A DNA stretch of 64,000 nt from Adhaeribacter aquaticus DSM 16391 (GTDB lineage Bacteria > Bacteroidota > Bacteroidia > Cytophagales > Hymenobacteraceae), in the NCBI RefSeq assembly GCF_000473365.1, contig NZ_AXBK01000002.1, positions 1 to 64,000 of the forward strand. Direction: 5' to 3'. The notes under the pieces were generated by a model. It was given only the letters and a program-made list of their open reading frames with translations, had not been told where the DNA came from and did no database searches. Below are positions 1-64,000 of this stretch, one piece after another. A program made the position numbers and the translations under genes. Position 1 is the first letter of the stretch. Every line of letters starts with the position of its first letter.

Positions 1-71
1 CGCCTCTTCCAGCTTAAATAAAACTGGTTTAAGCTACTATTCAAAAGTTCTTAAGGCTTTAAATAAAAGAT

Positions 72-578
72 TTAAGTTGTAAAAGCAGATTTACGGCCCT
101 TGTTAATCAGCATCCAACCTATCAAGAGCATAATCACAGAACCACCCAAAAAACCAAAATTCCAACTGGAAGGACTGGTGCTTATCTCCCTGACATTGTG
201 GAGCACCAGTAAATGGTGGTCGATAACGCCTTCTACTAAATTAAATATAGCCCAGCCAAATAAAAAACCTCCTATCAATATTTTGTTAGATAAATTAACA
301 GACCGGTTTTTAACGGCATTCCATAACAGCACAATCCCAATCATAGTGACTACCCAAACGCCAGCATGAAACATGCCATCCCAGAACATATTGGTTTTTG
401 CATTCAGCAAAGTATCCGGTGGCAACTTAGCAGAAACCATATTATGCCACTGCAAAATCTGGTGTAAAATAATGCCATCGACAAAGCCGCCCATACCTAC
501 CCCAATTAAAGTAGTAGCGGCAATGATTGGACCGGACCGACTAACCGGCTGTTGCTGGTATTCTGAAGTGGGAGCCAT
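72..578 (-). CDS. DUF2243 family four-helix membrane protein
   Basis: A 168-residue integral membrane protein with four hydrophobic segments at about residues 17-38, 70-88, 100-118 and 141-160. Conserved-looking His-rich loops (HQILQWH near 39-45, DHHLLVLHN near 120-128) and WDGMFH are those I associate with DUF2243. The family has no established activity; the paired histidines suggest metal or haem contact, which is inference. It is last in a minus-strand run with a small Cys protein and a fatty-acid-hydroxylase-like gene, so it is probably co-transcribed at the end of the sulfur module. Confidence 0.75.
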   Translation of the reverse strand: MAPTSEYQQQPVSRSGPIIAATTLIGVGMGGFVDGIILHQILQWHNMVSAKLPPDTLLNAKTNMFWDGMFHAGVWVVTMIGIVLLWNAVKNRSVNLSNKILIGGFLFGWAIFNLVEGVIDHHLLVLHNVREISTSPSSWNFGFLGGSVIMLLIGWMLINKGRKSAFTT

Positions 579-601
579 AAATCATTAATTTTAGATGAAA
601 A

Positions 602-802
602 TTATTTGAGTTTATAGATTCTGAAAATAATAGCGCCAATTAGCAGGAAAGGCAAAATCATATAAAAAGAATTCTTCCAGAAATTAGCATCAAAAACTGA
701 AACCTGTAAGGGACGGTTACAGGAAAGACATGCCCAGGCAGGGCCATGCACCCCAAAAAACAAAAAGACAAATAGCAGGGACTTAAATATTTTTTTAAAC
801 AT
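602..802 (-). CDS. small membrane protein with CLSC motif
   Basis: A 66-residue protein with a hydrophobic N terminus resembling a signal peptide (residues 4-22), a Cys pair in ACLSC at 24-28 and a second membrane segment at about 46-62. It lies 23 bases upstream of the DUF2243 gene in the same direction, so the two are likely one unit. The Cys pair just outside the membrane could bind metal or be redox active; this is inference. No family was recognised. Confidence 0.55.
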   Translation of the reverse strand: MFKKIFKSLLFVFLFFGVHGPAWACLSCNRPLQVSVFDANFWKNSFYMILPFLLIGAIIFRIYKLK

Positions 803-876
803 AAGCCGAACAAATTTGTTTAACGCAGATTATACTTAATCTTACTTAGTTAAGTTTAATCAGAGATAAGGACTAA

Positions 877-1767
877 TTATGATTTAACATCACTCGGGGC
901 TATTTTTTTAATGAAAGGGTGTAATTGCTGTTCCTTAAAAGTATTCGGGTAATTCTCTACTTCTTCAAAACCCAACTCAATATCCCGACCATCTTCCGGC
1001 AGATAAGCGGTGCGGAAAATATAATCCCAAATACTTAAACTAATGCCATAATTAGCGCCGTACCGGTGCGGCATGTGTTTGGCATGGTGCCAGATATGCA
1101 TTTGCGGGTTGTTAAAAAGATACCGGAACGGACCCAGCGGAAACCTGAAATTAGAATGGTTAAAGTGTCCGATAGCGGTGGCAAAAATATGCACCAGGAA
1201 AAAATCCTGAATGCCGAAACCAATCATGGCTAAGGGTATGTATTCTAAGGTCCGGTAAACTACTGTTTCCATCCAGTGAAACCGCAGGTGCGCCGCAAAA
1301 CCCATCTGCTGCACGGAATGATGGACTTTATGGAATTCCCACAGAAATTCTACCCGGTGTAAAAGCCGGTGTACATTCCATTGAATAAAATCGCGGACTA
1401 TAAATAAGGTAAGCAATTGCGCCCAGACTGGCCACGATTGAATTTCGAATGCTACAATATTCTTTAAGCCGAACAGGGACAGGAAATCATTAAAAGCCTG
1501 ATCCCCAATATTGGAAATGGCATTAAACCCTACCAGCGAAAACAGGAAAAAATTAAAGAACATGTAAAAGCCATCGAGCCAGAAATCCTGCCGGATTTTG
1601 GCCTGATGCTGCCGCCAGGGCATAAAAATTTCCAGCAGCCAAAAGAAAAGCGACAGACCTATTAACCAGTAAAAATAATTGCCCCAGCTGGGCTGTAAAA
1701 TTTCCCGGCCTAAATACCCCCCGTAATCAGTAAATGACCGGACGAATAGCTGCCAATACTTATCCAT
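877..1767 (-). CDS. sterol desaturase / fatty acid hydroxylase family protein
   Basis: A 296-residue integral membrane di-iron protein. The histidine clusters of the fatty-acid-hydroxylase superfamily are all present: HRLLH at 133-137, HKVHH at 146-150 and HIWHH at 224-228, with further His at 201, 204 and 230-234. Hydrophobic segments lie at about 31-50, 66-85 and 115-130. The family hydroxylates or desaturates lipids using O2; the substrate cannot be read from sequence. The stop of the upstream DsrE-like gene lies 14 bases from its start, so it belongs to the minus-strand sulfur operon, although its link to sulfur chemistry is unclear. Confidence 0.85.
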   Translation of the reverse strand: MDKYWQLFVRSFTDYGGYLGREILQPSWGNYFYWLIGLSLFFWLLEIFMPWRQHQAKIRQDFWLDGFYMFFNFFLFSLVGFNAISNIGDQAFNDFLSLFGLKNIVAFEIQSWPVWAQLLTLFIVRDFIQWNVHRLLHRVEFLWEFHKVHHSVQQMGFAAHLRFHWMETVVYRTLEYIPLAMIGFGIQDFFLVHIFATAIGHFNHSNFRFPLGPFRYLFNNPQMHIWHHAKHMPHRYGANYGISLSIWDYIFRTAYLPEDGRDIELGFEEVENYPNTFKEQQLHPFIKKIAPSDVKS

Positions 1768-1781
1768 TGCTCATTTTGCTT

Positions 1782-2228
1782 TTAATATTTTATATAACTC
1801 CAGCCCTGTTCCTGCTTCATGATTATTTCGCCCACGCCCATCTGCACGGTAATAACACCTGGTAAAAGGTCGGTAACCGACACTTTGCGGAACCGCATGG
1901 TATTTTCACAAGCGGCAAATACCACGCCTTTCTGTTGCAGTTCTTTTATTGCACCGGTTTTATAAGACTTTTGAGCCAGCACCAAATCCAATCCTTTCCC
2001 ATGCACCACTACTTCAACCTGGGACGTTGGCCATACGCGTTTCAGGTTGTTTAACTGCCGGATAAGGGCCGCCTGGGTGGTCGTATCGGCATTAGTAACA
2101 TCATATACCACCCGGTGCACCTGCGGTTTGACAGTTTGCACTTTTGTACCCGGAGCTTTTTTTGCCTGGGCATCAACTGAGAAATTAATGGCCCAAACAG
2201 ACAGAAATAATAGAAAGAAGAATCGCAT
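1782..2228 (-). CDS. exported DsrE-like family protein
   Basis: A 148-residue protein with a signal peptide (about residues 1-20), then a DsrE/F-like alpha/beta fold: VVYDVTNADTTTQAALIRQL, VEVVVHGKGLDLVL, a LQQKGVVFAACENT segment and a C-terminal GVGEIIMKQEQGWSYIK. DsrE-type proteins carry sulfane sulfur on a conserved Cys; here the only Cys after the signal is in AACENT (near residue 109), the position usual for periplasmic DsrE-like proteins. It sits between a rhodanese lipoprotein gene and the hydroxylase gene, fitting a role in periplasmic sulfur handling. Confidence 0.75.
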   Translation of the reverse strand: MRFFFLLFLSVWAINFSVDAQAKKAPGTKVQTVKPQVHRVVYDVTNADTTTQAALIRQLNNLKRVWPTSQVEVVVHGKGLDLVLAQKSYKTGAIKELQQKGVVFAACENTMRFRKVSVTDLLPGVITVQMGVGEIIMKQEQGWSYIKY

Positions 2229-2258
2229 ATAGAAAATCTGGTTAAACTGATAAATTAA

Positions 2259-2714
2259 TTATTCGGTAGGTATGCCCGCTGCTTTTAAAGCGTTAAATCC
2301 CTGGCTGGCATCGTAAATATGGTTAAAGCCTTTTTGCTTTAATATATTCGTTGCCTGTTGACTACGCCCCCCGACGGCACAATAAACCAAGTAGGTTTTA
2401 GCAGGGTCTAACCGGCTGATTTGACTGGTGAAATCCGGCGCATATAAATTAAACAAACGCGCTTTTTTCAAATGGCCGGCCGCATATTCCTGGGGTGTCC
2501 GTACATCCAAAATGATGGTTCCCGGCTGTTGCTCTAAAATCTTTTTTGCTTCCTGGCTATTGATTTCTTTTACAGGAGAGCCCGCCGTAATCTGACCGGC
2601 TGGCGTTTGTTCAGATGTAGTTTGTTCAGCCTTCGTCTGACAGCTTAAGCAAATAGTTAAAGGCGAAAACAAGATAAACGCGAGGAAAAATAAAGGCTTC
2701 TTTTTTGGCTTCAT
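2259..2714 (-). CDS. rhodanese-like lipoprotein
   Basis: A 151-residue protein with a basic N terminus, a hydrophobic stretch and a likely lipobox ending at Cys25 (CLSC), followed by a T/E/Q-rich linker and a single rhodanese domain from about residue 50. The active loop CAVGGRS (Cys near 112) and the LDVRTPQEYAAGHL motif are both present, so it should be catalytically competent. Rhodaneses move sulfane sulfur from thiosulfate or persulfides to thiols. As a lipoprotein it would act in the periplasm. Neighbours are an MFS transporter upstream and a DsrE-like protein downstream. Confidence 0.85.
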   Translation of the reverse strand: MKPKKKPLFFLAFILFSPLTICLSCQTKAEQTTSEQTPAGQITAGSPVKEINSQEAKKILEQQPGTIILDVRTPQEYAAGHLKKARLFNLYAPDFTSQISRLDPAKTYLVYCAVGGRSQQATNILKQKGFNHIYDASQGFNALKAAGIPTE

Positions 2715-2732
2715 ATTTTAAAATGAGATTGG

Positions 2733-3992
2733 TTAAATAGATAATCCGGTAGGGTGTGGCACCGGTAGAACGTCGGGCGTTTGTTGCATCCGAAACTGGA
2801 TAACTAAAGCAGAAAACACGGTAAAACCAGCAATGGCGAATATCGTTGCTGACACCCCCGAATAAGCTAATAAAACACCGGTGAGTAAGGCTCCAATTGC
2901 GTATCCTAAATCGCGCCATAACCGAAAAACGCCCAGACTTTCAGGCCGCTGCGCCGGATTCGTATTTTCTGAAATGGCAATCATAAAAGTAGGATAAACC
3001 AGGGCCGTACCTAAACCCAGAAAGAATGAAATCATTATAAATTGATTTAAGGAAGTGGCCCAAACCAATAACATCAGGGAAATTCCTTGCAACAACATCC
3101 CCCAGAAAAGTAAACTTTTGCGTGAAACGAAGTCCGCTAGACGCCCGGTAAACAATTGTCCGATTCCCCAGACACCCGGATAAATGGCGGTTACTAGCCC
3201 TATTTCTGTCAGATGCAATCCCCGGTTGGCCAGTAAAACCGGCAATAATCCCCAGGCCATCCCATCATTTAAGTTATTGACTAAACCCGCCTGGGTTACG
3301 GCGCTCAGATTACGATTAAAGAGAGTCGTGTCCCAAAATACCCGGCGTAATTGCAAGTTATCTGCTACTTTAGCTGCCGCCACATGGAATTGGGTATCTT
3401 TAATAATAAAAAGGCTAACCAGTAAACCCAATACCGAAAAGACTACGCCTATCATAAATGGGTAGGGGCGCAGGCCGAAACGGGAGGCCAAATAAGCAGT
3501 GAGTAAGGCAACCAGTCCAACAGCCAGGTAGCCGGCAAATTCATTCAGCCCCATAGCCATTCCCCGGTTTTTCTCCCCAACTAAATCCATTTTCATAACC
3601 ACCGTACTCGACCAGGTTAAGCCCTGGTTTAATCCCAACAAAATATTAGCCAGGACAACCAGGTTCCAAGAGTGGGTATACATCAGTATCCAGGGAATAG
3701 GCAAACCAATTACCCAGCCGATAATTAATAAGTTACGCCGACCCAGCTTATTGGCCAGTGCGCCGGTAAAGTAATTAGTAATGGCTTTGGTGATACCAAA
3801 TGCTACGATAAACGATAAAACCGCCGAGGTAGAAGCAATATGGAAAACCGATTCCGCTAATTGGGGCAGTAAGGTACGCTCCATGCCTACCATACCGCCT
3901 ACAAACCCGGTAACCAATACTAACCAGGCAAATTGTTGCCAATTCTCCCGCAATCCCAGTTTTATTGATTTAGTTTCCACCTTTTGCTTCAA
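2733..3992 (-). CDS. MFS transporter
   Basis: A 419-residue protein with about 12 hydrophobic segments. The MFS loop signature between helices 2 and 3 is visible (GALANKLGRRNLLI), and its echo in the second half is GRLADFVSRKSLLF. There is an N-terminal cytoplasmic leader of about 20 residues. The substrate is unknown; its position between TlpA and rhodanese lipoprotein genes suggests a sulfur compound or metabolite connected with this operon. Only 18 bases separate it from the downstream rhodanese gene. Confidence 0.85.
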   Translation of the reverse strand: MKQKVETKSIKLGLRENWQQFAWLVLVTGFVGGMVGMERTLLPQLAESVFHIASTSAVLSFIVAFGITKAITNYFTGALANKLGRRNLLIIGWVIGLPIPWILMYTHSWNLVVLANILLGLNQGLTWSSTVVMKMDLVGEKNRGMAMGLNEFAGYLAVGLVALLTAYLASRFGLRPYPFMIGVVFSVLGLLVSLFIIKDTQFHVAAAKVADNLQLRRVFWDTTLFNRNLSAVTQAGLVNNLNDGMAWGLLPVLLANRGLHLTEIGLVTAIYPGVWGIGQLFTGRLADFVSRKSLLFWGMLLQGISLMLLVWATSLNQFIMISFFLGLGTALVYPTFMIAISENTNPAQRPESLGVFRLWRDLGYAIGALLTGVLLAYSGVSATIFAIAGFTVFSALVIQFRMQQTPDVLPVPHPTGLSI

Positions 3993-4027
3993 CTCGTTTT
4001 GAAGTTTTTTACTTTTCTTAAAGTAAC

Positions 4028-4678
4028 TTAAATCGCTTTAGTGGCCAGGTTAATTAGGAAGTTCCTAAATTCCTCGGTGTCATACTCCGCCATACCATCC
4101 TTTTGTACAACCACCTGACCCTCCGGAGAGATAACATAAGTAGTTGGTATTACATTACCAGCACCAAACTGAGCCGGCATGTAACCTTCCGGGGTGTAAA
4201 CCGGAAAAGTAAAACCCATGCGCTGAATAAATTTCTGCGCCTTGGCCGGGTCCTGGTCCAATGAAACCATGACAAAGGCAATTTTATTTGATTTTACTTT
4301 TTCGTACAAGTTCTGAATACTGGGCATTTCAGCAATGCAGGGCGGGCACCAGGTTGCCCACATGTTCATAAAAATTACTTTACCTTTCAACGATTCCATA
4401 CTAACCGTTTCTCCGCTTAACGTTTTTACCGTAAAATCTAAGTCGGCTGCCGGATAAGTGGGACTTGCTGCCGGTTTGGGAACGCTTTCGGTATTTTTTA
4501 GAGCGGTTTCGGGTGATGGCCCAGGTAACTTGGGTTTTATAAGGCCGGTAACCAAAATGACGCGCTGCATCTGCCCGATAACCTGGGTATGCAAACCCTT
4601 AGCGTACAGAATACCAACAATGAGCAACGTATATATCCATCCTGGTACTTTATTTATGATTTGCTTTATATTATTCAT
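4028..4678 (-). CDS. TlpA-like thioredoxin-fold disulfide reductase
   Basis: A membrane-anchored thioredoxin-fold protein of about 216 residues. An N-terminal transmembrane anchor (about 11-27) is followed by a linker rich in Pro and Thr, then a TlpA/ResA-type domain with the redox motif WCPPC near residue 111 and the cis-Pro region VIPTTYV. The first in-frame ATG is at 4732, but the ATG at 4678 (MNNIKQ) puts the anchor at a normal place and removes an atypical 18-residue extension, so I prefer it. It would keep periplasmic thiols reduced, consistent with persulfide chemistry nearby. Confidence 0.82.
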   Translation of the reverse strand: MNNIKQIINKVPGWIYTLLIVGILYAKGLHTQVIGQMQRVILVTGLIKPKLPGPSPETALKNTESVPKPAASPTYPAADLDFTVKTLSGETVSMESLKGKVIFMNMWATWCPPCIAEMPSIQNLYEKVKSNKIAFVMVSLDQDPAKAQKFIQRMGFTFPVYTPEGYMPAQFGAGNVIPTTYVISPEGQVVVQKDGMAEYDTEEFRNFLINLATKAI

Positions 4679-4755
4679 ATAAAATAAAGAAATGAACTTA
4701 TTAGAAGGACATTTGATGTGAGATTTTAACAAATATTCTATCCTGAAAGATGAAC

Positions 4756-5169
4756 CTAGTGCGGAATTTTATCTTTCAGCAATCCATAAAAATAGGTACC
4801 CATCAGCGCGCCAAATATTACTACAAGCATGGCCCAATAGCCGTAACCAACATTCACAAACATAGGCCCGGGACAAGCCCCGGTTAAGGCCCAGCCTAAT
4901 CCGAAAATAGTGCCGCCAATGATATACCGGGGCCAGGTACGGTCCTTATCCTGAAAGGCAATGACATTGCCTTGAATATCTCTTATTTTAAATTTTTTAA
5001 TCAGATAAACGGCTACAACTCCCAGCACTACGGCGGCCCCAATGATACCGTACATGTGGAAGGATTGGAAACGAAACATTTCCTGAATCCGGTACCAGGA
5101 TATGGCTTCTGATTTGGCCATAATAATCCCAAACAACAATCCGGCTATAATAAATTTTAATCCTTTCAT
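4756..5169 (-). CDS. YeeE/YedE family transporter, second half (DUF6691-like)
   Basis: A 137-residue membrane protein with four hydrophobic segments and the conserved GACPGPMFVNVGYGYWAML motif containing the key Cys. YeeE/YedE proteins (TsuA-like) import thiosulfate by relaying it across conserved cysteines. Here the transporter is split into two genes: this one and the 185-residue gene only 3 bases upstream. Two half-size subunits are a recurring arrangement in bacteria with sulfur-oxidising or persulfide-detoxifying clusters. Confidence 0.82.
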   Translation of the reverse strand: MKGLKFIIAGLLFGIIMAKSEAISWYRIQEMFRFQSFHMYGIIGAAVVLGVVAVYLIKKFKIRDIQGNVIAFQDKDRTWPRYIIGGTIFGLGWALTGACPGPMFVNVGYGYWAMLVVIFGALMGTYFYGLLKDKIPH

Positions 5170-5172
5170 AGC

Positions 5173-5730
5173 TTAAAAAATTAAGGGTAATATAAAATGC
5201 GTCATGATTAAGCCCCCGATGAAAAAGCCCACTACGGCCACCAGAGAAGGTATTTGTAAGTTAGATAACCCACTAATGGCATGGCCGGAAGTACAACCAC
5301 CGGCATACCGAGCCCCAAAACCAACTAAAATGCCTCCAATTAATAAAATCAGGAAACCCTTGGGAGAAGTAATAAAATCCGGTCCGAAAAGCTGAGAAGG
5401 GTTTAAGCCGCCATCGAATGCAATTCCTAACTCTTTTAAGTCGCTAATTGTGGCCGCTGATAGTTGCAAGGGTTCATCACTTTTAAGCAAAGTAGAAGCT
5501 ACAACGCCACCTAAAATAGAACCTAACAGAAACAGGAGATTCCATTTTTGGGTTTTCCAGTCAAAATCAAAGAATTTAACCTTTTTACCCGCCCCGGCGA
5601 TGGTACACAGGGTACGCAGGTTAGCCGATACGCCGAATGATTTGCCATACACCAATAATAAAATCATAATAAAAGCAATGGCCGCTCCGGAAATATACCA
5701 GGGCCAGGGCTGTTTCAATAATTCAAGCAT
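5173..5730 (-). CDS. YeeE/YedE family transporter, first half
   Basis: A 185-residue membrane protein with a Cys-containing GGCTSGHAISG motif, the signature of the YeeE/YedE (TsuA-like) thiosulfate transporter family, and four or five hydrophobic segments. The partner half-protein begins 3 bases after its stop, so the two are almost certainly translated together and assemble into one transporter. The upstream universal stress protein gene ends 7 bases from its start. Likely role: moving thiosulfate or a related sulfur species across the inner membrane. Confidence 0.85.
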   Translation of the reverse strand: MLELLKQPWPWYISGAAIAFIMILLLVYGKSFGVSANLRTLCTIAGAGKKVKFFDFDWKTQKWNLLFLLGSILGGVVASTLLKSDEPLQLSAATISDLKELGIAFDGGLNPSQLFGPDFITSPKGFLILLIGGILVGFGARYAGGCTSGHAISGLSNLQIPSLVAVVGFFIGGLIMTHFILPLIF

Positions 5731-5737
5731 AATTTAT

Positions 5738-6544
5738 TTATAAATGATACGTAAGTACCGGTTTAGAACAATGGTTGATGAGCCGCTCGGCAATACTGCC
5801 GTGTAACAAATGGTTTAAACCTTTGCGCGCGTGCGTACCCAGGCAAACCAAATCCATTTGATGGTCTTTATTAAATTGATAAACACCTTGGTCCACTTTA
5901 TGCTCCTGATGTAAATGCAATTCCATATTTTCCAATTGATTTTGTTTGGCAAAAACCTGCATCTTCTCTATAATGGATTCGGCTTGGGAGAACTCATGCG
6001 GTTTTAAAATATGTAATAAGTGTATGGTTCCGCCCGGTGCAACCAGTGCTTTTATCAAAGCTAAAGGCAGTACCGGCATTGCTTCTTCAAAATCACTGAC
6101 CAATAGGATATGCTGGAACCTGGCCGGTAAGTAAGACCCTTGCACCGTTAAAACCGGCATCGATGAATTCCGGGCAACATGCTGGGCTTCGGAACCGGAA
6201 ATAAATTCGAGTAAACCGTCGGCCCCTTTGGTACCCATGATAACCAGGTCGGCCCCAATTTCAATTGTAAACTGATTAATGGTTTCGGTTACCGGCCCTA
6301 CTTTTACAAAGCTCTTAAAGTTGAATTTGGCGGGTAAGGCGGCAAACCATTTATGAGCAGCTTCTATTTGTTTATATACCGCCTTCCCGGCATCTTCTAA
6401 ATCTTCTGCATTGCCGGTTGCCGGAACCACATGCAATAAGTAGAGTTCAACCGGACGGCTATTCCGAATCAATTCGGCCATGGCTGCGGCATATTGAAAA
6501 GTAGGGGAAAAATCTACCGGAATTAATATTTTAAGCGTTTCCAT
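5738..6544 (-). CDS. universal stress protein, tandem UspA domains
   Basis: A 268-residue soluble protein made of two UspA domains. The first starts ILIPVDFSPTFQYA and ends with MGTKGADG...SGSEAQHV; the second carries the ATP-binding GTHARKG...HGSIAE signature with PVLTY at the end. Tandem Usp proteins bind ATP and respond to stress; the function here is unknown. It lies between a rhodanese gene and the YeeE pair and would be co-transcribed with them unless the hairpin at 6574-6595 stops transcription. Confidence 0.85.
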   Translation of the reverse strand: METLKILIPVDFSPTFQYAAAMAELIRNSRPVELYLLHVVPATGNAEDLEDAGKAVYKQIEAAHKWFAALPAKFNFKSFVKVGPVTETINQFTIEIGADLVIMGTKGADGLLEFISGSEAQHVARNSSMPVLTVQGSYLPARFQHILLVSDFEEAMPVLPLALIKALVAPGGTIHLLHILKPHEFSQAESIIEKMQVFAKQNQLENMELHLHQEHKVDQGVYQFNKDHQMDLVCLGTHARKGLNHLLHGSIAERLINHCSKPVLTYHL

Positions 6545-6573
6545 ATCATTTGCTTTTAGTCATTAATTGTAAT

Positions 6574-6595
6574 GGCCCCGGTTAATTCCGGGGCC
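6574..6595 (-). terminator. strong GC hairpin spanning the stop codon of the rhodanese gene
   Basis: A perfect inverted repeat, GGCCCCGG / CCGGGGCC with a 6-base AT loop that contains the stop codon of the upstream rhodanese gene. There is no good T-run after it on the minus strand, so it may be an attenuator or mRNA 3'-end stabiliser rather than a classical terminator. Confidence 0.45.
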
Positions 6596-6905
6596 AGGCA
6601 CTTATACCGCCTTCTAAATTATAGGCTTTTAATCCCTGCTCCGTTAGCTGAGCCACGGCACTACCACTGCGGTTGCCGCTTCGGCAGAACATAAAGTAAA
6701 TTTTCTGGGAGCTTAGTTTTTTTAACCTATTTTTAAAATCAGCAGACATGACATCCATATTTTCCGCGGCCGGTAGGGTACCACCGGCAAATTCACCGGG
6801 GGTACGCACATCTAACAGCACTGCATTTTTAGTAGAAGTAAACAGCACTTTAAATGCAGATCCGCTTAAATCACTTTCTTTCCGCCCAAACATATTTCCA
6901 AACAT
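6582..6905 (-). CDS. single-domain rhodanese
   Basis: A 107-residue cytoplasmic rhodanese with LLDVRTPGEFAGG at about 30-42 and the active loop CRSGNRSG beginning at Cys74, the six-residue loop that forms a persulfide cradle. No signal peptide. It follows the ETHE1-like gene by about 40 bases on the same strand, so it may receive or hand on the sulfane sulfur produced by that enzyme. The last codon and stop lie inside a strong GC hairpin. Confidence 0.87.
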   Translation of the reverse strand: MFGNMFGRKESDLSGSAFKVLFTSTKNAVLLDVRTPGEFAGGTLPAAENMDVMSADFKNRLKKLSSQKIYFMFCRSGNRSGSAVAQLTEQGLKAYNLEGGISAWPRN

Positions 6906-6944
6906 CTTTTTAATACTTTAATAAATTTCTCTAATCCGTTTCGA

Positions 6945-8363
6945 TTACTTCATGGTGCTGGGGCACACGTAAGCACTTACCGGCACTTTTTCAGATTCTT
7001 TTATAGCTTTAAATCCGCCTTGTACATCAATCAGGTTATCATAGCCCCGGGCCCGCATAATGGAATTAAAAATCATGGAGCGGTAACCTCCGGCACAATG
7101 CACGTAATAGGTTTTGTTTTTATCAACCTGACTTAAATTTTCGTTTATATAATCCAGCGCAATATTTTCGGCCCCGATTACGTGTTCGGCATAATGCTCG
7201 GTATCCTTGCGCACATCCAGAATATTTACTTCACCGCCTTGGTTAATTCTGGTTGCCAATTCTTCCGCGGTTACAGATTCAATCTGGTCTACTTCTTTAC
7301 CAGCTGCTTTCCAGGCAGCAATTCCGCCCTGTAAATACCCAATGGCATAATCGTAGCCCACGCGCGCCAAACGGGTAACCACTTCTTCTTCCCGCCCTTC
7401 CTCGGCGATGATTAATATTTGCTGCTGAATATCCGGAATTAAGGCACCTACCCACGGAGCAAAGCTGCCATCGATGCCAATATTTATGGAATTAGGTACA
7501 AAGCCCTGGGCAAACGTTTGCGGGTCACGGGTATCCAGAATCAGGGCTCCAGTTTCATTGGCCGCTGCTTCAAATGCTTCAGGTGTTAAGGCCTGGGTAC
7601 CCTGGCTTAAAACATTATCAAAACTTTCGTAGCCTTCCCGGTTCATCTTTACGTTGAGCGGAAAATAGGCTGGCGGCTGCGTTAAGCCATCAGTAACCTC
7701 TTTAATAAATTCTTCCCGTGTCATATCCGCCCGTAAGGCATAGTTCGTCTTTTTCTGATTTCCCAGCGTATCGGTGGTTTCTTTACTCATGTTTTTGCCA
7801 CAAGCAGAGCCCGCCCCATGAGCCGGATACACAATTACATCATCCGGCAAAGACATAATTTTATTCCGCAAAGAATCGAACAAGGTACTAGCTAGGTCTT
7901 CCTGGGTAATATTGCCTGCTTTCTGGGCTAAATCCGGCCGGCCAACATCCCCGATAAACAAGGTGTCGCCGGAGAATAAAGCGGTTTCTTTGCCCTGCTC
8001 ATCCAATAATAAATAAGAAGTTGATTCCATGGTATGGCCGGGGGTATGCAATACTTTTATTTGAATGTCACCTACTTTAAATACCTCGCCATCCTGGGCA
8101 ATATGCGCCTCAAAGGTGGGGTTTGCATTCGGACCGTAAATAATGGGTGCCCCGGATTGTTTTGATAAATCAACGTGGCCCGAAACAAAGTCCGCGTGAA
8201 AGTGCGTTTCGAACACATATTTAATTGTAGCACCGTTAGCGGTTGCTTTCTCCAGGTAAGGGCCTACTTCCCGTAAAGGGTCGATGATAGCGGCTTCGTT
8301 ACCTGATTGGATGTAATAAGCACCCTGGGCTAAACATCCGGTATAAATCTGTTCTATTTTCAT
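6945..8363 (-). CDS. metallo-beta-lactamase fold hydrolase with two rhodanese domains (persulfide dioxygenase-like)
   Basis: A 472-residue cytoplasmic protein. The N-terminal metallo-beta-lactamase domain has THFHADFVSGH (His54, His56, Asp58), TPGHT, SGDTLFIGD and YPAHG, typical of ETHE1-type persulfide dioxygenases, which oxidise glutathione or other persulfides to sulfite. Two rhodanese domains follow (about 260-355 and 365-465). The first has IAEEGREEE where the active Cys loop should be, so it looks inactive; the second has an intact HCAGGYRS loop (Cys near 422). Its promoter region holds a GTGAC-N4-GTCAC palindrome 81 bases upstream of the start. Confidence 0.88.
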   Translation of the reverse strand: MKIEQIYTGCLAQGAYYIQSGNEAAIIDPLREVGPYLEKATANGATIKYVFETHFHADFVSGHVDLSKQSGAPIIYGPNANPTFEAHIAQDGEVFKVGDIQIKVLHTPGHTMESTSYLLLDEQGKETALFSGDTLFIGDVGRPDLAQKAGNITQEDLASTLFDSLRNKIMSLPDDVIVYPAHGAGSACGKNMSKETTDTLGNQKKTNYALRADMTREEFIKEVTDGLTQPPAYFPLNVKMNREGYESFDNVLSQGTQALTPEAFEAAANETGALILDTRDPQTFAQGFVPNSINIGIDGSFAPWVGALIPDIQQQILIIAEEGREEEVVTRLARVGYDYAIGYLQGGIAAWKAAGKEVDQIESVTAEELATRINQGGEVNILDVRKDTEHYAEHVIGAENIALDYINENLSQVDKNKTYYVHCAGGYRSMIFNSIMRARGYDNLIDVQGGFKAIKESEKVPVSAYVCPSTMK

Positions 8364-8443
8364 GATTGCTTTATTTTTATTTTAAATTTTATGCTTCCTT
8401 ATTAATTACCATACAAAATTCGGCACTATCGCTTTCTCTGTCA

Positions 8444-8457
8444 GTGACATTAGTCAC
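8444..8457. promoter_or_regulatory. Crp/Fnr-type operator upstream of the persulfide dioxygenase-like gene
   Basis: GTGACATTAGTCAC is a perfect GTGAC-N4-GTCAC palindrome, 81 bases before the start at 8363. A near copy lies before the TauE/SafE gene. The half-site resembles Crp/Fnr family sites, and a Crp/Fnr regulator is encoded at 10296-10943; the pairing is inference. Confidence 0.6.
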
Positions 8458-8469
8458 GCACCGTTTTTT

Positions 8470-9264
8470 TTAAAGAAAAAGTTCTTTGATTAAGATGTAA
8501 ATACCCATGGCCAGCACAAACCAGCCAAATCCCCGTTTTAATTTTTCGCTGTCTACTTTATCGGCAAAGGCCGAACCGATGAAAATACCTATAATAGAAA
8601 GCCCGGAAAATAAGAGGAGAAATTCCCAATCCATTTGGTAATGAAAAACATCTCCCACAAAACCAATTAAAGAGTTCGCCGCAATAATAAAGAGGGATGT
8701 ACCTACGGCCATTTTCATATCCAGGCGCAGGAAAATTACCAGGACCGGTATAATTAAGAAGCCGCCCCCGGCACCTACCATGCCCGATATTAGTCCAACA
8801 ATTATGGCCTCAAGTGTAATTAATCCATAGTTAATATTCTCCCGCTGAATAATTTTCCAATCCTGACAACATTTTTTAGTAATCATGCTGTAAGAGGCCA
8901 AGATCATCAGCAAAGCAAACAGCACCATCAGCAGCAACTCCTTTGTAACGATTAATTGACCCACAGTGAAAATTTGGGCTGGAATAGCGGGAATTAAATA
9001 ACTCCGGGTTAGGTAAACTGCTATTAAGGAAGGTAAGCCAAACAGCAATACCGTTTTAAAATTTACCAGCCCCTGGCGGTAAAACTTAGCACCTCCTACT
9101 AAACTGGTGGTACCCACCACAAATAAGGAGTAAGAGGTAGCCATAACCGGGCTAAAACCCATTAAATAAACCAGGATAGGAACAGTTAATATAGAACCGC
9201 CGCTACCGGTAAGGCCTAGAGATAAACCAATTAATAAGGCGGCCAGATATCCTAATATTTCCAT
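8470..9264 (-). CDS. TauE/SafE family sulfite exporter-like permease
   Basis: A 264-residue permease with about eight hydrophobic segments in two repeats, each with a Gly-rich element: GLTGSGGSILTVPILVYL near the start and GMVGAGGGFLIIPVLVIFL in the second half. These are hallmarks of TauE/SafE (DUF81) proteins, several of which export sulfite or organosulfonates. I use the ATG at 9264 (MEILGYL); an upstream ATG at 9339 would add 25 residues and run through the operator at 9326-9339. Exporting sulfite made by the neighbouring persulfide dioxygenase is a sensible role. Confidence 0.87.
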   Translation of the reverse strand: MEILGYLAALLIGLSLGLTGSGGSILTVPILVYLMGFSPVMATSYSLFVVGTTSLVGGAKFYRQGLVNFKTVLLFGLPSLIAVYLTRSYLIPAIPAQIFTVGQLIVTKELLLMVLFALLMILASYSMITKKCCQDWKIIQRENINYGLITLEAIIVGLISGMVGAGGGFLIIPVLVIFLRLDMKMAVGTSLFIIAANSLIGFVGDVFHYQMDWEFLLLFSGLSIIGIFIGSAFADKVDSEKLKRGFGWFVLAMGIYILIKELFL

Positions 9265-9325
9265 TGTTGACAGTATCGTTCGTGCTAATTTTATGCAAAT
9301 GTCGGTATTGGAGTATGCCGGTACA

Positions 9326-9339
9326 GTGACAAGTATCAC
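9326..9339. promoter_or_regulatory. Crp/Fnr-type operator upstream of the TauE/SafE gene
   Basis: GTGACAAGTATCAC (GTGAC-N4-ATCAC) differs by one arm base from the perfect palindrome at 8444-8457. It lies 62 bases upstream of the preferred start at 9264. Two matching sites before two functionally linked genes support common control. Confidence 0.55.
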
Positions 9340-9507
9340 ATAAGGAAATAAATTAAGAAAAAACCATCGGAAGGCCTGGAATACTAAAACAAGAATATTC
9401 CAATTGGTATAGGTGGGGCTGAAACTAAAACTTTAAAAGTGGCACTAAGTATAAATTAAATGTAAGCTACTTAAAATAGAGATTCGCCGTAACTAAAAAG
9501 AAAGATA

Positions 9508-9894
9508 ATGAGCTACCATAACAGTAAAATCTTAAGCACTTCATTTGATGAAGCCATTGAAAAAGTGACAGGTGCTTTGCAGGCCGAAGGTTTCGGCATT
9601 ATAACCGAAATTAACCTGAAAGATAAATTTAAGGAAAAGTTAGGGGTAGATTTTCGCAATTATAAAATACTGGGGGCCTGCAACCCGAAACTGGCTTTTG
9701 AAGCTATTCAAAAAGAAGCCAACATTGGAGTAATGCTGCCTTGTAATATTTTGGTGCAGGAACATGAAACCGGGCGCGTAGAGGTTACTGCTATCAATCC
9801 TATGGAAACCATGGCTGCGGTAGAAAATGACCAACTGCAACCACTGGCGCAAGAAGTAAGTCAAAAATTGCAAAAGGTAATAAGCGCTCTGTAA
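9508..9894 (+). CDS. DUF302 domain protein
   Basis: A 128-residue soluble protein with a full DUF302 domain: FDEAIEKVTGALQAEGFGIITEIN, a LGVDFRNYKILGACNPKLAFEAI core and IGVMLPCNILVQE with one Cys in each conserved segment. DUF302 proteins recur in sulfur-oxidation and metal clusters; their activity is unknown. It is the only plus-strand gene of the module and is transcribed divergently from the TauE/SafE gene, so the 240 bases between them probably hold both promoters. Confidence 0.85.
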   Translation: MSYHNSKILSTSFDEAIEKVTGALQAEGFGIITEINLKDKFKEKLGVDFRNYKILGACNPKLAFEAIQKEANIGVMLPCNILVQEHETGRVEVTAINPMETMAAVENDQLQPLAQEVSQKLQKVISAL

Positions 9895-9958
9895 GTAGCG
9901 CAAACAAGAGGCGCATTAGGCAAACCCTATTCTCGAAAGGCAGGGCTTTAACTAATCT

Positions 9959-10207
9959 TTATAAATCTGTTCCGCCAAGTCCCAAAACCCGCATAAGTTC
10001 TGCCTGGTAGCCAACTTCCCGGAGAGCATTTAAAATTGCTTGCGGATTAATATCCTGGCCGGAAATGCTCAATATATTTTCTGCAACGGTCGTATCTACC
10101 TTCCAGGAGCTAATATTTTCTAACCGCTGCAAAGCCGGAGTTATTGCCGCCAAGGCAGATTCAGTAGCAATATTGGTTTTAAATTTAAGGATTTCCATCG
10201 TTTTCAA
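9959..10207 (-). CDS. small HMA-fold-like protein lacking the CXXC motif
   Basis: An 82-residue protein whose pattern (EILKFKTNIATESALAAITPALQRL, SWKVDTTVAENILSISGQ, ILNALREVGYQAELM) matches the beta-alpha-beta-beta-alpha-beta ferredoxin fold of heavy-metal-associated domains. The metal-binding GMXCXXC loop is replaced by TNIATES, so it should not bind metal in the usual way. Similar Cys-free small HMA-like proteins occur in Bacteroidota next to Crp-family and sulfur genes. It is convergent with the DUF302 gene. Confidence 0.65.
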   Translation of the reverse strand: MKTMEILKFKTNIATESALAAITPALQRLENISSWKVDTTVAENILSISGQDINPQAILNALREVGYQAELMRVLGLGGTDL

Positions 10208-10295
10208 TTTTTAATAGCAGTAACCTGGAGACTTATTAGTGTAGATAGAGAAATGCTATATTAGAAGTTCTTTACGGTCTTTAAATCAAAATGAG

Positions 10296-10943
10296 TCAAA
10301 AATCATCCAGATTAAGCACTTCAATATAGTTTCGGTGCAGCACAATAGCCTGGTGTTGCTCCAGCTTTTTTAGAAGACGTGAGATTACTTCCCGAGAAGT
10401 GTTTAATTCATCGGCAATTTGTTGGTGGGAGAGACGCACTTCCTTACCCTGCACGTTAACATGTCGTTTCAGGTAAAATACCAGCCGCTCGTCCAGGCCT
10501 TTAAAAGCCACACTATCGAGGGTTTGCAATAGTTCATCAAATCGTTCGCGATAGGAGGCAATTACAAAATTATACCAGGTTTTATACTTGGCTAGCCATT
10601 GCTCGGATAAATGAGCCGGTAAAAGTAGAATTTCCGCATCGGTTACGGCTTTCGCCAATACTTTGCTTTGTTCATTTTTAGCGGTACACATCATAGATAG
10701 GGCGCAGGCGCTTCCTTCTTCCAGGTAGTACATTAAAAACTCATTACCTTCATCATCTTCCCGGTAAACTTTCACCAGCCCATTTAACACCAATACCGTC
10801 GAACGGATATATTGTCCCGTGCGTAGGGCTTCCTCACCCGGCCCAAGTTGTTTAATCGTACCCTCCTGACCCATTTCCTGGAGCAATAAGGGTTCCAACT
10901 GTGGGAAACGGGCATGAATGATTTCGAGGCTTTCTTTTTCCAT
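10296..10943 (-). CDS. Crp/Fnr family transcriptional regulator
   Basis: A 215-residue regulator with an N-terminal cyclic-nucleotide-binding-type sensor domain (about 20-130) and a C-terminal winged helix with the recognition segment LSHQQIADELNTSREVISRLLKKLE. There is no Cys cluster for an Fe-S centre at the N terminus; isolated Cys residues (AC and MC near 80-87) could sense redox or persulfide. It is probably the local regulator of the sulfur genes: two GTGAC-N4-GTCAC-like sites lie at 8444-8457 and 9326-9339. No such site is seen at its own promoter. Confidence 0.85.
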   Translation of the reverse strand: MEKESLEIIHARFPQLEPLLLQEMGQEGTIKQLGPGEEALRTGQYIRSTVLVLNGLVKVYREDDEGNEFLMYYLEEGSACALSMMCTAKNEQSKVLAKAVTDAEILLLPAHLSEQWLAKYKTWYNFVIASYRERFDELLQTLDSVAFKGLDERLVFYLKRHVNVQGKEVRLSHQQIADELNTSREVISRLLKKLEQHQAIVLHRNYIEVLNLDDF

Positions 10944-11451
10944 AAGGCAGGATTTATACCGGCAAATATAAGTACATATCGATTACTCTAGGCAAATGGG
11001 ATAACTGGGGAAGTACTAAAAATGAAATAGAACAAGTATTTATAAATCCTTATACCAAGATTAAATATACCTCCAATGTTTTAGTTTATCATTTATAATT
11101 GGTACTTTTGATCCGATAGTAAGCTCCTCTTACTACTTTATCTGATCGAGGCTTTGCTTCAGCCTACAGATAAAGAAAACAGGTCAAAATCCTCAAATGT
11201 AAATTTAACCTGAATCAACAGTTGATTTATTTAGATTTTGAGAAAGCAGCGAGGTTAAAATCTTCCATATATGAGCTCATCAATTTATATAAAGGCTTAT
11301 TTTAATGAATTATTGGTGGTTGAAACAAAATCCAATTCGTTTAAGAAGAATTAGATTGTCTGGATACTGCATACGATTATTGGCCTTCCGCGTCAAAAGC
11401 TAAAATAATGATTTACAATATTTCCGGATTAAATTAAGGTTAGAATAATTT
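10944..11451. other. gene-free stretch with a two-part hairpin
   Basis: No credible gene. The notable structure is a nested inverted repeat at 11136-11175: outer arms CTTTATCTG / CAGATAAAG and inner arms AGGCT / AGCCT around a 7-base loop. No T-run follows on either strand, so an RNA element or protein-binding site is as likely as a terminator. Confidence 0.5.
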
Positions 11452-12537
11452 TTAAATATTAGCTAAGGGGAAGGAAATATAAAAAGCAGTGCCTTTATTT
11501 TCTTCACTTTCTACCTGAATGTTACCTCCTTGTATCTCTACTAAATCTTTAATAATGGACAGACCGATGCCATTCGATTCTTCTCCATTTAAGCCCCGTC
11601 GTGAAGCCCTGTTATCATGCTTTTGAAACAGATAAGGCTGTAACTCCTGAGGAATACCAATTCCGGAATCGGCATGCTTTAGTAGTAAATTAGTCCCTTG
11701 CGTACTCAAAGTGATGGTTATCGTTCCTTCTGATGGCGTGAACTTAATAGAATTAGTAAGCAGGTTATTGAGAATTTGCGTAAACTTTATTTCATCTAGT
11801 TCAACCATGATTTTTTCTTCCGGACTATGAATATGTATGGCGGCTTTTACCACTTTAGACCGTACAAACGTTTCGGCAGTTTGTTTTACTTTTTCCAAAG
11901 CATCAAACCGTACCCTTTTTACAGGCGTTGAAACAGATTTGATATGTTCGTCCAGGAGGACTTCCTTAATGAGCTTCGTACAGTCAGTATAAGCCGTGTT
12001 AATTATATCCGTATAAGTAGAAAGTTCTCTATAATTGCTTATAGCATGGTCCATCTCCAGCAAATTAACTGCACTCTTCATAATAGATAACGGACCTTGT
12101 AAATCATGAGCCACAATTAATAGGACATTATCTTTCTTACGAGTAAATTCCAGGAGAAATTCCCGATATTTGGTTTGATCCGTAACATCTTCGGCCTGGC
12201 CCATGATTTGAGTAAAAGCACCGTTAGCATCTAAAAGCGGATGAGCATCTACTTTCACCTGCTTAAGGAGATTATCAGGAAACCGGAGGTTAAATTCAAT
12301 TTTAGCAACTGCCCCGTGACGCACTTGCTTAAATCGTTGCATAATGGCTTCTTTATCTTGTTCCTCAATTCGAGTAAGGAGCCATTCAGGAGTCTGTAAA
12401 ACTTGTTCTGATTCAATTTCCCACAGATATTTGATAGATGGGCTCAGATAATCAAACTGCCGGGTCAATATATTATAAAGGAAGAATACTTTTTTACTGG
12501 ATTGACTATATTGATCTAATAGAGCAGATAACATCAT
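11452..12537 (-). CDS. PAS-domain sensor histidine kinase
   Basis: A 361-residue soluble kinase with no membrane segment. An N-terminal PAS-like domain (about 15-120) is followed by a HisKA region with VAHDLQGPLSIMKSAVNLLEM (His near 143) and an HATPase_c domain: N box NNLLTNSIKF, a G1 box written ADSGIGIP rather than the usual DTGIGIP, and G2 NGIGLSI. The Asp of the G1 box is kept. The only response regulator nearby is at 14076-14471 on the other strand, so partnership is possible but not shown. Confidence 0.85.
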   Translation of the reverse strand: MMLSALLDQYSQSSKKVFFLYNILTRQFDYLSPSIKYLWEIESEQVLQTPEWLLTRIEEQDKEAIMQRFKQVRHGAVAKIEFNLRFPDNLLKQVKVDAHPLLDANGAFTQIMGQAEDVTDQTKYREFLLEFTRKKDNVLLIVAHDLQGPLSIMKSAVNLLEMDHAISNYRELSTYTDIINTAYTDCTKLIKEVLLDEHIKSVSTPVKRVRFDALEKVKQTAETFVRSKVVKAAIHIHSPEEKIMVELDEIKFTQILNNLLTNSIKFTPSEGTITITLSTQGTNLLLKHADSGIGIPQELQPYLFQKHDNRASRRGLNGEESNGIGLSIIKDLVEIQGGNIQVESEENKGTAFYISFPLANI

Positions 12538-12844
12538 AGATTATTAAGATAAATGTATTTACCATCCAAAAAAATTTATTTTATTCCAGTGTACCGGATT
12601 TGCTCTAACAAATGAAATTCAATATATATTAGTTCCAGGTTCTTTCTAATTCCCCGTTTATTTTATGTTCTCCCAACAGGATTATTAATAAAAACAATTC
12701 ACAGAATTTATATTTAATCGTAAAACAATTATTAAACCAATAGAATCTGTTTTTGCAACTTTTAAAAATCAGACAGAAAGCAAATAACTTGTATAAAAGG
12801 TTTGTCAATTAATTGAAATGATTGATAATTAAAACTTATAGTGG
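12538..12844. other. AT-rich intergenic stretch
   Basis: A divergent intergenic region between the kinase and a small plus-strand gene. It must hold promoters for both, but I see no repeat, strong hairpin or clear operator. Confidence 0.4.
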
Positions 12845-13072
12845 ATGTTTAATTTATTTCGAAAGAAGAAGCCCGAATTCGACGAACTTCAGTATGAAAC
12901 TATAAAACGGTTAGTAGCTGAATTACCCAAACATTCTGGTTGGGCTGCCACTTATGAGAAAAAACTTTCCCAGGCTACCATTTATAAGTTGCAAGAAGAA
13001 GGCTATCGGGTGATAGCTAAGACTCATAATGGAGATAACTATTATTATAAAATTTCATTCACAAAGCATTAA
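12845..13072 (+). CDS. small hypothetical protein, 75 residues
   Basis: A 75-residue basic protein beginning MFNLFRKKKPEFDELQYETIKRL, with a C-terminal half (ATIYKLQEEGYRVIAKTHNGDNYYYKISF) that looks like a small alpha/beta fold. Codon use resembles the real genes around it and nothing lies on the opposite strand. No family was recognised. It stands alone between the kinase and the response regulator. Confidence 0.5.
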   Translation: MFNLFRKKKPEFDELQYETIKRLVAELPKHSGWAATYEKKLSQATIYKLQEEGYRVIAKTHNGDNYYYKISFTKH

Positions 13073-13263
13073 GATTTTAACCGTTGTTAGACAATAATTT
13101 TAATAACCTTCATTTGTACATGGGAAATTATAAAGGCAGGGAAGCTGCAATTGAAGGAGGATAAACTGAATAAAACGGCTTATTAATTTATGTAAAACGA
13201 ATTTTAATTATTTGACAACTTTTTAAATTTAAAATCTTCCGTAATTAGTGAATTAGAAAAAGC

Positions 13264-13389
13264 ATGAAAGGATTTAAAGCTTTATATGAAGATCAGTTTA
13301 CTCAGGTCTCGGCTGACCTAATGCCTTTAGTTTTAGATAAAACAGAAAAGCTAGCCGATATGAAGACCCGGCTTGCTTCCATTATATGA
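13264..13389 (+). CDS. possible 41-residue peptide
   Basis: A short open frame, MKGFKALYEDQFTQVSADL and onwards, ending MKTRLASII. It has balanced amphipathic composition and sits in a stretch otherwise free of genes, but length alone cannot prove coding. No family recognised. Confidence 0.25.
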   Translation: MKGFKALYEDQFTQVSADLMPLVLDKTEKLADMKTRLASII

Positions 13390-13465
13390 ATTACCTAAAC
13401 AATACCTCAAAGGTATATCTCTTATTAATTCTTTCTCGTCTGATTAAATCAGCAATGCCACCTTG

Positions 13466-13651
13466 CTAATGTTTAGGAAGGTCATATTGAGCTAAACTCG
13501 ATTCTATCAAGTTTATATAACCTATATATTTTTTAATCCAATTGCTTCTTTTTTCTCTTAATAATAAATACCTAAGGTATAGAAGATTTTCTTCCAGTTT
13601 GGCTTTATCAAATGATAAGATTTCTTCCTCAGATAATTCCAATTCTGTCAA
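13466..13651 (-). CDS. possible small acidic/helical protein, 61 residues
   Basis: A 61-residue open frame, MTELELSEEEILSFDKAKL followed by a helical ENLLYLRYLLLREKRSNW segment. The composition (E, L, K, Y in heptad-like spacing) is protein-like and nothing competes on the other strand. No family recognised; it could be a small regulatory or antitoxin-like protein. Confidence 0.35.
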   Translation of the reverse strand: MTELELSEEEILSFDKAKLEENLLYLRYLLLREKRSNWIKKYIGYINLIESSLAQYDLPKH

Positions 13652-14075
13652 TTAAGAGGCAATTAATAAAATAATAAAAATATAATTATACCATATACCT
13701 TTTTAATGAAAACTTTGTTATCACTTATATCAGGATATATTAGACAGACTTGCTGAAATCTACAAAGGCGTTGTCACTAATTATATTAGCGTTTGGGTTT
13801 GATGAGTATATACTTGTTATACTAAATCTATTATTTATTGCATCCTAAATATATTTAGTATATATGTAGTATGCTTATCCTACTTATATAATAATGATTT
13901 TGAATTAGTTTCATGCTAAATTATAACTATTGGTTATAATTTTTGTTCTTATTATATTTGGTTAAAGAATATAGTAGCATAAATAGGTAATAAATAGTTA
14001 TTGAGCTAAACATATTATCTTCAGCAAGTACATAGCATTAAATATAGACAGAAAATAAAATAGGTCATAACATTA
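13652..14075. other. AT-rich gap with an inverted repeat before the response regulator
   Basis: No gene seen. ATTATAAC-TATTG-GTTATAAT (13920-13940) is a perfect 8-base inverted repeat followed by TTTTTG, so it may be a weak plus-strand terminator or an operator. The last 130 bases should hold the promoter of the response regulator. Confidence 0.4.
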
Positions 14076-14471
14076 ATGAAGCAGATAGAAAGAGTATTAC
14101 TGGTAGATGATGACGAAATCACTAATCGTGCTAATAAAAGAAATATTCTGACATCTAATTGTTGCCTGGAAGTAGATGTTGTTTCAAATGGGCAAGAAGC
14201 CATAGAATACTTTAAGCGGATTCAAGAAAATAAACTAAAAGTTGACCTTATGCTTTTAGATTTGAAGATGCCGGTCATGGATGGATTTGATTTCTTGGAA
14301 AAATATAAAGATTTACCAACCGATCTGAAAGCGAGTAAGGTGTTTGGCCTAACATCATCGGCTAGTTTTTATGACCTGGAGAAATTAAAAGCCTACGTTG
14401 ATATTACTGGCCATATCTATAAACCTTTTGCAACAACTGATTTTATCAACCTGTTAGATAAGCATTTTTAA
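14076..14471 (+). CDS. stand-alone response regulator receiver protein
   Basis: A 131-residue single receiver domain. The acidic pocket is DDDE at 11-14, the phosphoacceptor is Asp62 in LLDLKMPVMDG, the switch residue is in LTSSAS near 95 and the conserved Lys is in YKPF near 118. There is no output domain, as in CheY-like or Spo0F-like relay proteins. RPS-type regulators of this kind in Bacteroidota often pair with PAS-rich kinases; the PAS gene at 15074 and the kinase at 11452 are the nearest candidates. Confidence 0.87.
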   Translation: MKQIERVLLVDDDEITNRANKRNILTSNCCLEVDVVSNGQEAIEYFKRIQENKLKVDLMLLDLKMPVMDGFDFLEKYKDLPTDLKASKVFGLTSSASFYDLEKLKAYVDITGHIYKPFATTDFINLLDKHF

Positions 14472-14689
14472 TTTTTATTTGAAATGGGTTGAACTTAAGT
14501 GCATCATTTTGAAAACAAATATCTAGACTCTGTAGTTAACTTTTAATTTTAAAGAAAACATTAGCCAAGTGATAAAGTTTTCAAGGGTTTTATACCTTTT
14601 TACAGGGGATTTTAAGTGCAATTATATCATAAACTTACGTTTCATATTCGGTTTTTAATCAACTTCGGGTAACAGCAATTTTGCGAGCC

Positions 14690-15061
14690 ATGTATAATAT
14701 TCCCTTTTCTAATATTACCCTTAACCATATTAATGGCGATTGGCTAGTAGAGTCTCGTCAGTTGAGTACTTCCGATCCAACAGCATCTATTGCCCACGCT
14801 ATAAAGTTTATTTTTGCTGCTGATGATTATTTGGAGTTACTACCGGAAGGAGAGGGCAGTTGGGCCTTGAAAACAGAAGAGACCATGAATCGGCCTTACC
14901 TGCTGATTGAAGTATTTAATGAAAGCTGGAAGGCTTTAATAACCCGTTTATTTATAAACACCGATACCAGGTATACGTATTTAAATCTTTACTTTGATAC
15001 AGGCATGGAATTAACTCTGGTAAAATTTAATAATAAATATACTGATTTTGGTTTAAACTAA
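14690..15061 (+). CDS. hypothetical protein, 123 residues
   Basis: A soluble protein of about 123 residues starting MYNIPFSNITLNHINGDW. The frame opens at a TTG at 14681, but the ATG at 14690 is the more natural start. It has a mixed alpha/beta pattern and no Cys, signal or membrane segment. It lies 12 bases upstream of the PAS protein gene on the same strand, so the pair is probably co-transcribed and functionally tied. I do not recognise the family. Confidence 0.55.
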   Translation: MYNIPFSNITLNHINGDWLVESRQLSTSDPTASIAHAIKFIFAADDYLELLPEGEGSWALKTEETMNRPYLLIEVFNESWKALITRLFINTDTRYTYLNLYFDTGMELTLVKFNNKYTDFGLN

Positions 15062-15073
15062 ATAAAACTAGAA

Positions 15074-15937
15074 ATGAATGTAAATACACCTGTTGATCAC
15101 GCTTTGCTTTCATTATTGGTACAACGCTCAAATGATTTTATTGGTGCCGCTAACACAAACGGAGAAGTATATTTTTTAAACCCGGCGGCTTTACACATGG
15201 TTGGCCTGCCTGATTTAGAAAAAGCCCAAGGACTGCAGGTAAAAGATTTCTTTATGCCGGCTTATCACGAGAAATTGGAAAATGAGGTTTTCCCGACGGT
15301 TCAAAAGCAAGGTTATTGGATTGGAGAATTAGCTTTCCGGCATTTCGAAACCGGCCAACCGATACCGGTTATGTACCAAATTTTTACCTTAAATGATCCT
15401 GTTACAAGTGAAATCACGGGCTATGCTACTGCTTCGCATAATTTAACCGCTTACAAACAATCAGAAGAAAAATACCGCTTTGTTACGGACGCTATGCCTC
15501 AATTAGTATGGACTACCGACGAAAAAGGGTATCATGATTTTTTTAATCAACAGTGGGTAGATTTTACCGGTTACACGGTGGCCGATAGCTTAGGTACGGA
15601 AATGTGGAATAATTTACTGCATCCCGATGACCAGGACCGGGCAGCCCAGGTATGGCAACATTCTTTAGCTACAGGAGAACCTTATGAAATTGAATACCGT
15701 TTTAAACGGGTCAGCGATGGTATGTGGCGTTGGTTTTTAGCAAGGGCTTTGCCCATGCGCGATGATCTGGGCCGTATTTACCGGTGGTTTGGCACCTGCA
15801 CCGATATTAATGAATTATACAGTATGCGGGAGCAACTCAAAACGTCTTACGCTGATTTGGAGGCAAAAGTGCAGTTCCGGACACTTGCATTGGAAAAGGA
15901 GGTTAATGTCTTGAAAGAAAAGTTGGCTAATAAATAA
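15074..15937 (+). CDS. PAS domain protein without an output domain
   Basis: A 287-residue protein with two PAS domains. The second (about 130-255) is a canonical PAS/PAC: YRFVTDAMPQLVWTTDEKGYHDFFNQ, WNNLLHPDDQDRAAQVW, YEIEYRFKRVSDGMWRWFLARALP and WFGTCTDIN. The chain ends in a coiled coil (LEAKVQFRTLALEKEVNVLKEKL), just where a histidine kinase would normally begin its HisKA region. The kinase part is absent, and no frameshifted remnant is obvious in the 160 bases after the stop. It may be a stand-alone sensor or a truncated kinase. Confidence 0.75.
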   Translation: MNVNTPVDHALLSLLVQRSNDFIGAANTNGEVYFLNPAALHMVGLPDLEKAQGLQVKDFFMPAYHEKLENEVFPTVQKQGYWIGELAFRHFETGQPIPVMYQIFTLNDPVTSEITGYATASHNLTAYKQSEEKYRFVTDAMPQLVWTTDEKGYHDFFNQQWVDFTGYTVADSLGTEMWNNLLHPDDQDRAAQVWQHSLATGEPYEIEYRFKRVSDGMWRWFLARALPMRDDLGRIYRWFGTCTDINELYSMREQLKTSYADLEAKVQFRTLALEKEVNVLKEKLANK

Positions 15938-16174
15938 GTATTACGTTCAATTTATACAAATAATAATGCCCTTGATTTGATTTTTACAATAACTTTTTAT
16001 AAATGGTTTATACCAAATAGTTATCTCTTGAATCAAATCCTACAGATAGAAATTATCTGCAATATAGGAAGTTGATTCCGGCTTTATACGTATCAATTTA
16101 TGTTTTTTACATTTACCATTTTACGTATTATTTTTTTGCTAAAGTCCGTATTCACTAGTTTAAAAGTTGCAATA

Positions 16175-16372
16175 ATGATAACTAAGAAAGAATTTAAAAA
16201 AGCTTCTTTGCGATTAGAAGAAGTTAAAGATGCGATGCCGGGCACTAAAGAAGCCAAAGAATTAAGGTCAGTGACGTCCTTGATTGCCGAATATTATAAG
16301 CAAAGTACCGATCATAGGAATACCCATTCTAGTATTAGCACAATTAATAATGTAGAATCAAAAGTAGAGTAA
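16175..16372 (+). CDS. small helical protein, 65 residues
   Basis: The frame is open from 16100, but the first 25 residues are AT-driven hydrophobic sequence; the ATG at 16175 gives MITKKEFKKASLRLEEVKDAMPGTKEA and so on, a compact helical protein. The segment PGTKEAKELRSVTSLIAEYYKQS resembles the N-terminal helices of HigA-type antitoxins, without the HTH. A similar pattern occurs in the 58-residue minus-strand protein at 44151-44327. Function unknown. Confidence 0.45.
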   Translation: MITKKEFKKASLRLEEVKDAMPGTKEAKELRSVTSLIAEYYKQSTDHRNTHSSISTINNVESKVE

Positions 16373-16723
16373 AAAGTAAAAAAGGTCTATCATCACAATT
16401 CACTTTAAATGGTATTTTAATTATTGATTCTTATAAAAGAATCGGGTTAGTGGCAATTAATTTTATTAATAAGCTAAAATTCTATTTAACATAATGAAAG
16501 TTATAAGCCTTTTAAAAACCTACAAATTTAACTCATTTTAGCATATTTTTCAGATTTTAAGTTTTGTTATTTAACATAATATTTTAAAAATTTAAATTAC
16601 ATATATTAGCTAAAATTTGAAATTTTAATTTCATAACAAAATAGAAAGCTTTAACCAATACTATAAAGACACTATTAGCGTACTTCTATTTGAATCGGGA
16701 GGTTTGATAATAAATACCTGTAC
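16373..16723. other. very AT-rich intergenic stretch
   Basis: No gene seen. The 13-base word TATTTAACATAAT occurs twice (about 16483 and 16568) and may be chance in such AT-rich sequence. The end of the stretch should carry the promoter of the DUF305 lipoprotein gene. Confidence 0.4.
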
Positions 16724-17362
16724 ATGAAGATAAATGAGTATAAAAAATACTTCTTTCTATTCTATATCTTATTAACTTCTAACGGCTTTTGGTCCTGCCA
16801 AAGTAATTCAGATAATCACTTTAGAAGAGACCAGAAAGTAGGTAAGGAAAACAATTATTCAGGAAATAAATCTGATAAAAACTCCAATTATACAAGGTTA
16901 GATACTGCCATTACCGCTAACCACCCCGACCATGATTTTGTGCATTTTATGATTTCTCAACACAATATGGCTATCAATTTAGCCAATGAAGAAATAAAAA
17001 ATGGTCAGAATAAGGCCTTAAAAGAAGTAGCTAATCATATTATCAATCACCATTCAGAAGAAAAAACGTTTTTAGATAAAGCGGCTGCCCGGATTGATAA
17101 GGAAAAAGAAGATGAGCGGGTAGCCTCTGTTTTGCATCAAAAGTTAAAAATGGGCATTGATGCCATGAGCAAGCAATTAAAGGCGGTAGAGCAAATAGAA
17201 AGTCTGGATGCAAAGTTTAAAGCCCAAATTATCATTAATCACCAAACCTCCATTGATGTTGCCGAAGCGTACCTGCGTTTTGGATTGGACCCTGAATTGA
17301 AAAACTACGCCGGAAGGTTAATAAAAGACCATTCGGCGGAAATTATGCAATTACAAAAGTAA
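16724..17362 (+). CDS. DUF305-like lipoprotein
   Basis: A 212-residue protein with a signal sequence and lipobox-like Cys (SNGFWSC, Cys near 25), a low-complexity linker and a helical domain from about residue 65. The motif HDFVHFMISQHNMAINLANEEIKNGQNKALKEVANHIINHH matches the repeated His/Met helices of DUF305, a family found with copper resistance genes. The domain is internally repeated (IIINHQTSIDVAEAYL). It is convergent with the metal-linked TonB receptor; a periplasmic metal role is likely but inferred. Confidence 0.7.
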   Translation: MKINEYKKYFFLFYILLTSNGFWSCQSNSDNHFRRDQKVGKENNYSGNKSDKNSNYTRLDTAITANHPDHDFVHFMISQHNMAINLANEEIKNGQNKALKEVANHIINHHSEEKTFLDKAAARIDKEKEDERVASVLHQKLKMGIDAMSKQLKAVEQIESLDAKFKAQIIINHQTSIDVAEAYLRFGLDPELKNYAGRLIKDHSAEIMQLQK

Positions 17363-17391
17363 ACTGATTCAAATAATATGCTTTCCTAAAT

Positions 17392-19851
17392 TTAAAACGG
17401 AATGATAACCTTAACACTCATATTCCGCCCCATATTATAAATACCTAAGCGGCCATTCGGCGAATGCTGATAATATTCAAAATATCGTAGCCGGTTTAAA
17501 TGCGATTGATAGGCTTTATCAAAAACATTATTTACCTGAAAAAAAAGTTGTGCCAACGTTCTGCCCGATGATTGTTTAATATTGCTGCCAAAGCCTACGT
17601 TTATTAAGTTGTATGCTTTAGAAGGCTTTTCGGTATTGTCTACCGCGTAAATATTTTCTTGTTTGGAGTAAGCATTTAATTCCGCACGGGCATATAAGCC
17701 AGTGAAGGAACCAAGGGTTTTGCGTAAAGTGGCTCTGACTTCGGACCGGACCTGTAAAGGCAAAATAAAGGGCAAATACCTGGCGGCATCACCATATTGC
17801 TCAATTAATTTATCATTCTTATTTAACCCTTTCACGTAGGAAATACTATTGTTAAAAGTAAGCCATTTTATTACTTCCGGATGTAGGTTTACTGTTGCTT
17901 CCCCGCCATATAGCTGGGCTTTAGATTGCTGATATTTATAAAATAAGTTACCTTCACTATCTAACACCGGCTGCCCTTGCTCATTTGTTTCGCGGGCTTG
18001 AAAAATATAATTGGTAATCCTGTTATCGAATAACTCCAGACTAACATCCATATTTTTCAGATAACCCAGGAAGCTGATATCCTTCTGGAAATTGAATTCA
18101 GGCACGAAATCCCGGTTTCCCTGGTAGCGAATGTGTGCGCCGGGGTCCAGGCCGTTGGCTCCTACTTCATTTATATTCGGCGACCGGTAACCACGGGCAA
18201 AATTTGCCTTTACTAATACCCGTTCGCTCAGGCTATAAGTTCCCCCAATACTCCCGGAAATGCCGTGGTACCGATGGCTAAATTCCGCAAACTGGTTGTA
18301 AGCGCCTGGGGTAGCTGCTTCTACCCTACGACCTAAATTACTGGAATTAGTACTGGTGAAAAAATCATTCCAGGCTAACTTCCGGGTATCGTAACGGATT
18401 CCACCGGAAATATCAACTTTTCCAAAATTCTTCTTTGTAAAAATAAAGGCTCCCACATCAAACAGGTTGTAGTCCGGAATAGGAAAGTTGAGTGCATCTT
18501 TATTTTTATTCTCTTGGTACATACCGTTAACGCCCACTGATGTTTCAAAGGCATTCCAGGCTGGTAAATTGTACCGGAAATCGTAGTTCACAGTATTTAA
18601 CACCAGGAACAAAGCGGCCTGCCCGGTGTTAACCGGCGATAAAAATTCCCGGCGGTTACTTTGCTGAAAACCTAACGTAGCATTAATATTTCCTTCCCCG
18701 ATAATATACTGGTTATGGGAATAAAACCGGTAATGCTTGATAGATTGATGTAAATCATCGATTTGATAAGATTTTAACCGGCTTTCCGGTACTATTGGCC
18801 GGTTTTTAATATCATCGCGGGCATCATCAAAAATGGGGTAAGTAAACTTGCGGCTTAACGAATCGCGGCTGCCGTCCGGAATCTCCTGTTGGTTGTTGTA
18901 ATAAGTAGTAGACAGTTGCGAAAAACCCCAAGACTTATCTACCCGAACCGTACCGGATAAATTGTATTCGCGGAAACCAGAGCCATACACATACCCATCT
19001 ATTTTATTCCGGTAATCGTGGGCTCTTTTCTGCGAACCCCGGACGGAATACCGCCAGCCATTTTTAGAATAAGAGGTACCCAGAGAACTAGCAAACAGCC
19101 CGTTATTACTTTGATAATCCAGTAGTAAATCACCTTTAGGCACGCCATCAACGCCTTTGGGTACTGCCGGAATCATATTGATAACGCCGGCTAATGCATC
19201 GGAGCCATAAGTTAAACTAGCAGGCCCCTTTACTACTTCTGCCTTTTCAATTCCGTACTGGTCAACTTCAGTGCCGTGTTCATCTCCCCATTGCTGCCCC
19301 TCCTGCCGAACACCGTCGTACATATTTAAAACCCGGTTATAGCCTAAACCCCGGATAAAGGGTTTTGAAATATTGGGTCCAGTACTGGTAGCACTTACGC
19401 CGGGTACCCCTTTCACAATGGCATCAATTATATTGCTGTTAATATTAATATCTATTTCTTTCTTGGAAATAGTAGCAATGGGAATAGGACTTCTTTTTAC
19501 TTCGGTCGCGCGTGTTACCCCGGTTACTACCACTTCATTCAGTTTAGAAGTAGTTTCGGAAAGCGTAATATTTAAGGTAACAGTTGCCCCGGCAGAAATG
19601 GTAACGGGAATTTTTAAATTCTGAAAACCTACACTGGAGGCTCCTAATTCATAGGTGCCCGGAGGAACATTCTTAATTTCAAATAAACCTATATCGCTGG
19701 AAGTACCCCCCAGTTGAGTACCGATAATTCCAATGGAGGCATAAGGCAGCGGTTCGCCATTAGCAGAAATCTTCCCTTTTACAGAGCCGCTTTGAGCAAA
19801 ACACGAAAACAAAGGAAATATAAGTAAGGATAAAGTAAATATTTTATTCAT
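17392..19851 (-). CDS. TonB-dependent outer-membrane receptor, CarboxypepD-plug-barrel
   Basis: An 819-residue receptor with a signal peptide (about 1-20), a CarboxypepD_reg-like domain (23-105, GSVKGKISANGEPLPYASIGI), a plug domain (about 110-240, with VKGPASLTYGSDALAGVINM) and a beta-barrel ending in VKVIIPF with a terminal aromatic. No SusD partner is next to it, so it is unlikely to be a glycan receptor. It lies downstream of the metal efflux genes but is separated from them by a terminator, so it is a separate unit, probably for a metal chelate. Confidence 0.88.
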   Translation of the reverse strand: MNKIFTLSLLIFPLFSCFAQSGSVKGKISANGEPLPYASIGIIGTQLGGTSSDIGLFEIKNVPPGTYELGASSVGFQNLKIPVTISAGATVTLNITLSETTSKLNEVVVTGVTRATEVKRSPIPIATISKKEIDININSNIIDAIVKGVPGVSATSTGPNISKPFIRGLGYNRVLNMYDGVRQEGQQWGDEHGTEVDQYGIEKAEVVKGPASLTYGSDALAGVINMIPAVPKGVDGVPKGDLLLDYQSNNGLFASSLGTSYSKNGWRYSVRGSQKRAHDYRNKIDGYVYGSGFREYNLSGTVRVDKSWGFSQLSTTYYNNQQEIPDGSRDSLSRKFTYPIFDDARDDIKNRPIVPESRLKSYQIDDLHQSIKHYRFYSHNQYIIGEGNINATLGFQQSNRREFLSPVNTGQAALFLVLNTVNYDFRYNLPAWNAFETSVGVNGMYQENKNKDALNFPIPDYNLFDVGAFIFTKKNFGKVDISGGIRYDTRKLAWNDFFTSTNSSNLGRRVEAATPGAYNQFAEFSHRYHGISGSIGGTYSLSERVLVKANFARGYRSPNINEVGANGLDPGAHIRYQGNRDFVPEFNFQKDISFLGYLKNMDVSLELFDNRITNYIFQARETNEQGQPVLDSEGNLFYKYQQSKAQLYGGEATVNLHPEVIKWLTFNNSISYVKGLNKNDKLIEQYGDAARYLPFILPLQVRSEVRATLRKTLGSFTGLYARAELNAYSKQENIYAVDNTEKPSKAYNLINVGFGSNIKQSSGRTLAQLFFQVNNVFDKAYQSHLNRLRYFEYYQHSPNGRLGIYNMGRNMSVKVIIPF

Positions 19852-19980
19852 ACACAGGAGGTTAAACCACCTCTTTTAATTATTAAGCAAACCTAAACAA
19901 TTTAAACATATTACTTGAAATTATTTTTTAGGTTACTCTAAATTTGTAATAATATTAATTTGTTTAACCCATTTTTAAAC

Positions 19981-20012
19981 AAAAAAGCCCTTCACAATAT
20001 GTAAAAGGCTTT
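19981..20012 (-). terminator. intrinsic terminator after the P-type ATPase gene
   Basis: Read on the minus strand, AAAGCC...GGCTTT arms (with extra A/T pairs) around a 17-base interior are followed at once by a run of T. It lies 24 bases after the ATPase stop and should end the metal efflux transcript. Confidence 0.7.
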
Positions 20013-20035
20013 ATTATTAAATTAAAATAAACTGA

Positions 20036-22021
20036 TTAAAATTTCATGCGCTGAATTCGGACCGCATTTAATATCGCTAAAAACGCTACTCCTACATCGG
20101 CAAAAACAGCCTCCCACATAGAAGCAACTCCAAAAGCTCCGAAAGCCAGCACTAACGCTTTTACTCCGAAAGCCAAGCCAATATTCTGCCATACTACCCG
20201 ATTCGTACTTTTACCGATGTTAATGGCCGTAGCAATTTTAGAAGGCTGGTCGTTTTGAATCACCACATCGGCAGTTTCAATAGCGGCATCCGAACCCAAG
20301 CCTCCCATGGCAATGCCTACGTCAGCCAGCGCAATAACCGGGGCATCATTGATACCATCGCCCACGAAAGCAATATTTTTACCTACCTTTTTCAAGGCTT
20401 CTACCTTGCTTACTTTATCTTCCGGAAGTAACCCGCCAAAAGCCTGGTCGATGTTTAAGGATTGGGCCACCTTCTGCACAATAGAATCTTTATCCCCGGA
20501 AAGCATAACAATGGTCTTAATACCCAAAGACCGTAATTGCTCGATGGAGGCTTTAGCATCTTCTTTAATTTTATCGGCAATGGTGATGTAACCGGTATAT
20601 TGGTTATTGATGGCCACGAGCACAATACTTTCCACAATGGCATCTATTTCAGCCGGATAGGCTACGTTGAATTTCTTTAATAATTTCCCGTTGCCGACTA
20701 ACAGCATTTTATCATCTACTTTACCTTTTAAGCCGTGGCCGGATATTTCTTCTACCTCCGAAATGTTTTTCTTTTGGTAGCTGTTACCAGCATGCGCTAC
20801 AACCGCTAAGGCAATCGGGTGGGTAGATTTACTTTCCAGGGCTGCGGTAAGATTCAGGAACTCGGTTTTATCTAAGCCATTAACCTGAACTTCCTGCACT
20901 TGGAAAACGCCTTCGGTTAGGGTGCCTGTTTTATCCATTACCACAGTATCTATCTTAGTCATTAAATCCAGGTAATTGGAGCCTTTAAACAAGATGCCGT
21001 TTTTAGATGCAGCGCCAATTCCGCCAAAATATCCCAACGGAATCGAGATTACCAAGGCGCAGGGGCAGGAAATTACCAGGAAGATTAAGGCCCGGTAAAG
21101 CCAGTCATTAAAAACATAATCAGAAACAAAGAAATAAGGTATAATAGTGAGACCAATGGCCAGAAATACTACCACCGGGGTATAAACTTTAGCAAAGCGG
21201 GTAATAAATTGCTGGGTTTTAGCTTTTTGGCTACTGGCTTTTTCTACTAACTCCAAAATCTTGGATAGAGCGCTGTTCTCGTAAGTTGAGGTAACTTTTA
21301 ACTGAATTACCTGGTCCAGGTTAATCATCCCGGCCAAAACTTTTTCACCTTTACTTTTAGTATCTGGTTTTGATTCGCCGGTGAGCGCTGCGGTGTTAAA
21401 CGAGGACTGTTCGGTAAGTAATTCGCCGTCTAAGGCAACTTTCTCGCCGGGTTTAATTTCAATGATATCGTCTAGTTTTACTTCTTTCGGATTTACCGGC
21501 GTAACTTGACCTCCCTGCACCAAGCCGACAATTTCCGGCCGGTTATCAATCAAGGCTTTTATTGATTTACGCGACCGGGCGACCGCTGCTTCCTGGAAAT
21601 GCTCGCCAATTACATAAAACAACATCACCGCTACTCCCTCGGCATATTCGCCAATATAAAACGCGCCGATGGTGGCCAAACCCATTAAAAAGAACTCATT
21701 AAAGATTTCGCCCTTCGCTATGTTTTTAACCGCATGGAGTAATACTTTGCCCCCTACTAATAAATATGCTACGCCAAAAACAGCTATCCTGATATACCCG
21801 GTAAACCAGTCAACTTTAAAATAGTCCAATCCAATGCCCGTAAGCAGCAAAACCAGACTTATAATAGTCGGAATATAAGAGCTGCTGCCGTGGTCTTCGT
21901 GTTCCGGCTCCGGTGAAAGGGAAATGGCTTTGGTAGGCCCTGGCTGCTCCGCCGTCCGGGGAGAAGTTATTTCCATGGGTTGTAAAGGCGCACTTGGCGT
22001 TTTATCGTTAGTTGGGGTCAT
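20036..22021 (-). CDS. heavy-metal P1B-type ATPase (Zn/Cd/Co class)
   Basis: A 661-residue metal-pumping ATPase. Features in order: a 50-residue low-complexity N terminus with no HMA/CXXC domain, paired membrane segments, the transport motif SCPCALV near 319, the phosphorylation motif DKTGTLTEG near 362, the His-Pro element STHPIAL near 400, GDGINDAP near 556 and a last membrane pair. Lack of an N-terminal metal-binding domain is common in the Bacteroidota members. It would export Zn2+, Cd2+ or Pb2+ to the periplasm, where the CzcCBA-like pump takes over. DUF3703 precedes it by 10 bases. Confidence 0.9.
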   Translation of the reverse strand: MTPTNDKTPSAPLQPMEITSPRTAEQPGPTKAISLSPEPEHEDHGSSSYIPTIISLVLLLTGIGLDYFKVDWFTGYIRIAVFGVAYLLVGGKVLLHAVKNIAKGEIFNEFFLMGLATIGAFYIGEYAEGVAVMLFYVIGEHFQEAAVARSRKSIKALIDNRPEIVGLVQGGQVTPVNPKEVKLDDIIEIKPGEKVALDGELLTEQSSFNTAALTGESKPDTKSKGEKVLAGMINLDQVIQLKVTSTYENSALSKILELVEKASSQKAKTQQFITRFAKVYTPVVVFLAIGLTIIPYFFVSDYVFNDWLYRALIFLVISCPCALVISIPLGYFGGIGAASKNGILFKGSNYLDLMTKIDTVVMDKTGTLTEGVFQVQEVQVNGLDKTEFLNLTAALESKSTHPIALAVVAHAGNSYQKKNISEVEEISGHGLKGKVDDKMLLVGNGKLLKKFNVAYPAEIDAIVESIVLVAINNQYTGYITIADKIKEDAKASIEQLRSLGIKTIVMLSGDKDSIVQKVAQSLNIDQAFGGLLPEDKVSKVEALKKVGKNIAFVGDGINDAPVIALADVGIAMGGLGSDAAIETADVVIQNDQPSKIATAINIGKSTNRVVWQNIGLAFGVKALVLAFGAFGVASMWEAVFADVGVAFLAILNAVRIQRMKF

Positions 22022-22031
22022 TATTTTTAAT

Positions 22032-22403
22032 TTAATTACTAGAAGCTTGTCTGATTATTTGTTGCAAATCATTCGGGATTGGCATGGGTTTCCAAGGCCT
22101 TACATTGGCTCCACCGGTGTTCCCGACAGGTATGGTTCCGGCCCAGGATTTTACGCCTCCAACGAGCAACCGGGGTATTTGCCCGAATATTTCTTTTATA
22201 TTCCGGGTTTTAATACCAAATAGAAGCATTTCAAAATGGACTGCAGAATGTTCCCTAGGATAGGGCTGGCCTAAAATATGAGCCCGCTCCAAATACGGCC
22301 AGGCCTGCATAAAATCACCTTTTAATAAATTTTCCTGGTATTTACTCAATTCATGCTGGTAGAAGGGTACCAACTTTTCCGGCATTTCCCAATTGAATTT
22401 CAT
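22032..22403 (-). CDS. DUF3703 family protein
   Basis: A 123-residue soluble protein with FYQHELSKYQENLLKGDFMQAWPYLERAHILGQPYPREHSAVHFEML and GNTGGANVRPWKPMPIP, which match DUF3703. The family recurs in heavy-metal resistance operons next to P1B ATPases and Fur/MerR regulators; its biochemical role is unknown. It lies between the Fur-family gene and the ATPase, and a TGCAA-N5-TTGCA palindrome just upstream could let the regulator control this part of the operon separately. Confidence 0.8.
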   Translation of the reverse strand: MKFNWEMPEKLVPFYQHELSKYQENLLKGDFMQAWPYLERAHILGQPYPREHSAVHFEMLLFGIKTRNIKEIFGQIPRLLVGGVKSWAGTIPVGNTGGANVRPWKPMPIPNDLQQIIRQASSN

Positions 22404-22445
22404 AGTATCTATTTTATTCTAAGACAAAGATAAATCCGGATAACC

Positions 22446-22460
22446 TGCAACTGCATTGCA
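22446..22460. promoter_or_regulatory. likely Fur/Zur-family operator, internal site
   Basis: TGCAACTGCATTGCA is an inverted repeat (TGCAA-N5-TTGCA) between the Fur-family gene and DUF3703. Together with the following T it aligns with the palindrome at 29026-29044 (shared pattern TGCAAYTGSATTGCAT), supporting a common regulator. Confidence 0.55.
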
Positions 22461-22462
22461 TA

Positions 22463-22879
22463 TTACCTGGTGCATTTACTGCAAATCCCTTTCACCATCA
22501 GATTGACTTCCTCTGTTTTAAAGTTTTCCGGTAAAGCAATTTCCGGAATGTGGGACTTGGGAAGGCAAAAGGTTTCGCGGCACTGGTTACAAAAGAAATG
22601 GACGTGTAAATCGTGGTGTTCTTCAGTTGAACAATCATCCGGACACAGGGCATATTTTACCGAACCACTGCCGTCATCTATACTATGAACTAATCCTTTT
22701 TCCTCAAAGGTTTTCAAAGTCCGGTAAAGTGTAATCCGGTCCGAACGCATAAAATAGGTTTCCAGATTATTCAGTGAAACGGCAGCGGTTTGGTTAAGTA
22801 AATAATCCAATACCAATAACCGCATGGCCGTGGGCCGGATATTTTTCTGGGTTAGGGTTGTATCTAAATCTGGTCGCAT
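22463..22879 (-). CDS. Fur family metal-responsive repressor (Zur/Mur-like)
   Basis: A regulator of about 138 residues (start at 22879, which avoids overlap with the upstream CzcB gene; an ATG at 22909 is also open). The N-terminal winged helix has RPTAMRLLVLDYLLNQ and LYRTLKTFEEKGLVHSIDD; the metal-binding half has EEHHDLHVHFFCNQCRETFCLP and a terminal CSKC, so both structural Cys pairs are present. It sits inside the efflux operon, and two TGCAA...ATTGCAT palindromes suggest it represses that operon and responds to Zn or a similar ion. Confidence 0.87.
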   Translation of the reverse strand: MRPDLDTTLTQKNIRPTAMRLLVLDYLLNQTAAVSLNNLETYFMRSDRITLYRTLKTFEEKGLVHSIDDGSGSVKYALCPDDCSTEEHHDLHVHFFCNQCRETFCLPKSHIPEIALPENFKTEEVNLMVKGICSKCTR

Positions 22880-22889
22880 TTTTATATAA

Positions 22890-24122
22890 TTAATGACCGT
22901 GGCCCTCACCTTCTTCTTCGGTATTCTTCATCTTGGCCAGTAAGGAATAAGCACCTTTCACCGCAATTTGCTCCTGAATATTAGCCGGTTCAATTATTTC
23001 CGTGTAACCGCTTTCGGTTACCCCTTTGCGTACCTCCATCATTTCAAAATCGCGCATTTTTTCGCCGGCTTCGGTACGCTCTCCTTTGTAAACAAAGATG
23101 TAATCCTTCCCCTCGGATTGTACGATTGCTTCCTGCGGTAAAGCCGGTACTGTATTCAGATTCAGCTCAATAAATGCCTTCACGTACATACCAGGGATTA
23201 GCTGTTCTTCTTCCCGGTCTAAATGGGCATGAACCCGCACGGTACGCTCGGCACTAATTTCCCGACCGATTAAATGCAGCGTGGCCATCCGCTCCCGGCC
23301 AGATTCATTGGGCAAGGTGAAGCGCACTTTCTGGCCAACTTTTAACTTGGTTATATCTTTTTCAAATACCGTCAGCTCCACGTGTAAGTGGTCCGTATCG
23401 ACTATTTTAAACATCACATCCGTGGGCGTTACATAACTACCCCGGTTGGTATTTACTTCGGTTACATACCCATTTATAGGCGAATACACCGGCAACGTCC
23501 GGGTTATTCTATTCGCCTGCACCCGGCTAGGTGAAAGCCCAATATGCGCCAGTTGTTGTTTCAGGCCATTTACCCGGCTTTGCATCGCTTTGTATTGCGC
23601 CGTTACCTGCTGTAAGTTTTTGAGCGGCCCTACCTGCTCCCTGGCTAATTCCTTCTGGCGTTCATATTCCAACGCCAGAAACTCTAACTGGCTTTTGCTT
23701 TCCAGGTAGTCCTGCTGAATGGATATAAATTCCGGGTTTTCAACCATAGCGACCAATTGACCCTTTTTAACCCGCATCCCCTGGAGTAAATCCGTGCTTT
23801 TCACAAACCCGCCTAAAGGGGCACTCACCGATACCAGGTTTTGCGGCGGTACATCGAGTAAGCCATTTACTGCAATAACACTGCTTAGATTTTTAGAAGT
23901 AATATTACCCAGCTCCACTTTGCCAATGACAAATTGCTCCGAAGTCAGTTCTACCGCGGTTTCGCTTTCTTCGTGTGCTTCTTCCTGGCCTTCTTTATGT
24001 TCACCTTCTTTTTCAGAATGCTCCCCGGCTTCCGGTTTTTCTTTTTTACTTTCTGTGTTTTTATCGTTGCAGGCAACCGCTAGAAAAACACTAATAAGTA
24101 GGATATATATTTTAGATTTCAT
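22890..24122 (-). CDS. czcB: RND efflux periplasmic adaptor lipoprotein (CzcB/CusB-like)
   Basis: A 410-residue membrane-fusion protein with a lipobox (VFLAVAC, Cys near 18), then a Glu/His/Lys-rich segment (about 28-60) that may trap metal, a lipoyl-like hairpin and coiled coil (about 70-220) and beta-barrel domains with LPVYSPINGYVTEVNTNRGSYV. The C terminus ends in GEGHGH. It links the inner-membrane RND pump to the outer-membrane channel. It lies 24 bases downstream of the pump-channel fusion gene, in the classic order for Bacteroidota. Confidence 0.88.
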   Translation of the reverse strand: MKSKIYILLISVFLAVACNDKNTESKKEKPEAGEHSEKEGEHKEGQEEAHEESETAVELTSEQFVIGKVELGNITSKNLSSVIAVNGLLDVPPQNLVSVSAPLGGFVKSTDLLQGMRVKKGQLVAMVENPEFISIQQDYLESKSQLEFLALEYERQKELAREQVGPLKNLQQVTAQYKAMQSRVNGLKQQLAHIGLSPSRVQANRITRTLPVYSPINGYVTEVNTNRGSYVTPTDVMFKIVDTDHLHVELTVFEKDITKLKVGQKVRFTLPNESGRERMATLHLIGREISAERTVRVHAHLDREEEQLIPGMYVKAFIELNLNTVPALPQEAIVQSEGKDYIFVYKGERTEAGEKMRDFEMMEVRKGVTESGYTEIIEPANIQEQIAVKGAYSLLAKMKNTEEEGEGHGH

Positions 24123-24146
24123 TTTCTTAATGATTGATGTATAAAC

Positions 24147-27100
24147 TTATTGACCGGAAATAAACTCCAGGTTAATGGCCGCTTCATTGTATTGCTGCAA
24201 CGCTTCTAAATGATTTTCTTTAATGGCCAATGCCCGGTTCAGGCTTTGTACATATTCCTGGTAATCAATCACCCCGTTTTTAAAGCCTTTCTCGGCGTGG
24301 TCAATAATTAAATTGGCCAGAGGCAAACCGGTTTGTTCGTAATAAGCCAAGTTCAATTCCTGTTTATTTAACCGTTGTGCTGCTAATTTTAGCTGCGTAC
24401 TAAACTGCGTTTGCTGAAACCGGTAATTGGCATCTGCTAATTTCTCCTGGTATTGCGCGGCCTTGATGCGGGCCGAACTGGCCTTATACCAAATGGGAAT
24501 AGCAACTCCCACCTGCACCCCGGTAAAGCGGTCGCCGCCGGTAAAATTCTGCTCCACACCGTTTACATTCTGCAAGCCAATAATAGACTGGTTAAAATAG
24601 CCCAGGTTAAAATCCGGGAGCAACCTGGATTTTTCTAACCTGGTTTGCCATTGTGCTACTTCTTTTTGTTGCTGAAAAATAGCTAGCTGCGGCTGGCCGG
24701 CCAGTACCGCAGTATCCGGCACATTTACTGGCATCCGGTATAATGGGGTATTTGCAATTGTAACCGGCGTTGTGCTTTGTAAAAGGCTTTGCAATTGGGT
24801 CGTATAAATTTGCCTCTCGGCCTGGGTTTGCGCGATGGCGTTTCTTACTTCCACCTGCTGCGCCTGCGCGGTGGCTTTTTCCAGTAAACCGGTTTCCCCG
24901 GTGCGTAACCGGATAGTGCTGGCTCGAAGGAAACTGCTGTATAAGCTATCCTGGTACTGCAAAAGCCGCAATTTTGCCTGGAGGTAAATTAATTCCTGGT
25001 AAGCATTTTTCACTTCCCGAACTAACTCACGCTGCCGGATGGATAAATTTAATTCACTTCCCCGGATAGTTGCTTTTGCTAACCGGGCCTGGTTCGTATA
25101 AACCGAAGGGAAAGCAAATGACTGGCTGATTGTAAAATTATTATCCCGGTTTACCGAGTTAATTTGCCCGTAGACAAGCTCAATATTGGTTTTACTTAAA
25201 TCAAGAGCTGCGCCCTGCAAACTTTTATTCGCAGAAATCTGGTAATTGGCCGCCTGGATGCTGCTGTTTTGATTTAAAGCTTGCTCGATGGCCTGCGGCA
25301 ACGTCAGCGGAGATCCGGAGGATTGCGCTTTAACTTTATCCGGCACTAATAATCCTATTCCGATTAATAAGCATATAACAGAAGCTGCTCCCAGACCAGA
25401 AATATTATCAGGATGGTTATTAGCCTTTTTTTCTAAAAATCGCTCTAATAAAATATACAGAATGGGCAAAACCACTAAGGTTAATAAGGTAGCGGAAACC
25501 AGTCCTCCGATTACTACGGTGGCTAATGGCTTTTGAACCTCTGCCCCCGCGGTATTGGAAAGAGCCATTGGTAAAAATCCTAAAGAAGCTACCAACGCCG
25601 TCATAATTACCGGGCGCAAACGAACTTCGGTACCCACCAGCACCCGCTGTTTTAAATCTGTCATACCTTCGCTTTTAAGTTGATTAAAATAACTAATGAG
25701 TACAATGCCGTTTAACACGGCTACACCAAATAAGGCAATAAATCCTACTCCAGCCGAGATACTAAACGGCATCCCGCGTAGCCACAAAGCCAGAATGCCA
25801 CCAATTGCAGAAAGCGGAATGGCCGTAAAAATCAGAATACTCTGGGCTATGGATTTGAAGGTAAAAAACAGCAATAAAAAGATAAGCAGTAACGCCACCG
25901 GTACTGCAACCGAAAGGCGCTCTTTTGCTTTTTGTAAATTTTCAAATTGGCCACCGTACGTTACATAGTAGCCAGTAGGCAACTTTATCTTACCTTCTAC
26001 TTTTTCCTGCAGTTCCGCTACAATGCTTTCTACATCCCGGCCCCTAACGTTAAAACCTATAGTAATTCGGCGTTTGGCATCGTCTCTTTGAATTTGGCTC
26101 GGACCGGTTTTAAAGGCTACCTGAGCTACTTGCTCTAACGGCACCTGGTCGCCGTGGGGCGTGGTTACGTATAAACCTTGCACATCTTCCAGGCTTTGGC
26201 GGTTCGCAGATGCCAGGCGTACTACTACCTCAAATCGGCGCTCGCCTTCGTAAATTACCCCAGCCGATTGCCCGGCAAAACCGGTTTGAATAGCCCGGTT
26301 TACGTCTTCAATGTTTAAACCAAACTGGGCAATTTTATCCCGGTCAAACGTGATAACGATTTGCGGCAAGCCGGTAATCTGCTCTACATACAAATCCGCA
26401 GCTCCTTCCACTGTTGAAACTATTTTACCAATTTTACCCGCCTGTTCGCTTAAAATATCTAAATCTTCGCCGTATATTTTTAAAACCACATCCTGCCGGG
26501 CGCCGCTCATTAATTCGTTAAAGCGCATCTGAATAGGTTGCTGAAAACCAAAAGTAACGCCCGGAATTGCTTCCAAAGCTTCCGCCATTTTATCCGCTAG
26601 TTCTTCGGAATCATCAGCTTTTGTCCATTCGTCTTTATCTGTTAGAATAATCATTAAGTCGCAGGCTTCCACCGGCATGGGGTCGGTAGGTATTTCCCCC
26701 GAACCGATTTTGGCCACTACCTGGCTTACTTCATCCGGAAATTTCCTTAAGAGAATTTCGGAGGCCTGACCGGCAGCTTCGATGGTTTGCGTAATCGAAC
26801 TACCGCTCATTACCCTGGTTTCCACCGCAAAATCACCTTCGGATAGAGAAGGTATAAATTCGCCGCCCATACGCGTAAAAAGTAACAGGCTGCCTAAAAA
26901 CAACAATAAGGAAGAAATTAAAACCACTGCTTTACGCCGGATGGCAAACGCAATCATCGGTACATATACCCGGTGAAAGAATCCCATTATCCGGTCGGCA
27001 ATGGTTTTCCGATGGTCTATTTTTTTACTAAGAAAGAGTGCCGAAACCATGGGTACATAGGTAAGGGAAAGAATGAATGCCCCCAGAATTGCAAAGGCTA

Positions 27101-28541
27101 CTGTTTGCGCCATGGGCCGGAACATTTTACCTTCCACCCCTACTAAAGCTAGTATCGGTAAGTACACTATCAGAATAATGATTTCTCCAAAAGCAGCTGA
27201 ACTCCGGATTTTAGAAGCCGATTCATACACTTCTTCGTTCATTTCGGCCTGGGTAAGTGGCCGTAACAGTTTCCGCGCTCCTAAATGGTGCAAGGTTGCT
27301 TCCACAATAATTACAGCACCGTCTACTATCAGTCCGAAGTCAATAGCTCCTAAACTCATAAGGTTGCCCGATACGCCGAACAAATTCATCAGGGAAATGG
27401 CGAACAACATCGCCAGGGGAATTACTGAGGCTACAATTAAGCCGGCTCGCCAGTTACCTAAAAGTAAAACCAGTACAAAAATAACAATGAGCGCTCCTTC
27501 GGCCAGGTTTTTGGTTACCGTACCGATGGCGTTATTTACCAGTTTGGACCGGTCCAGAAACGGCTCTATTACTACACCTTCCGGCAAGGTCTTTTCTATC
27601 GTAGTTACTTTTGCTTTTACGGCTTTAATTACCTGGGAAGCATTAGCTCCTTTCAGCATTAATACCAGGCCCCCTACCACCTCGCCTTCGGTATTACGGG
27701 TCATAGCTCCGTACCGGACGGCGCTGCCAAACTGTACCGTAGCTACATCTCGGATAAGTACCGGCACCCCGTCTTCGTGGGATTTAACGACAATCTTCTG
27801 GATATCTTCAATGCTCCCGGCTAAGCCTTCACTGCGGATAAAATAAGCATTAGGTTTGCGGTCGATGTAAGCGCCACCGGTATTCTGGTTGTTTTTCTCC
27901 AGGGCGGTAAAAATATCGCTGATACTTATATTCAGGCTGCGTAGCTTTTCCGGTTCAATGGCAATTTCGTACTGCTTCACGTGACCGCCGAAACTGCTGA
28001 CATCGGCTACACCAGGAGTTCCCAACAATTGCCGGCGTACAATCCAATCCTGGAGGGTGCGCAATTCCATATCGGAATATTTCTTGGCTGCTCCTTCTTT
28101 GGAATGGAGTACATATTGATAAATCTCCCCTAGCCCGGTAGAAACCGGCGCTAATTCCGGAGAGCCCACCCCTTCTGGTATTTGGCCTTCTGCTTCTTTT
28201 AATCGTTCGGATACCTGCTGCCGGGCCCAGTAAATATCTACCTCGTCTTTAAATACAATAGTTACTACCGATAAACCAAAGCGCGAAAAAGAGCGGATTT
28301 CTTCAATATCCGGAATGGTAGACATCGTTACTTCCACCGGGAAAGAAATAAGGCGCTCTACTTCCTGGGCTGCTAAAGATGGGCTTTGCGTGATTACCTG
28401 TACCTGGTTATTGGTAATATCCGGTACGGCATCAATCGTTAATTGCGTTACCGAATAACCTCCCCAGATAATCAGGGCCAGGGTAAACAGCCCCACAATT
28501 AATTTATTGTGAATAGAAAAATGAATAATGCGGTCAAGCAT
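24147..28541 (-). CDS. czcA: CzcA/CusA-type heavy-metal RND pump fused to a TolC-like outer-membrane channel
   Basis: A 1464-residue fusion. Residues 1 to about 1040 are a full HME-RND pump: first helix near 10-30, a porter domain with AVPDITNNQVQV and GGHVKQYEIAIEP, and the cytoplasm-facing helices with FGLIVDGAVIIVEATLHHL and a second half of the same plan. A hydrophobic, signal-like stretch at about 1047-1070 is followed by a TolC/OMF domain starting LTLPQAIEQALNQNSS. This fusion recurs in Bacteroidota and fixes a 1:1 gene dosage of pump and channel; proteolytic separation is possible but not shown. Confidence 0.9.
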   Translation of the reverse strand: MLDRIIHFSIHNKLIVGLFTLALIIWGGYSVTQLTIDAVPDITNNQVQVITQSPSLAAQEVERLISFPVEVTMSTIPDIEEIRSFSRFGLSVVTIVFKDEVDIYWARQQVSERLKEAEGQIPEGVGSPELAPVSTGLGEIYQYVLHSKEGAAKKYSDMELRTLQDWIVRRQLLGTPGVADVSSFGGHVKQYEIAIEPEKLRSLNISISDIFTALEKNNQNTGGAYIDRKPNAYFIRSEGLAGSIEDIQKIVVKSHEDGVPVLIRDVATVQFGSAVRYGAMTRNTEGEVVGGLVLMLKGANASQVIKAVKAKVTTIEKTLPEGVVIEPFLDRSKLVNNAIGTVTKNLAEGALIVIFVLVLLLGNWRAGLIVASVIPLAMLFAISLMNLFGVSGNLMSLGAIDFGLIVDGAVIIVEATLHHLGARKLLRPLTQAEMNEEVYESASKIRSSAAFGEIIILIVYLPILALVGVEGKMFRPMAQTVAFAILGAFILSLTYVPMVSALFLSKKIDHRKTIADRIMGFFHRVYVPMIAFAIRRKAVVLISSLLLFLGSLLLFTRMGGEFIPSLSEGDFAVETRVMSGSSITQTIEAAGQASEILLRKFPDEVSQVVAKIGSGEIPTDPMPVEACDLMIILTDKDEWTKADDSEELADKMAEALEAIPGVTFGFQQPIQMRFNELMSGARQDVVLKIYGEDLDILSEQAGKIGKIVSTVEGAADLYVEQITGLPQIVITFDRDKIAQFGLNIEDVNRAIQTGFAGQSAGVIYEGERRFEVVVRLASANRQSLEDVQGLYVTTPHGDQVPLEQVAQVAFKTGPSQIQRDDAKRRITIGFNVRGRDVESIVAELQEKVEGKIKLPTGYYVTYGGQFENLQKAKERLSVAVPVALLLIFLLLFFTFKSIAQSILIFTAIPLSAIGGILALWLRGMPFSISAGVGFIALFGVAVLNGIVLISYFNQLKSEGMTDLKQRVLVGTEVRLRPVIMTALVASLGFLPMALSNTAGAEVQKPLATVVIGGLVSATLLTLVVLPILYILLERFLEKKANNHPDNISGLGAASVICLLIGIGLLVPDKVKAQSSGSPLTLPQAIEQALNQNSSIQAANYQISANKSLQGAALDLSKTNIELVYGQINSVNRDNNFTISQSFAFPSVYTNQARLAKATIRGSELNLSIRQRELVREVKNAYQELIYLQAKLRLLQYQDSLYSSFLRASTIRLRTGETGLLEKATAQAQQVEVRNAIAQTQAERQIYTTQLQSLLQSTTPVTIANTPLYRMPVNVPDTAVLAGQPQLAIFQQQKEVAQWQTRLEKSRLLPDFNLGYFNQSIIGLQNVNGVEQNFTGGDRFTGVQVGVAIPIWYKASSARIKAAQYQEKLADANYRFQQTQFSTQLKLAAQRLNKQELNLAYYEQTGLPLANLIIDHAEKGFKNGVIDYQEYVQSLNRALAIKENHLEALQQYNEAAINLEFISGQ

Positions 28542-28686
28542 ATGGATTTACTTTAAATCAAACTTTTAAGAAATATCCTGCCTTAAAACCAATAGGTATA
28601 GCCAGCCGGTTAGCTGAAAATAAGAATAGCCATAAGTGCAAAGATTCCTTTCGGGAACTTCACATAGCAGGTAGAAAAAAGTAGAT

Positions 28687-29001
28687 TTAAAGTTTAGGCG
28701 GTTGCCAGATAGAAAAAGAAGGGTATAAAACGGCATCCGGCTGGTGAACCGGAGCTATGGTAATAACTTTAAAAACCGGAAGGCTGGTTTTATGAAAAGC
28801 AGTTTGCAAAGCAAAACCGGCACAGCAATTACAAATACAGAGCGGAGAACATAAATCTGCTGCCGGGGCATGATTGTCTGAATCCGGATTAGTTTGAATA
28901 CTGGTTTGCACAGACGTATCAACCTCTGGTGCGGCATCGGCACAGGGAATACATGATATGACTATCATGAAAATACTCAGAAGAATAGCAAACCATTTCA
29001 T
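28687..29001 (-). CDS. DUF6660-like small exported protein
   Basis: About 104 residues starting MKWFAILLSIFMIVISCIPCADA, a signal peptide or membrane anchor, followed by a Cys/His-bearing region with LCSPLCICNCCAGF. The frame is open from an ATG at 29043, but that ATG lies inside the palindromic operator at 29026-29044, so the start at 29001 is more likely. Such Cys-rich small proteins often precede CzcA-type pumps in Bacteroidota. The CCXXC-like cluster suggests periplasmic metal binding; this is inference. Confidence 0.7.
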   Translation of the reverse strand: MKWFAILLSIFMIVISCIPCADAAPEVDTSVQTSIQTNPDSDNHAPAADLCSPLCICNCCAGFALQTAFHKTSLPVFKVITIAPVHQPDAVLYPSFSIWQPPKL

Positions 29002-29025
29002 CTGCTGCAATATTAATAAAAATTC

Positions 29026-29044
29026 AATGCAATTGGATTGCATT
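29026..29044. promoter_or_regulatory. likely Fur/Zur-family operator at the head of the metal efflux operon
   Basis: AATGCAATTGGATTGCATT is a perfect 8-base inverted repeat with a 3-base spacer, 25 bases upstream of the preferred DUF6660 start. Its pattern is repeated at 22446-22460 next to the Fur-family gene. Confidence 0.6.
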
Positions 29045-29280
29045 ATTAAAAAAGGTAAACGGATGAAAATATATTTTGATATAAAAAGCTTTAATTCTGT
29101 CTTTTATAATCCAGTGCCTTATCTCCGAATAGGGGTTTTACAATTGCAAACGCTATAATAATACTCACTAATTAAGTGTTGAAACAGCAAGAAAAATAAT
29201 ATTCTTAGCAATATTTTGCGTTTATGATTAGCAAAAAACTATTTTTGTTCGTAAATGCTAAATATATTAGCTTTAAATAT

Positions 29281-29742
29281 ATGATTCTTACTGATAAGCA
29301 GGCTCCTTTAAAAAACACTTCTGATTTTATATTGCTTGGCTACGAAGAAGAAACAATGTTGCCTTTATTTGGCTCTCATGTGAAAGCCGGGTTTCCGTCG
29401 CCAGCCGAAGATTATGCGGAAGAGCGCATCAGCCTCCTGAAATTCCTCTCCGGTAACCCCACGGCCACCTTTTATGTGATACTAGAAGGCGATTCCATGA
29501 TTGATTTTAATTTATTTGAAGGCGATTTATTAGTAATCGACCGGTCGCTGGAAGTACGTTCCGGCGATATCATACTGGCTAACCTGGATAATGAATATAC
29601 GGTGAAGAAATTGGAAATACTTGAAGATGGGGCACGCCTGGTACCGGGTAATAAAAAGTACGCTCCCATTACAATTTCCAAGGATTTAGAAGTACTGGTT
29701 TGGGGGGTGGTACGGGGTATAGCAAGGAGATTTCGAAAATGA
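29281..29742 (+). CDS. umuD: UmuD-like S24 self-cleaving subunit
   Basis: About 153 residues. The cleavage site region HVKAGFPSPAEDY, the catalytic Ser in EGDSM and the catalytic Lys in YTVKKLE identify a UmuD/LexA-type S24 peptidase without a DNA-binding domain. I start it at the ATG at 29281; an upstream ATG at 29224 adds a non-conserved hydrophobic leader. It would be cleaved with help from RecA filaments and then form translesion polymerase V with UmuC. Its stop overlaps the umuC start by four bases (ATGA). Confidence 0.87.
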   Translation: MILTDKQAPLKNTSDFILLGYEEETMLPLFGSHVKAGFPSPAEDYAEERISLLKFLSGNPTATFYVILEGDSMIDFNLFEGDLLVIDRSLEVRSGDIILANLDNEYTVKKLEILEDGARLVPGNKKYAPITISKDLEVLVWGVVRGIARRFRK

Positions 29743-31007
29743 CCGGTTTAAAATTACATGCAGATATTAACAACTGCTATGCTTCTATATTTCGGATATT
29801 TATGCCGGAACTAAATGGTGAGCCGTTGGCTGTTCTTTCTAATAATGACGGCTCTATAATTGCCCGCTCCCAGGAAGCCAAAGACTTAGGTATTATTATG
29901 GGCCAGCCCCTTTTTGAGGCGAAACCCATAATTGACAGATACGGGGTTAAAGTTCTCTCCAGTAATTATCCGTTGTTTCATGATATGAGTACCCGCTTCC
30001 ATCATACGCTGGGCACCTTTTCCCCCAGTCAGGAAATTTACAGTATTGATGAAGGATTCTTAGACCTAAGCAATTTCTATAAAACTGACTTAAAGGAATA
30101 CGGCTGCACTATCAAAAAAACAGTTTGGAAATGGCTGGGCTTGCCCATCTGCGTAGGCATTGCGCCAACAAAAACACTGGCTAAACTGGCCAATCGCATT
30201 GCTAAAAAATCAACCAAAGCAAAAGGGGTACTGGTTTTAAATACAGAAGCGCATATTAAAGCGGCCCTGAATATTGTTGATGTGGGAGATGTGTGGGGCA
30301 TTGGACGCCAATATGCCACTAAGCTCCGGAAGTTTGGGGTGCTTTCTGCGTGGGATTTAGCGAACGTAACTGATAGTTTTGCCAAAAAGGAATTAACCAT
30401 TGTGGGGTTACGCATTGTAAAAGAGCTGCGCGGCGAAGCCTGCGCGGATCTGGAAATTGAACCACCGGCGAAAAAAGGCATTTGTACCAGCCGGTCTTTT
30501 GGTCACCCGGTTACAACTCTGGATTTAATGCAGGAAGCCGTGGCCACTTACATGACGCGCAGCGCCTATAAATTGAGAAGGCAAAAGAGCTTCTGTGCCC
30601 AACTTAGTGTTTTCTTTGAAACGAACCCGTTTAACCCGAACGAACCCCAATATAACAATTGCAAAACCATAAAGCTGCCGGTACCCACCAACTCTACCCT
30701 GGAATTGGTGAGTTATGCACTTCTGGCTTTAAAAGCCATTTTCCGCAATGGGTATAAATATAAAAAAGCCGGTGTTTACCTAGATGATATTCGTCCAGCT
30801 ACCGCCATGCAGGGAAATATATTTGATTCCATCGACCGGGGCAAACACCTGGACTTGATGCGTGCTATGGATGTACTAACCAGTAAAATGGGCAGTGGGG
30901 TAGTAAAATTAGCTAGCGAAGGCACGGAAAAATCGTGGAAAATGAAGCAGGATTATGGTACAAAGTGTTTTACTACCCGGATGGAAGATATTTTGGTGGT
31001 TAGGTAA
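29739..31007 (+). CDS. umuC: UmuC-like Y-family DNA polymerase
   Basis: About 422 residues starting MTGLKLHADINNCYASIF at the ATG at 29739 (a TTG at 29700 in the same frame would lie deep within umuD). The Y-family catalytic acids are present in LHADINNCYAS and EIYSIDEGFLDL, followed by the thumb HhH region (VGDVWGIGRQYATKLRKFGV) and the little finger domain. Gives error-prone bypass synthesis; plasmid-borne umuDC pairs are common and can help during entry as single strands. Confidence 0.9.
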   Translation: MTGLKLHADINNCYASIFRIFMPELNGEPLAVLSNNDGSIIARSQEAKDLGIIMGQPLFEAKPIIDRYGVKVLSSNYPLFHDMSTRFHHTLGTFSPSQEIYSIDEGFLDLSNFYKTDLKEYGCTIKKTVWKWLGLPICVGIAPTKTLAKLANRIAKKSTKAKGVLVLNTEAHIKAALNIVDVGDVWGIGRQYATKLRKFGVLSAWDLANVTDSFAKKELTIVGLRIVKELRGEACADLEIEPPAKKGICTSRSFGHPVTTLDLMQEAVATYMTRSAYKLRRQKSFCAQLSVFFETNPFNPNEPQYNNCKTIKLPVPTNSTLELVSYALLALKAIFRNGYKYKKAGVYLDDIRPATAMQGNIFDSIDRGKHLDLMRAMDVLTSKMGSGVVKLASEGTEKSWKMKQDYGTKCFTTRMEDILVVR

Positions 31008-31040
31008 AATATAAACAAATTAGTATAATTTCTTTTTGAG

Positions 31041-31706
31041 CTATTTTTTCTTCCTTCTCCGTTTCCTAGAACTTTGATATTCTTCAAATTCTCTTTCTAC
31101 AATTTGTTCAAGCTGAACTACTCCACTTGAAAAGGCATCACTTGGCGATTCAAATAATTTATTTACCAATAAGTCAGTCTCGCTTTTAGCTGGGTCTGTT
31201 TGGGTAAAACAATTAAGTAAAAGATAACCCCGCTCATCGTTTTTTCTGTCAATACCTGGAACAATGTTTATATAATATTCTCGCTCCTCTTCTTCAAATA
31301 ACACTTTAATCTTGGGATTGAACTTAACTTCTGATTTATCTAAAGATTTTATCTTCGTTTTTTTAACTAAATATATAGTCTCATTTATTAATTCTTCTAA
31401 CGGTCTACCCCAGCCATCCCTAGAAAATGGAGATTGGATTCTTGAAATTTCGATTCTAATGCTTTTCCTCCCTTTGCCTATTTCCTTGGTGAATTCATAA
31501 TCAGGCAAATTCTTAATTATTTCACTATTTATTTCAAAGTGCTCATATTCATTTGTAAACCTTATTTGGATAATTTCTTCAAATTCAAATAAGAACACTG
31601 GTGCTTGAATGCCTATTGATTTTAAAATCTCAACAATACTATCAGTATCTTCCTTTTTGTATAAGACAATATTAATGTTAGTATAAATCATTAGGCTACT
31701 TCTCAA
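31041..31706 (-). CDS. unrecognised 221-residue protein in the Argonaute-SIR2 cassette
   Basis: A soluble protein with a mixed alpha/beta N-terminal domain (about 8-75: INIVLYKKEDTDSIVEILKS, then a FEFEEIIQIRF strand), a middle domain with WGRPLEELINETIYLVKK and a very basic tail, RKRRRKKK. No signal, membrane segment or Cys cluster. I recognise no family and no nuclease or NADase motif. It follows the SIR2 gene by 90 bases on the same strand, so it is probably the last member of the defence cassette. The basic tail hints at nucleic-acid binding, which is inference. Confidence 0.6.
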   Translation of the reverse strand: MRSSLMIYTNINIVLYKKEDTDSIVEILKSIGIQAPVFLFEFEEIIQIRFTNEYEHFEINSEIIKNLPDYEFTKEIGKGRKSIRIEISRIQSPFSRDGWGRPLEELINETIYLVKKTKIKSLDKSEVKFNPKIKVLFEEEEREYYINIVPGIDRKNDERGYLLLNCFTQTDPAKSETDLLVNKLFESPSDAFSSGVVQLEQIVEREFEEYQSSRKRRRKKK

Positions 31707-31796
31707 AAATTAAACTGATAATGTATCTATCCGGCAAAATTTTAAATATTTAAGAAGTCTTAATCAGAATATAAGCTAAAAATCAATAAAGGGCAC

Positions 31797-32876
31797 TTAA
31801 GGCAAAATAGCTTCATCATCTTCATCAGGAAAAAGAGAAGAGAAATAATCTAAATTTAAATTATTAGTAAAAAACTCTTTTGCTGTAAGATTATTCACCG
31901 TGATATTATCACTATTAATTTTTAATAAATTACTTAACTTTTCAATATATGCTTGCTCGTCGAAATTTTCTCCCTCATATACATTTACTAAAAGTCTTTT
32001 ATTAGTGTCTAATTGAAAAGCACTTTCTAAATTATCATTTATATGCTTATCATAAAATCCATAGCCACTAATAACAATTATTTCTGACCTGATACAGGCT
32101 TCCCGGAAAGAATAGAAATAAAATAAATAAGGGTCATAAGATTGTAACTTATTCTGAATTCCAAATATGATTTCCATATTTAATGGGTCAATAGATGAAA
32201 TTGAATCTGAATAAGTTAATCGGGTTTGCGGGTTCCTTTTCCAATCAAGCGAACCGTGTAGTTTATAAAGAAAGTAACTAATGGCTTGTTCTTGCGATGG
32301 CTCGTATCTTCTATAATCCCAAATTTTATCTTCACCAAAGCCGCGTTCAATATTTTCAATCCCTAAGTTTTCTTCAATACACATGTCATAATTAAGGGAA
32401 AATATCCTTAATGGCATGGTATATCCAGTTTCCTTCATCTTTCTGTAGTAAGAACTTCTTTTTTTTAAATCATCTGGGCTCAGCCAAATGTTCTTTAGCT
32501 TAGTTAATATTTCTTCTTTAAATTTAATAGCCAATTCAAGTTTTGGGCCTGCTACAACCAATAGTTCCTTTTCCCAACTGCCAATGAATGGATATACATC
32601 AATGTTTTTATCAGCAATGTTTATAATCACATTTAAAAGCCCTACTAAATTCTCAATGTTAAAATTTAATGATTTAGTATCGATTCCTTTTATTCGCTCT
32701 AAATGATAATAAGAACTCTGGATGTAATTGTACAAATCTTTATATTTGGCCCATTCTCCTTTAAGCAAGTTTTCTATAGCTGCTATCATTTGGATTGAAT
32801 TAAGCATCCCAGCGTCGCAACTTGCCCCGGCTCCTAATAAGATAATAATTTTATCTTCTCCGAATTGCTTTCTCAT
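31797..32876 (-). CDS. SIR2-like NADase effector, stand-alone
   Basis: A 359-residue SIR2/STALD-type protein. The nucleotide loop LLGAGASCDAGM is at 14-24, the SIR2 Asn region LNYDMCIEEN near 160 and the catalytic His in YKLHGSLDWKRN near 208; later YFYSFREA and VISGYGFYDKHIN complete the fold. SIR2 effectors of short-Argonaute, Thoeris and DSR systems destroy NAD+ when activated. There is no APAZ-like C-terminal half, unlike the SIR2-APAZ protein of SPARSA. The start lies one base after the Argonaute stop, so translation is coupled. Confidence 0.85.
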   Translation of the reverse strand: MRKQFGEDKIIILLGAGASCDAGMLNSIQMIAAIENLLKGEWAKYKDLYNYIQSSYYHLERIKGIDTKSLNFNIENLVGLLNVIINIADKNIDVYPFIGSWEKELLVVAGPKLELAIKFKEEILTKLKNIWLSPDDLKKRSSYYRKMKETGYTMPLRIFSLNYDMCIEENLGIENIERGFGEDKIWDYRRYEPSQEQAISYFLYKLHGSLDWKRNPQTRLTYSDSISSIDPLNMEIIFGIQNKLQSYDPYLFYFYSFREACIRSEIIVISGYGFYDKHINDNLESAFQLDTNKRLLVNVYEGENFDEQAYIEKLSNLLKINSDNITVNNLTAKEFFTNNLNLDYFSSLFPDEDDEAILP

Positions 32877-32877
32877 A

Positions 32878-34755
32878 CTATAAAAACCAAGGCTTTAAGT
32901 TATTAATATCAATGTGGCTTAATTCATATTTCCTGAATTTTCCAATAAATTCAGAAATTCGCTGGCAATAAAAAACCGATACAGGTAATTGCTTCGCTTT
33001 AAAACCACGCCAATTAGCTCCGGACAAATTAATACAGTCTTGCAAAAGCGCTTCTTTATAATCTATATCTTCAAAAAGCTGTTTTTTATTAGTAAACCAG
33101 AATTGAATATGAAGCGGGTTACCATACCGCTTTGTTATTTTAGGATTGGAAGGTTGAATTCCTTCAAACCAAATTAAGTATTCTTGGGCTGAAAATTTAA
33201 CAAAGGTACTTTCAAAAGGCACTAAACCATTATTGGAGGCATCGAACCCGAAGTAGTCTGTTTTATCATTAATGACAAGTACAGATAATTCAATATTTGG
33301 GTCGATTAATTTTACAACACGGTCAAGAATTTTTTCTTTACTTAACCTCATGGGGGTATGGATAGATATTTTTTTATACTTACCCTTATTAATAATCGCG
33401 ACTAAATTATTAGTTAATTGGCTATAATAGGAATCATCTGTTAATACTCCTTCACTTAAAACTTGTAAATCTTTGAATATCCCGCTTGAATCCGTAAGTA
33501 CGGAGTAAGCAATATTTTTTTCTATTTTATTGCCTTCTGGCGTACTTTCAACATTGTAGGACTGACCGATGCCAATAATAAGATATTCATTGGTAGCTGG
33601 TTTCATTTTCCAGGGTTTGCCCCCAGCTTTGGCAAACATTTGTAAGGCTATATTGCCCAATGAAAATTTAAGCGCATTATCATTAATAATTAAGTCTTTC
33701 GTTACAACCTGGCAGGGAATGCCGGCATTAGTGAAAGAATGTTTTAGGTTAAAATATAACTTATCATCGCTTTCATCTTTTTTAGAATTAGTAATTATAA
33801 TAGGAAGCACATTGCTAGATTCAGCTTTTATTTGTTCAATTATTCCGGCAATGGTTTCTGCGCCATAATCATCAAATGCTAAACCTTTAATATGGTCATT
33901 TGTGAATGGAATTTTAAAAAACTTCTCTATCCCGCTAAAAGTATTTGGATGCGATTCGCCTCTTAACCCTTTTAAAAGGTTAACGGCAATATTTCTATCT
34001 TCCTTTTTATAGATAAAATAAAATTGTGTATCGGCTGGAATGGTTTCTAATGGACTAAACTTGGAAAGGCCATAATAAGAACTATTATCTTGTTTATTAT
34101 CTTTAAAAATATACTGCTTAGGATTTAATAAATGGGCTTCAATTGAAAATAATGAGCTATTAATTTTAACCTCTAATTTTTCATTTATTTTAGGTAGAAA
34201 ATTTTTAATAAAGCCTGTTATATGATTATATTTAAATAAATAAAAATCAAGATTACTTAAGCCTCTATTGTTTAAAGAGCCACTTGCAATTTGGATATCT
34301 CTATCTTGTTTAAAGCCTCCCCTATTTAGTTCTTCATTAATTATAAATTGAAAGCCAATTAATACACCCCAAACCTGTTTGCTTTTTAAGTAGTAAGGCT
34401 CAATCCAAACTGATTTTTTTCCTTTTGGATGCGATTCAATTTTAAAATGGATTCGTCTATTATAGTTTTCTTCTTTTAATATAAATCGCTCACTAATGTT
34501 AGCAGAAGCATTAATAATATTCTGATAAATAGTTTTCGAAACTAATCCGGAATTTATATAAGAAGGTAATTTAAAAAGTGTAAACCCATCTGCTGGGACA
34601 TCGGAAACTTCATATTTGATATTTTCACCGGTATCATTAAAATCATAATAGCTGAACTCTTCCCTAAATACCTCTGGCTCTGCTTTACGTCTGAACTTTG
34701 TAACCCCAAAATCTTGGTCCTCAAACTCCAAGAAATTTAATAATATATCTCTCAT
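32878..34755 (-). CDS. catalytically inactive prokaryotic Argonaute with N-terminal half, MID and PIWI
   Basis: A 625-residue protein with three parts. Residues 1 to about 225 resemble N/L1/L2 (APAZ-like) sequence, ending in YYGLSKFSPLE. The MID domain (about 230-390) keeps the guide 5'-end pocket: YFNLK, GIPCQVV and KAGGKPW. In the PIWI domain (about 390-625) the catalytic positions are lost: IIGIGQSYN has Gly where the first Asp is expected, IHTPMRL replaces the RDG motif and FYCQRIS lacks the last Asp. There is no room for a PAZ domain. It would bind guide and target and signal to the SIR2 partner rather than cut. Confidence 0.85.
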   Translation of the reverse strand: MRDILLNFLEFEDQDFGVTKFRRKAEPEVFREEFSYYDFNDTGENIKYEVSDVPADGFTLFKLPSYINSGLVSKTIYQNIINASANISERFILKEENYNRRIHFKIESHPKGKKSVWIEPYYLKSKQVWGVLIGFQFIINEELNRGGFKQDRDIQIASGSLNNRGLSNLDFYLFKYNHITGFIKNFLPKINEKLEVKINSSLFSIEAHLLNPKQYIFKDNKQDNSSYYGLSKFSPLETIPADTQFYFIYKKEDRNIAVNLLKGLRGESHPNTFSGIEKFFKIPFTNDHIKGLAFDDYGAETIAGIIEQIKAESSNVLPIIITNSKKDESDDKLYFNLKHSFTNAGIPCQVVTKDLIINDNALKFSLGNIALQMFAKAGGKPWKMKPATNEYLIIGIGQSYNVESTPEGNKIEKNIAYSVLTDSSGIFKDLQVLSEGVLTDDSYYSQLTNNLVAIINKGKYKKISIHTPMRLSKEKILDRVVKLIDPNIELSVLVINDKTDYFGFDASNNGLVPFESTFVKFSAQEYLIWFEGIQPSNPKITKRYGNPLHIQFWFTNKKQLFEDIDYKEALLQDCINLSGANWRGFKAKQLPVSVFYCQRISEFIGKFRKYELSHIDINNLKPWFL

Positions 34756-34831
34756 TAAATATTTTAGTTAGGTTAACTATTAACCTTAAGGCAAATAGCA
34801 AATTATTAAATTTCTGTGTTCTTTATACTTT

Positions 34832-37800
34832 CTAAAACTCCACCTTTGGCAATTCCTCCACAATATCTACGGTTTGCATACTTACATTAATAACACTCAA
34901 TAGCAATTCTAAAATATAGCGTGGGTTGCCAACTTCTTCGGACCAATCGTTGGGGTCGTTTTTAATGCCGCTGTCTTTATGGGTGGTTATTTGGTAGCGT
35001 TCCATTACCCATTCAATGGCACTTTTACCGTTTATTACATAGTCGTAGGCTTTGGCCGGAATATTCTCGATGCAAATTTTACTGTTGTAGATAATGCAAT
35101 CCTTTTGGCCTTTTTTAGGGAACCGCATTTTTTCTACTTTATAGAAACTGCTATCTGCTCCGGTTACGGTAACCCCATCATACGCCGGTACACTTTCGTA
35201 ATTAATATGTAAGTCAGCCAGGGCGCGGCCTGCTTTGCTGAATTTCCAGAAATCGCGCACATCTTCTACCAAAGGCAAACGTGGCAGCATTTTCGTTAAG
35301 TCGTTGGCAAACTGGGTGCGGTATGTGGGGCTGTGCAGGAAACCATAAACGTAATAGAAAATATCTTCTTTGCTTACGTTTTTCCCGTATTGCTTTTTGG
35401 CTCGCTCCAAGATAAAATCACTTAAACCATCACGGCGGATATACTCATTCCCACCGGTGCTATCAAATAAACCAGGACTTTGCTTTTGCCGCTCTTCGTA
35501 ATAATATAATGGGAAAACTTGACCATTAAATTGAAGTTGGACATCTGGGATAGTATCAGTTATTAAAACTGAGAAGTTTTTAGTATCACCTACACCCGAA
35601 ATACATAAGACATAATTTTTATGTTTTGGGGATGGAAAAAATTGTTGCGACTTACCAACCCTGTGAATAAGTTTATCGCCATTGTAAAGTATTTGCTTTA
35701 CAAATGGCCGATATAACCCATAAACAAGTTTATGTGGTTCAAAACTTGCCTCTCGGAATTTTTCTAGGTGGAATATTAAACTTGAAGTCCACTTTATTCT
35801 CTTCTCATCTTTTCCTATTGAAGAACTTAAATTATTGGCTATATTTTTTCCATTAATTGATTTAAAAAAAACAACTTGCTCATTATAATAATCAACCATT
35901 GATTTTACATTCCCCAAAAGCTTTTGTTTTGAGAAATTATAAACCCAAGTATCTCTATTTGATTGAAGACCTGGCGAGTTTAATATAAAAAAAGATTGCG
36001 AAGTTGATGTAAACTGCTTAATTGCTTCAATCGAAATAAATGTTTCAAATGCATCATTTCGCTCATTTACCCAATCACCGTGTTCATTTGGCTTAAGTTG
36101 TTTCCAAGGCATATCATTGCCTACTGACTTAAACTTCTTTACTATGGCAAGCTTTTCCTCACGATTTAAATAATCACCAATATCGTGGTAATATATTGTA
36201 GCTTTTTTACCTATGTTGGTTGGATTTTTAACTAATAAAGTAATGGAGATTGGAGTGCGTGAGCCACCGCCAAAAACGTTACCTGCCTCTTTTTGCCTTA
36301 ATTCCCCACTGGTTCTAGCATTTCCTCTTAAATTAAACACGTAAATAGCTGAAAACTCATTTTCTAAAGACTTTCGGAACCCATCGGCACTGTTGCCGGC
36401 CAGCCAAGCCCCATTAGAAACAAAACACACTATACCCCCATTTTTATCTAACCGGTCGGTGCTCCATCGGAAAGCTTTTATGTAAGAATCGTAAAGAGAG
36501 TTTTTATTGGTAGCATCGGTACCCCTGGCATAAGTAGCCGCAATACGAGCATCTAATGTAGGATAACTTTGGTTCTGCGCATTATCATTGGCTGATTTCT
36601 GTCCTACAGAATACGGTGGGTTGCCAATGATTACCTGCAAAGGCGCGTTCTTTTGCGACATAATCCGCTCAAAGTTCCTAGAAAAAGAAGCTTCTGTACC
36701 GTATTGCGTTGTTTTTGCTTCATCTAACTGAAATGTATCAGTCAATACTATTCCTTCAAAAGATTGATATTCCTGGTCTGCATCTAATTGGTCGTGGTAT
36801 GCGTTTTCGATATTTACAGCGGCTATATAATAGGCCAGTAGTACAATTTCATTGGCGTGGAGTTCAAACTTAAACTTGCGCTCTAAGTCTTTTTTATCAA
36901 TTAAGCCGCTCTGCAATAACCGGGTAATAAAGGTGCCGGTACCGGTAAATGGGTCGAGCACATGCACGTTTTCATCCGATATATTCCGGCCAAATTCCTT
37001 TTTCAGTACATCGTTTACCGAATGTATAATAAAATCCACAACCTCTACCGGTGTATAAACAATGCCCAGCCGTTCCACCATTTTTGGGAAGGCGGTTTTA
37101 AAGAACTTATCGTAGAGCTCAATAATAATGCGCTGCTTGCCTTCGGCGTTGTCAATATTACTGGCCCGCATTTTCACCGATTCGTAGAATTTCTGGAGCG
37201 TTTCGGTATCTTTTTCCAGGGCCCCGCCTTCCAGTAAATTGAGCATGGTTTGCATACTCACTGAAATCGGGTTATTACTGACAAAAGAATAACCTTCAAA
37301 TAATGCCTCAAAAACCGGTTTGGTAATAATATGCTGGCTCAGCATTTCCACGGCTTCGTGCTGAGTAATGCTAGGATTTATATTTTTCTTCAACCCATTC
37401 AAAAAATCCGTAAAAATTTCTTTGTGGGTTATATCTTCATTTATAAGCTTATTTATTCGTTCGGCTTGGCGCTCGGCAATTTCGGCTACGTTTTTCGCCC
37501 ATTGTTCCCAATAGCGCCTATCCCCTACTTTATGCACCATCCGGGCAAAAACCACGTTTTGCAATTGCTCAAATTGCAACGCTAACTGATTGGCCAGATT
37601 CTGATTGGTAGTATAACTTTCCTGGTCATCGGCGGCCATGGGTGAGCCATCCGAATGAAAAGCATATTCCGGACGCCCAACAATAATTTGTTCCGGTCGG
37701 TGTTTATTCAGTTCAATTTTATTTACCGTAGCGTTAAACCGGTCATCGTGGGCACGTAAGGCGTTTAATACCGTCCAGACTACTTTATAACGGTCATTAT

Positions 37801-39694
37801 CGTCCAGGGCTTTGTCGGCTTCTACATTGCTGGGCACTACTACCGGAATAATAATATAGCCGTATTTTTTACCCGGCGCTTTGCGCATTACCCGTCCCAC
37901 CGATTGCACAACATCTACTTGGGAGTTCCGGGCCGAAAGAAACATTACCGCATCCAAAGAAGGTACGTCTACCCCTTCGCTTAAACAGCGCACATTGGTC
38001 AGTACCCGGCATTCGTTATCCTCGGATTCAGCTTTTAACCAGCCTAATAATTCATCCCGTTGGGGTGCGGTCATAGTACCATCGATGTGCTTGGATGCAA
38101 CCGATACCATTTGTTCTTTTTTCTCCTCGGGTAGTGAATCTATATAAGAATCGGTAGCCGTCATGAAATTGGCTGTAATCTTTTTCGATTCGTCTATATT
38201 CCGGCAAAAAGCTAATGCACGGCGCATTGGCTCCGGGTCGCTCTCTTTCATAATACCGGCATCACCCAACATTTTTTTTGAAAGCGCATTTACGCAGCCA
38301 ATCAGTTTAGAAGCATCATCGGTATTTATTTCACTTTCTTCGCCGGCAATCATTTTCTGTACTGCCGGGGGTACATCCTGGTCGCTTAAGGTCAGAATAA
38401 GCACTTTATAATCGGTAAGTAAATCCCTGGAAACCGCTTCACCAAAACCAATCCGGTACATTTCATCGCCGTACAATTTTGCGTCGTCCATGGAGCACAA
38501 AACAGCATCGGCCTGGGCTGCTTTACTTTTAGTATCGTCGCTGTAAAGCCGGGGGGTGGCCGTCATGTACAACCGCTTTTTGGCTTGCAGAAAAGAATTA
38601 TCATGTACCTTGGTAAAAGCTGATTCATCTTCCCCGGCCAATGCTACGCCGGTAGTCCGGTGGGCTTCGTCGCAAATAATCAAATCAAATACCCCAAAAC
38701 CAATATCGCTCTGGAGCAACTGCTTTTGCGCCTGGGCAATAACTTCAATAGACTGGTAGGTAGAGAAAACCACAGTCATACCGGGTTTCTGGTTTTCTTT
38801 TATATGCCGGAACTGCTTTAGAATATCTTTAACATTCGTAGAAGCAGGTAAGGCTAAATCAACTACGCTAAAACTATCGGTATCCTCGTTCTTGGTTTTC
38901 TTCCGGGATATTTCCGGGTCCGAGCAAATACATATTGGGTTAATCGGCTCCAGCGCATCCGCAGACCACTCCCGCAGCGTTTGCCCTAACAAGGAAATAG
39001 AAGGAACCAAGAATAATATTAAACCCTGGCCATTGGTTTCATTTTCAGCAATGCGCAGCGCCGTAAAAGTCTTGCCTGTTCCGCAGGCCATGATAATCTT
39101 ACCCCGTTCATCTGTTTTAAAATGCTCATGGGTTTTGGTTAAGGCTTCTTTCTGGTGCCCGCGTAAGTTCTTTTTTGGAGTTCTGGCTGATTCTCCGTGA
39201 ATGCCTTGTTCTAATTTTTCCCAATCTACCGGGGCCTCGCGTAATTCATACAGGTTTAATCGGGTAACCGGTGGGTGCTGGTTCCGGATAGCTTCTTCCG
39301 CATTACTTCCCCATTTTTTACCGGTTGTATCAATCCAGAGCCGCTGCGTAAACCGGGTAGTTTGTAAATTCTCATTCTTGAACTCCCGGCTGGAAGTGGA
39401 AAGAAAAGAATCTACCGCAGGTTTATCTATAATGGTATTCTCCTGGTAGCATTTACATTGTACGGCCCAATAATCCCCGTCTATAGTTAGAGCCACTAAA
39501 TCAATACCGGTATCACTACCGCCCAAATCACTCTTTCCTGGAAATTCATTCCAAAGCCAGACTTTTTTAAAGAGGTAAGCATATTTGGGGTCTGTTTTAA
39601 GGTAAGCCTGCATCAGGCGCTCAAAGCGCTCACCTTTATCACGTTCAGAAAAGGCTGTTTTTCGGTACTTATCTAATATTTTCTGAAAACTCAT
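34832..39694 (-). CDS. single-chain restriction-modification enzyme (Type ISP / LlaBIII-like)
   Basis: A 1620-residue multi-domain enzyme. In order: a PD-(D/E)XK Mrr-like nuclease (about 50-90, DTGIDLVALTIDGDYWAVQCKC), an SF2 helicase with ACGTGKT near 205, CDEAHRT near 341, ATPRLY and VQSVGRVMR, a helical coupler, an N6-adenine methyltransferase with DPFTGTGTF near 916 and IIGNPPYS near 1025, and a C-terminal target-recognition region. Motifs are intact. Type ISP enzymes modify one strand and cut after two converging translocating enzymes meet. The Argonaute gene starts 76 bases downstream. Confidence 0.88.
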   Translation of the reverse strand: MSFQKILDKYRKTAFSERDKGERFERLMQAYLKTDPKYAYLFKKVWLWNEFPGKSDLGGSDTGIDLVALTIDGDYWAVQCKCYQENTIIDKPAVDSFLSTSSREFKNENLQTTRFTQRLWIDTTGKKWGSNAEEAIRNQHPPVTRLNLYELREAPVDWEKLEQGIHGESARTPKKNLRGHQKEALTKTHEHFKTDERGKIIMACGTGKTFTALRIAENETNGQGLILFLVPSISLLGQTLREWSADALEPINPICICSDPEISRKKTKNEDTDSFSVVDLALPASTNVKDILKQFRHIKENQKPGMTVVFSTYQSIEVIAQAQKQLLQSDIGFGVFDLIICDEAHRTTGVALAGEDESAFTKVHDNSFLQAKKRLYMTATPRLYSDDTKSKAAQADAVLCSMDDAKLYGDEMYRIGFGEAVSRDLLTDYKVLILTLSDQDVPPAVQKMIAGEESEINTDDASKLIGCVNALSKKMLGDAGIMKESDPEPMRRALAFCRNIDESKKITANFMTATDSYIDSLPEEKKEQMVSVASKHIDGTMTAPQRDELLGWLKAESEDNECRVLTNVRCLSEGVDVPSLDAVMFLSARNSQVDVVQSVGRVMRKAPGKKYGYIIIPVVVPSNVEADKALDDNDRYKVVWTVLNALRAHDDRFNATVNKIELNKHRPEQIIVGRPEYAFHSDGSPMAADDQESYTTNQNLANQLALQFEQLQNVVFARMVHKVGDRRYWEQWAKNVAEIAERQAERINKLINEDITHKEIFTDFLNGLKKNINPSITQHEAVEMLSQHIITKPVFEALFEGYSFVSNNPISVSMQTMLNLLEGGALEKDTETLQKFYESVKMRASNIDNAEGKQRIIIELYDKFFKTAFPKMVERLGIVYTPVEVVDFIIHSVNDVLKKEFGRNISDENVHVLDPFTGTGTFITRLLQSGLIDKKDLERKFKFELHANEIVLLAYYIAAVNIENAYHDQLDADQEYQSFEGIVLTDTFQLDEAKTTQYGTEASFSRNFERIMSQKNAPLQVIIGNPPYSVGQKSANDNAQNQSYPTLDARIAATYARGTDATNKNSLYDSYIKAFRWSTDRLDKNGGIVCFVSNGAWLAGNSADGFRKSLENEFSAIYVFNLRGNARTSGELRQKEAGNVFGGGSRTPISITLLVKNPTNIGKKATIYYHDIGDYLNREEKLAIVKKFKSVGNDMPWKQLKPNEHGDWVNERNDAFETFISIEAIKQFTSTSQSFFILNSPGLQSNRDTWVYNFSKQKLLGNVKSMVDYYNEQVVFFKSINGKNIANNLSSSIGKDEKRIKWTSSLIFHLEKFREASFEPHKLVYGLYRPFVKQILYNGDKLIHRVGKSQQFFPSPKHKNYVLCISGVGDTKNFSVLITDTIPDVQLQFNGQVFPLYYYEERQKQSPGLFDSTGGNEYIRRDGLSDFILERAKKQYGKNVSKEDIFYYVYGFLHSPTYRTQFANDLTKMLPRLPLVEDVRDFWKFSKAGRALADLHINYESVPAYDGVTVTGADSSFYKVEKMRFPKKGQKDCIIYNSKICIENIPAKAYDYVINGKSAIEWVMERYQITTHKDSGIKNDPNDWSEEVGNPRYILELLLSVINVSMQTVDIVEELPKVEF

Positions 39695-39816
39695 TCGGGG
39701 TTTTAAATAATTTGCCTTGCCAGTAACTTTCTTGGCTATATCTGGGCAGTAGGGAATAAATTCTTTTGCAATTGGTAAATATAATATTTTACAACAATAT
39801 GAATTTGAATAGAAGA

Positions 39817-40134
39817 TTATTTTGGCTTGAATATTTTTACAATAGCAGGTACGGCTTTGCTACAGGTAAGTAAACCCGCCATGGTTATGAAATCAGGAAA
39901 ATACAATGTTATAATTATACCTGCCGCAATACTTACAACCCACCACAACCATGAAAGGTATTCCCCATAAATTTTATTTATTTTTTCCTTACGGGCATTT
40001 ACCTTCTCTACCTCCTTCGTAAAGCTACATTCAATAAAAGCATCCATGCTCCGAACAATCCAACTGTCGTTCCCAGCTGGTGTAGTGTTCAAGCTCGTTG
40101 CTTTGGTTTTAATATGTTGCTTTTGTTTCGGCAT
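39817..40134 (-). CDS. small membrane protein upstream of the restriction enzyme
   Basis: A 105-residue protein with a hydrophilic N-terminal half (charged helix FTKEVEKVNARKEKINKIYGEYL) and one or two hydrophobic segments at about 60-92. It lies on the minus strand, 122 bases upstream of the restriction-modification gene, so it could be the first gene of the defence cassette or an independent small membrane protein. No family recognised. Confidence 0.5.
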   Translation of the reverse strand: MPKQKQHIKTKATSLNTTPAGNDSWIVRSMDAFIECSFTKEVEKVNARKEKINKIYGEYLSWLWWVVSIAAGIIITLYFPDFITMAGLLTCSKAVPAIVKIFKPK

Positions 40135-40646
40135 TTATAAATTCCACAGAAATAATCCGGGTAATACTTTCTCTTATTAAAATCTTCGTTAAAGGTCAAT
40201 ACTTCTACCCTTTCCAGAAAGGACACAAAAATCACACTTCCAAAAAGGCTATTTAAATCAATTCAAGGCACTTATTTATAATTCTCCCTGTAAAACCTAA
40301 AGGTCAAGCCTTTTTGCTTTATGGATTAGGACAAAAAATTTGCACCTTTAAAATCAATTTTATAAAGTTCGATTAAGCCGCTTTACAAAAAAAGGACAGG
40401 GTATATTGCCCTATATTGTTAGCCGGATATCTTAGCACTAATTAAAATAAAAGAAGCTTTTTAGGGTAGGACGGGAAATGAAATAGTACTGACTGTTAGC
40501 TAATTATGCTATTATTTAATAATATTGGCTTATAGTACTGATATGCGGAGCAATAATTTAAAGGATTAGCCAGTACTAATGTCCGCTTTGCTGAATGTGT
40601 AGTTTTATGTTTTTTTCTCTGGCCATACTATAATCAAACTAGATAA
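40135..40646. promoter_or_regulatory. 512-base divergent region with three TAGTACTG sites
   Basis: No gene seen. The octamer TAGTACTG occurs at 40484-40491 and 40533-40540, and inverted at 40571-40578, 49 and 31 bases apart, within 165 bases of the orphan gene that starts at 40647. It is a candidate operator array. A short inverted repeat AGGG...CCCT lies near 40400. Confidence 0.4.
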
Positions 40647-41933
40647 ATGTCTAAAAGAAGAATTATCCGGATTACAGGTAATAACTTTTACCTAACCGAT
40701 AGTGCGTTCTTTCCTTTAGAAAAAACCAACCTACCCCCTGGTAAATTATCGTTTCGCTCTCATGGCAATATTTTCTGGGAAGTAGAGATTACCACCTTTG
40801 ACCAGGCAAATAAAAATTTAAAAATCCGGGTGGTAGATTATTACCCAAAAGAAACTTCCGGTTTTAATAGCCAACAAATCAAAAAGGAAATTCATCGGTT
40901 AGAGTTCGAGCCATTAAAGTGGGGAGCCTTGGAACCCTTCCTTAGCCATTATAAGAAAATGGCATTAGAAGATGTTGTTATAGATAGTGAAAAAATTTAC
41001 CCGCCGGAACCTACTAGAGAAATTATTGCCCCGGTGGTTCAATTCCCAGCTCCTTTTACCTACGTGGTTCATAGCCCGGAAACCATTACCGAGGAATTTG
41101 AATTTTACTTTAAAAACATTGAAGTATGCAATGGTTATATTTCATTTGAGCGGACAAATCCGATTATCCAGCGAAAACTAACTTATAAAATTCAAAATAG
41201 CTTTCTGATACCAGAATTTGAACATATCCGGAATTATTTTGCCAAGGCATTTAACCGGAAAAAATTTGAGGTTAGTGCCTCTATTACTTATACGGGCCAT
41301 ACCATTACAAATTTTACCGCCAGTTCACCACAAATTTCGGCTATAAATGCAGAATTAATTGATTCTATCCGGACCGATTCTATTATTCGCTTGCTTTCTA
41401 CACCTATTTCGCCGGTAGAAAATACCTCTTTATTTGATGCCGATTCCATTTTTAATAATTTCGAGCAGGAAGAAGACTTACGAACTTTATTTCCCCGAAC
41501 GGACAAAGATATATTAACTACTATTCTGGCTTATAAAAAAGTCCGGAACGAAAAGCAATTGCAATATTTAGCGGGCGCTAAACAAGCTCAACATCACCGG
41601 ATTAAATATACCTTAAAACCTCTTTTCGGATTTCTGTTTTTAATCGAAGGTTCTAACAAAAATCATTTTTGCTGGGAACTATTAAACTCTCATGCTACCT
41701 ATATATGGTCTTTTGAGAAAATAGAAAATGCCGTTTCTTCTCAATATGCCCGAATGGATAGCATAATGCAAAATATAAAACTTTCTGGCCGGGGAAACTA
41801 TAAAGAAGCTTATAAGTCTGGAACGGTAGACATTGATTTAAGCTTTTGCACAATCAATCATAGCCTGGAGAAAACGGAGGCAAATGATGGTTTTATTTCC
41901 TGGAAAGAAAAACTTAATGAGTTACTTATTTAA
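40647..41933 (+). CDS. unrecognised 428-residue protein
   Basis: A soluble protein with an N-terminal beta-rich domain (about 1-75, RIIRITGNNFYLTD...FWEVEITTFDQANKNLKIRVVDYYPK), a middle region with a second beta-rich segment (about 130-230) and a mostly helical C-terminal third with a WELLNSHATYIWSFEKIE motif. No signal or membrane segment. Codon use is like its neighbours. I recognise no family. It stands alone between the defence cassette and the dual-coding locus; the N-terminal strand pattern resembles SH3-like nucleic-acid-binding folds, but that is a guess. Confidence 0.6.
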   Translation: MSKRRIIRITGNNFYLTDSAFFPLEKTNLPPGKLSFRSHGNIFWEVEITTFDQANKNLKIRVVDYYPKETSGFNSQQIKKEIHRLEFEPLKWGALEPFLSHYKKMALEDVVIDSEKIYPPEPTREIIAPVVQFPAPFTYVVHSPETITEEFEFYFKNIEVCNGYISFERTNPIIQRKLTYKIQNSFLIPEFEHIRNYFAKAFNRKKFEVSASITYTGHTITNFTASSPQISAINAELIDSIRTDSIIRLLSTPISPVENTSLFDADSIFNNFEQEEDLRTLFPRTDKDILTTILAYKKVRNEKQLQYLAGAKQAQHHRIKYTLKPLFGFLFLIEGSNKNHFCWELLNSHATYIWSFEKIENAVSSQYARMDSIMQNIKLSGRGNYKEAYKSGTVDIDLSFCTINHSLEKTEANDGFISWKEKLNELLI

Positions 41934-42106
41934 TTTAATGGGAATTTAATTCCTTCTCCTAAATTTTACTACTTCTTACACTTTCGATTTTTTCGCATTA
42001 CCTTCCTAGACTATCTACTAAAATTGACAGGTACGGCACCTTTAATCGATTTAAATTATTTATTTAGAATATTTTAACAGAATTATAAAAAATATTATCT
42101 TTTGGC

Positions 42107-43702
42107 ATGGAAGAGGAAAAGGACGAAGGTAATGTATATGCCTATAATATTGAGGGCAAAATTATTCATATATCAGAAGCTGGCAGCGGAAAGCTTGGAT
42201 ATTTTTGCTTAGGTTGTGAAAGAGAAATGCAAGCTGTACAGTATAAGATTGTAAATCATCAGTCATACTTCCGGCATGACCCTAAAGGTGTTGAGCCAAA
42301 TAAAAAATGTACTTTTTCTGATGAAACCCATCGGCATAATCTAGCCAAAGCAATTCTCCAGCAAATAAAAAAAATTAAGGTTCCCCCGGTTTATAAATAT
42401 CCTCCTAGGGGCCAAGATGGGTTAGCTACTTTACTTATTGAGGATAGATACATTGAAGCCCATACAGTTGAGAATGAAACATGCTTTTTTGAGGATGAAA
42501 ACGGAGAATTAAAGTGGGGCAAGCAAAAAGATGTTGGAGATAGATTTTTACTAATTCAGCCTGATGTTACTTTCTTCGATAAAGATTATAAACCCATTCT
42601 ATTTATCGAATTAGTTGCTACACACAAAGTTTCGCTGGAAAAACAAGTAAAAATTCGCCGGTTAGGCATTGATACCATATTCGTTAACATACCGAAAGAT
42701 TCTCCGGAACAAATAGAAAAAACTTTTTATAAATCAGAAAAAACTAAATGGGTTTTTAATAATGAGCAAGAACGCGCTGACTACTTACCAGTTTCCTACC
42801 CAGATGCAATGGGAGTACCACCAATTGATGAACTCCAAAGAAAGCTTTTTGAAGAATCTTTCGAGTGTAGAGCAGCGCAAATTAGAAGCTTTATACGCGG
42901 AATTAACAAGTGCCTGGCATCGCAACCATACCGAGATATTGAATCAGGATTTAGAGATGCAATATCAAGAGTTGAGGGAAATACAGCAGATAATCGAGAG
43001 CGACTGCTCAGACTTCAAGAAAAACACAGAGCAGAAATTAGCAGCAAGTATTCAGAAAAAGGAGCAGAAATTGCAAATGAAAAAGAGCAAATTCGCTTTG
43101 AAAAAGAAGAATTTCGAGCAAACGCAATTGCAACAGAATCTGATTTTAGAGAAAAAACAGCAAGACTTGATAAAGAAACAACAGACCTTGAAGGAGAAAC
43201 AAGAATTCTTGGGCTTAGAATCGAGGAAGAAATTACAGCTCTTGGACGAAGCAACGGAGAAAGTGAACGAGAAGCAGCAATTGTTGACCGAGACATTGAG
43301 AGAGCAAGATATAAAATCATACAATTACAAGCAGACACAGACGAGTTACCAGAACGATTTGAAGAACTTACAAAATCTGCTAGACAGCGATTTGAAGAAG
43401 ATTCAAACGGAGAAAGAGCAGAAATTAGCGGAATACAAGAAGCTGGAGAGCAATTACCAGCAAGATTTGAACAAGAAAGAGGAGAGCTTGAAGAAAGATT
43501 TATTAACTTACGAGAACAATCTGATTCTGCAGTTAAAGCAAGAATTACTATTGGAGATACCGAATTGTCCCGAAGAATTAAAAAAATACTTGATTCAGGA
43601 AGAACACTTAGAAATTTCGAAACGGGAATCATTTCTTTTAAAAGAAACAAACGAGCGCTTGAATGCTTTAACCAAGGGACTTTCAAAAATTGGATTAGAT
43701 AA
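42107..43702 (+). CDS. CoiA-like zinc-finger/nuclease-fold protein with long coiled coil
   Basis: A 531-residue protein. An N-terminal Cys/His segment (YFCLGCEREM...HQSYFRH) resembles CoiA-type zinc fingers, then a PD-(D/E)XK-like core (LLIQPDVTFFDKDYKPILFIELVATHKVS) that could be a nuclease, then from about 240 a long E/R/A-rich coiled coil ending in RNFETGIISFKRNKRALECFNQGTFKNW. The C-terminal 313 codons share their DNA with a second open frame (42762-43769). Leu is written CTT there, and TTA appears only before C, which keeps the other frame open; in the first 218 codons TTA before A or G is common. Confidence 0.7.
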   Translation: MEEEKDEGNVYAYNIEGKIIHISEAGSGKLGYFCLGCEREMQAVQYKIVNHQSYFRHDPKGVEPNKKCTFSDETHRHNLAKAILQQIKKIKVPPVYKYPPRGQDGLATLLIEDRYIEAHTVENETCFFEDENGELKWGKQKDVGDRFLLIQPDVTFFDKDYKPILFIELVATHKVSLEKQVKIRRLGIDTIFVNIPKDSPEQIEKTFYKSEKTKWVFNNEQERADYLPVSYPDAMGVPPIDELQRKLFEESFECRAAQIRSFIRGINKCLASQPYRDIESGFRDAISRVEGNTADNRERLLRLQEKHRAEISSKYSEKGAEIANEKEQIRFEKEEFRANAIATESDFREKTARLDKETTDLEGETRILGLRIEEEITALGRSNGESEREAAIVDRDIERARYKIIQLQADTDELPERFEELTKSARQRFEEDSNGERAEISGIQEAGEQLPARFEQERGELEERFINLREQSDSAVKARITIGDTELSRRIKKILDSGRTLRNFETGIISFKRNKRALECFNQGTFKNWIR

Positions 43703-43769
43703 AAGAGGGATTGATGCGGCCAAATTCATGGAATTAATGGAGAATCATTCTTCTGTAGTAAATAGTTAA
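42762..43769 (+). CDS. overlapping coiled-coil protein in an alternative frame
   Basis: A 335-residue open frame, shifted by one base relative to the CoiA-like gene and on the same strand. It reads as a Q/K/L/E-rich coiled coil (EIQQIIESDCSDFKKNTEQK, repeated LKEKQEFLGLE-type heptads) and ends beyond the other gene in a globular-looking tail, LNALTKGLSKIGLDKRGIDAAKF. Codons ending in T are not followed by AA, AG or GA in the overlap, as needed to keep the other frame open. It could be expressed from its own ATG or by frameshift from the upstream gene. The next gene starts 16 bases after its stop. Confidence 0.5.
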   Translation: MSKNALTTYQFPTQMQWEYHQLMNSKESFLKNLSSVEQRKLEALYAELTSAWHRNHTEILNQDLEMQYQELREIQQIIESDCSDFKKNTEQKLAASIQKKEQKLQMKKSKFALKKKNFEQTQLQQNLILEKKQQDLIKKQQTLKEKQEFLGLESRKKLQLLDEATEKVNEKQQLLTETLREQDIKSYNYKQTQTSYQNDLKNLQNLLDSDLKKIQTEKEQKLAEYKKLESNYQQDLNKKEESLKKDLLTYENNLILQLKQELLLEIPNCPEELKKYLIQEEHLEISKRESFLLKETNERLNALTKGLSKIGLDKRGIDAAKFMELMENHSSVVNS

Positions 43770-43785
43770 ATATCAATGAAAAAAA

Positions 43786-44148
43786 ATGATTAAAGTAAAA
43801 CACCCGGACGAAAAGTGCAATATCCAGCAGGAAGCATTTTTGGCAAACTGCCCGGAAAACGAACGCCGGTTTCATGAGCTTTTATTTACCAATGGCAATA
43901 TTTCTTACCGGTACCATATGGAAGCCAAAGAATTTTCTCCGACGGAAAAAGATTTTGTAGAATGGCTGGAAGGACTACCAGAAAATATTCGCAAGGCTAT
44001 GGAGGAAAAGGGATTTCAGGAATGTAAAAGCATTCTTTCTTTTACCCGGTATGTAAACGAAAAGAATGATATTGGTATGGATGAATATATCCGGCAACAC
44101 ATGGACCCGGAAGATTTTGCTGAATACCAACAAATTTTAACAAAATAA
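43786..44148 (+). CDS. hypothetical protein, 120 residues
   Basis: An acidic, helical soluble protein: MIKVKHPDEKCNIQQEAFLANCPENERRF, then a EFSPTEKDFVEWLEGLPENIRKAMEEKGF segment. It follows the overlapping gene pair by 16 bases and is probably in the same transcript. Proteins like this occur on Bacteroidota mobile elements, but I know of no function. Convergent with a short minus-strand gene that starts at 44327. Confidence 0.6.
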   Translation: MIKVKHPDEKCNIQQEAFLANCPENERRFHELLFTNGNISYRYHMEAKEFSPTEKDFVEWLEGLPENIRKAMEEKGFQECKSILSFTRYVNEKNDIGMDEYIRQHMDPEDFAEYQQILTK

Positions 44149-44150
44149 AT

Positions 44151-44327
44151 CTAGCTATTTATAAGTTTTTTAGTTTTCTTTTTTTGTTTAATATATTCCC
44201 GAATAGCCAGTACATACATTTTATATTGGGTTGCCTCTTTTGTACCTAGTTCGGCTCCCCTAAGCAACTCTATGCTTTCAGCAATTTTTTTATATTGCTC
44301 CTTTGTTTCAATTAGTATGTGCTGCAT
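44151..44327 (-). CDS. 58-residue helical protein
   Basis: A short frame translating to MQHILIETKEQYKKIAESIE, then LLRGAELGTKEATQYKMYVLAIREYIKQ and a Lys-rich end. The segment GTKEA...AIREYIKQ mirrors GTKEA...LIAEYYKQ in the small plus-strand protein at 16175-16372, which supports both being real. The pattern resembles the first helices of HigA-like antitoxins but there is no HTH. Convergent with the preceding gene, with 2 bases between the stops. Confidence 0.45.
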   Translation of the reverse strand: MQHILIETKEQYKKIAESIELLRGAELGTKEATQYKMYVLAIREYIKQKKKTKKLINS

Positions 44328-44503
44328 AAGTTAATAAGAAAGAAACTCCTTATACGAATACAACTCAGGGAATAAATACTTAAAATTGTCCGTATAAATA
44401 GATAAAATTGAGTAAGTACTTGACTTACACTTGGGCTATAACTAATTGTTATATACCAAAATTAAAATATTATATTTGTAGAAGTTAAGATATTAAATAA
44501 ATA

Positions 44504-44833
44504 ATGCAGGATAGAATAAAAATTCCGGGTGATGCTACGGAAAAAAATTATAATCTAATCTTGCTAAAATTAGATAGGACTTTTCAAAAATTTAAAGAAA
44601 AATTTCCCGAGCTAGTTGACTTAGAGTTCAAAATAAATACTATATTATTAGATTCCTCCCAAATCAACCCCTTCTATTACCGTTTACAAAATATATGTCA
44701 TTTGCTGCATATAGAGGCTCAGCACTCGTATGTTATTAGGCACATTCATCATAATCTTTGTAAAGACGTAGAAAATTTAGCCAATAAACTCCATGATTTA
44801 GAAGAAACTGAACTATATTTAGATATTGCCTAA
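44504..44833 (+). CDS. hypothetical protein, 109 residues
   Basis: A helical, His- and Leu-rich soluble protein (YRLQNICHLLHIEAQHSYVIRHIHHNL). It is convergent with, and overlaps by 15 bases, the minus-strand gene at 44819-45106. No family recognised; codon use and composition look genuine. Confidence 0.5.
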   Translation: MQDRIKIPGDATEKNYNLILLKLDRTFQKFKEKFPELVDLEFKINTILLDSSQINPFYYRLQNICHLLHIEAQHSYVIRHIHHNLCKDVENLANKLHDLEETELYLDIA

Positions 44834-45106
44834 ATCGGCATGTACATATCGTTCAGTAACATTTTGTATGATGTTTTCCTCACCTAAAAGTAAAGCTACT
44901 TTATAGCCATTTATGTTAACCCTAATTGGCTTATCTGCCTGCAATGCTGTTTCTAAACTTTGCCGGGTTAATGGCAAATCCAGCTTATAATCTTTTTCAT
45001 TAAAAAAATTGGTGAGCCATAAGTACAAATCATCTATGCCATCACAAAGCACCGGATTTATAAGTACTTCGGGAGCATCGGTTTTAATAAATCCTACTAA
45101 ATACAT
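44819..45106 (-). CDS. hypothetical protein, 95 residues
   Basis: A small soluble protein: MYLVGFIKTDAPEVLINPVL, then DDLYLWLTNFFNEKDYKLDLPLTRQSLETALQADKPIRVNINGYKVALL. Alpha/beta pattern without signal or membrane segment. It follows the Fic gene by 43 bases on the same strand and could be part of that operon. No family recognised. Confidence 0.5.
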   Translation of the reverse strand: MYLVGFIKTDAPEVLINPVLCDGIDDLYLWLTNFFNEKDYKLDLPLTRQSLETALQADKPIRVNINGYKVALLLGEENIIQNVTERYVHADLGNI

Positions 45107-45149
45107 GGGGTTTGGGCTTGAAGGTCTGAATGTAATAAAAAATAATCAT

Positions 45150-46487
45150 TTAAAGCTCCTGCCCCTGTTGGCTTCGGCTAACGGATCGGCCGCTTTGAAT
45201 GGCTTTATTCTTTTCCGGAATTTCCAATATTTTATTAGCACTCTTTAAATCATCTAATGCCTGGCCTGCCTTAAAACCGGAAATAGAACTCGCATTATTT
45301 AGAGCTTCCTCTACTAATAGCTTATTTTTACCGCCTACATACGGCACCTTTTCTACAAACCTGGCTACTTCCTGCAACCCCTCCCCTACCGCTGGTTTTC
45401 CATGAGTTTTCAATTCCCTACTTACAGCGGTTGCCGCCTGTATAAATAGCGCTTTCGCCTCTGTATGATTTTTAGGTTGCTGCGCCTGGGAAGAATTCGT
45501 ATTGGATATTATTTTGGAAATTGGAATTTCCTTTCCGGCCGCTATAAATTTTACCTGGTCTAAGGCTTTGGTTAACCGCTCGGCATCTTTATAAAGATAA
45601 TGCTCCGGTTGGGTTCCTTCTAAAATAGAAGTACTGATAGCGCGTAAACTCTTATCGTGATTTTTGTATTTTTGCGGCTCTTCTACAATATGTTTTACCT
45701 GCTGTTTCACTACACTGTCCCAGCGGTCGGCTATCCGGGTACCGGTTACCTCCAGCTCACGCAAAGCTTCTATCCTGCACAACGCCGGCGAAGGTTCCGG
45801 GGTTTTTAAATTCACCTGCTGCCCTTTTTCCGTTTCAACTCCGGGCAATGGTATGGTAATCTGGCTTAGAAATACTTTTAGAGGCTCTATATTTTTACTC
45901 CCTTCCTGGGGTGGATGTGGTTTTACAATTGCAAAATTACGGGCTTCATTATATTTAGCCGGGTCGGCCTGGTTAAAGTCAATATTATAACCGGCTTCTT
46001 TACCTAACTGAGTAAAAGCGGCTTGTAAGGTCCTACCGTTACCTTCTCTAAAAGCATGCACATGATTATATTGGTCTAAATAATACGCTGCCCGTTCCAC
46101 AAACTTTTCCGTCGCTAACCCTTTCAGGTTATTTTCTTTTTGCAATTGCAAACTAATAGCATCTAATCGGACATCTATTTCTTTAAAGGGAGCAAATTTC
46201 ATTTCCTGCAACACCCCATCCACCTGGGTATCTTTCACCCCCTGGAACCCTCCCCTATTGGCACGGGTTTCCCCAGCCCAGGGATATACTTCCTGAAATA
46301 GAAATTTATGAAACTGCTTAACGTGTTCTGCATTAAAAATTCCGGGTATACCTTCCCCAATTTTTAAAATAGTAGCTTTAACTTGAACAACGTCGTTTTC
46401 AAATTTAGCTAGCTCAGTTTTATTATGGGTATTTTTATGATTTATTAAAACCTCGCTATTTGTGTAGCAAAATCCATCCTGTTCCAT
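45150..46487 (-). CDS. fic: Fic/DOC family AMP-transferase toxin
   Basis: A 445-residue protein with a Fic domain in the first 200 residues. The catalytic loop reads HAFREGNGRT (His near 147), a match to HPFxxGNGR, and the flap region YPWAGETRANRGGFQG lies upstream. Fic proteins with this motif AMPylate targets such as gyrase or topoisomerase IV. The helical C-terminal half (about 215-445) is not a recognisable BID secretion signal. A VbhA-like partner is encoded immediately upstream (17 bases), and the coupling protein and relaxase follow upstream, as in the VbhA/VbhT arrangement on conjugative plasmids. Confidence 0.87.
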   Translation of the reverse strand: MEQDGFCYTNSEVLINHKNTHNKTELAKFENDVVQVKATILKIGEGIPGIFNAEHVKQFHKFLFQEVYPWAGETRANRGGFQGVKDTQVDGVLQEMKFAPFKEIDVRLDAISLQLQKENNLKGLATEKFVERAAYYLDQYNHVHAFREGNGRTLQAAFTQLGKEAGYNIDFNQADPAKYNEARNFAIVKPHPPQEGSKNIEPLKVFLSQITIPLPGVETEKGQQVNLKTPEPSPALCRIEALRELEVTGTRIADRWDSVVKQQVKHIVEEPQKYKNHDKSLRAISTSILEGTQPEHYLYKDAERLTKALDQVKFIAAGKEIPISKIISNTNSSQAQQPKNHTEAKALFIQAATAVSRELKTHGKPAVGEGLQEVARFVEKVPYVGGKNKLLVEEALNNASSISGFKAGQALDDLKSANKILEIPEKNKAIQSGRSVSRSQQGQEL

Positions 46488-46504
46488 TTTTACAATTGCA
46501 AAAA

Positions 46505-46951
46505 TTATATCTTTCCCGTCTGATCAAATAGGTCTGGTAAATCCCGTTTATTAATTTCGCGGTTCAAAGTGTCTTGATTAGTTGCTGGCCGCATTTGAAT
46601 TTTTTGCATCCAGTAAAGCTCATCATTATCCGGTTCTTCTGTTACCGAAATGCCACCTTCCCGATTTTTACTTACCACCTGATTAGGCACAGGGGATTCA
46701 TCAGATTTATTAATTCCGTGAAGTTTTAGAGTTTCAGCAAGAACTTCTTCCAATGTACATTCACCATCCACATATTTCTGCATGATGGCTATAGCTTCCT
46801 CACTAGGTTTGGGTCCATTGCTCATTACCAAAGCAATTCCATGATTGGCGGAGCTTTCTCTCCGCGCCCTTTCTTCTAATTCCTCGATGCTTAATCCTAA
46901 AGGTGCTGGTTTAAAAAAGGTGCCACCGGGTATCCAATTGCGGTTTTCCAT
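46505..46951 (-). CDS. VbhA-like antitoxin partner of Fic
   Basis: A 148-residue protein directly upstream of fic. The segment HGIALVMSNGPKPSEEAIAIMQKYVDGECTLEEVL has the layout of VbhA-type antitoxins: an inhibitory helix, then P-S-E and a YVDGEC-TLEE helix pair. In the canonical inhibitory motif (S/T)xxxE(G/N) the Glu blocks ATP in the Fic active site; here the matching position is Asn (MSNG) and the S/T position is Leu. It is longer than typical VbhA (about 60), with extra N- and C-terminal segments. Antitoxin identity is inferred from position and pattern. Confidence 0.65.
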   Translation of the reverse strand: MENRNWIPGGTFFKPAPLGLSIEELEERARRESSANHGIALVMSNGPKPSEEAIAIMQKYVDGECTLEEVLAETLKLHGINKSDESPVPNQVVSKNREGGISVTEEPDNDELYWMQKIQMRPATNQDTLNREINKRDLPDLFDQTGKI

Positions 46952-46983
46952 TCTATTTTTGATCTTTCTATGTTATTCAATAT

Positions 46984-47011
46984 ACGAAAAAAAGGCCAGA
47001 GTAACTAGCCC
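46984..47011 (-). terminator. probable terminator after the coupling protein gene
   Basis: On the minus strand a short GGC/GCC stem with a loop of about 10 bases is followed by TTTTTTT. It lies 20 bases after the coupling protein stop and before the VbhA-like gene. The stem is short, so this is a moderate call. Confidence 0.4.
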
Positions 47012-47031
47012 AAAATAGCCGAATTAGCTTG

Positions 47032-49179
47032 TCACTCTTCGGTTACAGCAAACATATTGGGATACATTTCTACCGTTTCCTTTACTTGGTCGCGTACCTT
47101 TTGAAAATTTGCCTGGATTATCTGCTTTTGAACCTCCTCATTAATATCTTCTTCCTCGCCCGAAAAAACCGCAAATGGCTCCAAAGTGTGTACCTCGGTC
47201 GGGGCATCGCTCCGGTCAATCGTACCCTGAAAAAAAACGAGGTCCGTTTCAACGGTTTGCCCGATAAATTCGCCTTGTTCTAAACTGACAGCATCCTGTA
47301 TCCGGACCAAATTACGTTCCTGGTAACTAATACTTTCGTTCTGGCTCCGGTTCCGGTGGCCGGTACCGCCGGTGCTACTGCCGCTGCTGGTAGAAATCAT
47401 TTGTTTATCTTCCCGCCCTACAATTTTAGAAATCAGTTCTGCTGTTTCCATATTATTTACTTTCCCGATAAACCAGTTATTTAAGTTACTTATCATAACC
47501 TGCATTTTATCACGACCATACGCATCTACCATCTGGCTTAAATCCTGGCTCATGTAAATCGTGGCAATTTTATTGCTCCGGGCGGTTGCCGGAATGACTT
47601 CCAATCCCGGCACATAAATCGTTGCTGCCTCATCCAAGAAAACATAGCTGGGGTGCTTACGCTGCTGGTTCATAAGTTTTAAGGCCACTGTAATAATGCA
47701 ACTGATTACCGGAGAAAAGGTATCTTTCAGGGTGGGGTCATTGCCGATGCACAGTAATTTAGGCTGCTTCGGGTCGTTTAGATTTAACGAAAAACCCTCC
47801 CCTTTACTTTCATCAGGCGTTAATACCCAAACAATTTCCGGGCTGTTAATACGGCTCAGGATAATTTGTAATGTAGCTACTACCCCGGCAATCTGTTTTT
47901 CGGCTTTCTGCTCTACAGCGGTTATCAGGCTCCGCACCATATCGCCACACTCGATATCAGTATCTAGCATAGAAAGAACGTGCCTGAAATCTTTATGCAA
48001 GGCGGTGGCCACTACATGCGGAATGGTGCAATGCACAGGATAGTTTTTGCGGTAAAACCAGATAATAGCCGTTAAATAAGCAATAGCCGAGGTACTGAAA
48101 AATTCGCCGGAATTCTTAATGGTATTGGTATTAAGATTATTGATTATTGCCCGGCTATATTCTTCGGCAAAGGCCACTACCGGCATTTCCTCCGGACGTA
48201 ACGGATTCAGGCGCTGGGTTCGGGTTAAATCCCGGAAATTAATAATATGTAATTCCACCGCTGGTTCATTGTCTCCATTTTGAGAAGCCAAGGTTAAGGC
48301 TCTTTGGGCTACCTCTGCCAGAACCGGAAACTTAAAATCATAAATCAGTCCAGCCCAATTTTTAGCGGCTAGTTGTTCAATTACTGGTTCCCCGATACTA
48401 AAGGTCTTACCAGCTCCGGCTCCCCCTAATACCAACGTTCCCCGAAAGGCATTTGGCACATTAATAAAACCTCCTTCCTGGGTTGGCAAGCTAAACCCGC
48501 TTTCAGAATCAATTTTTTTCCGCTGGGTAGTCAAACCGAATTCAGGTTGTTTATTTCTTGCCTGGACTAAACCTGCCACTAGCGGGCAGGCAATGCCCAG
48601 GAATATTGCTGCGGGATACCCGTACAGAATAAAATCAGGGGTAAATTTTGCAATTGTTAAAAGAAAATACCCCCCTAATAAATAAAAGCCCCCACAAATT
48701 AGAAAAATTAGATTTTTACTTTTCCCAGAAATTCGTTTTGGTTTGGCCATACCTGCTTTCCTGGCTGGCGCTTTTGGCACAAAAAATAGAAAAAGAGCCG
48801 CTGTCAAAATAATAAGCCGAAGGCAGGTACCAGCTTTACGGTAAAAACCATCTGCTTTTAAAAGTAATTTTTGCTTAACTCCCAATTTAGTTTGGACCGG
48901 CATCGGCTTGGAATGCTTTGATTTATCAGCTACCGGTAAGCTTGCCTTGCCCTGATGTATTTGTTTCCGTTTAGCTAATTGTTGTTTTAGTTGCAATTGG
49001 CGTGCTACCGCCTTCTGCTTTGGTGTTAATTCAGGATTTGTATTCCGCCAGGCCCGAAGTTCAATAATTTCATTTTGGTGGGTCAAAACATAAAAATCAC
49101 CATACAAAATCACCAGCAATATTAATCCTATAATTAAAAAAAGACTTTGGGTTTGGGATGCTGATTTTGATGTAAGCAT
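47032..49179 (-). CDS. VirD4/TraG-type coupling protein (T4CP)
   Basis: A 715-residue conjugative coupling ATPase. Features: an N-terminal membrane segment (about 11-28), a charged linker, a second and third set of membrane segments at about 120-200, Walker A GGAGAGKTFS near 256 and the TraM-recognition region VFLDEAATIYVPGLEVIPATARSNKIATIYMSQDLSQM. It brings the relaxase-DNA complex to the transfer channel. The C-terminal Ser/Gly/Gln-rich part (STSSGSSTGGTGHRNRSQ) is a disordered tail. It is encoded downstream of the relaxase on the same strand. Confidence 0.9.
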   Translation of the reverse strand: MLTSKSASQTQSLFLIIGLILLVILYGDFYVLTHQNEIIELRAWRNTNPELTPKQKAVARQLQLKQQLAKRKQIHQGKASLPVADKSKHSKPMPVQTKLGVKQKLLLKADGFYRKAGTCLRLIILTAALFLFFVPKAPARKAGMAKPKRISGKSKNLIFLICGGFYLLGGYFLLTIAKFTPDFILYGYPAAIFLGIACPLVAGLVQARNKQPEFGLTTQRKKIDSESGFSLPTQEGGFINVPNAFRGTLVLGGAGAGKTFSIGEPVIEQLAAKNWAGLIYDFKFPVLAEVAQRALTLASQNGDNEPAVELHIINFRDLTRTQRLNPLRPEEMPVVAFAEEYSRAIINNLNTNTIKNSGEFFSTSAIAYLTAIIWFYRKNYPVHCTIPHVVATALHKDFRHVLSMLDTDIECGDMVRSLITAVEQKAEKQIAGVVATLQIILSRINSPEIVWVLTPDESKGEGFSLNLNDPKQPKLLCIGNDPTLKDTFSPVISCIITVALKLMNQQRKHPSYVFLDEAATIYVPGLEVIPATARSNKIATIYMSQDLSQMVDAYGRDKMQVMISNLNNWFIGKVNNMETAELISKIVGREDKQMISTSSGSSTGGTGHRNRSQNESISYQERNLVRIQDAVSLEQGEFIGQTVETDLVFFQGTIDRSDAPTEVHTLEPFAVFSGEEEDINEEVQKQIIQANFQKVRDQVKETVEMYPNMFAVTEE

Positions 49180-49351
49180 AACAGAAGCATACTATTAAAA
49201 TTGAATACCTAGGCCAGATTTAAATTATTGCGGATCTGCGGCACCTGGTAAATCTTTCTAATCACGAATACTTTTAATTTGGGTTACTCCTACTATTAAA
49301 TTTTATGCTTTATAATTTAACATTTGCAAAATGGAAGTCCTTAATACCCGG

Positions 49352-50374
49352 CTAATCAATTTCGATTTCTCCTTTTTTGGGTCGTTTCCCCTCCCCTATC
49401 TCCTCGGTTTTAGTGTTCGAATTAGTACCAGAATGAAGAGCCTGCTGTAACGCATATATCAGATTCCGGGTAGGTGCACTGGTAGATTTATTTTGCTCCC
49501 GTCCAGTTTCCAGCAAGTGGTAAGCATTATCAATCGGTTTACCTTGTTGAGCTTTCAGTTCTACCCTGTTTAAAGAACGATAAAATGTTTTATCGTAATT
49601 ACGACCATTAGCTATATTATTCACTCGTTCCGCATCAAGTCGCTGCGCTGGTGGCACAATTGTATTAATTATGTTAACTCGCTCCCGAATACGGAGAGCC
49701 CGGACCGCATCCCGGCTGGGGTCGCGCTGCTTAACCTTAATCTTTTCTTTCTCCTGGGCAGTGTATCTAAAATGTTTTTCAAAGAGTTGTCCGGATTTAC
49801 GTTGCCAGTCTATTAAATTAAACCGCTCCTTTCTTGCATTCGGATTTAACGTAATTTTTTGTTCCCGGTCCCGGGCACTCACAATAACATGAACATGGGT
49901 TTGCAATCCCGGCCGTTTTTCTCCAACTTTTGCCGTACCGGCCAATACCTCTTTATCTGTTCCCCGGTAACTCCGGTAATGGTGAATAGCTGCACCCCAA
50001 ACTAAATTCTGAGAAGTAAGTTGCCGGTCCTCCTTTAACTTATAATTTTGAGCATACAGCTCCATCACCTGGCGCGTGTAAAATTTTAGGAGTTGTTCAT
50101 CATTTTTGATATGCGAAAGTTCATCCGCGCTGGGACTGATGATAAGGGAATAAAACTTTGCATCCTTTCCCGACAGCCCTTTTACATTGGTATCGATGTC
50201 CTGCCTTACCTGTTCAGATGTTAATTTATCTTCTTCCTGATTAAAGAAAATGTCCGAATTCTCCTGCTCTCGTTTGGCTTCCTGCACTAAATAGTTCAAA
50301 GTTTGCAGGCTACTTCCATTATTATTGTAAGCTGCTAAACCATGGGTTTTTGGATTAATGAGCTTGATGTACAT
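49352..50374 (-). CDS. relaxase / mobilization protein (DUF5712-like)
   Basis: A 340-residue relaxase-like protein. The metal-binding HxH-type motif is THVHVIVSARD near residue 162, and an upstream IHHYRSYRGTDKEV segment provides further His. Members of this family (DUF5712) are the mobilization nickases of Bacteroidota conjugative elements; a nucleophilic Tyr near the N terminus is a candidate in YIKLINP or LAAYNNNG. Encoded 30 bases downstream of the BfmA-like accessory gene. The oriT is expected in the stretch upstream of that gene (50882-51120). Confidence 0.8.
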   Translation of the reverse strand: MYIKLINPKTHGLAAYNNNGSSLQTLNYLVQEAKREQENSDIFFNQEEDKLTSEQVRQDIDTNVKGLSGKDAKFYSLIISPSADELSHIKNDEQLLKFYTRQVMELYAQNYKLKEDRQLTSQNLVWGAAIHHYRSYRGTDKEVLAGTAKVGEKRPGLQTHVHVIVSARDREQKITLNPNARKERFNLIDWQRKSGQLFEKHFRYTAQEKEKIKVKQRDPSRDAVRALRIRERVNIINTIVPPAQRLDAERVNNIANGRNYDKTFYRSLNRVELKAQQGKPIDNAYHLLETGREQNKSTSAPTRNLIYALQQALHSGTNSNTKTEEIGEGKRPKKGEIEID

Positions 50375-50404
50375 ACCTTATAGATTGCTTAAAACCTAAT
50401 GTAC

Positions 50405-50881
50405 TTATTCTTTCTTCTTTAACTTTCCGGGGGCAATTTCTTTGGCAGAATCAAAAATAATTTTCAACTGCCCATTAATGGCTTCGTCGTTTTGCGCCCG
50501 TAACGTTTTAATTTTATCTTTATTTTTGCGCAAATCATCGTCCTGAAAGGTGCTCAAAATAACTTCCTGCAAACGCAATACCCGGTCAGTGGTTACCCGG
50601 GAACGAATCATTTCTTCCAACATAATGACAAACAAACCTCGCTCCTGCTCTTGCATATACCCAAAAATCCGGTCTCCCAGGCGTTTGATATCCTGCATGA
50701 TTAACGCTCCTTCCCTGGCTTCAATTTCCACTGGATTTAAACCTCGTACCCCAAAATAACTAACCGCGGCATCTACATATTCGACCGCAGTTAATCCCAA
50801 ACGTTTCGATTCTTTGATTAATAAATGATGCGTATCGGCGTGAATTCGGGCGGTGGTCGTACTTCCTTCGTGCTTCGTCAT
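50405..50881 (-). CDS. BfmA/BtgA-like mobilization accessory protein
   Basis: A 158-residue protein beginning MTKHEGSTTTARIHADTHHLLIKESKRLGLTAVEYVDAAVSYF, a ribbon-helix-helix-like N terminus, then a long helical region and a Lys-rich end. BfmA/BtgA proteins bind oriT and help the relaxase. It is the first gene of the minus-strand mob operon, 30 bases before the relaxase. Confidence 0.8.
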   Translation of the reverse strand: MTKHEGSTTTARIHADTHHLLIKESKRLGLTAVEYVDAAVSYFGVRGLNPVEIEAREGALIMQDIKRLGDRIFGYMQEQERGLFVIMLEEMIRSRVTTDRVLRLQEVILSTFQDDDLRKNKDKIKTLRAQNDEAINGQLKIIFDSAKEIAPGKLKKKE

Positions 50882-51007
50882 ATCCTTTAAATCAAGACAG
50901 ATTACTTTACCTTTTCTACAATAGAATACTGATTTTTAACATCTTAGTTTTTAATTTCTACAATTTTAAGCTCTGCTTAAATACAAGCAATTATAAATCA
51001 ATTCGTT

Positions 51008-51080
51008 AGAATTGCATTTGCAATGCTCTTCTTGCTAAGAAAAAGAAATTATCCTTGCTAAGAAAAAGAAATTATCCTTG
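51008..51080. repeat. palindrome and 23-base tandem repeat upstream of the mob genes (oriT candidate)
   Basis: Two perfect copies of a 23-base unit beginning CTTGCTAAGAAAAAGAAATT (51031-51053 and 51054-51076) with a partial third, next to ATTGCATTTGCAAT (51011-51024). They lie 130-200 bases upstream of the BfmA-like gene, the usual site for oriT with its accessory-protein sites. The oriT role is inferred. Confidence 0.45.
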
Positions 51081-51124
51081 AATGCTCTGTACAGGCCTCT
51101 ATAGCCCCAAATGGAAGATGTAAT

Positions 51125-51675
51125 ATCTTATAAGATTATATTTTAACATTTTTATAAAGTTATAACACCAGGAATAATTCAAAACTTTTTCCATTTTTAT
51201 AATGTTATACAATTATAAGATTATAATACTCCATCATACGCAAAATTTAATTTAAATTCCAGCACTCTTATAGAATTATAATAGCATAATTTAACATTCC
51301 TATAACACGGCATAATTATAACCATATTATCTTATAATTTTATAAACTTATTACATTATACTATTATAAATATGCATAATTATAATTGTATAATATTAAA
51401 GTTTTATAATAATTCATTGTTATAAAATTATTGTTTTATAAAAGCATAATTAGCTATAACTATAAGGGTATAGAATAATAATAGTGTTATTGTATAATTT
51501 TATAATTATATAGCTAGTCATTTTTATAAAGTTATAAAATAACATATATATAAAATTATAACACTATACAATTATCATTATTCATATTTATCCTTCTATA
51601 AGATTATAATATTATTTGATTATATTTCTATAGAACCGAACTCTTATATTGCTATAAACTTATAATTTTATAGAT
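51125..51675. repeat. array of about 12 TATAANNTTATA palindromes upstream of parA
   Basis: An extremely AT-rich 550-base stretch without a gene, with roughly a dozen copies of TATAANNTTATA or one-off variants, for example 51129-51140, 51153-51164, 51653-51664 and 51661-51672. Position just upstream of parA fits a plasmid centromere (parS/parC) or an AT-rich unwinding region. Confidence 0.6.
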
Positions 51676-51682
51676 TTGTGAA

Positions 51683-51700
51683 CTGAAATATAAATTTCAG
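51683..51700. promoter_or_regulatory. inverted repeat before parA
   Basis: CTGAAAT-ATAA-ATTTCAG is a perfect 7-base inverted repeat centred about 47 bases upstream of the parA ATG. It is a plausible autoregulatory operator for the partition operon. Confidence 0.4.
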
Positions 51701-51738
51701 GATTTAAAAAGGTTGGATATAGGGATTTAAATTCAGTT

Positions 51739-52464
51739 ATGAAAATAGTAAGTTTTGCCACCCAGAAGGGTGGTTCAGGAAAATCAACATTAACATTGAT
51801 TCTGGCGGCAGCGCTGGCCATTGACTATAAACTAAAAATTGCTGTCCTGGATTGTGATTACCAGCAAAGTATTGTAAAAACCCGAAATCAAATTGATGAA
51901 GAGAGTTTACAATTGCTAAAAGAATCCAATCCGGAGGCAGCATATCCTTTTGATATATTTTCCATTGCCTTGGGTGGGATATTTGATTTTATTGATAACC
52001 CGGAAAATGATTACGATTTGGTATTTATTGATGTACCAGGCCGGGCCGATGGTGACGATGTATTTAATGCCTTGACGGCCTGTGATGCGGTGATTGTTCC
52101 CTTAGTTGCTGATTACCTCGACCGGGCCAGTACCGCCGAATTTATGAATATCTTACACACCATTAAGGTAGAAGCGGATAAAGCTGAAATTCCATTTGAA
52201 TATTTTGGTATTTCTACGAAGCGGTCAAATAACAAAGAAGAGCAGGAAATGGATGAATATGTGGATGCGCTGGGGTTAACCCGTCTTAAATCATCGCTTA
52301 GCTATCGGGCTGCATACAAAAGAGCCTCAACCTTATATAGCCTCACTACTCCGGCATATCTGCGGTACGTGGGCGGGGATAAGCATGTGGCGGAAGAAAT
52401 ACATGCCATTTGTAATGAATTAATTGAACGCATGGAATTACCGGTTAAAACAATAACAGAATAA
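51739..52464 (+). CDS. parA: ParA-family partition ATPase
   Basis: A 241-residue ParA/MinD-type ATPase with the deviant Walker A KGGSGKST at 10-17, the switch I region LDCDYQQS and the Walker B-like LVFIDVPGRADGDDV. It lacks an N-terminal DNA-binding domain, so it is a short type Ib-like ParA. The 184-residue gene starting 4 bases downstream is the probable partner, and the palindrome array upstream is the probable centromere. Confidence 0.9.
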   Translation: MKIVSFATQKGGSGKSTLTLILAAALAIDYKLKIAVLDCDYQQSIVKTRNQIDEESLQLLKESNPEAAYPFDIFSIALGGIFDFIDNPENDYDLVFIDVPGRADGDDVFNALTACDAVIVPLVADYLDRASTAEFMNILHTIKVEADKAEIPFEYFGISTKRSNNKEEQEMDEYVDALGLTRLKSSLSYRAAYKRASTLYSLTTPAYLRYVGGDKHVAEEIHAICNELIERMELPVKTITE

Positions 52465-52468
52465 GAAA

Positions 52469-53023
52469 ATGGCTGAGCAAGATAAAAACCTTTCCGATTC
52501 ACCGGAAAAAAATCAGGTTAAGAAACCAGGTACTCCAAAATTCGGGAAAGCCCGCATCATCGTGCCGCAAGCTTCCAGGGATGCAGCCCGCTCCACGATG
52601 GCAGGGGAGGCCATGACCAAAAGTGCAGCCGTTGCCCCAGTCGAACCTAGTATTATGGAACCGGAAAAAGTTATTCCACCAGCGGAACCTGAACCTGAAA
52701 ATAATAGTAGGGGAGGGGAGGAGCTTACAAATTCTCCGGAAGCGACCGCATTAACGGCTGATGTACCGGCTACGGTAACGAACAGTACGAAAAGTAAAGC
52801 GTCTAACCGACAACACCCGCCCGTGGTAGAAAATATCCCGGAAGAAACGAAGAATGTACGTTTATTAAATTCTTTATGGCTGGATGCGAAATTTAACCTG
52901 GTTCAATTAAATGGCACCGACGGACCGAAAAATTTAACGGATTATGCCCAGGAAGCTTTTAAATTATACGAAAAGCACTTAGTCAAAACCGGAAAAATTA
53001 GCCGGACCCGGTCTGATAGATAA
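52469..53023 (+). CDS. probable ParA partner (centromere-binding) protein
   Basis: A 184-residue protein with a Pro/Ala/Glu-rich, low-complexity N-terminal two-thirds and a conserved-looking C-terminal domain (TKNVRLLNSLWLDAKFNLVQLNGTDGPKNLTDYAQEAFKLYEKHL). It has no ParB/Spo0J motifs. The position, 4 bases after parA, fits the small ParB analogues of type Ib loci; the C-terminal domain could be ribbon-helix-helix-like. Partner role is inferred. Confidence 0.6.
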   Translation: MAEQDKNLSDSPEKNQVKKPGTPKFGKARIIVPQASRDAARSTMAGEAMTKSAAVAPVEPSIMEPEKVIPPAEPEPENNSRGGEELTNSPEATALTADVPATVTNSTKSKASNRQHPPVVENIPEETKNVRLLNSLWLDAKFNLVQLNGTDGPKNLTDYAQEAFKLYEKHLVKTGKISRTRSDR

Positions 53024-53035
53024 TCCCTGGATGAC

Positions 53036-53224
53036 AAAAGCTAGTTTTTATCTCAGTAATTTACAAATTAATAGTAAATTATATGATTTTTTAGAGTTAA
53101 AGCTAGTTTTCATCAGCCAAAAGCTAGGTTTTATCAGTCACAGAGACACTTTCAAACGTCTGTTACTAAATAATTTAGCAATCTCCGGCACAAGCACCGG
53201 ATCAACTGATGAAAACTAGCTTTT
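53036..53224. repeat. iterons, first group (three direct, one inverted)
   Basis: Copies of a 20-base iteron related to AAAAGCTAGGTTTCATCAGT at 53036-53057, 53099-53118 and 53119-53139, with an inverted copy at 53205-53224. They lie upstream of the rep gene and probably form part of the origin or a Rep-binding control site. Confidence 0.8.
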
Positions 53225-53445
53225 AAACATAATACTTATATTTTTTATTTAAATAATGCAATTTGCGCGCGCAATTCCTTTACTTTATCTGATCATTTGT
53301 TGCTTTTCTCTTTTTTTTATTAATTTCGGTCGAACCAAATCCTTAAAAGCCTTTTCCTTTTAACTACAAACTTGTAGTATTTTAAATATTTGTATAGTAT
53401 TTGCAGGGGCTGTAGTTATTTAATTATCAATGGGTTACAAGCGAT

Positions 53446-53560
53446 TTAAGCTAGGTTTCATCAGTGAAAAGCAAGGTTTCATCAGTCTAGAACTAGGTTT
53501 AATCCTTCAAAAGCTAGGTTTAATAAGCATAAAAGCAAGGTTTTATCAGTGAAAAGCTAG
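53446..53560. repeat. iterons, main array at 21-base spacing
   Basis: Five iterons begin at 53446, 53467, 53488, 53509 and 53531, with a partial copy at 53552, giving a helical-turn spacing of 21-22 bases. Consensus AAAAGCWAGGTTTMATCAGT. The array ends about 80 bases before the rep start, the standard layout of an iteron origin. Confidence 0.85.
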
Positions 53561-53638
53561 TGTATTTTTTTATACTTGTTTTATCTGGTTTCTTTACTAT
53601 ATTTGTTGCAATGTTGTACAATTTAGGGTAGTAATCCC

Positions 53639-54580
53639 ATGTCTAAAGAATTAACAAGGGAACAGGAGCCGCACAAGCTGGAAATCCGGCAACATAACGC
53701 CATAACTACCGCGCGTTATGAAATGTCTGCCATTGAAATGGATATTTCCTTTTTCCTGCTTTCCAAATTACGGGCGGATGATAAACCGGGCACTAAATAC
53801 CAAATTTCGGTAAAAGAACTACAGGAAGCAACCGGCCGGCAATGGCACCACGGCCAGTTCCTGGAAGCAACTTCAGCCCTCCGCAGCCGAGAATACGTAT
53901 TTGAGGATAACAAAACCGTCTTGCAGGTAGGTTTACTGGCTTCAGCGCTGCACCGGAAGGGAGAAGGCATGATTGAACTGGAGATATCCGAAAACATCCG
54001 GCCTTATTTAATCGATTTAAAAAACAATTTCACCAGCTTCCAGCTCCAGGCCGCGTTTATGCTACCCAGTAAATGGGCTAAACGCATTTACCAGATTGCC
54101 AGCCAGTGGAAGGACATTGGGGAAACGAAAATCTATTCTATTGATGATTTAAAGGTTATTCTCCACTTAAAAGACCCAAAAAACAAAGAAAAAGAGCAAT
54201 ACTCGTCTATTTCTTTATTTAAGAAAAATGTCCTGGACATTGCCGTAGAACAAATTAATAAATTTACGGATTTGCGCATCAGTTACGTCATGACCAAGAA
54301 AGGACGTAATTTTACCCACATCCGGTTTTATGTAAATAAGCAGACTGTTCAGCAGTTACCGCTCCCCTTTGAGCTGCCGACAGATGATGTGCGTAAGCAA
54401 AATGCCCGCACTATCCTGGATAGCTTGAATATCATTGAAGAAAAATTGGTAAATAAAATATTATACGATGAAGATTTACTGAACAAATTATTTCAGTACA
54501 GTTATAAATTGAAAACCGATAAAATTAAAGCAACCAAAAACGCAGGAGGTTTATTCCTGAAAATTGCCGGTTTAGTTTAA
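53639..54580 (+). CDS. rep: Rep_3 family plasmid replication initiator
   Basis: A 313-residue RepB/Rep_3-type initiator with two winged-helix-like halves: ITTARYEMSAIEMDISFFLLSKLRADDK with KELQEATGRQW in the first, and FMLPSKWAKRIYQIASQWKD with YSIDDLKVILHL in the second. It binds iterons both to start replication and to limit copy number. Iterons lie on both sides of the gene; the last codons overlap the first downstream iteron. Confidence 0.9.
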   Translation: MSKELTREQEPHKLEIRQHNAITTARYEMSAIEMDISFFLLSKLRADDKPGTKYQISVKELQEATGRQWHHGQFLEATSALRSREYVFEDNKTVLQVGLLASALHRKGEGMIELEISENIRPYLIDLKNNFTSFQLQAAFMLPSKWAKRIYQIASQWKDIGETKIYSIDDLKVILHLKDPKNKEKEQYSSISLFKKNVLDIAVEQINKFTDLRISYVMTKKGRNFTHIRFYVNKQTVQQLPLPFELPTDDVRKQNARTILDSLNIIEEKLVNKILYDEDLLNKLFQYSYKLKTDKIKATKNAGGLFLKIAGLV

Positions 54581-54619
54581 AAGCTAGGTTTCATCAGTGA
54601 AAAGCTAGGTTTCATCAGT
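54579..54619. repeat. iterons, downstream pair
   Basis: Two perfect AAAAGCTAGGTTTCATCAGT copies at 54579-54598 and 54600-54619, at 21-base spacing, starting at the rep stop codon. They could act in handcuffing or as a second part of the origin. Confidence 0.85.
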
Positions 54620-54915
54620 GAAAAACATAAAACAAGATAATAATCTTAGCTTCAATTAGTACAGACTATTTGAATGTATTTATAAAATTGCAATTGAAAA
54701 ATTAGTCTAAGAATTTCAAGCCAAATAAATTTTAAATTTTACAATTGCAAAATCAATTCCTTCGCTTGCTCATACCCAATATCTCTTTCTAATTTTTACC
54801 CTATAATAAGTTAAAATAGATAATATTTATTGTATCTTTTTTGATACTTTTTCGTATTATATTATATACATAATTTAACAATTGTTAAATACTCAAATTA
54901 TAAAAATTAGAAATC
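54620..54915. promoter_or_regulatory. AT-rich stretch with CAATTG-centred palindromes
   Basis: No gene. Contains TTTTACAATTGCAAA at 54737-54751, a related TTGCAATTG form at about 54688, and the palindrome ATTTAACAATTGTTAAAT at about 54873-54890, close to the start of the DUF932-like gene. The CAATTG words recur at other backbone promoters. Confidence 0.4.
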
Positions 54916-55902
54916 ATGTCAACTCAAAGCACGAATCTGGAGAAAGCAAATAACTGGGATGCCATCTGTTTTCCGGTAAAAGAGGAAAAGTTGCAAACTT
55001 TATTACCAGGCAATTATAATTTATTGCCATCAGATCGCCAACGGGCAATTGTAGGTTCTATGCCGGACGGTACTCAACACATTTTTGCCTTACAGAGTGA
55101 TGAATATACCTTAATTTCAAATGATTTACTCCGCTCCGTCGTGGATAGCGTAGCAGTAGATTATAAAATTGATGCCCGGTACTCCTCCCGTGGTGACTTT
55201 AGTATTAATATAATTTTGCCGGATAGTTTAAAAGTGGGAGAGGAGCGGATTTATAAAAATTTAATCATTAATAATTCTTACACCGGCAAAAGCCCTTTTA
55301 ATATTCAAGGTTCTTCTATTGAATCTACCAATGAAGAAAAAGTAAAAGTATCTTATTACCGTCAGATTTGTTCCAATGGCTTAATGGGCTGGGCCGATGA
55401 ATTTATGACCTATGAAGAATATTTTAATTGGCTGGCAAATGGGCAACCGAAAAAATACCTGGATGCGTTGAAAGAGAAAGTGGAACACGTAAACATTGAA
55501 CGCATTAAAAAAGAAGAAAAAATCCTGGCCGAAACCTTCCACCATAAAGGGCTAAACCTGGAATTCTTTCAGGAACATTTAACTAATATCTTGCGAAATT
55601 TTGTATCTCAAAAAGATTCTGTTACCGGCTCGGTTTATAACAAATTAGTTCAGGTAGCGATGCCTACGGATGCCGCTATCCAGCAAGTTATAGGTGAATC
55701 CGGATTACCTAAAAAATTGGCTACGCTGGCCGTAGAGCGGTTACGGGAGGAAGAAAAACTATTGGAAACCGAAGCCAACTTATGGCTCGTGTACAATGCC
55801 GCCAACTATGCTCTATTTAATGGCAAATCAGCGCTGACCATCAATGAACGGTTCAAAGCCGACCAGAAAGCCTTTAACAATATTGCTGCCCTGGCTTTAT
55901 AA
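54916..55902 (+). CDS. DUF932-like plasmid protein
   Basis: A 328-residue soluble protein: TLISNDLLRSVVDSV, VKVSYYRQICSNGLMGW and a helical C-terminal half. The middle RQICSNGL segment and overall plan resemble DUF932 proteins of phages and plasmids, whose role is unknown. It is followed by a clear terminator and is a single-gene unit. The family link is moderate. Confidence 0.6.
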   Translation: MSTQSTNLEKANNWDAICFPVKEEKLQTLLPGNYNLLPSDRQRAIVGSMPDGTQHIFALQSDEYTLISNDLLRSVVDSVAVDYKIDARYSSRGDFSINIILPDSLKVGEERIYKNLIINNSYTGKSPFNIQGSSIESTNEEKVKVSYYRQICSNGLMGWADEFMTYEEYFNWLANGQPKKYLDALKEKVEHVNIERIKKEEKILAETFHHKGLNLEFFQEHLTNILRNFVSQKDSVTGSVYNKLVQVAMPTDAAIQQVIGESGLPKKLATLAVERLREEEKLLETEANLWLVYNAANYALFNGKSALTINERFKADQKAFNNIAALAL

Positions 55903-55922
55903 GAATTGGCTTAAAAGAAAGA

Positions 55923-55956
55923 AATAGGTGGGTGGATTGGCTCACCTATTTTTTTG
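55923..55956 (+). terminator. intrinsic terminator of the DUF932-like gene
   Basis: ATAGGTG (55924-55930) and CACCTAT (55943-55949) form a 7-base stem followed by TTTTTTT, 20 bases after the stop. Confidence 0.8.
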
Positions 55957-56022
55957 CCTTCCCCGTTCCAAACTCCAGATTTCTAATTTTTAAACATTTT
56001 TCCCCGGCCGCCCCTTTTCCTG

Positions 56023-56502
56023 GCAAATGGTGAATTCGTCATTTTTGCGAGCGCTCCATTTGCTTTTTCTTTTTTAAATAGGGTAGGAGCAGGGTAATGC
56101 TGTCCGGGAGGGTCCATAAAGGTAAACTAGAATGGTTGCCTCCCGGATAGGTTTATCCTGCCCTCTGATGGCTGATCCGGCTAATGCCGGTAAAACAACA
56201 GGCCGGGCGGGTTTGCCTTTTTGCAAATCGGCCTGGCACCGAATTAAAATTTCTCTCATCAGGAAGGGGAGGGCGGTGTAGAAATGGGGCTGCAGGTGAA
56301 GGGTAACGGAACCAACATCCCCATTTCTACATGGCGCTACCCGACTTTCAGTTAAGGCCTCGCGTTAGGGATACCGGCCACTTGTCTGCATATAACCGGT
56401 TTTTGCTCCGGTTTTATAGGTGGCCGCCGCAGGGGAGTAGCCCGGCTGTAGGCAACGCCCACGTAAAAATGAAAAGGGCAGTAGGGGAAAAAGTCCCTTA
56501 CT
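56023..56502. ncRNA. hairpin-dense G+C-rich region; possible large structured RNA or single-strand origin
   Basis: Nested inverted repeats fill this stretch: GCAAATGG/CCATTTGC (56023/56056); GCAGGGTAA/TTATCCTGC (56089/56153) enclosing TCCGGGAGG/CCTCCCGGA (56103/56139); CTGATG/CATCAG (56165/56257) enclosing CCGGC/GCCGG (56177/56186) and CAGGCCG/CGGCCTG (56199/56229); GTAGAAATGGGG/CCCCATTTCTAC (56278/56319); CGGCCAC/GTGGCCG (56375/56420) enclosing AACCGG/CCGGTT (56394/56408). No credible frame. Strand unknown. Confidence 0.5.
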
Positions 56503-56573
56503 ACCTAGAATTAGAGGAAATCATACTTATACTTATAATAAAGCCCTATTTTTAATTAAGACTTTCTAAACTA

Positions 56574-58469
56574 TTAACGACTTATTTCTTGCTGACTTGG
56601 GCGCGACAGCTCTACCTTTTGAGCGGCATCTTTTCTTTTAGCCCGGTCCGTTGTATGCTCGATAACAGTATTACCCTTTTGACTCCCTACGGCCTCTATT
56701 GCTTGGGAAATCTTGCCTATTTTCGGGTCATTCAGATGATAAGAAACTTTCATTTCTGAATTTTTAAGGCCACTTTCAACCTGACTTTTTATGTCTCCCA
56801 CGTTGGCCCCACTTCGCTCCAACGTATCTTTTACCGCCTCAGCCTGGCCTTTTACGCCTGAACCTTTATCAACTTCCTGTATTTTCACAATTACTTGCTT
56901 TTCACTACCAGGGTCATTACCTGCCAATGCTGCTGGAGCATTTAACAGTTCCATTTCCTTCTCCTGCCTTCTATTATCCGGAGCTAATGGTTGTACGCGG
57001 ATCTGCGCTTGTTCCTGGTTAAGTAAAGTGGCTCGTTGTTGCTCTTTCACTATACGCTGCGTTTCGCGCTCCTGCTCGTCTTTGCGGACCTGCTCCCGGA
57101 TTTGTTCAGTTGTTAATCCTTGTCGGGTTAATTCTAAGTCCCGGTTAAAATCTTTTGCCAACGGATATGCTACACGAACAAAATTGCTTGGGTGCCTTTC
57201 TACCTCCGGCCGCAGCTGTTCCCTTTGCCGATATAATTCCTGGCTAATTATTTCCAACTGAGCTGTATCAGCTTTAGCTACGCTCAATTTTATAACCGTA
57301 TCTTTTTCCGTTGTTCGCTGAACTTTCATTTCAATGCTTGGTTCATCTTGCCCTGCATTTATACGGCCTACCTGATGAACCATATTTTTAATGCGCTCCT
57401 GACCTTCTTCGCTATTCTGATGCTGATACTCCACCCTCAAATTAGTATGGTATCTACCGGCAGTTGCATGCCATTGTATAGGGCGGCTGCTTTCCGAATA
57501 AGCTGCCTGGTCAGCAACCTCTTTAAAAGCTCTTGCCGGCTGTAAATCATTCAGATAATTAATGTTAAATTTCCTACCTCCGGCGTCTCTATCATTGGCT
57601 AAAATCAATTCCGTTGGATTTTGCTTATCAATTACACGCTGTATCAATTCAATTTGTCTTTCTGTAACGGTTCCTGCCGTTGCGATGTACATAGTGTTTT
57701 TACCGTCCTGATGCAGCTGGTGGTAGCTTAGGGAATCAATCGCACTTTCACTTACGACCAACCTTTCAATTGGCGTATCTTTCCCCTGGGTGGGATATGA
57801 AACCCAAATCCCGTCTTTGGGTAGTTCCAGCAAATTTTTAAAGCCGGTATTCTTTTGCTCAACACTGGCAAGGCCATTTTCATTATAAAGCGGAAAGGCG
57901 GTATTTCGAAAACCATGCTCGTTCTTTTCTGTTGTAAATATCCGCCCTTTGAAAGCCGGGCTATCAATAGTTTCGTCGGAAAGAGACCGGCTATGCAAGT
58001 AATGGCGGTCTGATAATTCCTTTTTTACCCCCAATACTTCGGCAATCAGCCGGGTCCGTTTTTCCTCTTCAGTTTCAATCTCTATCAATGATTTAGCGGA
58101 CTTCTCCAGGCTTCTTTCAGATAAGTTGTTTTGATGTGTGGTAGACACGGAGCTTTGGGGTTCCGGAGTTTCGTTTAGATAGGCCCGTAAATGCTGCCGG
58201 ACTTCTCCCAGGCTCTTATTTTCCCTGGTTTTTACAAAATCAATGATACTGCCCTTGTCCCGGTCGTCACCTGGATTAAAATAAATTTGCTTATCATCTT
58301 TTCTGGAAACAATGATATGTTCCCCATTATTTTCCAGGTGCTGCCAATCGCCGCGCTTACCTTGTTCCTTTAACTGGTAGCCTTGCTTTTGCGCATATCC
58401 GACTAAATCAATTGTTTGTTTAAATCGCTCTAATTCCTGAGGGTCATTTTCAATTAGTTTTTGTTCCAT
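56574..58469 (-). CDS. DUF3991/toprim domain protein (primase-like, mobile element type)
   Basis: About 631 residues from the ATG at 58469 (MEQKLIEND). The N-terminal region (IDLVGYAQKQGYQL...IIVSRKDDKQIYFNPGDDRDKGSIIDFVK) is the zinc-ribbon-free CHC2-like part of DUF3991 proteins. The toprim core follows, with the Glu of VSESAIDSLS and the DxD of ILANDRDAGG. The C-terminal half is a long charged, helical region. Such proteins are thought to prime or process plasmid DNA after transfer. The adjacent hairpin region could be its site of action, by position only. Confidence 0.78.
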   Translation of the reverse strand: MEQKLIENDPQELERFKQTIDLVGYAQKQGYQLKEQGKRGDWQHLENNGEHIIVSRKDDKQIYFNPGDDRDKGSIIDFVKTRENKSLGEVRQHLRAYLNETPEPQSSVSTTHQNNLSERSLEKSAKSLIEIETEEEKRTRLIAEVLGVKKELSDRHYLHSRSLSDETIDSPAFKGRIFTTEKNEHGFRNTAFPLYNENGLASVEQKNTGFKNLLELPKDGIWVSYPTQGKDTPIERLVVSESAIDSLSYHQLHQDGKNTMYIATAGTVTERQIELIQRVIDKQNPTELILANDRDAGGRKFNINYLNDLQPARAFKEVADQAAYSESSRPIQWHATAGRYHTNLRVEYQHQNSEEGQERIKNMVHQVGRINAGQDEPSIEMKVQRTTEKDTVIKLSVAKADTAQLEIISQELYRQREQLRPEVERHPSNFVRVAYPLAKDFNRDLELTRQGLTTEQIREQVRKDEQERETQRIVKEQQRATLLNQEQAQIRVQPLAPDNRRQEKEMELLNAPAALAGNDPGSEKQVIVKIQEVDKGSGVKGQAEAVKDTLERSGANVGDIKSQVESGLKNSEMKVSYHLNDPKIGKISQAIEAVGSQKGNTVIEHTTDRAKRKDAAQKVELSRPSQQEISR

Positions 58470-58513
58470 ATCTCGGTGCACATTAAATTTATAAGAATTC
58501 TTTAAAATGCAAA

Positions 58514-58531
58514 TAGCGGTGAGCACCGCTA
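58514..58531. promoter_or_regulatory. perfect hairpin upstream of the toprim gene
   Basis: TAGCGGTGAGCACCGCTA is an 8-base perfect inverted repeat (TAGCGGTG/CACCGCTA) 45 bases upstream of the toprim gene start, just after the terminator at 58547-58563. It may be an operator or a leader hairpin. Confidence 0.4.
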
Positions 58532-58546
58532 AGACGTAAAAAATAA

Positions 58547-58563
58547 AAAGCCAACCTGGCTTT
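58547..58563 (-). terminator. intrinsic terminator of the 125-residue gene
   Basis: Read on the minus strand, AAAGCCA-GGT-TGGCTTT is a perfect 7-base stem with a 3-base loop and overlaps the last base of the stop codon; TTATTTTTT follows. It may also attenuate read-through into the toprim gene. Confidence 0.7.
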
Positions 58564-58940
58564 CAGCGAGAGGAGGGAGGGGTTATTTGGTCGATATAAG
58601 CTAACTGCTCTTTAAATTTATTTAGTTCCTCTATTCCGGCAAACAAGTATAAGTATTTGTTTTCTTCCGAGGTGGCCAAAGGATTGAGCGAAGCAGTAGT
58701 ATCAAAAGATAGGGCACTCAATATTTTTTGCAACTGTAGGTATTCTTTTCTTTTGGAAGTACCGTTTTTCAGGTTAACCACGGTATTATAAGAAAATTTA
58801 AACTGGTTACAAAATGCCTTCAATTGGCCATGACCTAATACCTTCAACCGATATTGAATATACCGCAGCACCTCTGTATACCCTACAGATAAATCCGGAT
58901 TAGGAAAACCCCAAGGGGCAGTAGCAACAGAAGAAGACAT
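58563..58940 (-). CDS. possible HTH DNA-binding protein, 125 residues
   Basis: A soluble protein with GQLKAFCNQFKFSYNTVVNLKNGTSKRKEYLQLQKILSALSF in the middle, which resembles an XRE-type helix-turn-helix with recognition helix near SYNTVVNLKNG. The ends are less ordered. Its upstream region carries TTTTACAATTGCAAA (58953-58967), a candidate operator word that recurs on the element. Regulator role is inferred. Confidence 0.55.
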   Translation of the reverse strand: MSSSVATAPWGFPNPDLSVGYTEVLRYIQYRLKVLGHGQLKAFCNQFKFSYNTVVNLKNGTSKRKEYLQLQKILSALSFDTTASLNPLATSEENKYLYLFAGIEELNKFKEQLAYIDQITPPSSR

Positions 58941-59234
58941 ACTAAAGAACGTTTTTACAATTGCAAACCTACCAATATCAATAAGGTTTAATAGCTTTAC
59001 AATTGAGCCCTATTAAATGCTTCTAATGTAAATAATTATATTAATAAATAAAAATAAATTCTCCGATAAATCCTCTTTTCGCTAATCATATTAACTTTTA
59101 CATAACTACATTATAAGAAACGCATAACCTTAACCTAAGTTTTAAATCTACTAGGCTAGGCTAAACAATATTTTCACAACTTTAACACCATAATTACACA
59201 ACTTCATAGCAACTAACCCGTTAAAGGAATCAAT

Positions 59235-59903
59235 ATGGCTCCGCCAGTATATATTATTGGTTTTATCCTAATTCCGGTAATGCTATTAATTGGCTTACTT
59301 GGATGGCGATTTTTAGGAAGTGGCAAGAATGAAAAACCTACTTTAACGAAGCGGAGCAATTACAAAGGGTTAAAAACCTTTAATTATAAATTTTCTGACT
59401 ATATAATTCCTGATGCTAAAATAAGGGAAGTTTGCCCGAATGGGGAAGGCAGCCCAATTTTAAAGGAATTAGTAAGTGAGGAAGGATATGTAAAATCCAA
59501 AACAGATTCTGAAACGGCTATAGATTTTGGGAATTTGGAAGAAGATTTTTTCCCCGAAATTGAAAATAGCCCGAATCATGATAAAGTTAAGAATGATGCT
59601 ATACCGACTGGTAGTAATGAGACGGCCTTAGAGCCTGGTGTTAGGCATTCCATTACAACAGACGGCGCTCCAGAAATTGAGCAGGCAGAAGGTCCCGCGC
59701 AATCTCTCTTTCATAACCCCTTGACAGCACCGGCACCAACGGACAACGACAAAAAAAACAGGGAAGCTGAAATTGCCTTAAAAAGGCGGCGACGGGCTGA
59801 ATTAAAAAACAGTACCGGTTCCGCTAAAGCAGGAGTGGGTGAATTATTCTCACCGGATTCCCCTGTTAAAGTGCCTCCTCCTAAGGGCGGTGCTGACAGA
59901 TAA
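59235..59903 (+). CDS. membrane-anchored hypothetical protein upstream of the tra operon
   Basis: A 222-residue protein with a single N-terminal membrane segment (about 5-27, VYIIGFILIPVMLLIGLLGW), then a hydrophilic Ser/Pro/Glu-rich region with EIALKRRRRAELK near the end. It is the first gene of the plus-strand transfer region. A bitopic protein with a disordered cytoplasmic or periplasmic tail may be a scaffold or regulator of transfer; no family recognised. Confidence 0.55.
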   Translation: MAPPVYIIGFILIPVMLLIGLLGWRFLGSGKNEKPTLTKRSNYKGLKTFNYKFSDYIIPDAKIREVCPNGEGSPILKELVSEEGYVKSKTDSETAIDFGNLEEDFFPEIENSPNHDKVKNDAIPTGSNETALEPGVRHSITTDGAPEIEQAEGPAQSLFHNPLTAPAPTDNDKKNREAEIALKRRRRAELKNSTGSAKAGVGELFSPDSPVKVPPPKGGADR

Positions 59904-60070
59904 AAATTTAACAATTGTAATTTTTAGCGATGGCTTTAAAATTAACATCCCCAGTTAAATATTTTATGGTTCCTCCTATCAATTTGCAATTGCAAACTCC
60001 TTAAAAACGGCTTTTACTTGGGATTAAGCACCCCATTTCTGTATAAATTCTACAATTTAAATATTAAACC

Positions 60071-60475
60071 ATGTTAACCGAAATCTACAACAGGATGGCT
60101 GGCCAAGTGGCACAAACCTCCGATACACTTCAAAACCTTATTAGTAAAGGCTCCCATTATCAAGCCTCTCCGTGGGAAAAAAGACTAATGGCCACTGCCA
60201 TGAGCCTGGCTTATATGCAGCAGGCAATGGCGCAGGGTGGAACCGCTGCGGCCCTGGAAGGGGTCCAGGAAACCATCATTACCATTGTACAGGTAGTTTT
60301 CTCAATTATCCTGGTGATTGGGTTAATCCGGGTAGTCATGAAATTTATAAATGGCGCTCCGGATGCGCTTTCTTCCTTAGGTTGGCTCGTGGGCGGGGTA
60401 ATTTTATGGTTTGGCTTCCAGTTCTTTAAAGATGATCTAGTAGGAACTGTTGGCGGCGAAGGTGGTGTAAGATAA
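60071..60475 (+). CDS. traE: TraE/VirB2-like small membrane protein (DUF4134)
   Basis: A 134-residue protein with an amphipathic N-terminal part ending in MATAMSLAYMQQAMAQ, and two hydrophobic segments: IITIVQVVFSIILVIGLIRVV and LSSLGWLVGGVILWFGFQF. This is the pilin-like DUF4134 (TraE) layout of Bacteroidota conjugation systems. The TraF-like gene begins 12 bases after it. Confidence 0.85.
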   Translation: MLTEIYNRMAGQVAQTSDTLQNLISKGSHYQASPWEKRLMATAMSLAYMQQAMAQGGTAAALEGVQETIITIVQVVFSIILVIGLIRVVMKFINGAPDALSSLGWLVGGVILWFGFQFFKDDLVGTVGGEGGVR

Positions 60476-60487
60476 ATTTCTGCGGGT

Positions 60488-60817
60488 ATGCGCTCCTATA
60501 AAAGTATCGAAAAACCGGCGCAGGTCTTAGGGATGAACATTATGGACCTGGGGTTGGCTGTCGGCCTCTTTATCGGTTCCGTTTTGCTGCTGGGCTTCCT
60601 GAACATGCTGGTATCCATTCCCCGGTTAGTTTATTTGGCCGTGTTCCTCCTTGAAGTAGGTTTAATCCTGGTCATGCGCTTTTTAACCAAAACCCATCCA
60701 CCCGGCTTCCTGGTCGGCTGGCTTTCTTTCCGATATGTGCAACCCCGGCGTATTTCCGTCGGCTCTATCCCTGTAGCTGCAAAGAAAGATGAAAAAAGAA
60801 AAAACCGTACCCTTTGA
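60488..60817 (+). CDS. traF: TraF/VirB3-like membrane protein (DUF4133)
   Basis: A 109-residue protein starting MRSYKSIEKPAQVLGMN, with paired membrane helices (LGLAVGLFIGSVLLLGFLN and VYLAVFLLEVGLILVM), typical of DUF4133/TraF, the VirB3 analogue that recruits the VirB4 ATPase. Its 3' end overlaps the start of traG by 29 bases, indicating coupled translation. Confidence 0.85.
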   Translation: MRSYKSIEKPAQVLGMNIMDLGLAVGLFIGSVLLLGFLNMLVSIPRLVYLAVFLLEVGLILVMRFLTKTHPPGFLVGWLSFRYVQPRRISVGSIPVAAKKDEKRKNRTL

Positions 60818-63383
60818 TAAGGTCATGCCGGTACATTCCTTTGAAGATAATAAGGTTATTTTCAAAGATGGGCGGGTGGCGATTGGTTTTGCCATTGAGC
60901 CGGCAGAAATGGAAGCCTGGACCCAACAGGACTTTACGGCCTTCAATGCAGCATTGATGGGCGTATTACGCCCGCTGCCGGTCAATACCATTGTTCAGAA
61001 AACTGATATTTACTATGACCGGCCCTACCGGGAAGATAAAAAAGAGCAAACTTATTTCGAAGGAAAAATGAATAAGCACTTCTTTGAAAGGCTGGTGCTG
61101 TTCCAAAAATCCTATGTATTTCTAAGTTTTGCTCCGGCCGAAATAAAACCGGTTAAAACGAATGCCTTGAATGCACTGGTTTCCCGGATGGGGGAGGCCA
61201 TGCTAAAAAATCCTTTTGAAAATCTTCTGCACACCCTGGAAATAGCCGAAGCGGCTGCCCAGGAATTTGCGTCGGGTTTATCCGGAACCGGGGACGTGGA
61301 GCTGATGCGATTGGATACGGAAGAAATCAGGGCACTGTACCACCAGTATTTTAATCTCAATTTCGATTATGTACCTAAACGGCAGGAGCGGGAAATATCC
61401 AATACGCTGGGTACCCTGGCCGTAGGGGAAAATAAGGTAAATGTTATTTCCATGGTGGGGCAGGGCAGTGAGCAATTCCCGGCGGTACGCAATGCCTACG
61501 GCGTTACGGCCCCCATGCTGTACCCACTTACCAACTTTCTACAGTGCCCGCATATTTTAACGCAGGCCTTTATTATCCAGGATACCCGTGCAGCGCTCTC
61601 CAGCCTGGATACGGACCGGAAACTGAATAATTCGCTTTCCCGGCTGGCCACCCAGGATAACCAGCTACGGGCCCTTGAAATTGAACAATTCACCGCCGAA
61701 GTCCGGGCGGAAAACAAGCAGATTCTCGGCTTACATGTTTCAGTAATTCTTTGGGAAACAAATGACATTATTCGGAAAGAAAATATCGAGAAAACTATGG
61801 CCGCTTTCCGGTATATATTCGGCACGGAAAGCGTCGTCGAATCCTATTTAGCCCTACCGCTGTATTTTGGCTTGCTACCTGGCAATATCTACCAGGTGCC
61901 GGATAGATGGCTGACCACCACTGCCGACCGGGGCGTATGTTACATACATTGGACGGCCACCTATAAAAACGATAGGGTAGGAGAGTACTTCTGCGACCGC
62001 AACCGCAACCTGCTCCAGGTCAATTTATTTAATACGGACTTAGATAACCAGAATGCCATTGTCATTGGCCCATCCGGCTCGGGTAAAAGCTATACGTTTG
62101 GCTACATTGTCGTGCAGCGCCACGAACGGAAAGCCCGGCAAATTCTCATTGATATTGGTGGTACCTACCGCAATGTAGTACAATCGCTAAACGGGGCGGA
62201 TTTTGAAAATACTTATTTCGAATACGACCCGGAAAACCCGATCCAATTCAATCCCTTTCTGGTACCCCGCTCCCCGGATGGCCACCAATGGGTCTATACC
62301 GACGAGAAAATAAATTTTCACCTGGCCTTACTGGCGGTACTCTGGAAAGGCGGGGCCGACAGCGCTCCCTTGAATAAATCGGAAAGGGCCATTTTAAGCC
62401 GCTTTCTGATTCAGTATTACCAGTACCTGAACACCGAAGGAAATGCCGGGCAGGCCGATGAAGAAATGCCGGGGATGGCAGGTTTCGTGCGCTTTATCCG
62501 CCACTTTGATGCCAATATGCAGGCTAACCCGGAAGTACCGGACGGTAGGGAAGAAATGCGCAGCCAGTACAAAAAGGATATGCATTATTTTGATATCCAT
62601 CAATTCTTTTTGGTGCTGGCGCAATTTACCGAAGGTGGCCGTTATGAGAAAGTTTTAAATGCCCAACAGGACGTCGAGCTTTCGGAATACCGTTTAATCT
62701 GTTTTGACCTGGCCAAGGTAAAAACCGACCCGGATTTATATCCCGTGGTGGCCATGCTCATTACCGAGCTATCCCTGGATTTATTCCGCAAATTTCCGGA
62801 TGATATCAAATACATTGCTTTAGATGAAGCCTGGGCGATGCTATCCGGCGGGGTGATGGAAGACTTTATTGTTTCCATGTACCGCACCATCAGGAAAACC
62901 AATGGCTCCATCACCATCATCACCCAGGGCATCGGGGAAATTGTAGAAAGCAAAATTGGATACGCGCTGATTAATAACAGTTCTACCAAAATTATCCTGC
63001 GTCACGCCAATCCGGATTCTCTTTCCCAATTGCAAACCCCGCTGGGCTTCACCAACCACGAAATGGATTTAATTAAATCTGTCCGGTCCACGGCGGATTT
63101 CCGGGAGTTCTTCATCAAGCAGGGCTCAAAGGGAAAGGTGTATATCCTGGAAGCAGCTCCGGAATTAAGTGCCATTTTAAGTTCTAAGCCGCTGGAACGG
63201 AACCATCTGAACCGCTTAGTCAAGCGCTACCAGCAGCAGCATAAGCGGTTTGTCATCGACAAAAACGGCAAAGTTAAAACCGAAAACGGATACCCGGTAT
63301 TTGAAACATTTACCGAGCAACGCCTGGACTATGCGGTGGAGCAATACACAGAGGATAAACGGGCAGGCTTATTAGGAAAATAA
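60789..63383 (+). CDS. traG: TraG/VirB4-type conjugation ATPase
   Basis: An 864-residue ATPase of the VirB4 class. The N-terminal half has the conserved conjugal-transfer segment (KVMPVHSFEDNKVIFKDGRVAIGFAIE); the C-terminal half has Walker A GPSGSGKSYTFG near 427, Walker B IKYIALDEAWAM and the motif TITIITQGIGEIVES. It drives assembly of the transfer channel and works with the coupling protein. The next gene starts one base after the stop. Confidence 0.92.
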   Translation: MKKEKTVPFDKVMPVHSFEDNKVIFKDGRVAIGFAIEPAEMEAWTQQDFTAFNAALMGVLRPLPVNTIVQKTDIYYDRPYREDKKEQTYFEGKMNKHFFERLVLFQKSYVFLSFAPAEIKPVKTNALNALVSRMGEAMLKNPFENLLHTLEIAEAAAQEFASGLSGTGDVELMRLDTEEIRALYHQYFNLNFDYVPKRQEREISNTLGTLAVGENKVNVISMVGQGSEQFPAVRNAYGVTAPMLYPLTNFLQCPHILTQAFIIQDTRAALSSLDTDRKLNNSLSRLATQDNQLRALEIEQFTAEVRAENKQILGLHVSVILWETNDIIRKENIEKTMAAFRYIFGTESVVESYLALPLYFGLLPGNIYQVPDRWLTTTADRGVCYIHWTATYKNDRVGEYFCDRNRNLLQVNLFNTDLDNQNAIVIGPSGSGKSYTFGYIVVQRHERKARQILIDIGGTYRNVVQSLNGADFENTYFEYDPENPIQFNPFLVPRSPDGHQWVYTDEKINFHLALLAVLWKGGADSAPLNKSERAILSRFLIQYYQYLNTEGNAGQADEEMPGMAGFVRFIRHFDANMQANPEVPDGREEMRSQYKKDMHYFDIHQFFLVLAQFTEGGRYEKVLNAQQDVELSEYRLICFDLAKVKTDPDLYPVVAMLITELSLDLFRKFPDDIKYIALDEAWAMLSGGVMEDFIVSMYRTIRKTNGSITIITQGIGEIVESKIGYALINNSSTKIILRHANPDSLSQLQTPLGFTNHEMDLIKSVRSTADFREFFIKQGSKGKVYILEAAPELSAILSSKPLERNHLNRLVKRYQQQHKRFVIDKNGKVKTENGYPVFETFTEQRLDYAVEQYTEDKRAGLLGK

Positions 63384-63384
63384 T

Positions 63385-64000
63385 ATGGAAATGAAATTAC
63401 TCTTTGTGGCTCATGGAATCAATGATGATTTTCTACGGGCTTGTGACCGTTCCCTGGAGACGGTGTTAGATGTCTGCCGTTTTATTACGCCTACGTTTAT
63501 GAGCATTGCCCTGATTATCTCCATCGGGCGCGGTTACCTTTCCGGTCATGGTTTGCAGATTGATTTCTCACCTATTGTAAAAGCCTTAGCCTTATTCCTG
63601 TTGCTTTTCTTTTACCAGGATTTAATGAATATCCTGGGAGCAGGTATCAAAGGCGTTACTGCTTTGTTCGATGGTTCGGAAAATGTGGGCGTAGCCTTAC
63701 AAAAACTGACTACGCCACCGGGTATTGCCGCCGCAGCGCAATCAGATAATATTGCCCCGGCAGATGTGGTAGAACAAGGGGGAACCTGGTACGCCAAAAT
63801 CTATAATAGTATTGCCAATTTTTCAATAATGCATATCATCACCCAGTTCTTTACAAGTACAACGGTAATGTTGGTACGGCAAATAGTACTTTTTATCAGA
63901 CAGTTTGTATTAGGATTCCTTTATGTGATTGGCCCAATTACCATTTGCCTTTCAGTTATTCCGGCCTTTTCCGGATTAGCCGGTAAATGGCTCCAGAATT
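63385..64000 (+). CDS. traJ: TraJ/VirB6-like membrane protein, partial at window end
   Basis: An open frame from the ATG at 63385, continuing without a stop to the window edge (at least 205 residues). It reads MEMKLLFVAHGINDDFLRAC, then membrane segments including IALIISIGRGYL, ALALFLLLFFYQDLMNILGAGI and FVLGFLYVIGPITICLSVIP. The hydrophobic pattern and place after traG fit TraJ, the VirB6/TrbL analogue that forms the inner-membrane pore. The C terminus lies outside the window. Confidence 0.78.
   Translation, partial: MEMKLLFVAHGINDDFLRACDRSLETVLDVCRFITPTFMSIALIISIGRGYLSGHGLQIDFSPIVKALALFLLLFFYQDLMNILGAGIKGVTALFDGSENVGVALQKLTTPPGIAAAAQSDNIAPADVVEQGGTWYAKIYNSIANFSIMHIITQFFTSTTVMLVRQIVLFIRQFVLGFLYVIGPITICLSVIPAFSGLAGKWLQN

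Follow-up and report, generated by a model that had tools for sequence, protein, structure and literature searches.

The window analysed here, the first 64,000 bases (1-64000) of a 118,498-base contig of Adhaeribacter aquaticus (genome of 5.17 Mb in four contigs), contains two long reading frames that lie over one another on the same strand (Table 1). The first, ORF A, encodes a CoiA-like protein; the second, ORF B, opens inside A, runs along its entire coiled-coil half and continues a little way past its end. A sequence-only reading of the window had proposed this arrangement, and the positions of the two frames, their offset and their overlap were all confirmed, as were an ATG belonging to B and a tail that A does not share. 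The overlap is also crossed by an open frame on the reverse strand, which appears to be a by-product because no reverse frame stays open over the whole overlap in any of the 37 loci aligned below.

Table 1. Coordinates of the A/B locus, its neighbours and selected relatives. Positions refer to the window unless another locus is named.
Feature	Position	Strand	Description
ORF A	42107-43702	+	CoiA-like protein, 531 aa
A, N-terminal half	about residues 1-218		putative zinc ribbon and nuclease-like part
A, coil half	residues 219-531		inside the overlap
ORF B	42762-43769	+	coiled-coil protein, 335 aa, +1 frame relative to A, own ATG
B tail past the end of A			67 nt
Dual-coding overlap of A and B	42762-43702	+	313 codons, about 940 bases
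B start site	42749-42764	+	invariant A codon TGG (Trp215), then the ATG of B
Fast-changing or exchanged middle of both coils	43032-43660	+	approximate limits, transferred from the L039-L042 comparison
Reverse open frame	43015-43686	-	223 aa, apparent by-product
Type IIG restriction enzyme-methyltransferase	34832-39694	-	2.4 kb upstream of the pair
Downstream small protein	43786-44148	+	120 aa, no family, just 3' of B
Candidate defence protein	45150-46487	-	first ~186 residues match family PDC-S04
L010 indel region	near 9395-9460		frames swapped
L028 indel region	near 1490-1560		frames swapped
L058, shortened pair	L058:1306-2182		both frames open
L011, annotated frame	L011:8548-9594		frame of B (PK28_RS17135, WP_156126522.1)
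L001, remote CoiA-like protein	G000:C2:52813-53136		~610 aa, same genome

Composition does not account for the open frame of B

Codon choice in the overlap bears the mark of the second frame, and the sequence-only reading had said so in several particulars, all of which held. In the overlap every TTA of A precedes C (5/5) and CTT is the main Leu codon of A (12 occurrences); upstream of it, 5 of the 7 TTA codons of A stand before A or G. More generally, none of the 15 NTA or NTG codons of A in the overlap creates a stop in the frame of B, versus 11 of 22 upstream. The avoidance is mutual: of the codons of B ending in T, none of the 44 in the overlap precedes AA, AG or GA, against 2 of 8 in the tail of B.

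The same reading had cautioned that purine-rich, T-poor DNA could partly produce such a pattern. We therefore rely on permutations in which the protein and its codon make-up in the overlap are held fixed and only synonymous codons are shuffled (2000 permutations); because codon make-up is preserved, they answer the caveat. With the A protein of the window fixed, B acquires 7.3 stops on average and is open in 0 of 2000 permutations; with B fixed, A acquires 13.4 stops and is likewise open in 0 of 2000. Codon randomisation had been proposed as a check that would count against dual coding if such open frames proved common. Run in 14 loci with A fixed, it gives a mean of 4-10 stops in B and an open fraction of 0 to 0.0015 per locus, so that an open frame by chance is rare; with B fixed, 6-17 stops arise in A, which is never open in the loci tested. 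The +2 frame carries 15-55 stops in the overlap across the 37 loci. Together with the absence of an open reverse frame, these results show that composition does not account for the open frame of B.

Every intact relative of A found carries B

To find relatives of A, single-sequence and profile searches were run on genomes of the phylum, the order and five families, and on plasmids, phages, viral contigs and genome contigs. All the intact full-length relatives found encode B in the +1 frame: 39 distinct loci in six families, made up of 37 aligned loci (of which L011 and L044 are identical) plus L101, L104 and L105. CoiA-like homologues that break the second frame with stops would have refuted the sequence-only reading; there are 0 among these 39, and no intact full-length A without B. 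The relatives with genus names belong to Fibrella, Spirosoma, Hymenobacter and Jiulongibacter. In the first 14 relatives, protein identity to the pair of the window is 20-39% for A and 13-31% for B. Trees built from the upstream part of A and from B have most of their supported clades in common.

A profile of B run over 385 genomes of the class did not find B away from A, its only two extra matches being weak and coil-like, and the existence of a standalone B was thus rejected. Shorter or remote CoiA-like proteins (e.g. L019, L030, L031, L060, L062 and L064) have neither the full coil nor B.

A few copies are damaged or incomplete. L010 and L028 each carry one frame-swapping indel, next to an A7 run, through which the start of A continues into the end of B; sequencing error, decay and phase variation are each possible and cannot be told apart. 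L058 has an internal deletion that harms both proteins, and L029 is a fragment cut by a contig edge. In the shortened L058, A retains both ends and has lost its middle, B retains its C-terminal part only, and both frames are open.

B starts at a fixed place inside A

In 31 of 37 loci B opens with an ATG or GTG placed 13 nt downstream of the first base of the invariant Trp codon of A, and five further loci have an ATG one codon earlier, so that the start of B is the same to within one codon in 36 of the 37 aligned loci. L004 alone lacks a start at this place and may begin slightly downstream. By comparison, the open frame of B upstream of its start varies from 4 codons (L003) to about 50, and there is no conserved A7 slip site. 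Because the start is fixed, the upstream frame variable and the A7 site not conserved, we consider that B is likely made by internal initiation rather than by frameshifting; this is inferred from the start codon, in the absence of expression data. No ribosome-binding motif has been shown for this start, and RNA structure around it is slightly below expectation and not marked (mean z +0.38).

Both frames are under purifying selection

In close pairs, nucleotide changes upstream of the overlap fall mostly at the third codon position, and in the overlap they are spread more evenly; in the example of L013 and L008 they number 36, 25 and 126 at positions 1, 2 and 3 upstream, and 57, 30 and 59 in the overlap. 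Rates by site class were then obtained by simple site counting over seven independent pairs, pooled, and compared by Fisher tests on rounded counts. Upstream, the rates per site are 0.094 (nonsynonymous) and 0.535 (synonymous). Within the overlap, they are 0.149 where a change alters both proteins (NN), 0.200 where it alters only B (SN), 0.241 where it alters only A (NS) and 0.538 where it alters neither (SS, a small class of 47 sites). Sites synonymous for A evolve more slowly in the overlap (SN) than upstream (P=1e-72). Selection on A is supported by NN being lower than SN (P=3e-5) and selection on B by NN being lower than NS (P=3e-12), and the pooled dN/dS-like ratios are below 1 in each frame when the other frame is allowed for; taken pair by pair, the ratio for A is not always significant. 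Since the SS rate equals the upstream synonymous rate, it is the two proteins, rather than the DNA itself, that are constrained.

A second line of evidence comes from permuting synonymous codons in pairs of loci. When both A proteins are fixed, the observed alignment score of B lies 5-11 standard deviations above the permuted scores, and when both B proteins are fixed, that of A lies 7-20 above. Thus neither frame's likeness is a by-product of the other's.

What the computation shows is that each frame is open beyond chance, is conserved and evolves under purifying selection, and that B has a fixed start. The selection on both frames that had been read from the window is therefore supported by homologues, permutations and substitution patterns alike. 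That A and B are both real genes under purifying selection is very likely, on computed evidence that no RNA, ribosome-footprint or peptide data yet accompany.

Nature of the two proteins

The CoiA-like label given in the sequence-only reading is right in kind but weak for the A of the window itself, which reaches no Pfam family, whereas several of its relatives (L004, L009, L012, L015 and L018) pass the cut-off of CoiA_N (PF25164). Residues C34, C37, H57, C68, E168 and W215 are invariant in 14 aligned relatives and D153 is found in 13 of them. The first four suggest a zinc ribbon, inferred without binding data, and E168 with D153 suggest a nuclease-like core of unproven catalytic activity; some relatives have another residue in place of Lys174 (Ser in L039, Ala in L011). 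The CoiA_nuc profile (PF06054) has no match in the A of the window and, in its own genome, matches L001 only. L001 is a remote CoiA-like protein with DUF7830, DUF6035 and CoiA_nuc domains; it has a coil of its own without a second long frame on the + strand.

AF2 models, made from two-row alignments only, predict two long helices in the coil of A (residues 273-381 and 387-496) at low confidence, and are unusable over its first half (pLDDT under 50). B is predicted to be all helical, with pLDDT ~80 over much of residues 11-150 and 200-260. No family name could be given to B, Pfam, PHROGs and PDB sequence searches having returned scattered coil matches only.

Two coils share one seam

The hydrophobic residues of the coil of A recur with a period of 3.57-3.58 residues in most loci, often with the same period in B, and where the signal is clear the seam of B lies within about half a residue of that of A (mean offset -0.16). 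The seam is weak in the Hymenobacter group (L011, L044-L046 and L050). The two seams are in phase because of the genetic code: NTT followed by a purine encodes Ile, Leu, Val or Phe in A and, as TTR, Leu at that codon index in B. The seam of B is thus partly borrowed from A, and the two are only partly independent. A single pattern in the DNA, repeating about every 3.57 codons, would then serve both helices, and it is possible that this common period and phase explain how so long an overlap is feasible at all.

The two coils also change together, as a comparison of L039 with L042 shows. Over roughly the first 270 nt of the overlap they differ at 2-8% of nucleotides; the difference rises to 22-50% through the coil and falls to 13% at the end of the overlap. 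The N-terminal parts are 94% identical and the coils only 47% (A) and 44% (B). L042 is placed differently in the trees of the upstream part of A and of B. A donor of the L042 coil was looked for and not found, so coil exchange and fast divergence cannot be distinguished, but in either case both coils were altered. A single shared segment would keep two coils matched through exchange or divergence.

Genomic setting

The pair is patchy and accessory in its distribution, with copies on plasmids and on contigs of all sizes, and no conserved neighbour or operon partner emerged from 38 regions compared. The type IIG restriction enzyme-methyltransferase upstream of the pair in the window is matched over its whole length by PADLOC (PDLC03597), and in the Fibrella copy L007 the pair is adjoined by AbiL-like genes and a type III methyltransferase. 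A itself gave only scattered weak matches to known defence families in PADLOC. A viral origin was rejected, phage records and viral contigs containing no match to A.

Other genes recur nearby. Eight of the 38 regions (L008, L079, L081, L085, L089, L092, L093 and L099) have UmuC-like polymerase genes no more than nine genes away from the pair, and UmuD-like genes are near it in 7 of 38, often alongside the UmuC-like ones. Around the closest copies, L084, L085 and L087, there are relatives of the candidate defence protein of the window and of the proteins neighbouring it. The small protein just downstream of B also has relatives near these three copies, and farther upstream in L075 and L076.

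Proposed function

The whole is best explained by two proteins made from one DNA stretch, as had been proposed, and we regard this as likely. A would be a CoiA-like protein with a zinc ribbon, a nuclease-like core and a long C-terminal coil, and B a separate coiled-coil protein starting inside A just past the invariant Trp codon and ending shortly after A. The leading functional inference is that the two form an obligate two-subunit unit, B pairing with the coil of A and the CoiA-like domain acting on nucleic acid; the case for it is evenly balanced in the absence of data on A-B contact. If the coils do bind each other, the overlap would explain why the matched partners never separate.

The role of such a unit is less certain still. 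A selection for phage-defence systems in E. coli returned, among others, a CoiA-domain protein (PMC9519451); it has a CoiA-type domain in common with A, a likeness known by domain name only, and no overlapping partner appears in the relevant sections of that paper. This protein, the restriction enzyme and AbiL neighbours and the plasmid copies make a role in defence or in competition between elements plausible. That the unit is such a module on plasmids and accessory DNA nonetheless rests on context alone, without phage-growth data, and on balance we lean slightly against it. A bolder reading remains possible, in which A and B are a widespread mobile unit of two partner proteins with matching coils encoded by the same DNA, facing residues sharing nucleotides. 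If true, exchange or drift of the segment would alter both partners together and preserve their match.

Alternative explanations

The alternative that survives best is a toxin-antitoxin pair, in which A would be a harmful nuclease restrained by B from the same message and the overlap would prevent their separation. The absence of an intact A without B, the mobile and patchy distribution of the pair and the broken loci in which both proteins are harmed all speak for it. However, B has no known antitoxin domain, the catalytic residues of A are unsettled and there are no toxicity data; we consider this explanation unlikely.

A second alternative holds that ribosomes or polymerase shift by +1 and fuse the N-terminal half of A to B, no separate B being made. 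L010 and L028, where one indel next to an A7 run joins the start of A to the end of B, could be taken in its favour. It is very unlikely: (i), the start codon of B is fixed in 36 of 37 loci, (ii), only 4 codons of the B frame are open upstream of it in L003 and, (iii), no slip site is conserved. Programmed frameshifting or slippage was rejected for lack of a conserved A7 run.

Two further alternatives are all but excluded. In one, A is the only gene, and the frame of B stays open incidentally because coil codons rich in purines favour it. Such codons do favour open +1 frames, the reverse frames are fairly poor in stops, and in a few loci up to 0.15% of the permutations of A keep B open. However, about 39 loci have an open B that can be aligned, its start codon is fixed, its likeness exceeds what A forces (z=5-11), and the rate of A-synonymous changes is 0.20 in the overlap against 0.535 upstream, with no such drop for doubly synonymous ones (0.538). 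In the other, B and the N-terminal half of A are functional and the coil of A is an incidental run-on beyond its former end. B indeed has the better modelled helices and, in GC-rich genomes, a codon usage closer to the host's than that of the overlapping part of A. Against this, the overlapping part of A is conserved given B (z=7-20), its coil has a strong seam, NN is lower than SN (P=3e-5), and A has a conserved C-terminal motif of its own near SG-x-[YFW]-K-x-W. A run-on of A over an older B is thus rejected for present-day selection, on the A-given-B likeness and the site classes; the order of birth is undecided. Codon usage, in which A is closer to the host in 15 of 35 loci, does not decide which frame is older.

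Relation to known overlapping genes

Overlapping genes as such are known, but the well-studied long bacterial ones are antisense in the literature that we searched. The olg1 and olg2 genes of Pseudomonas aeruginosa are reportedly long overlapping genes (Kreitmeier et al. 2022), and pop of E. coli is a 603-bp frame antisense to ompA (PMC7103648). A and B resemble these in that two long frames occupy the same DNA, one of them unannotated, with selection or expression claimed for the second; unlike them, A and B share strand and message and are conserved over six families at low protein identity. A survey of same-strand overlaps (PMC2542354) counted those of at least 7 bases as long and explained their frequencies without selection, and for same-strand candidates elsewhere selection has been denied (PMC7457138). 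The A/B overlap has the orientation of the phase-1 overlaps of that survey, the commoner phase for long ones, but extends over 313 codons selected in both frames. Viral overprinted genes (reviewed in PMC8227390) are likewise densely dual-coding, both of their frames being selected, whereas A and B are cellular, on plasmids and chromosomes. Compared with the CoiA family (CoiA_N PF25164, CoiA_nuc PF06054), A has an inferred N-terminal zinc ribbon and a D...E nuclease-like motif in common with it, but PF06054 misses the A of the window, and none of the other CoiA-like proteins found (mostly 216-404 aa; L001, ~610 aa) has the long coil that contains B.

Double coding of this length under selection is very unusual for a cellular gene pair, and what is new here is a long same-strand overlap of coil over coil kept in about 39 loci. 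No earlier report of the pair was found in the open-licence literature, a scope that could have left out one published behind a subscription. Long overlapping genes remain a contested matter in cells and are left out when genomes are annotated. A and B add a same-strand example, supported by about 39 loci, a fixed start, randomisation in both directions and an SS class evolving at the upstream synonymous rate, so that the claim can be checked by anyone. It is tempting to suggest as a general rule that coil over coil is easy to encode twice, which would indicate where to seek more pairs.

Annotators have entered only one gene of this pair, and which one it is varies between records. The public annotation of the Hymenobacter sp. 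DG25B plasmid (L011) has the frame of B and omits A, whereas the other plasmid records list A without B; automatic annotation settles on a single frame of the pair.
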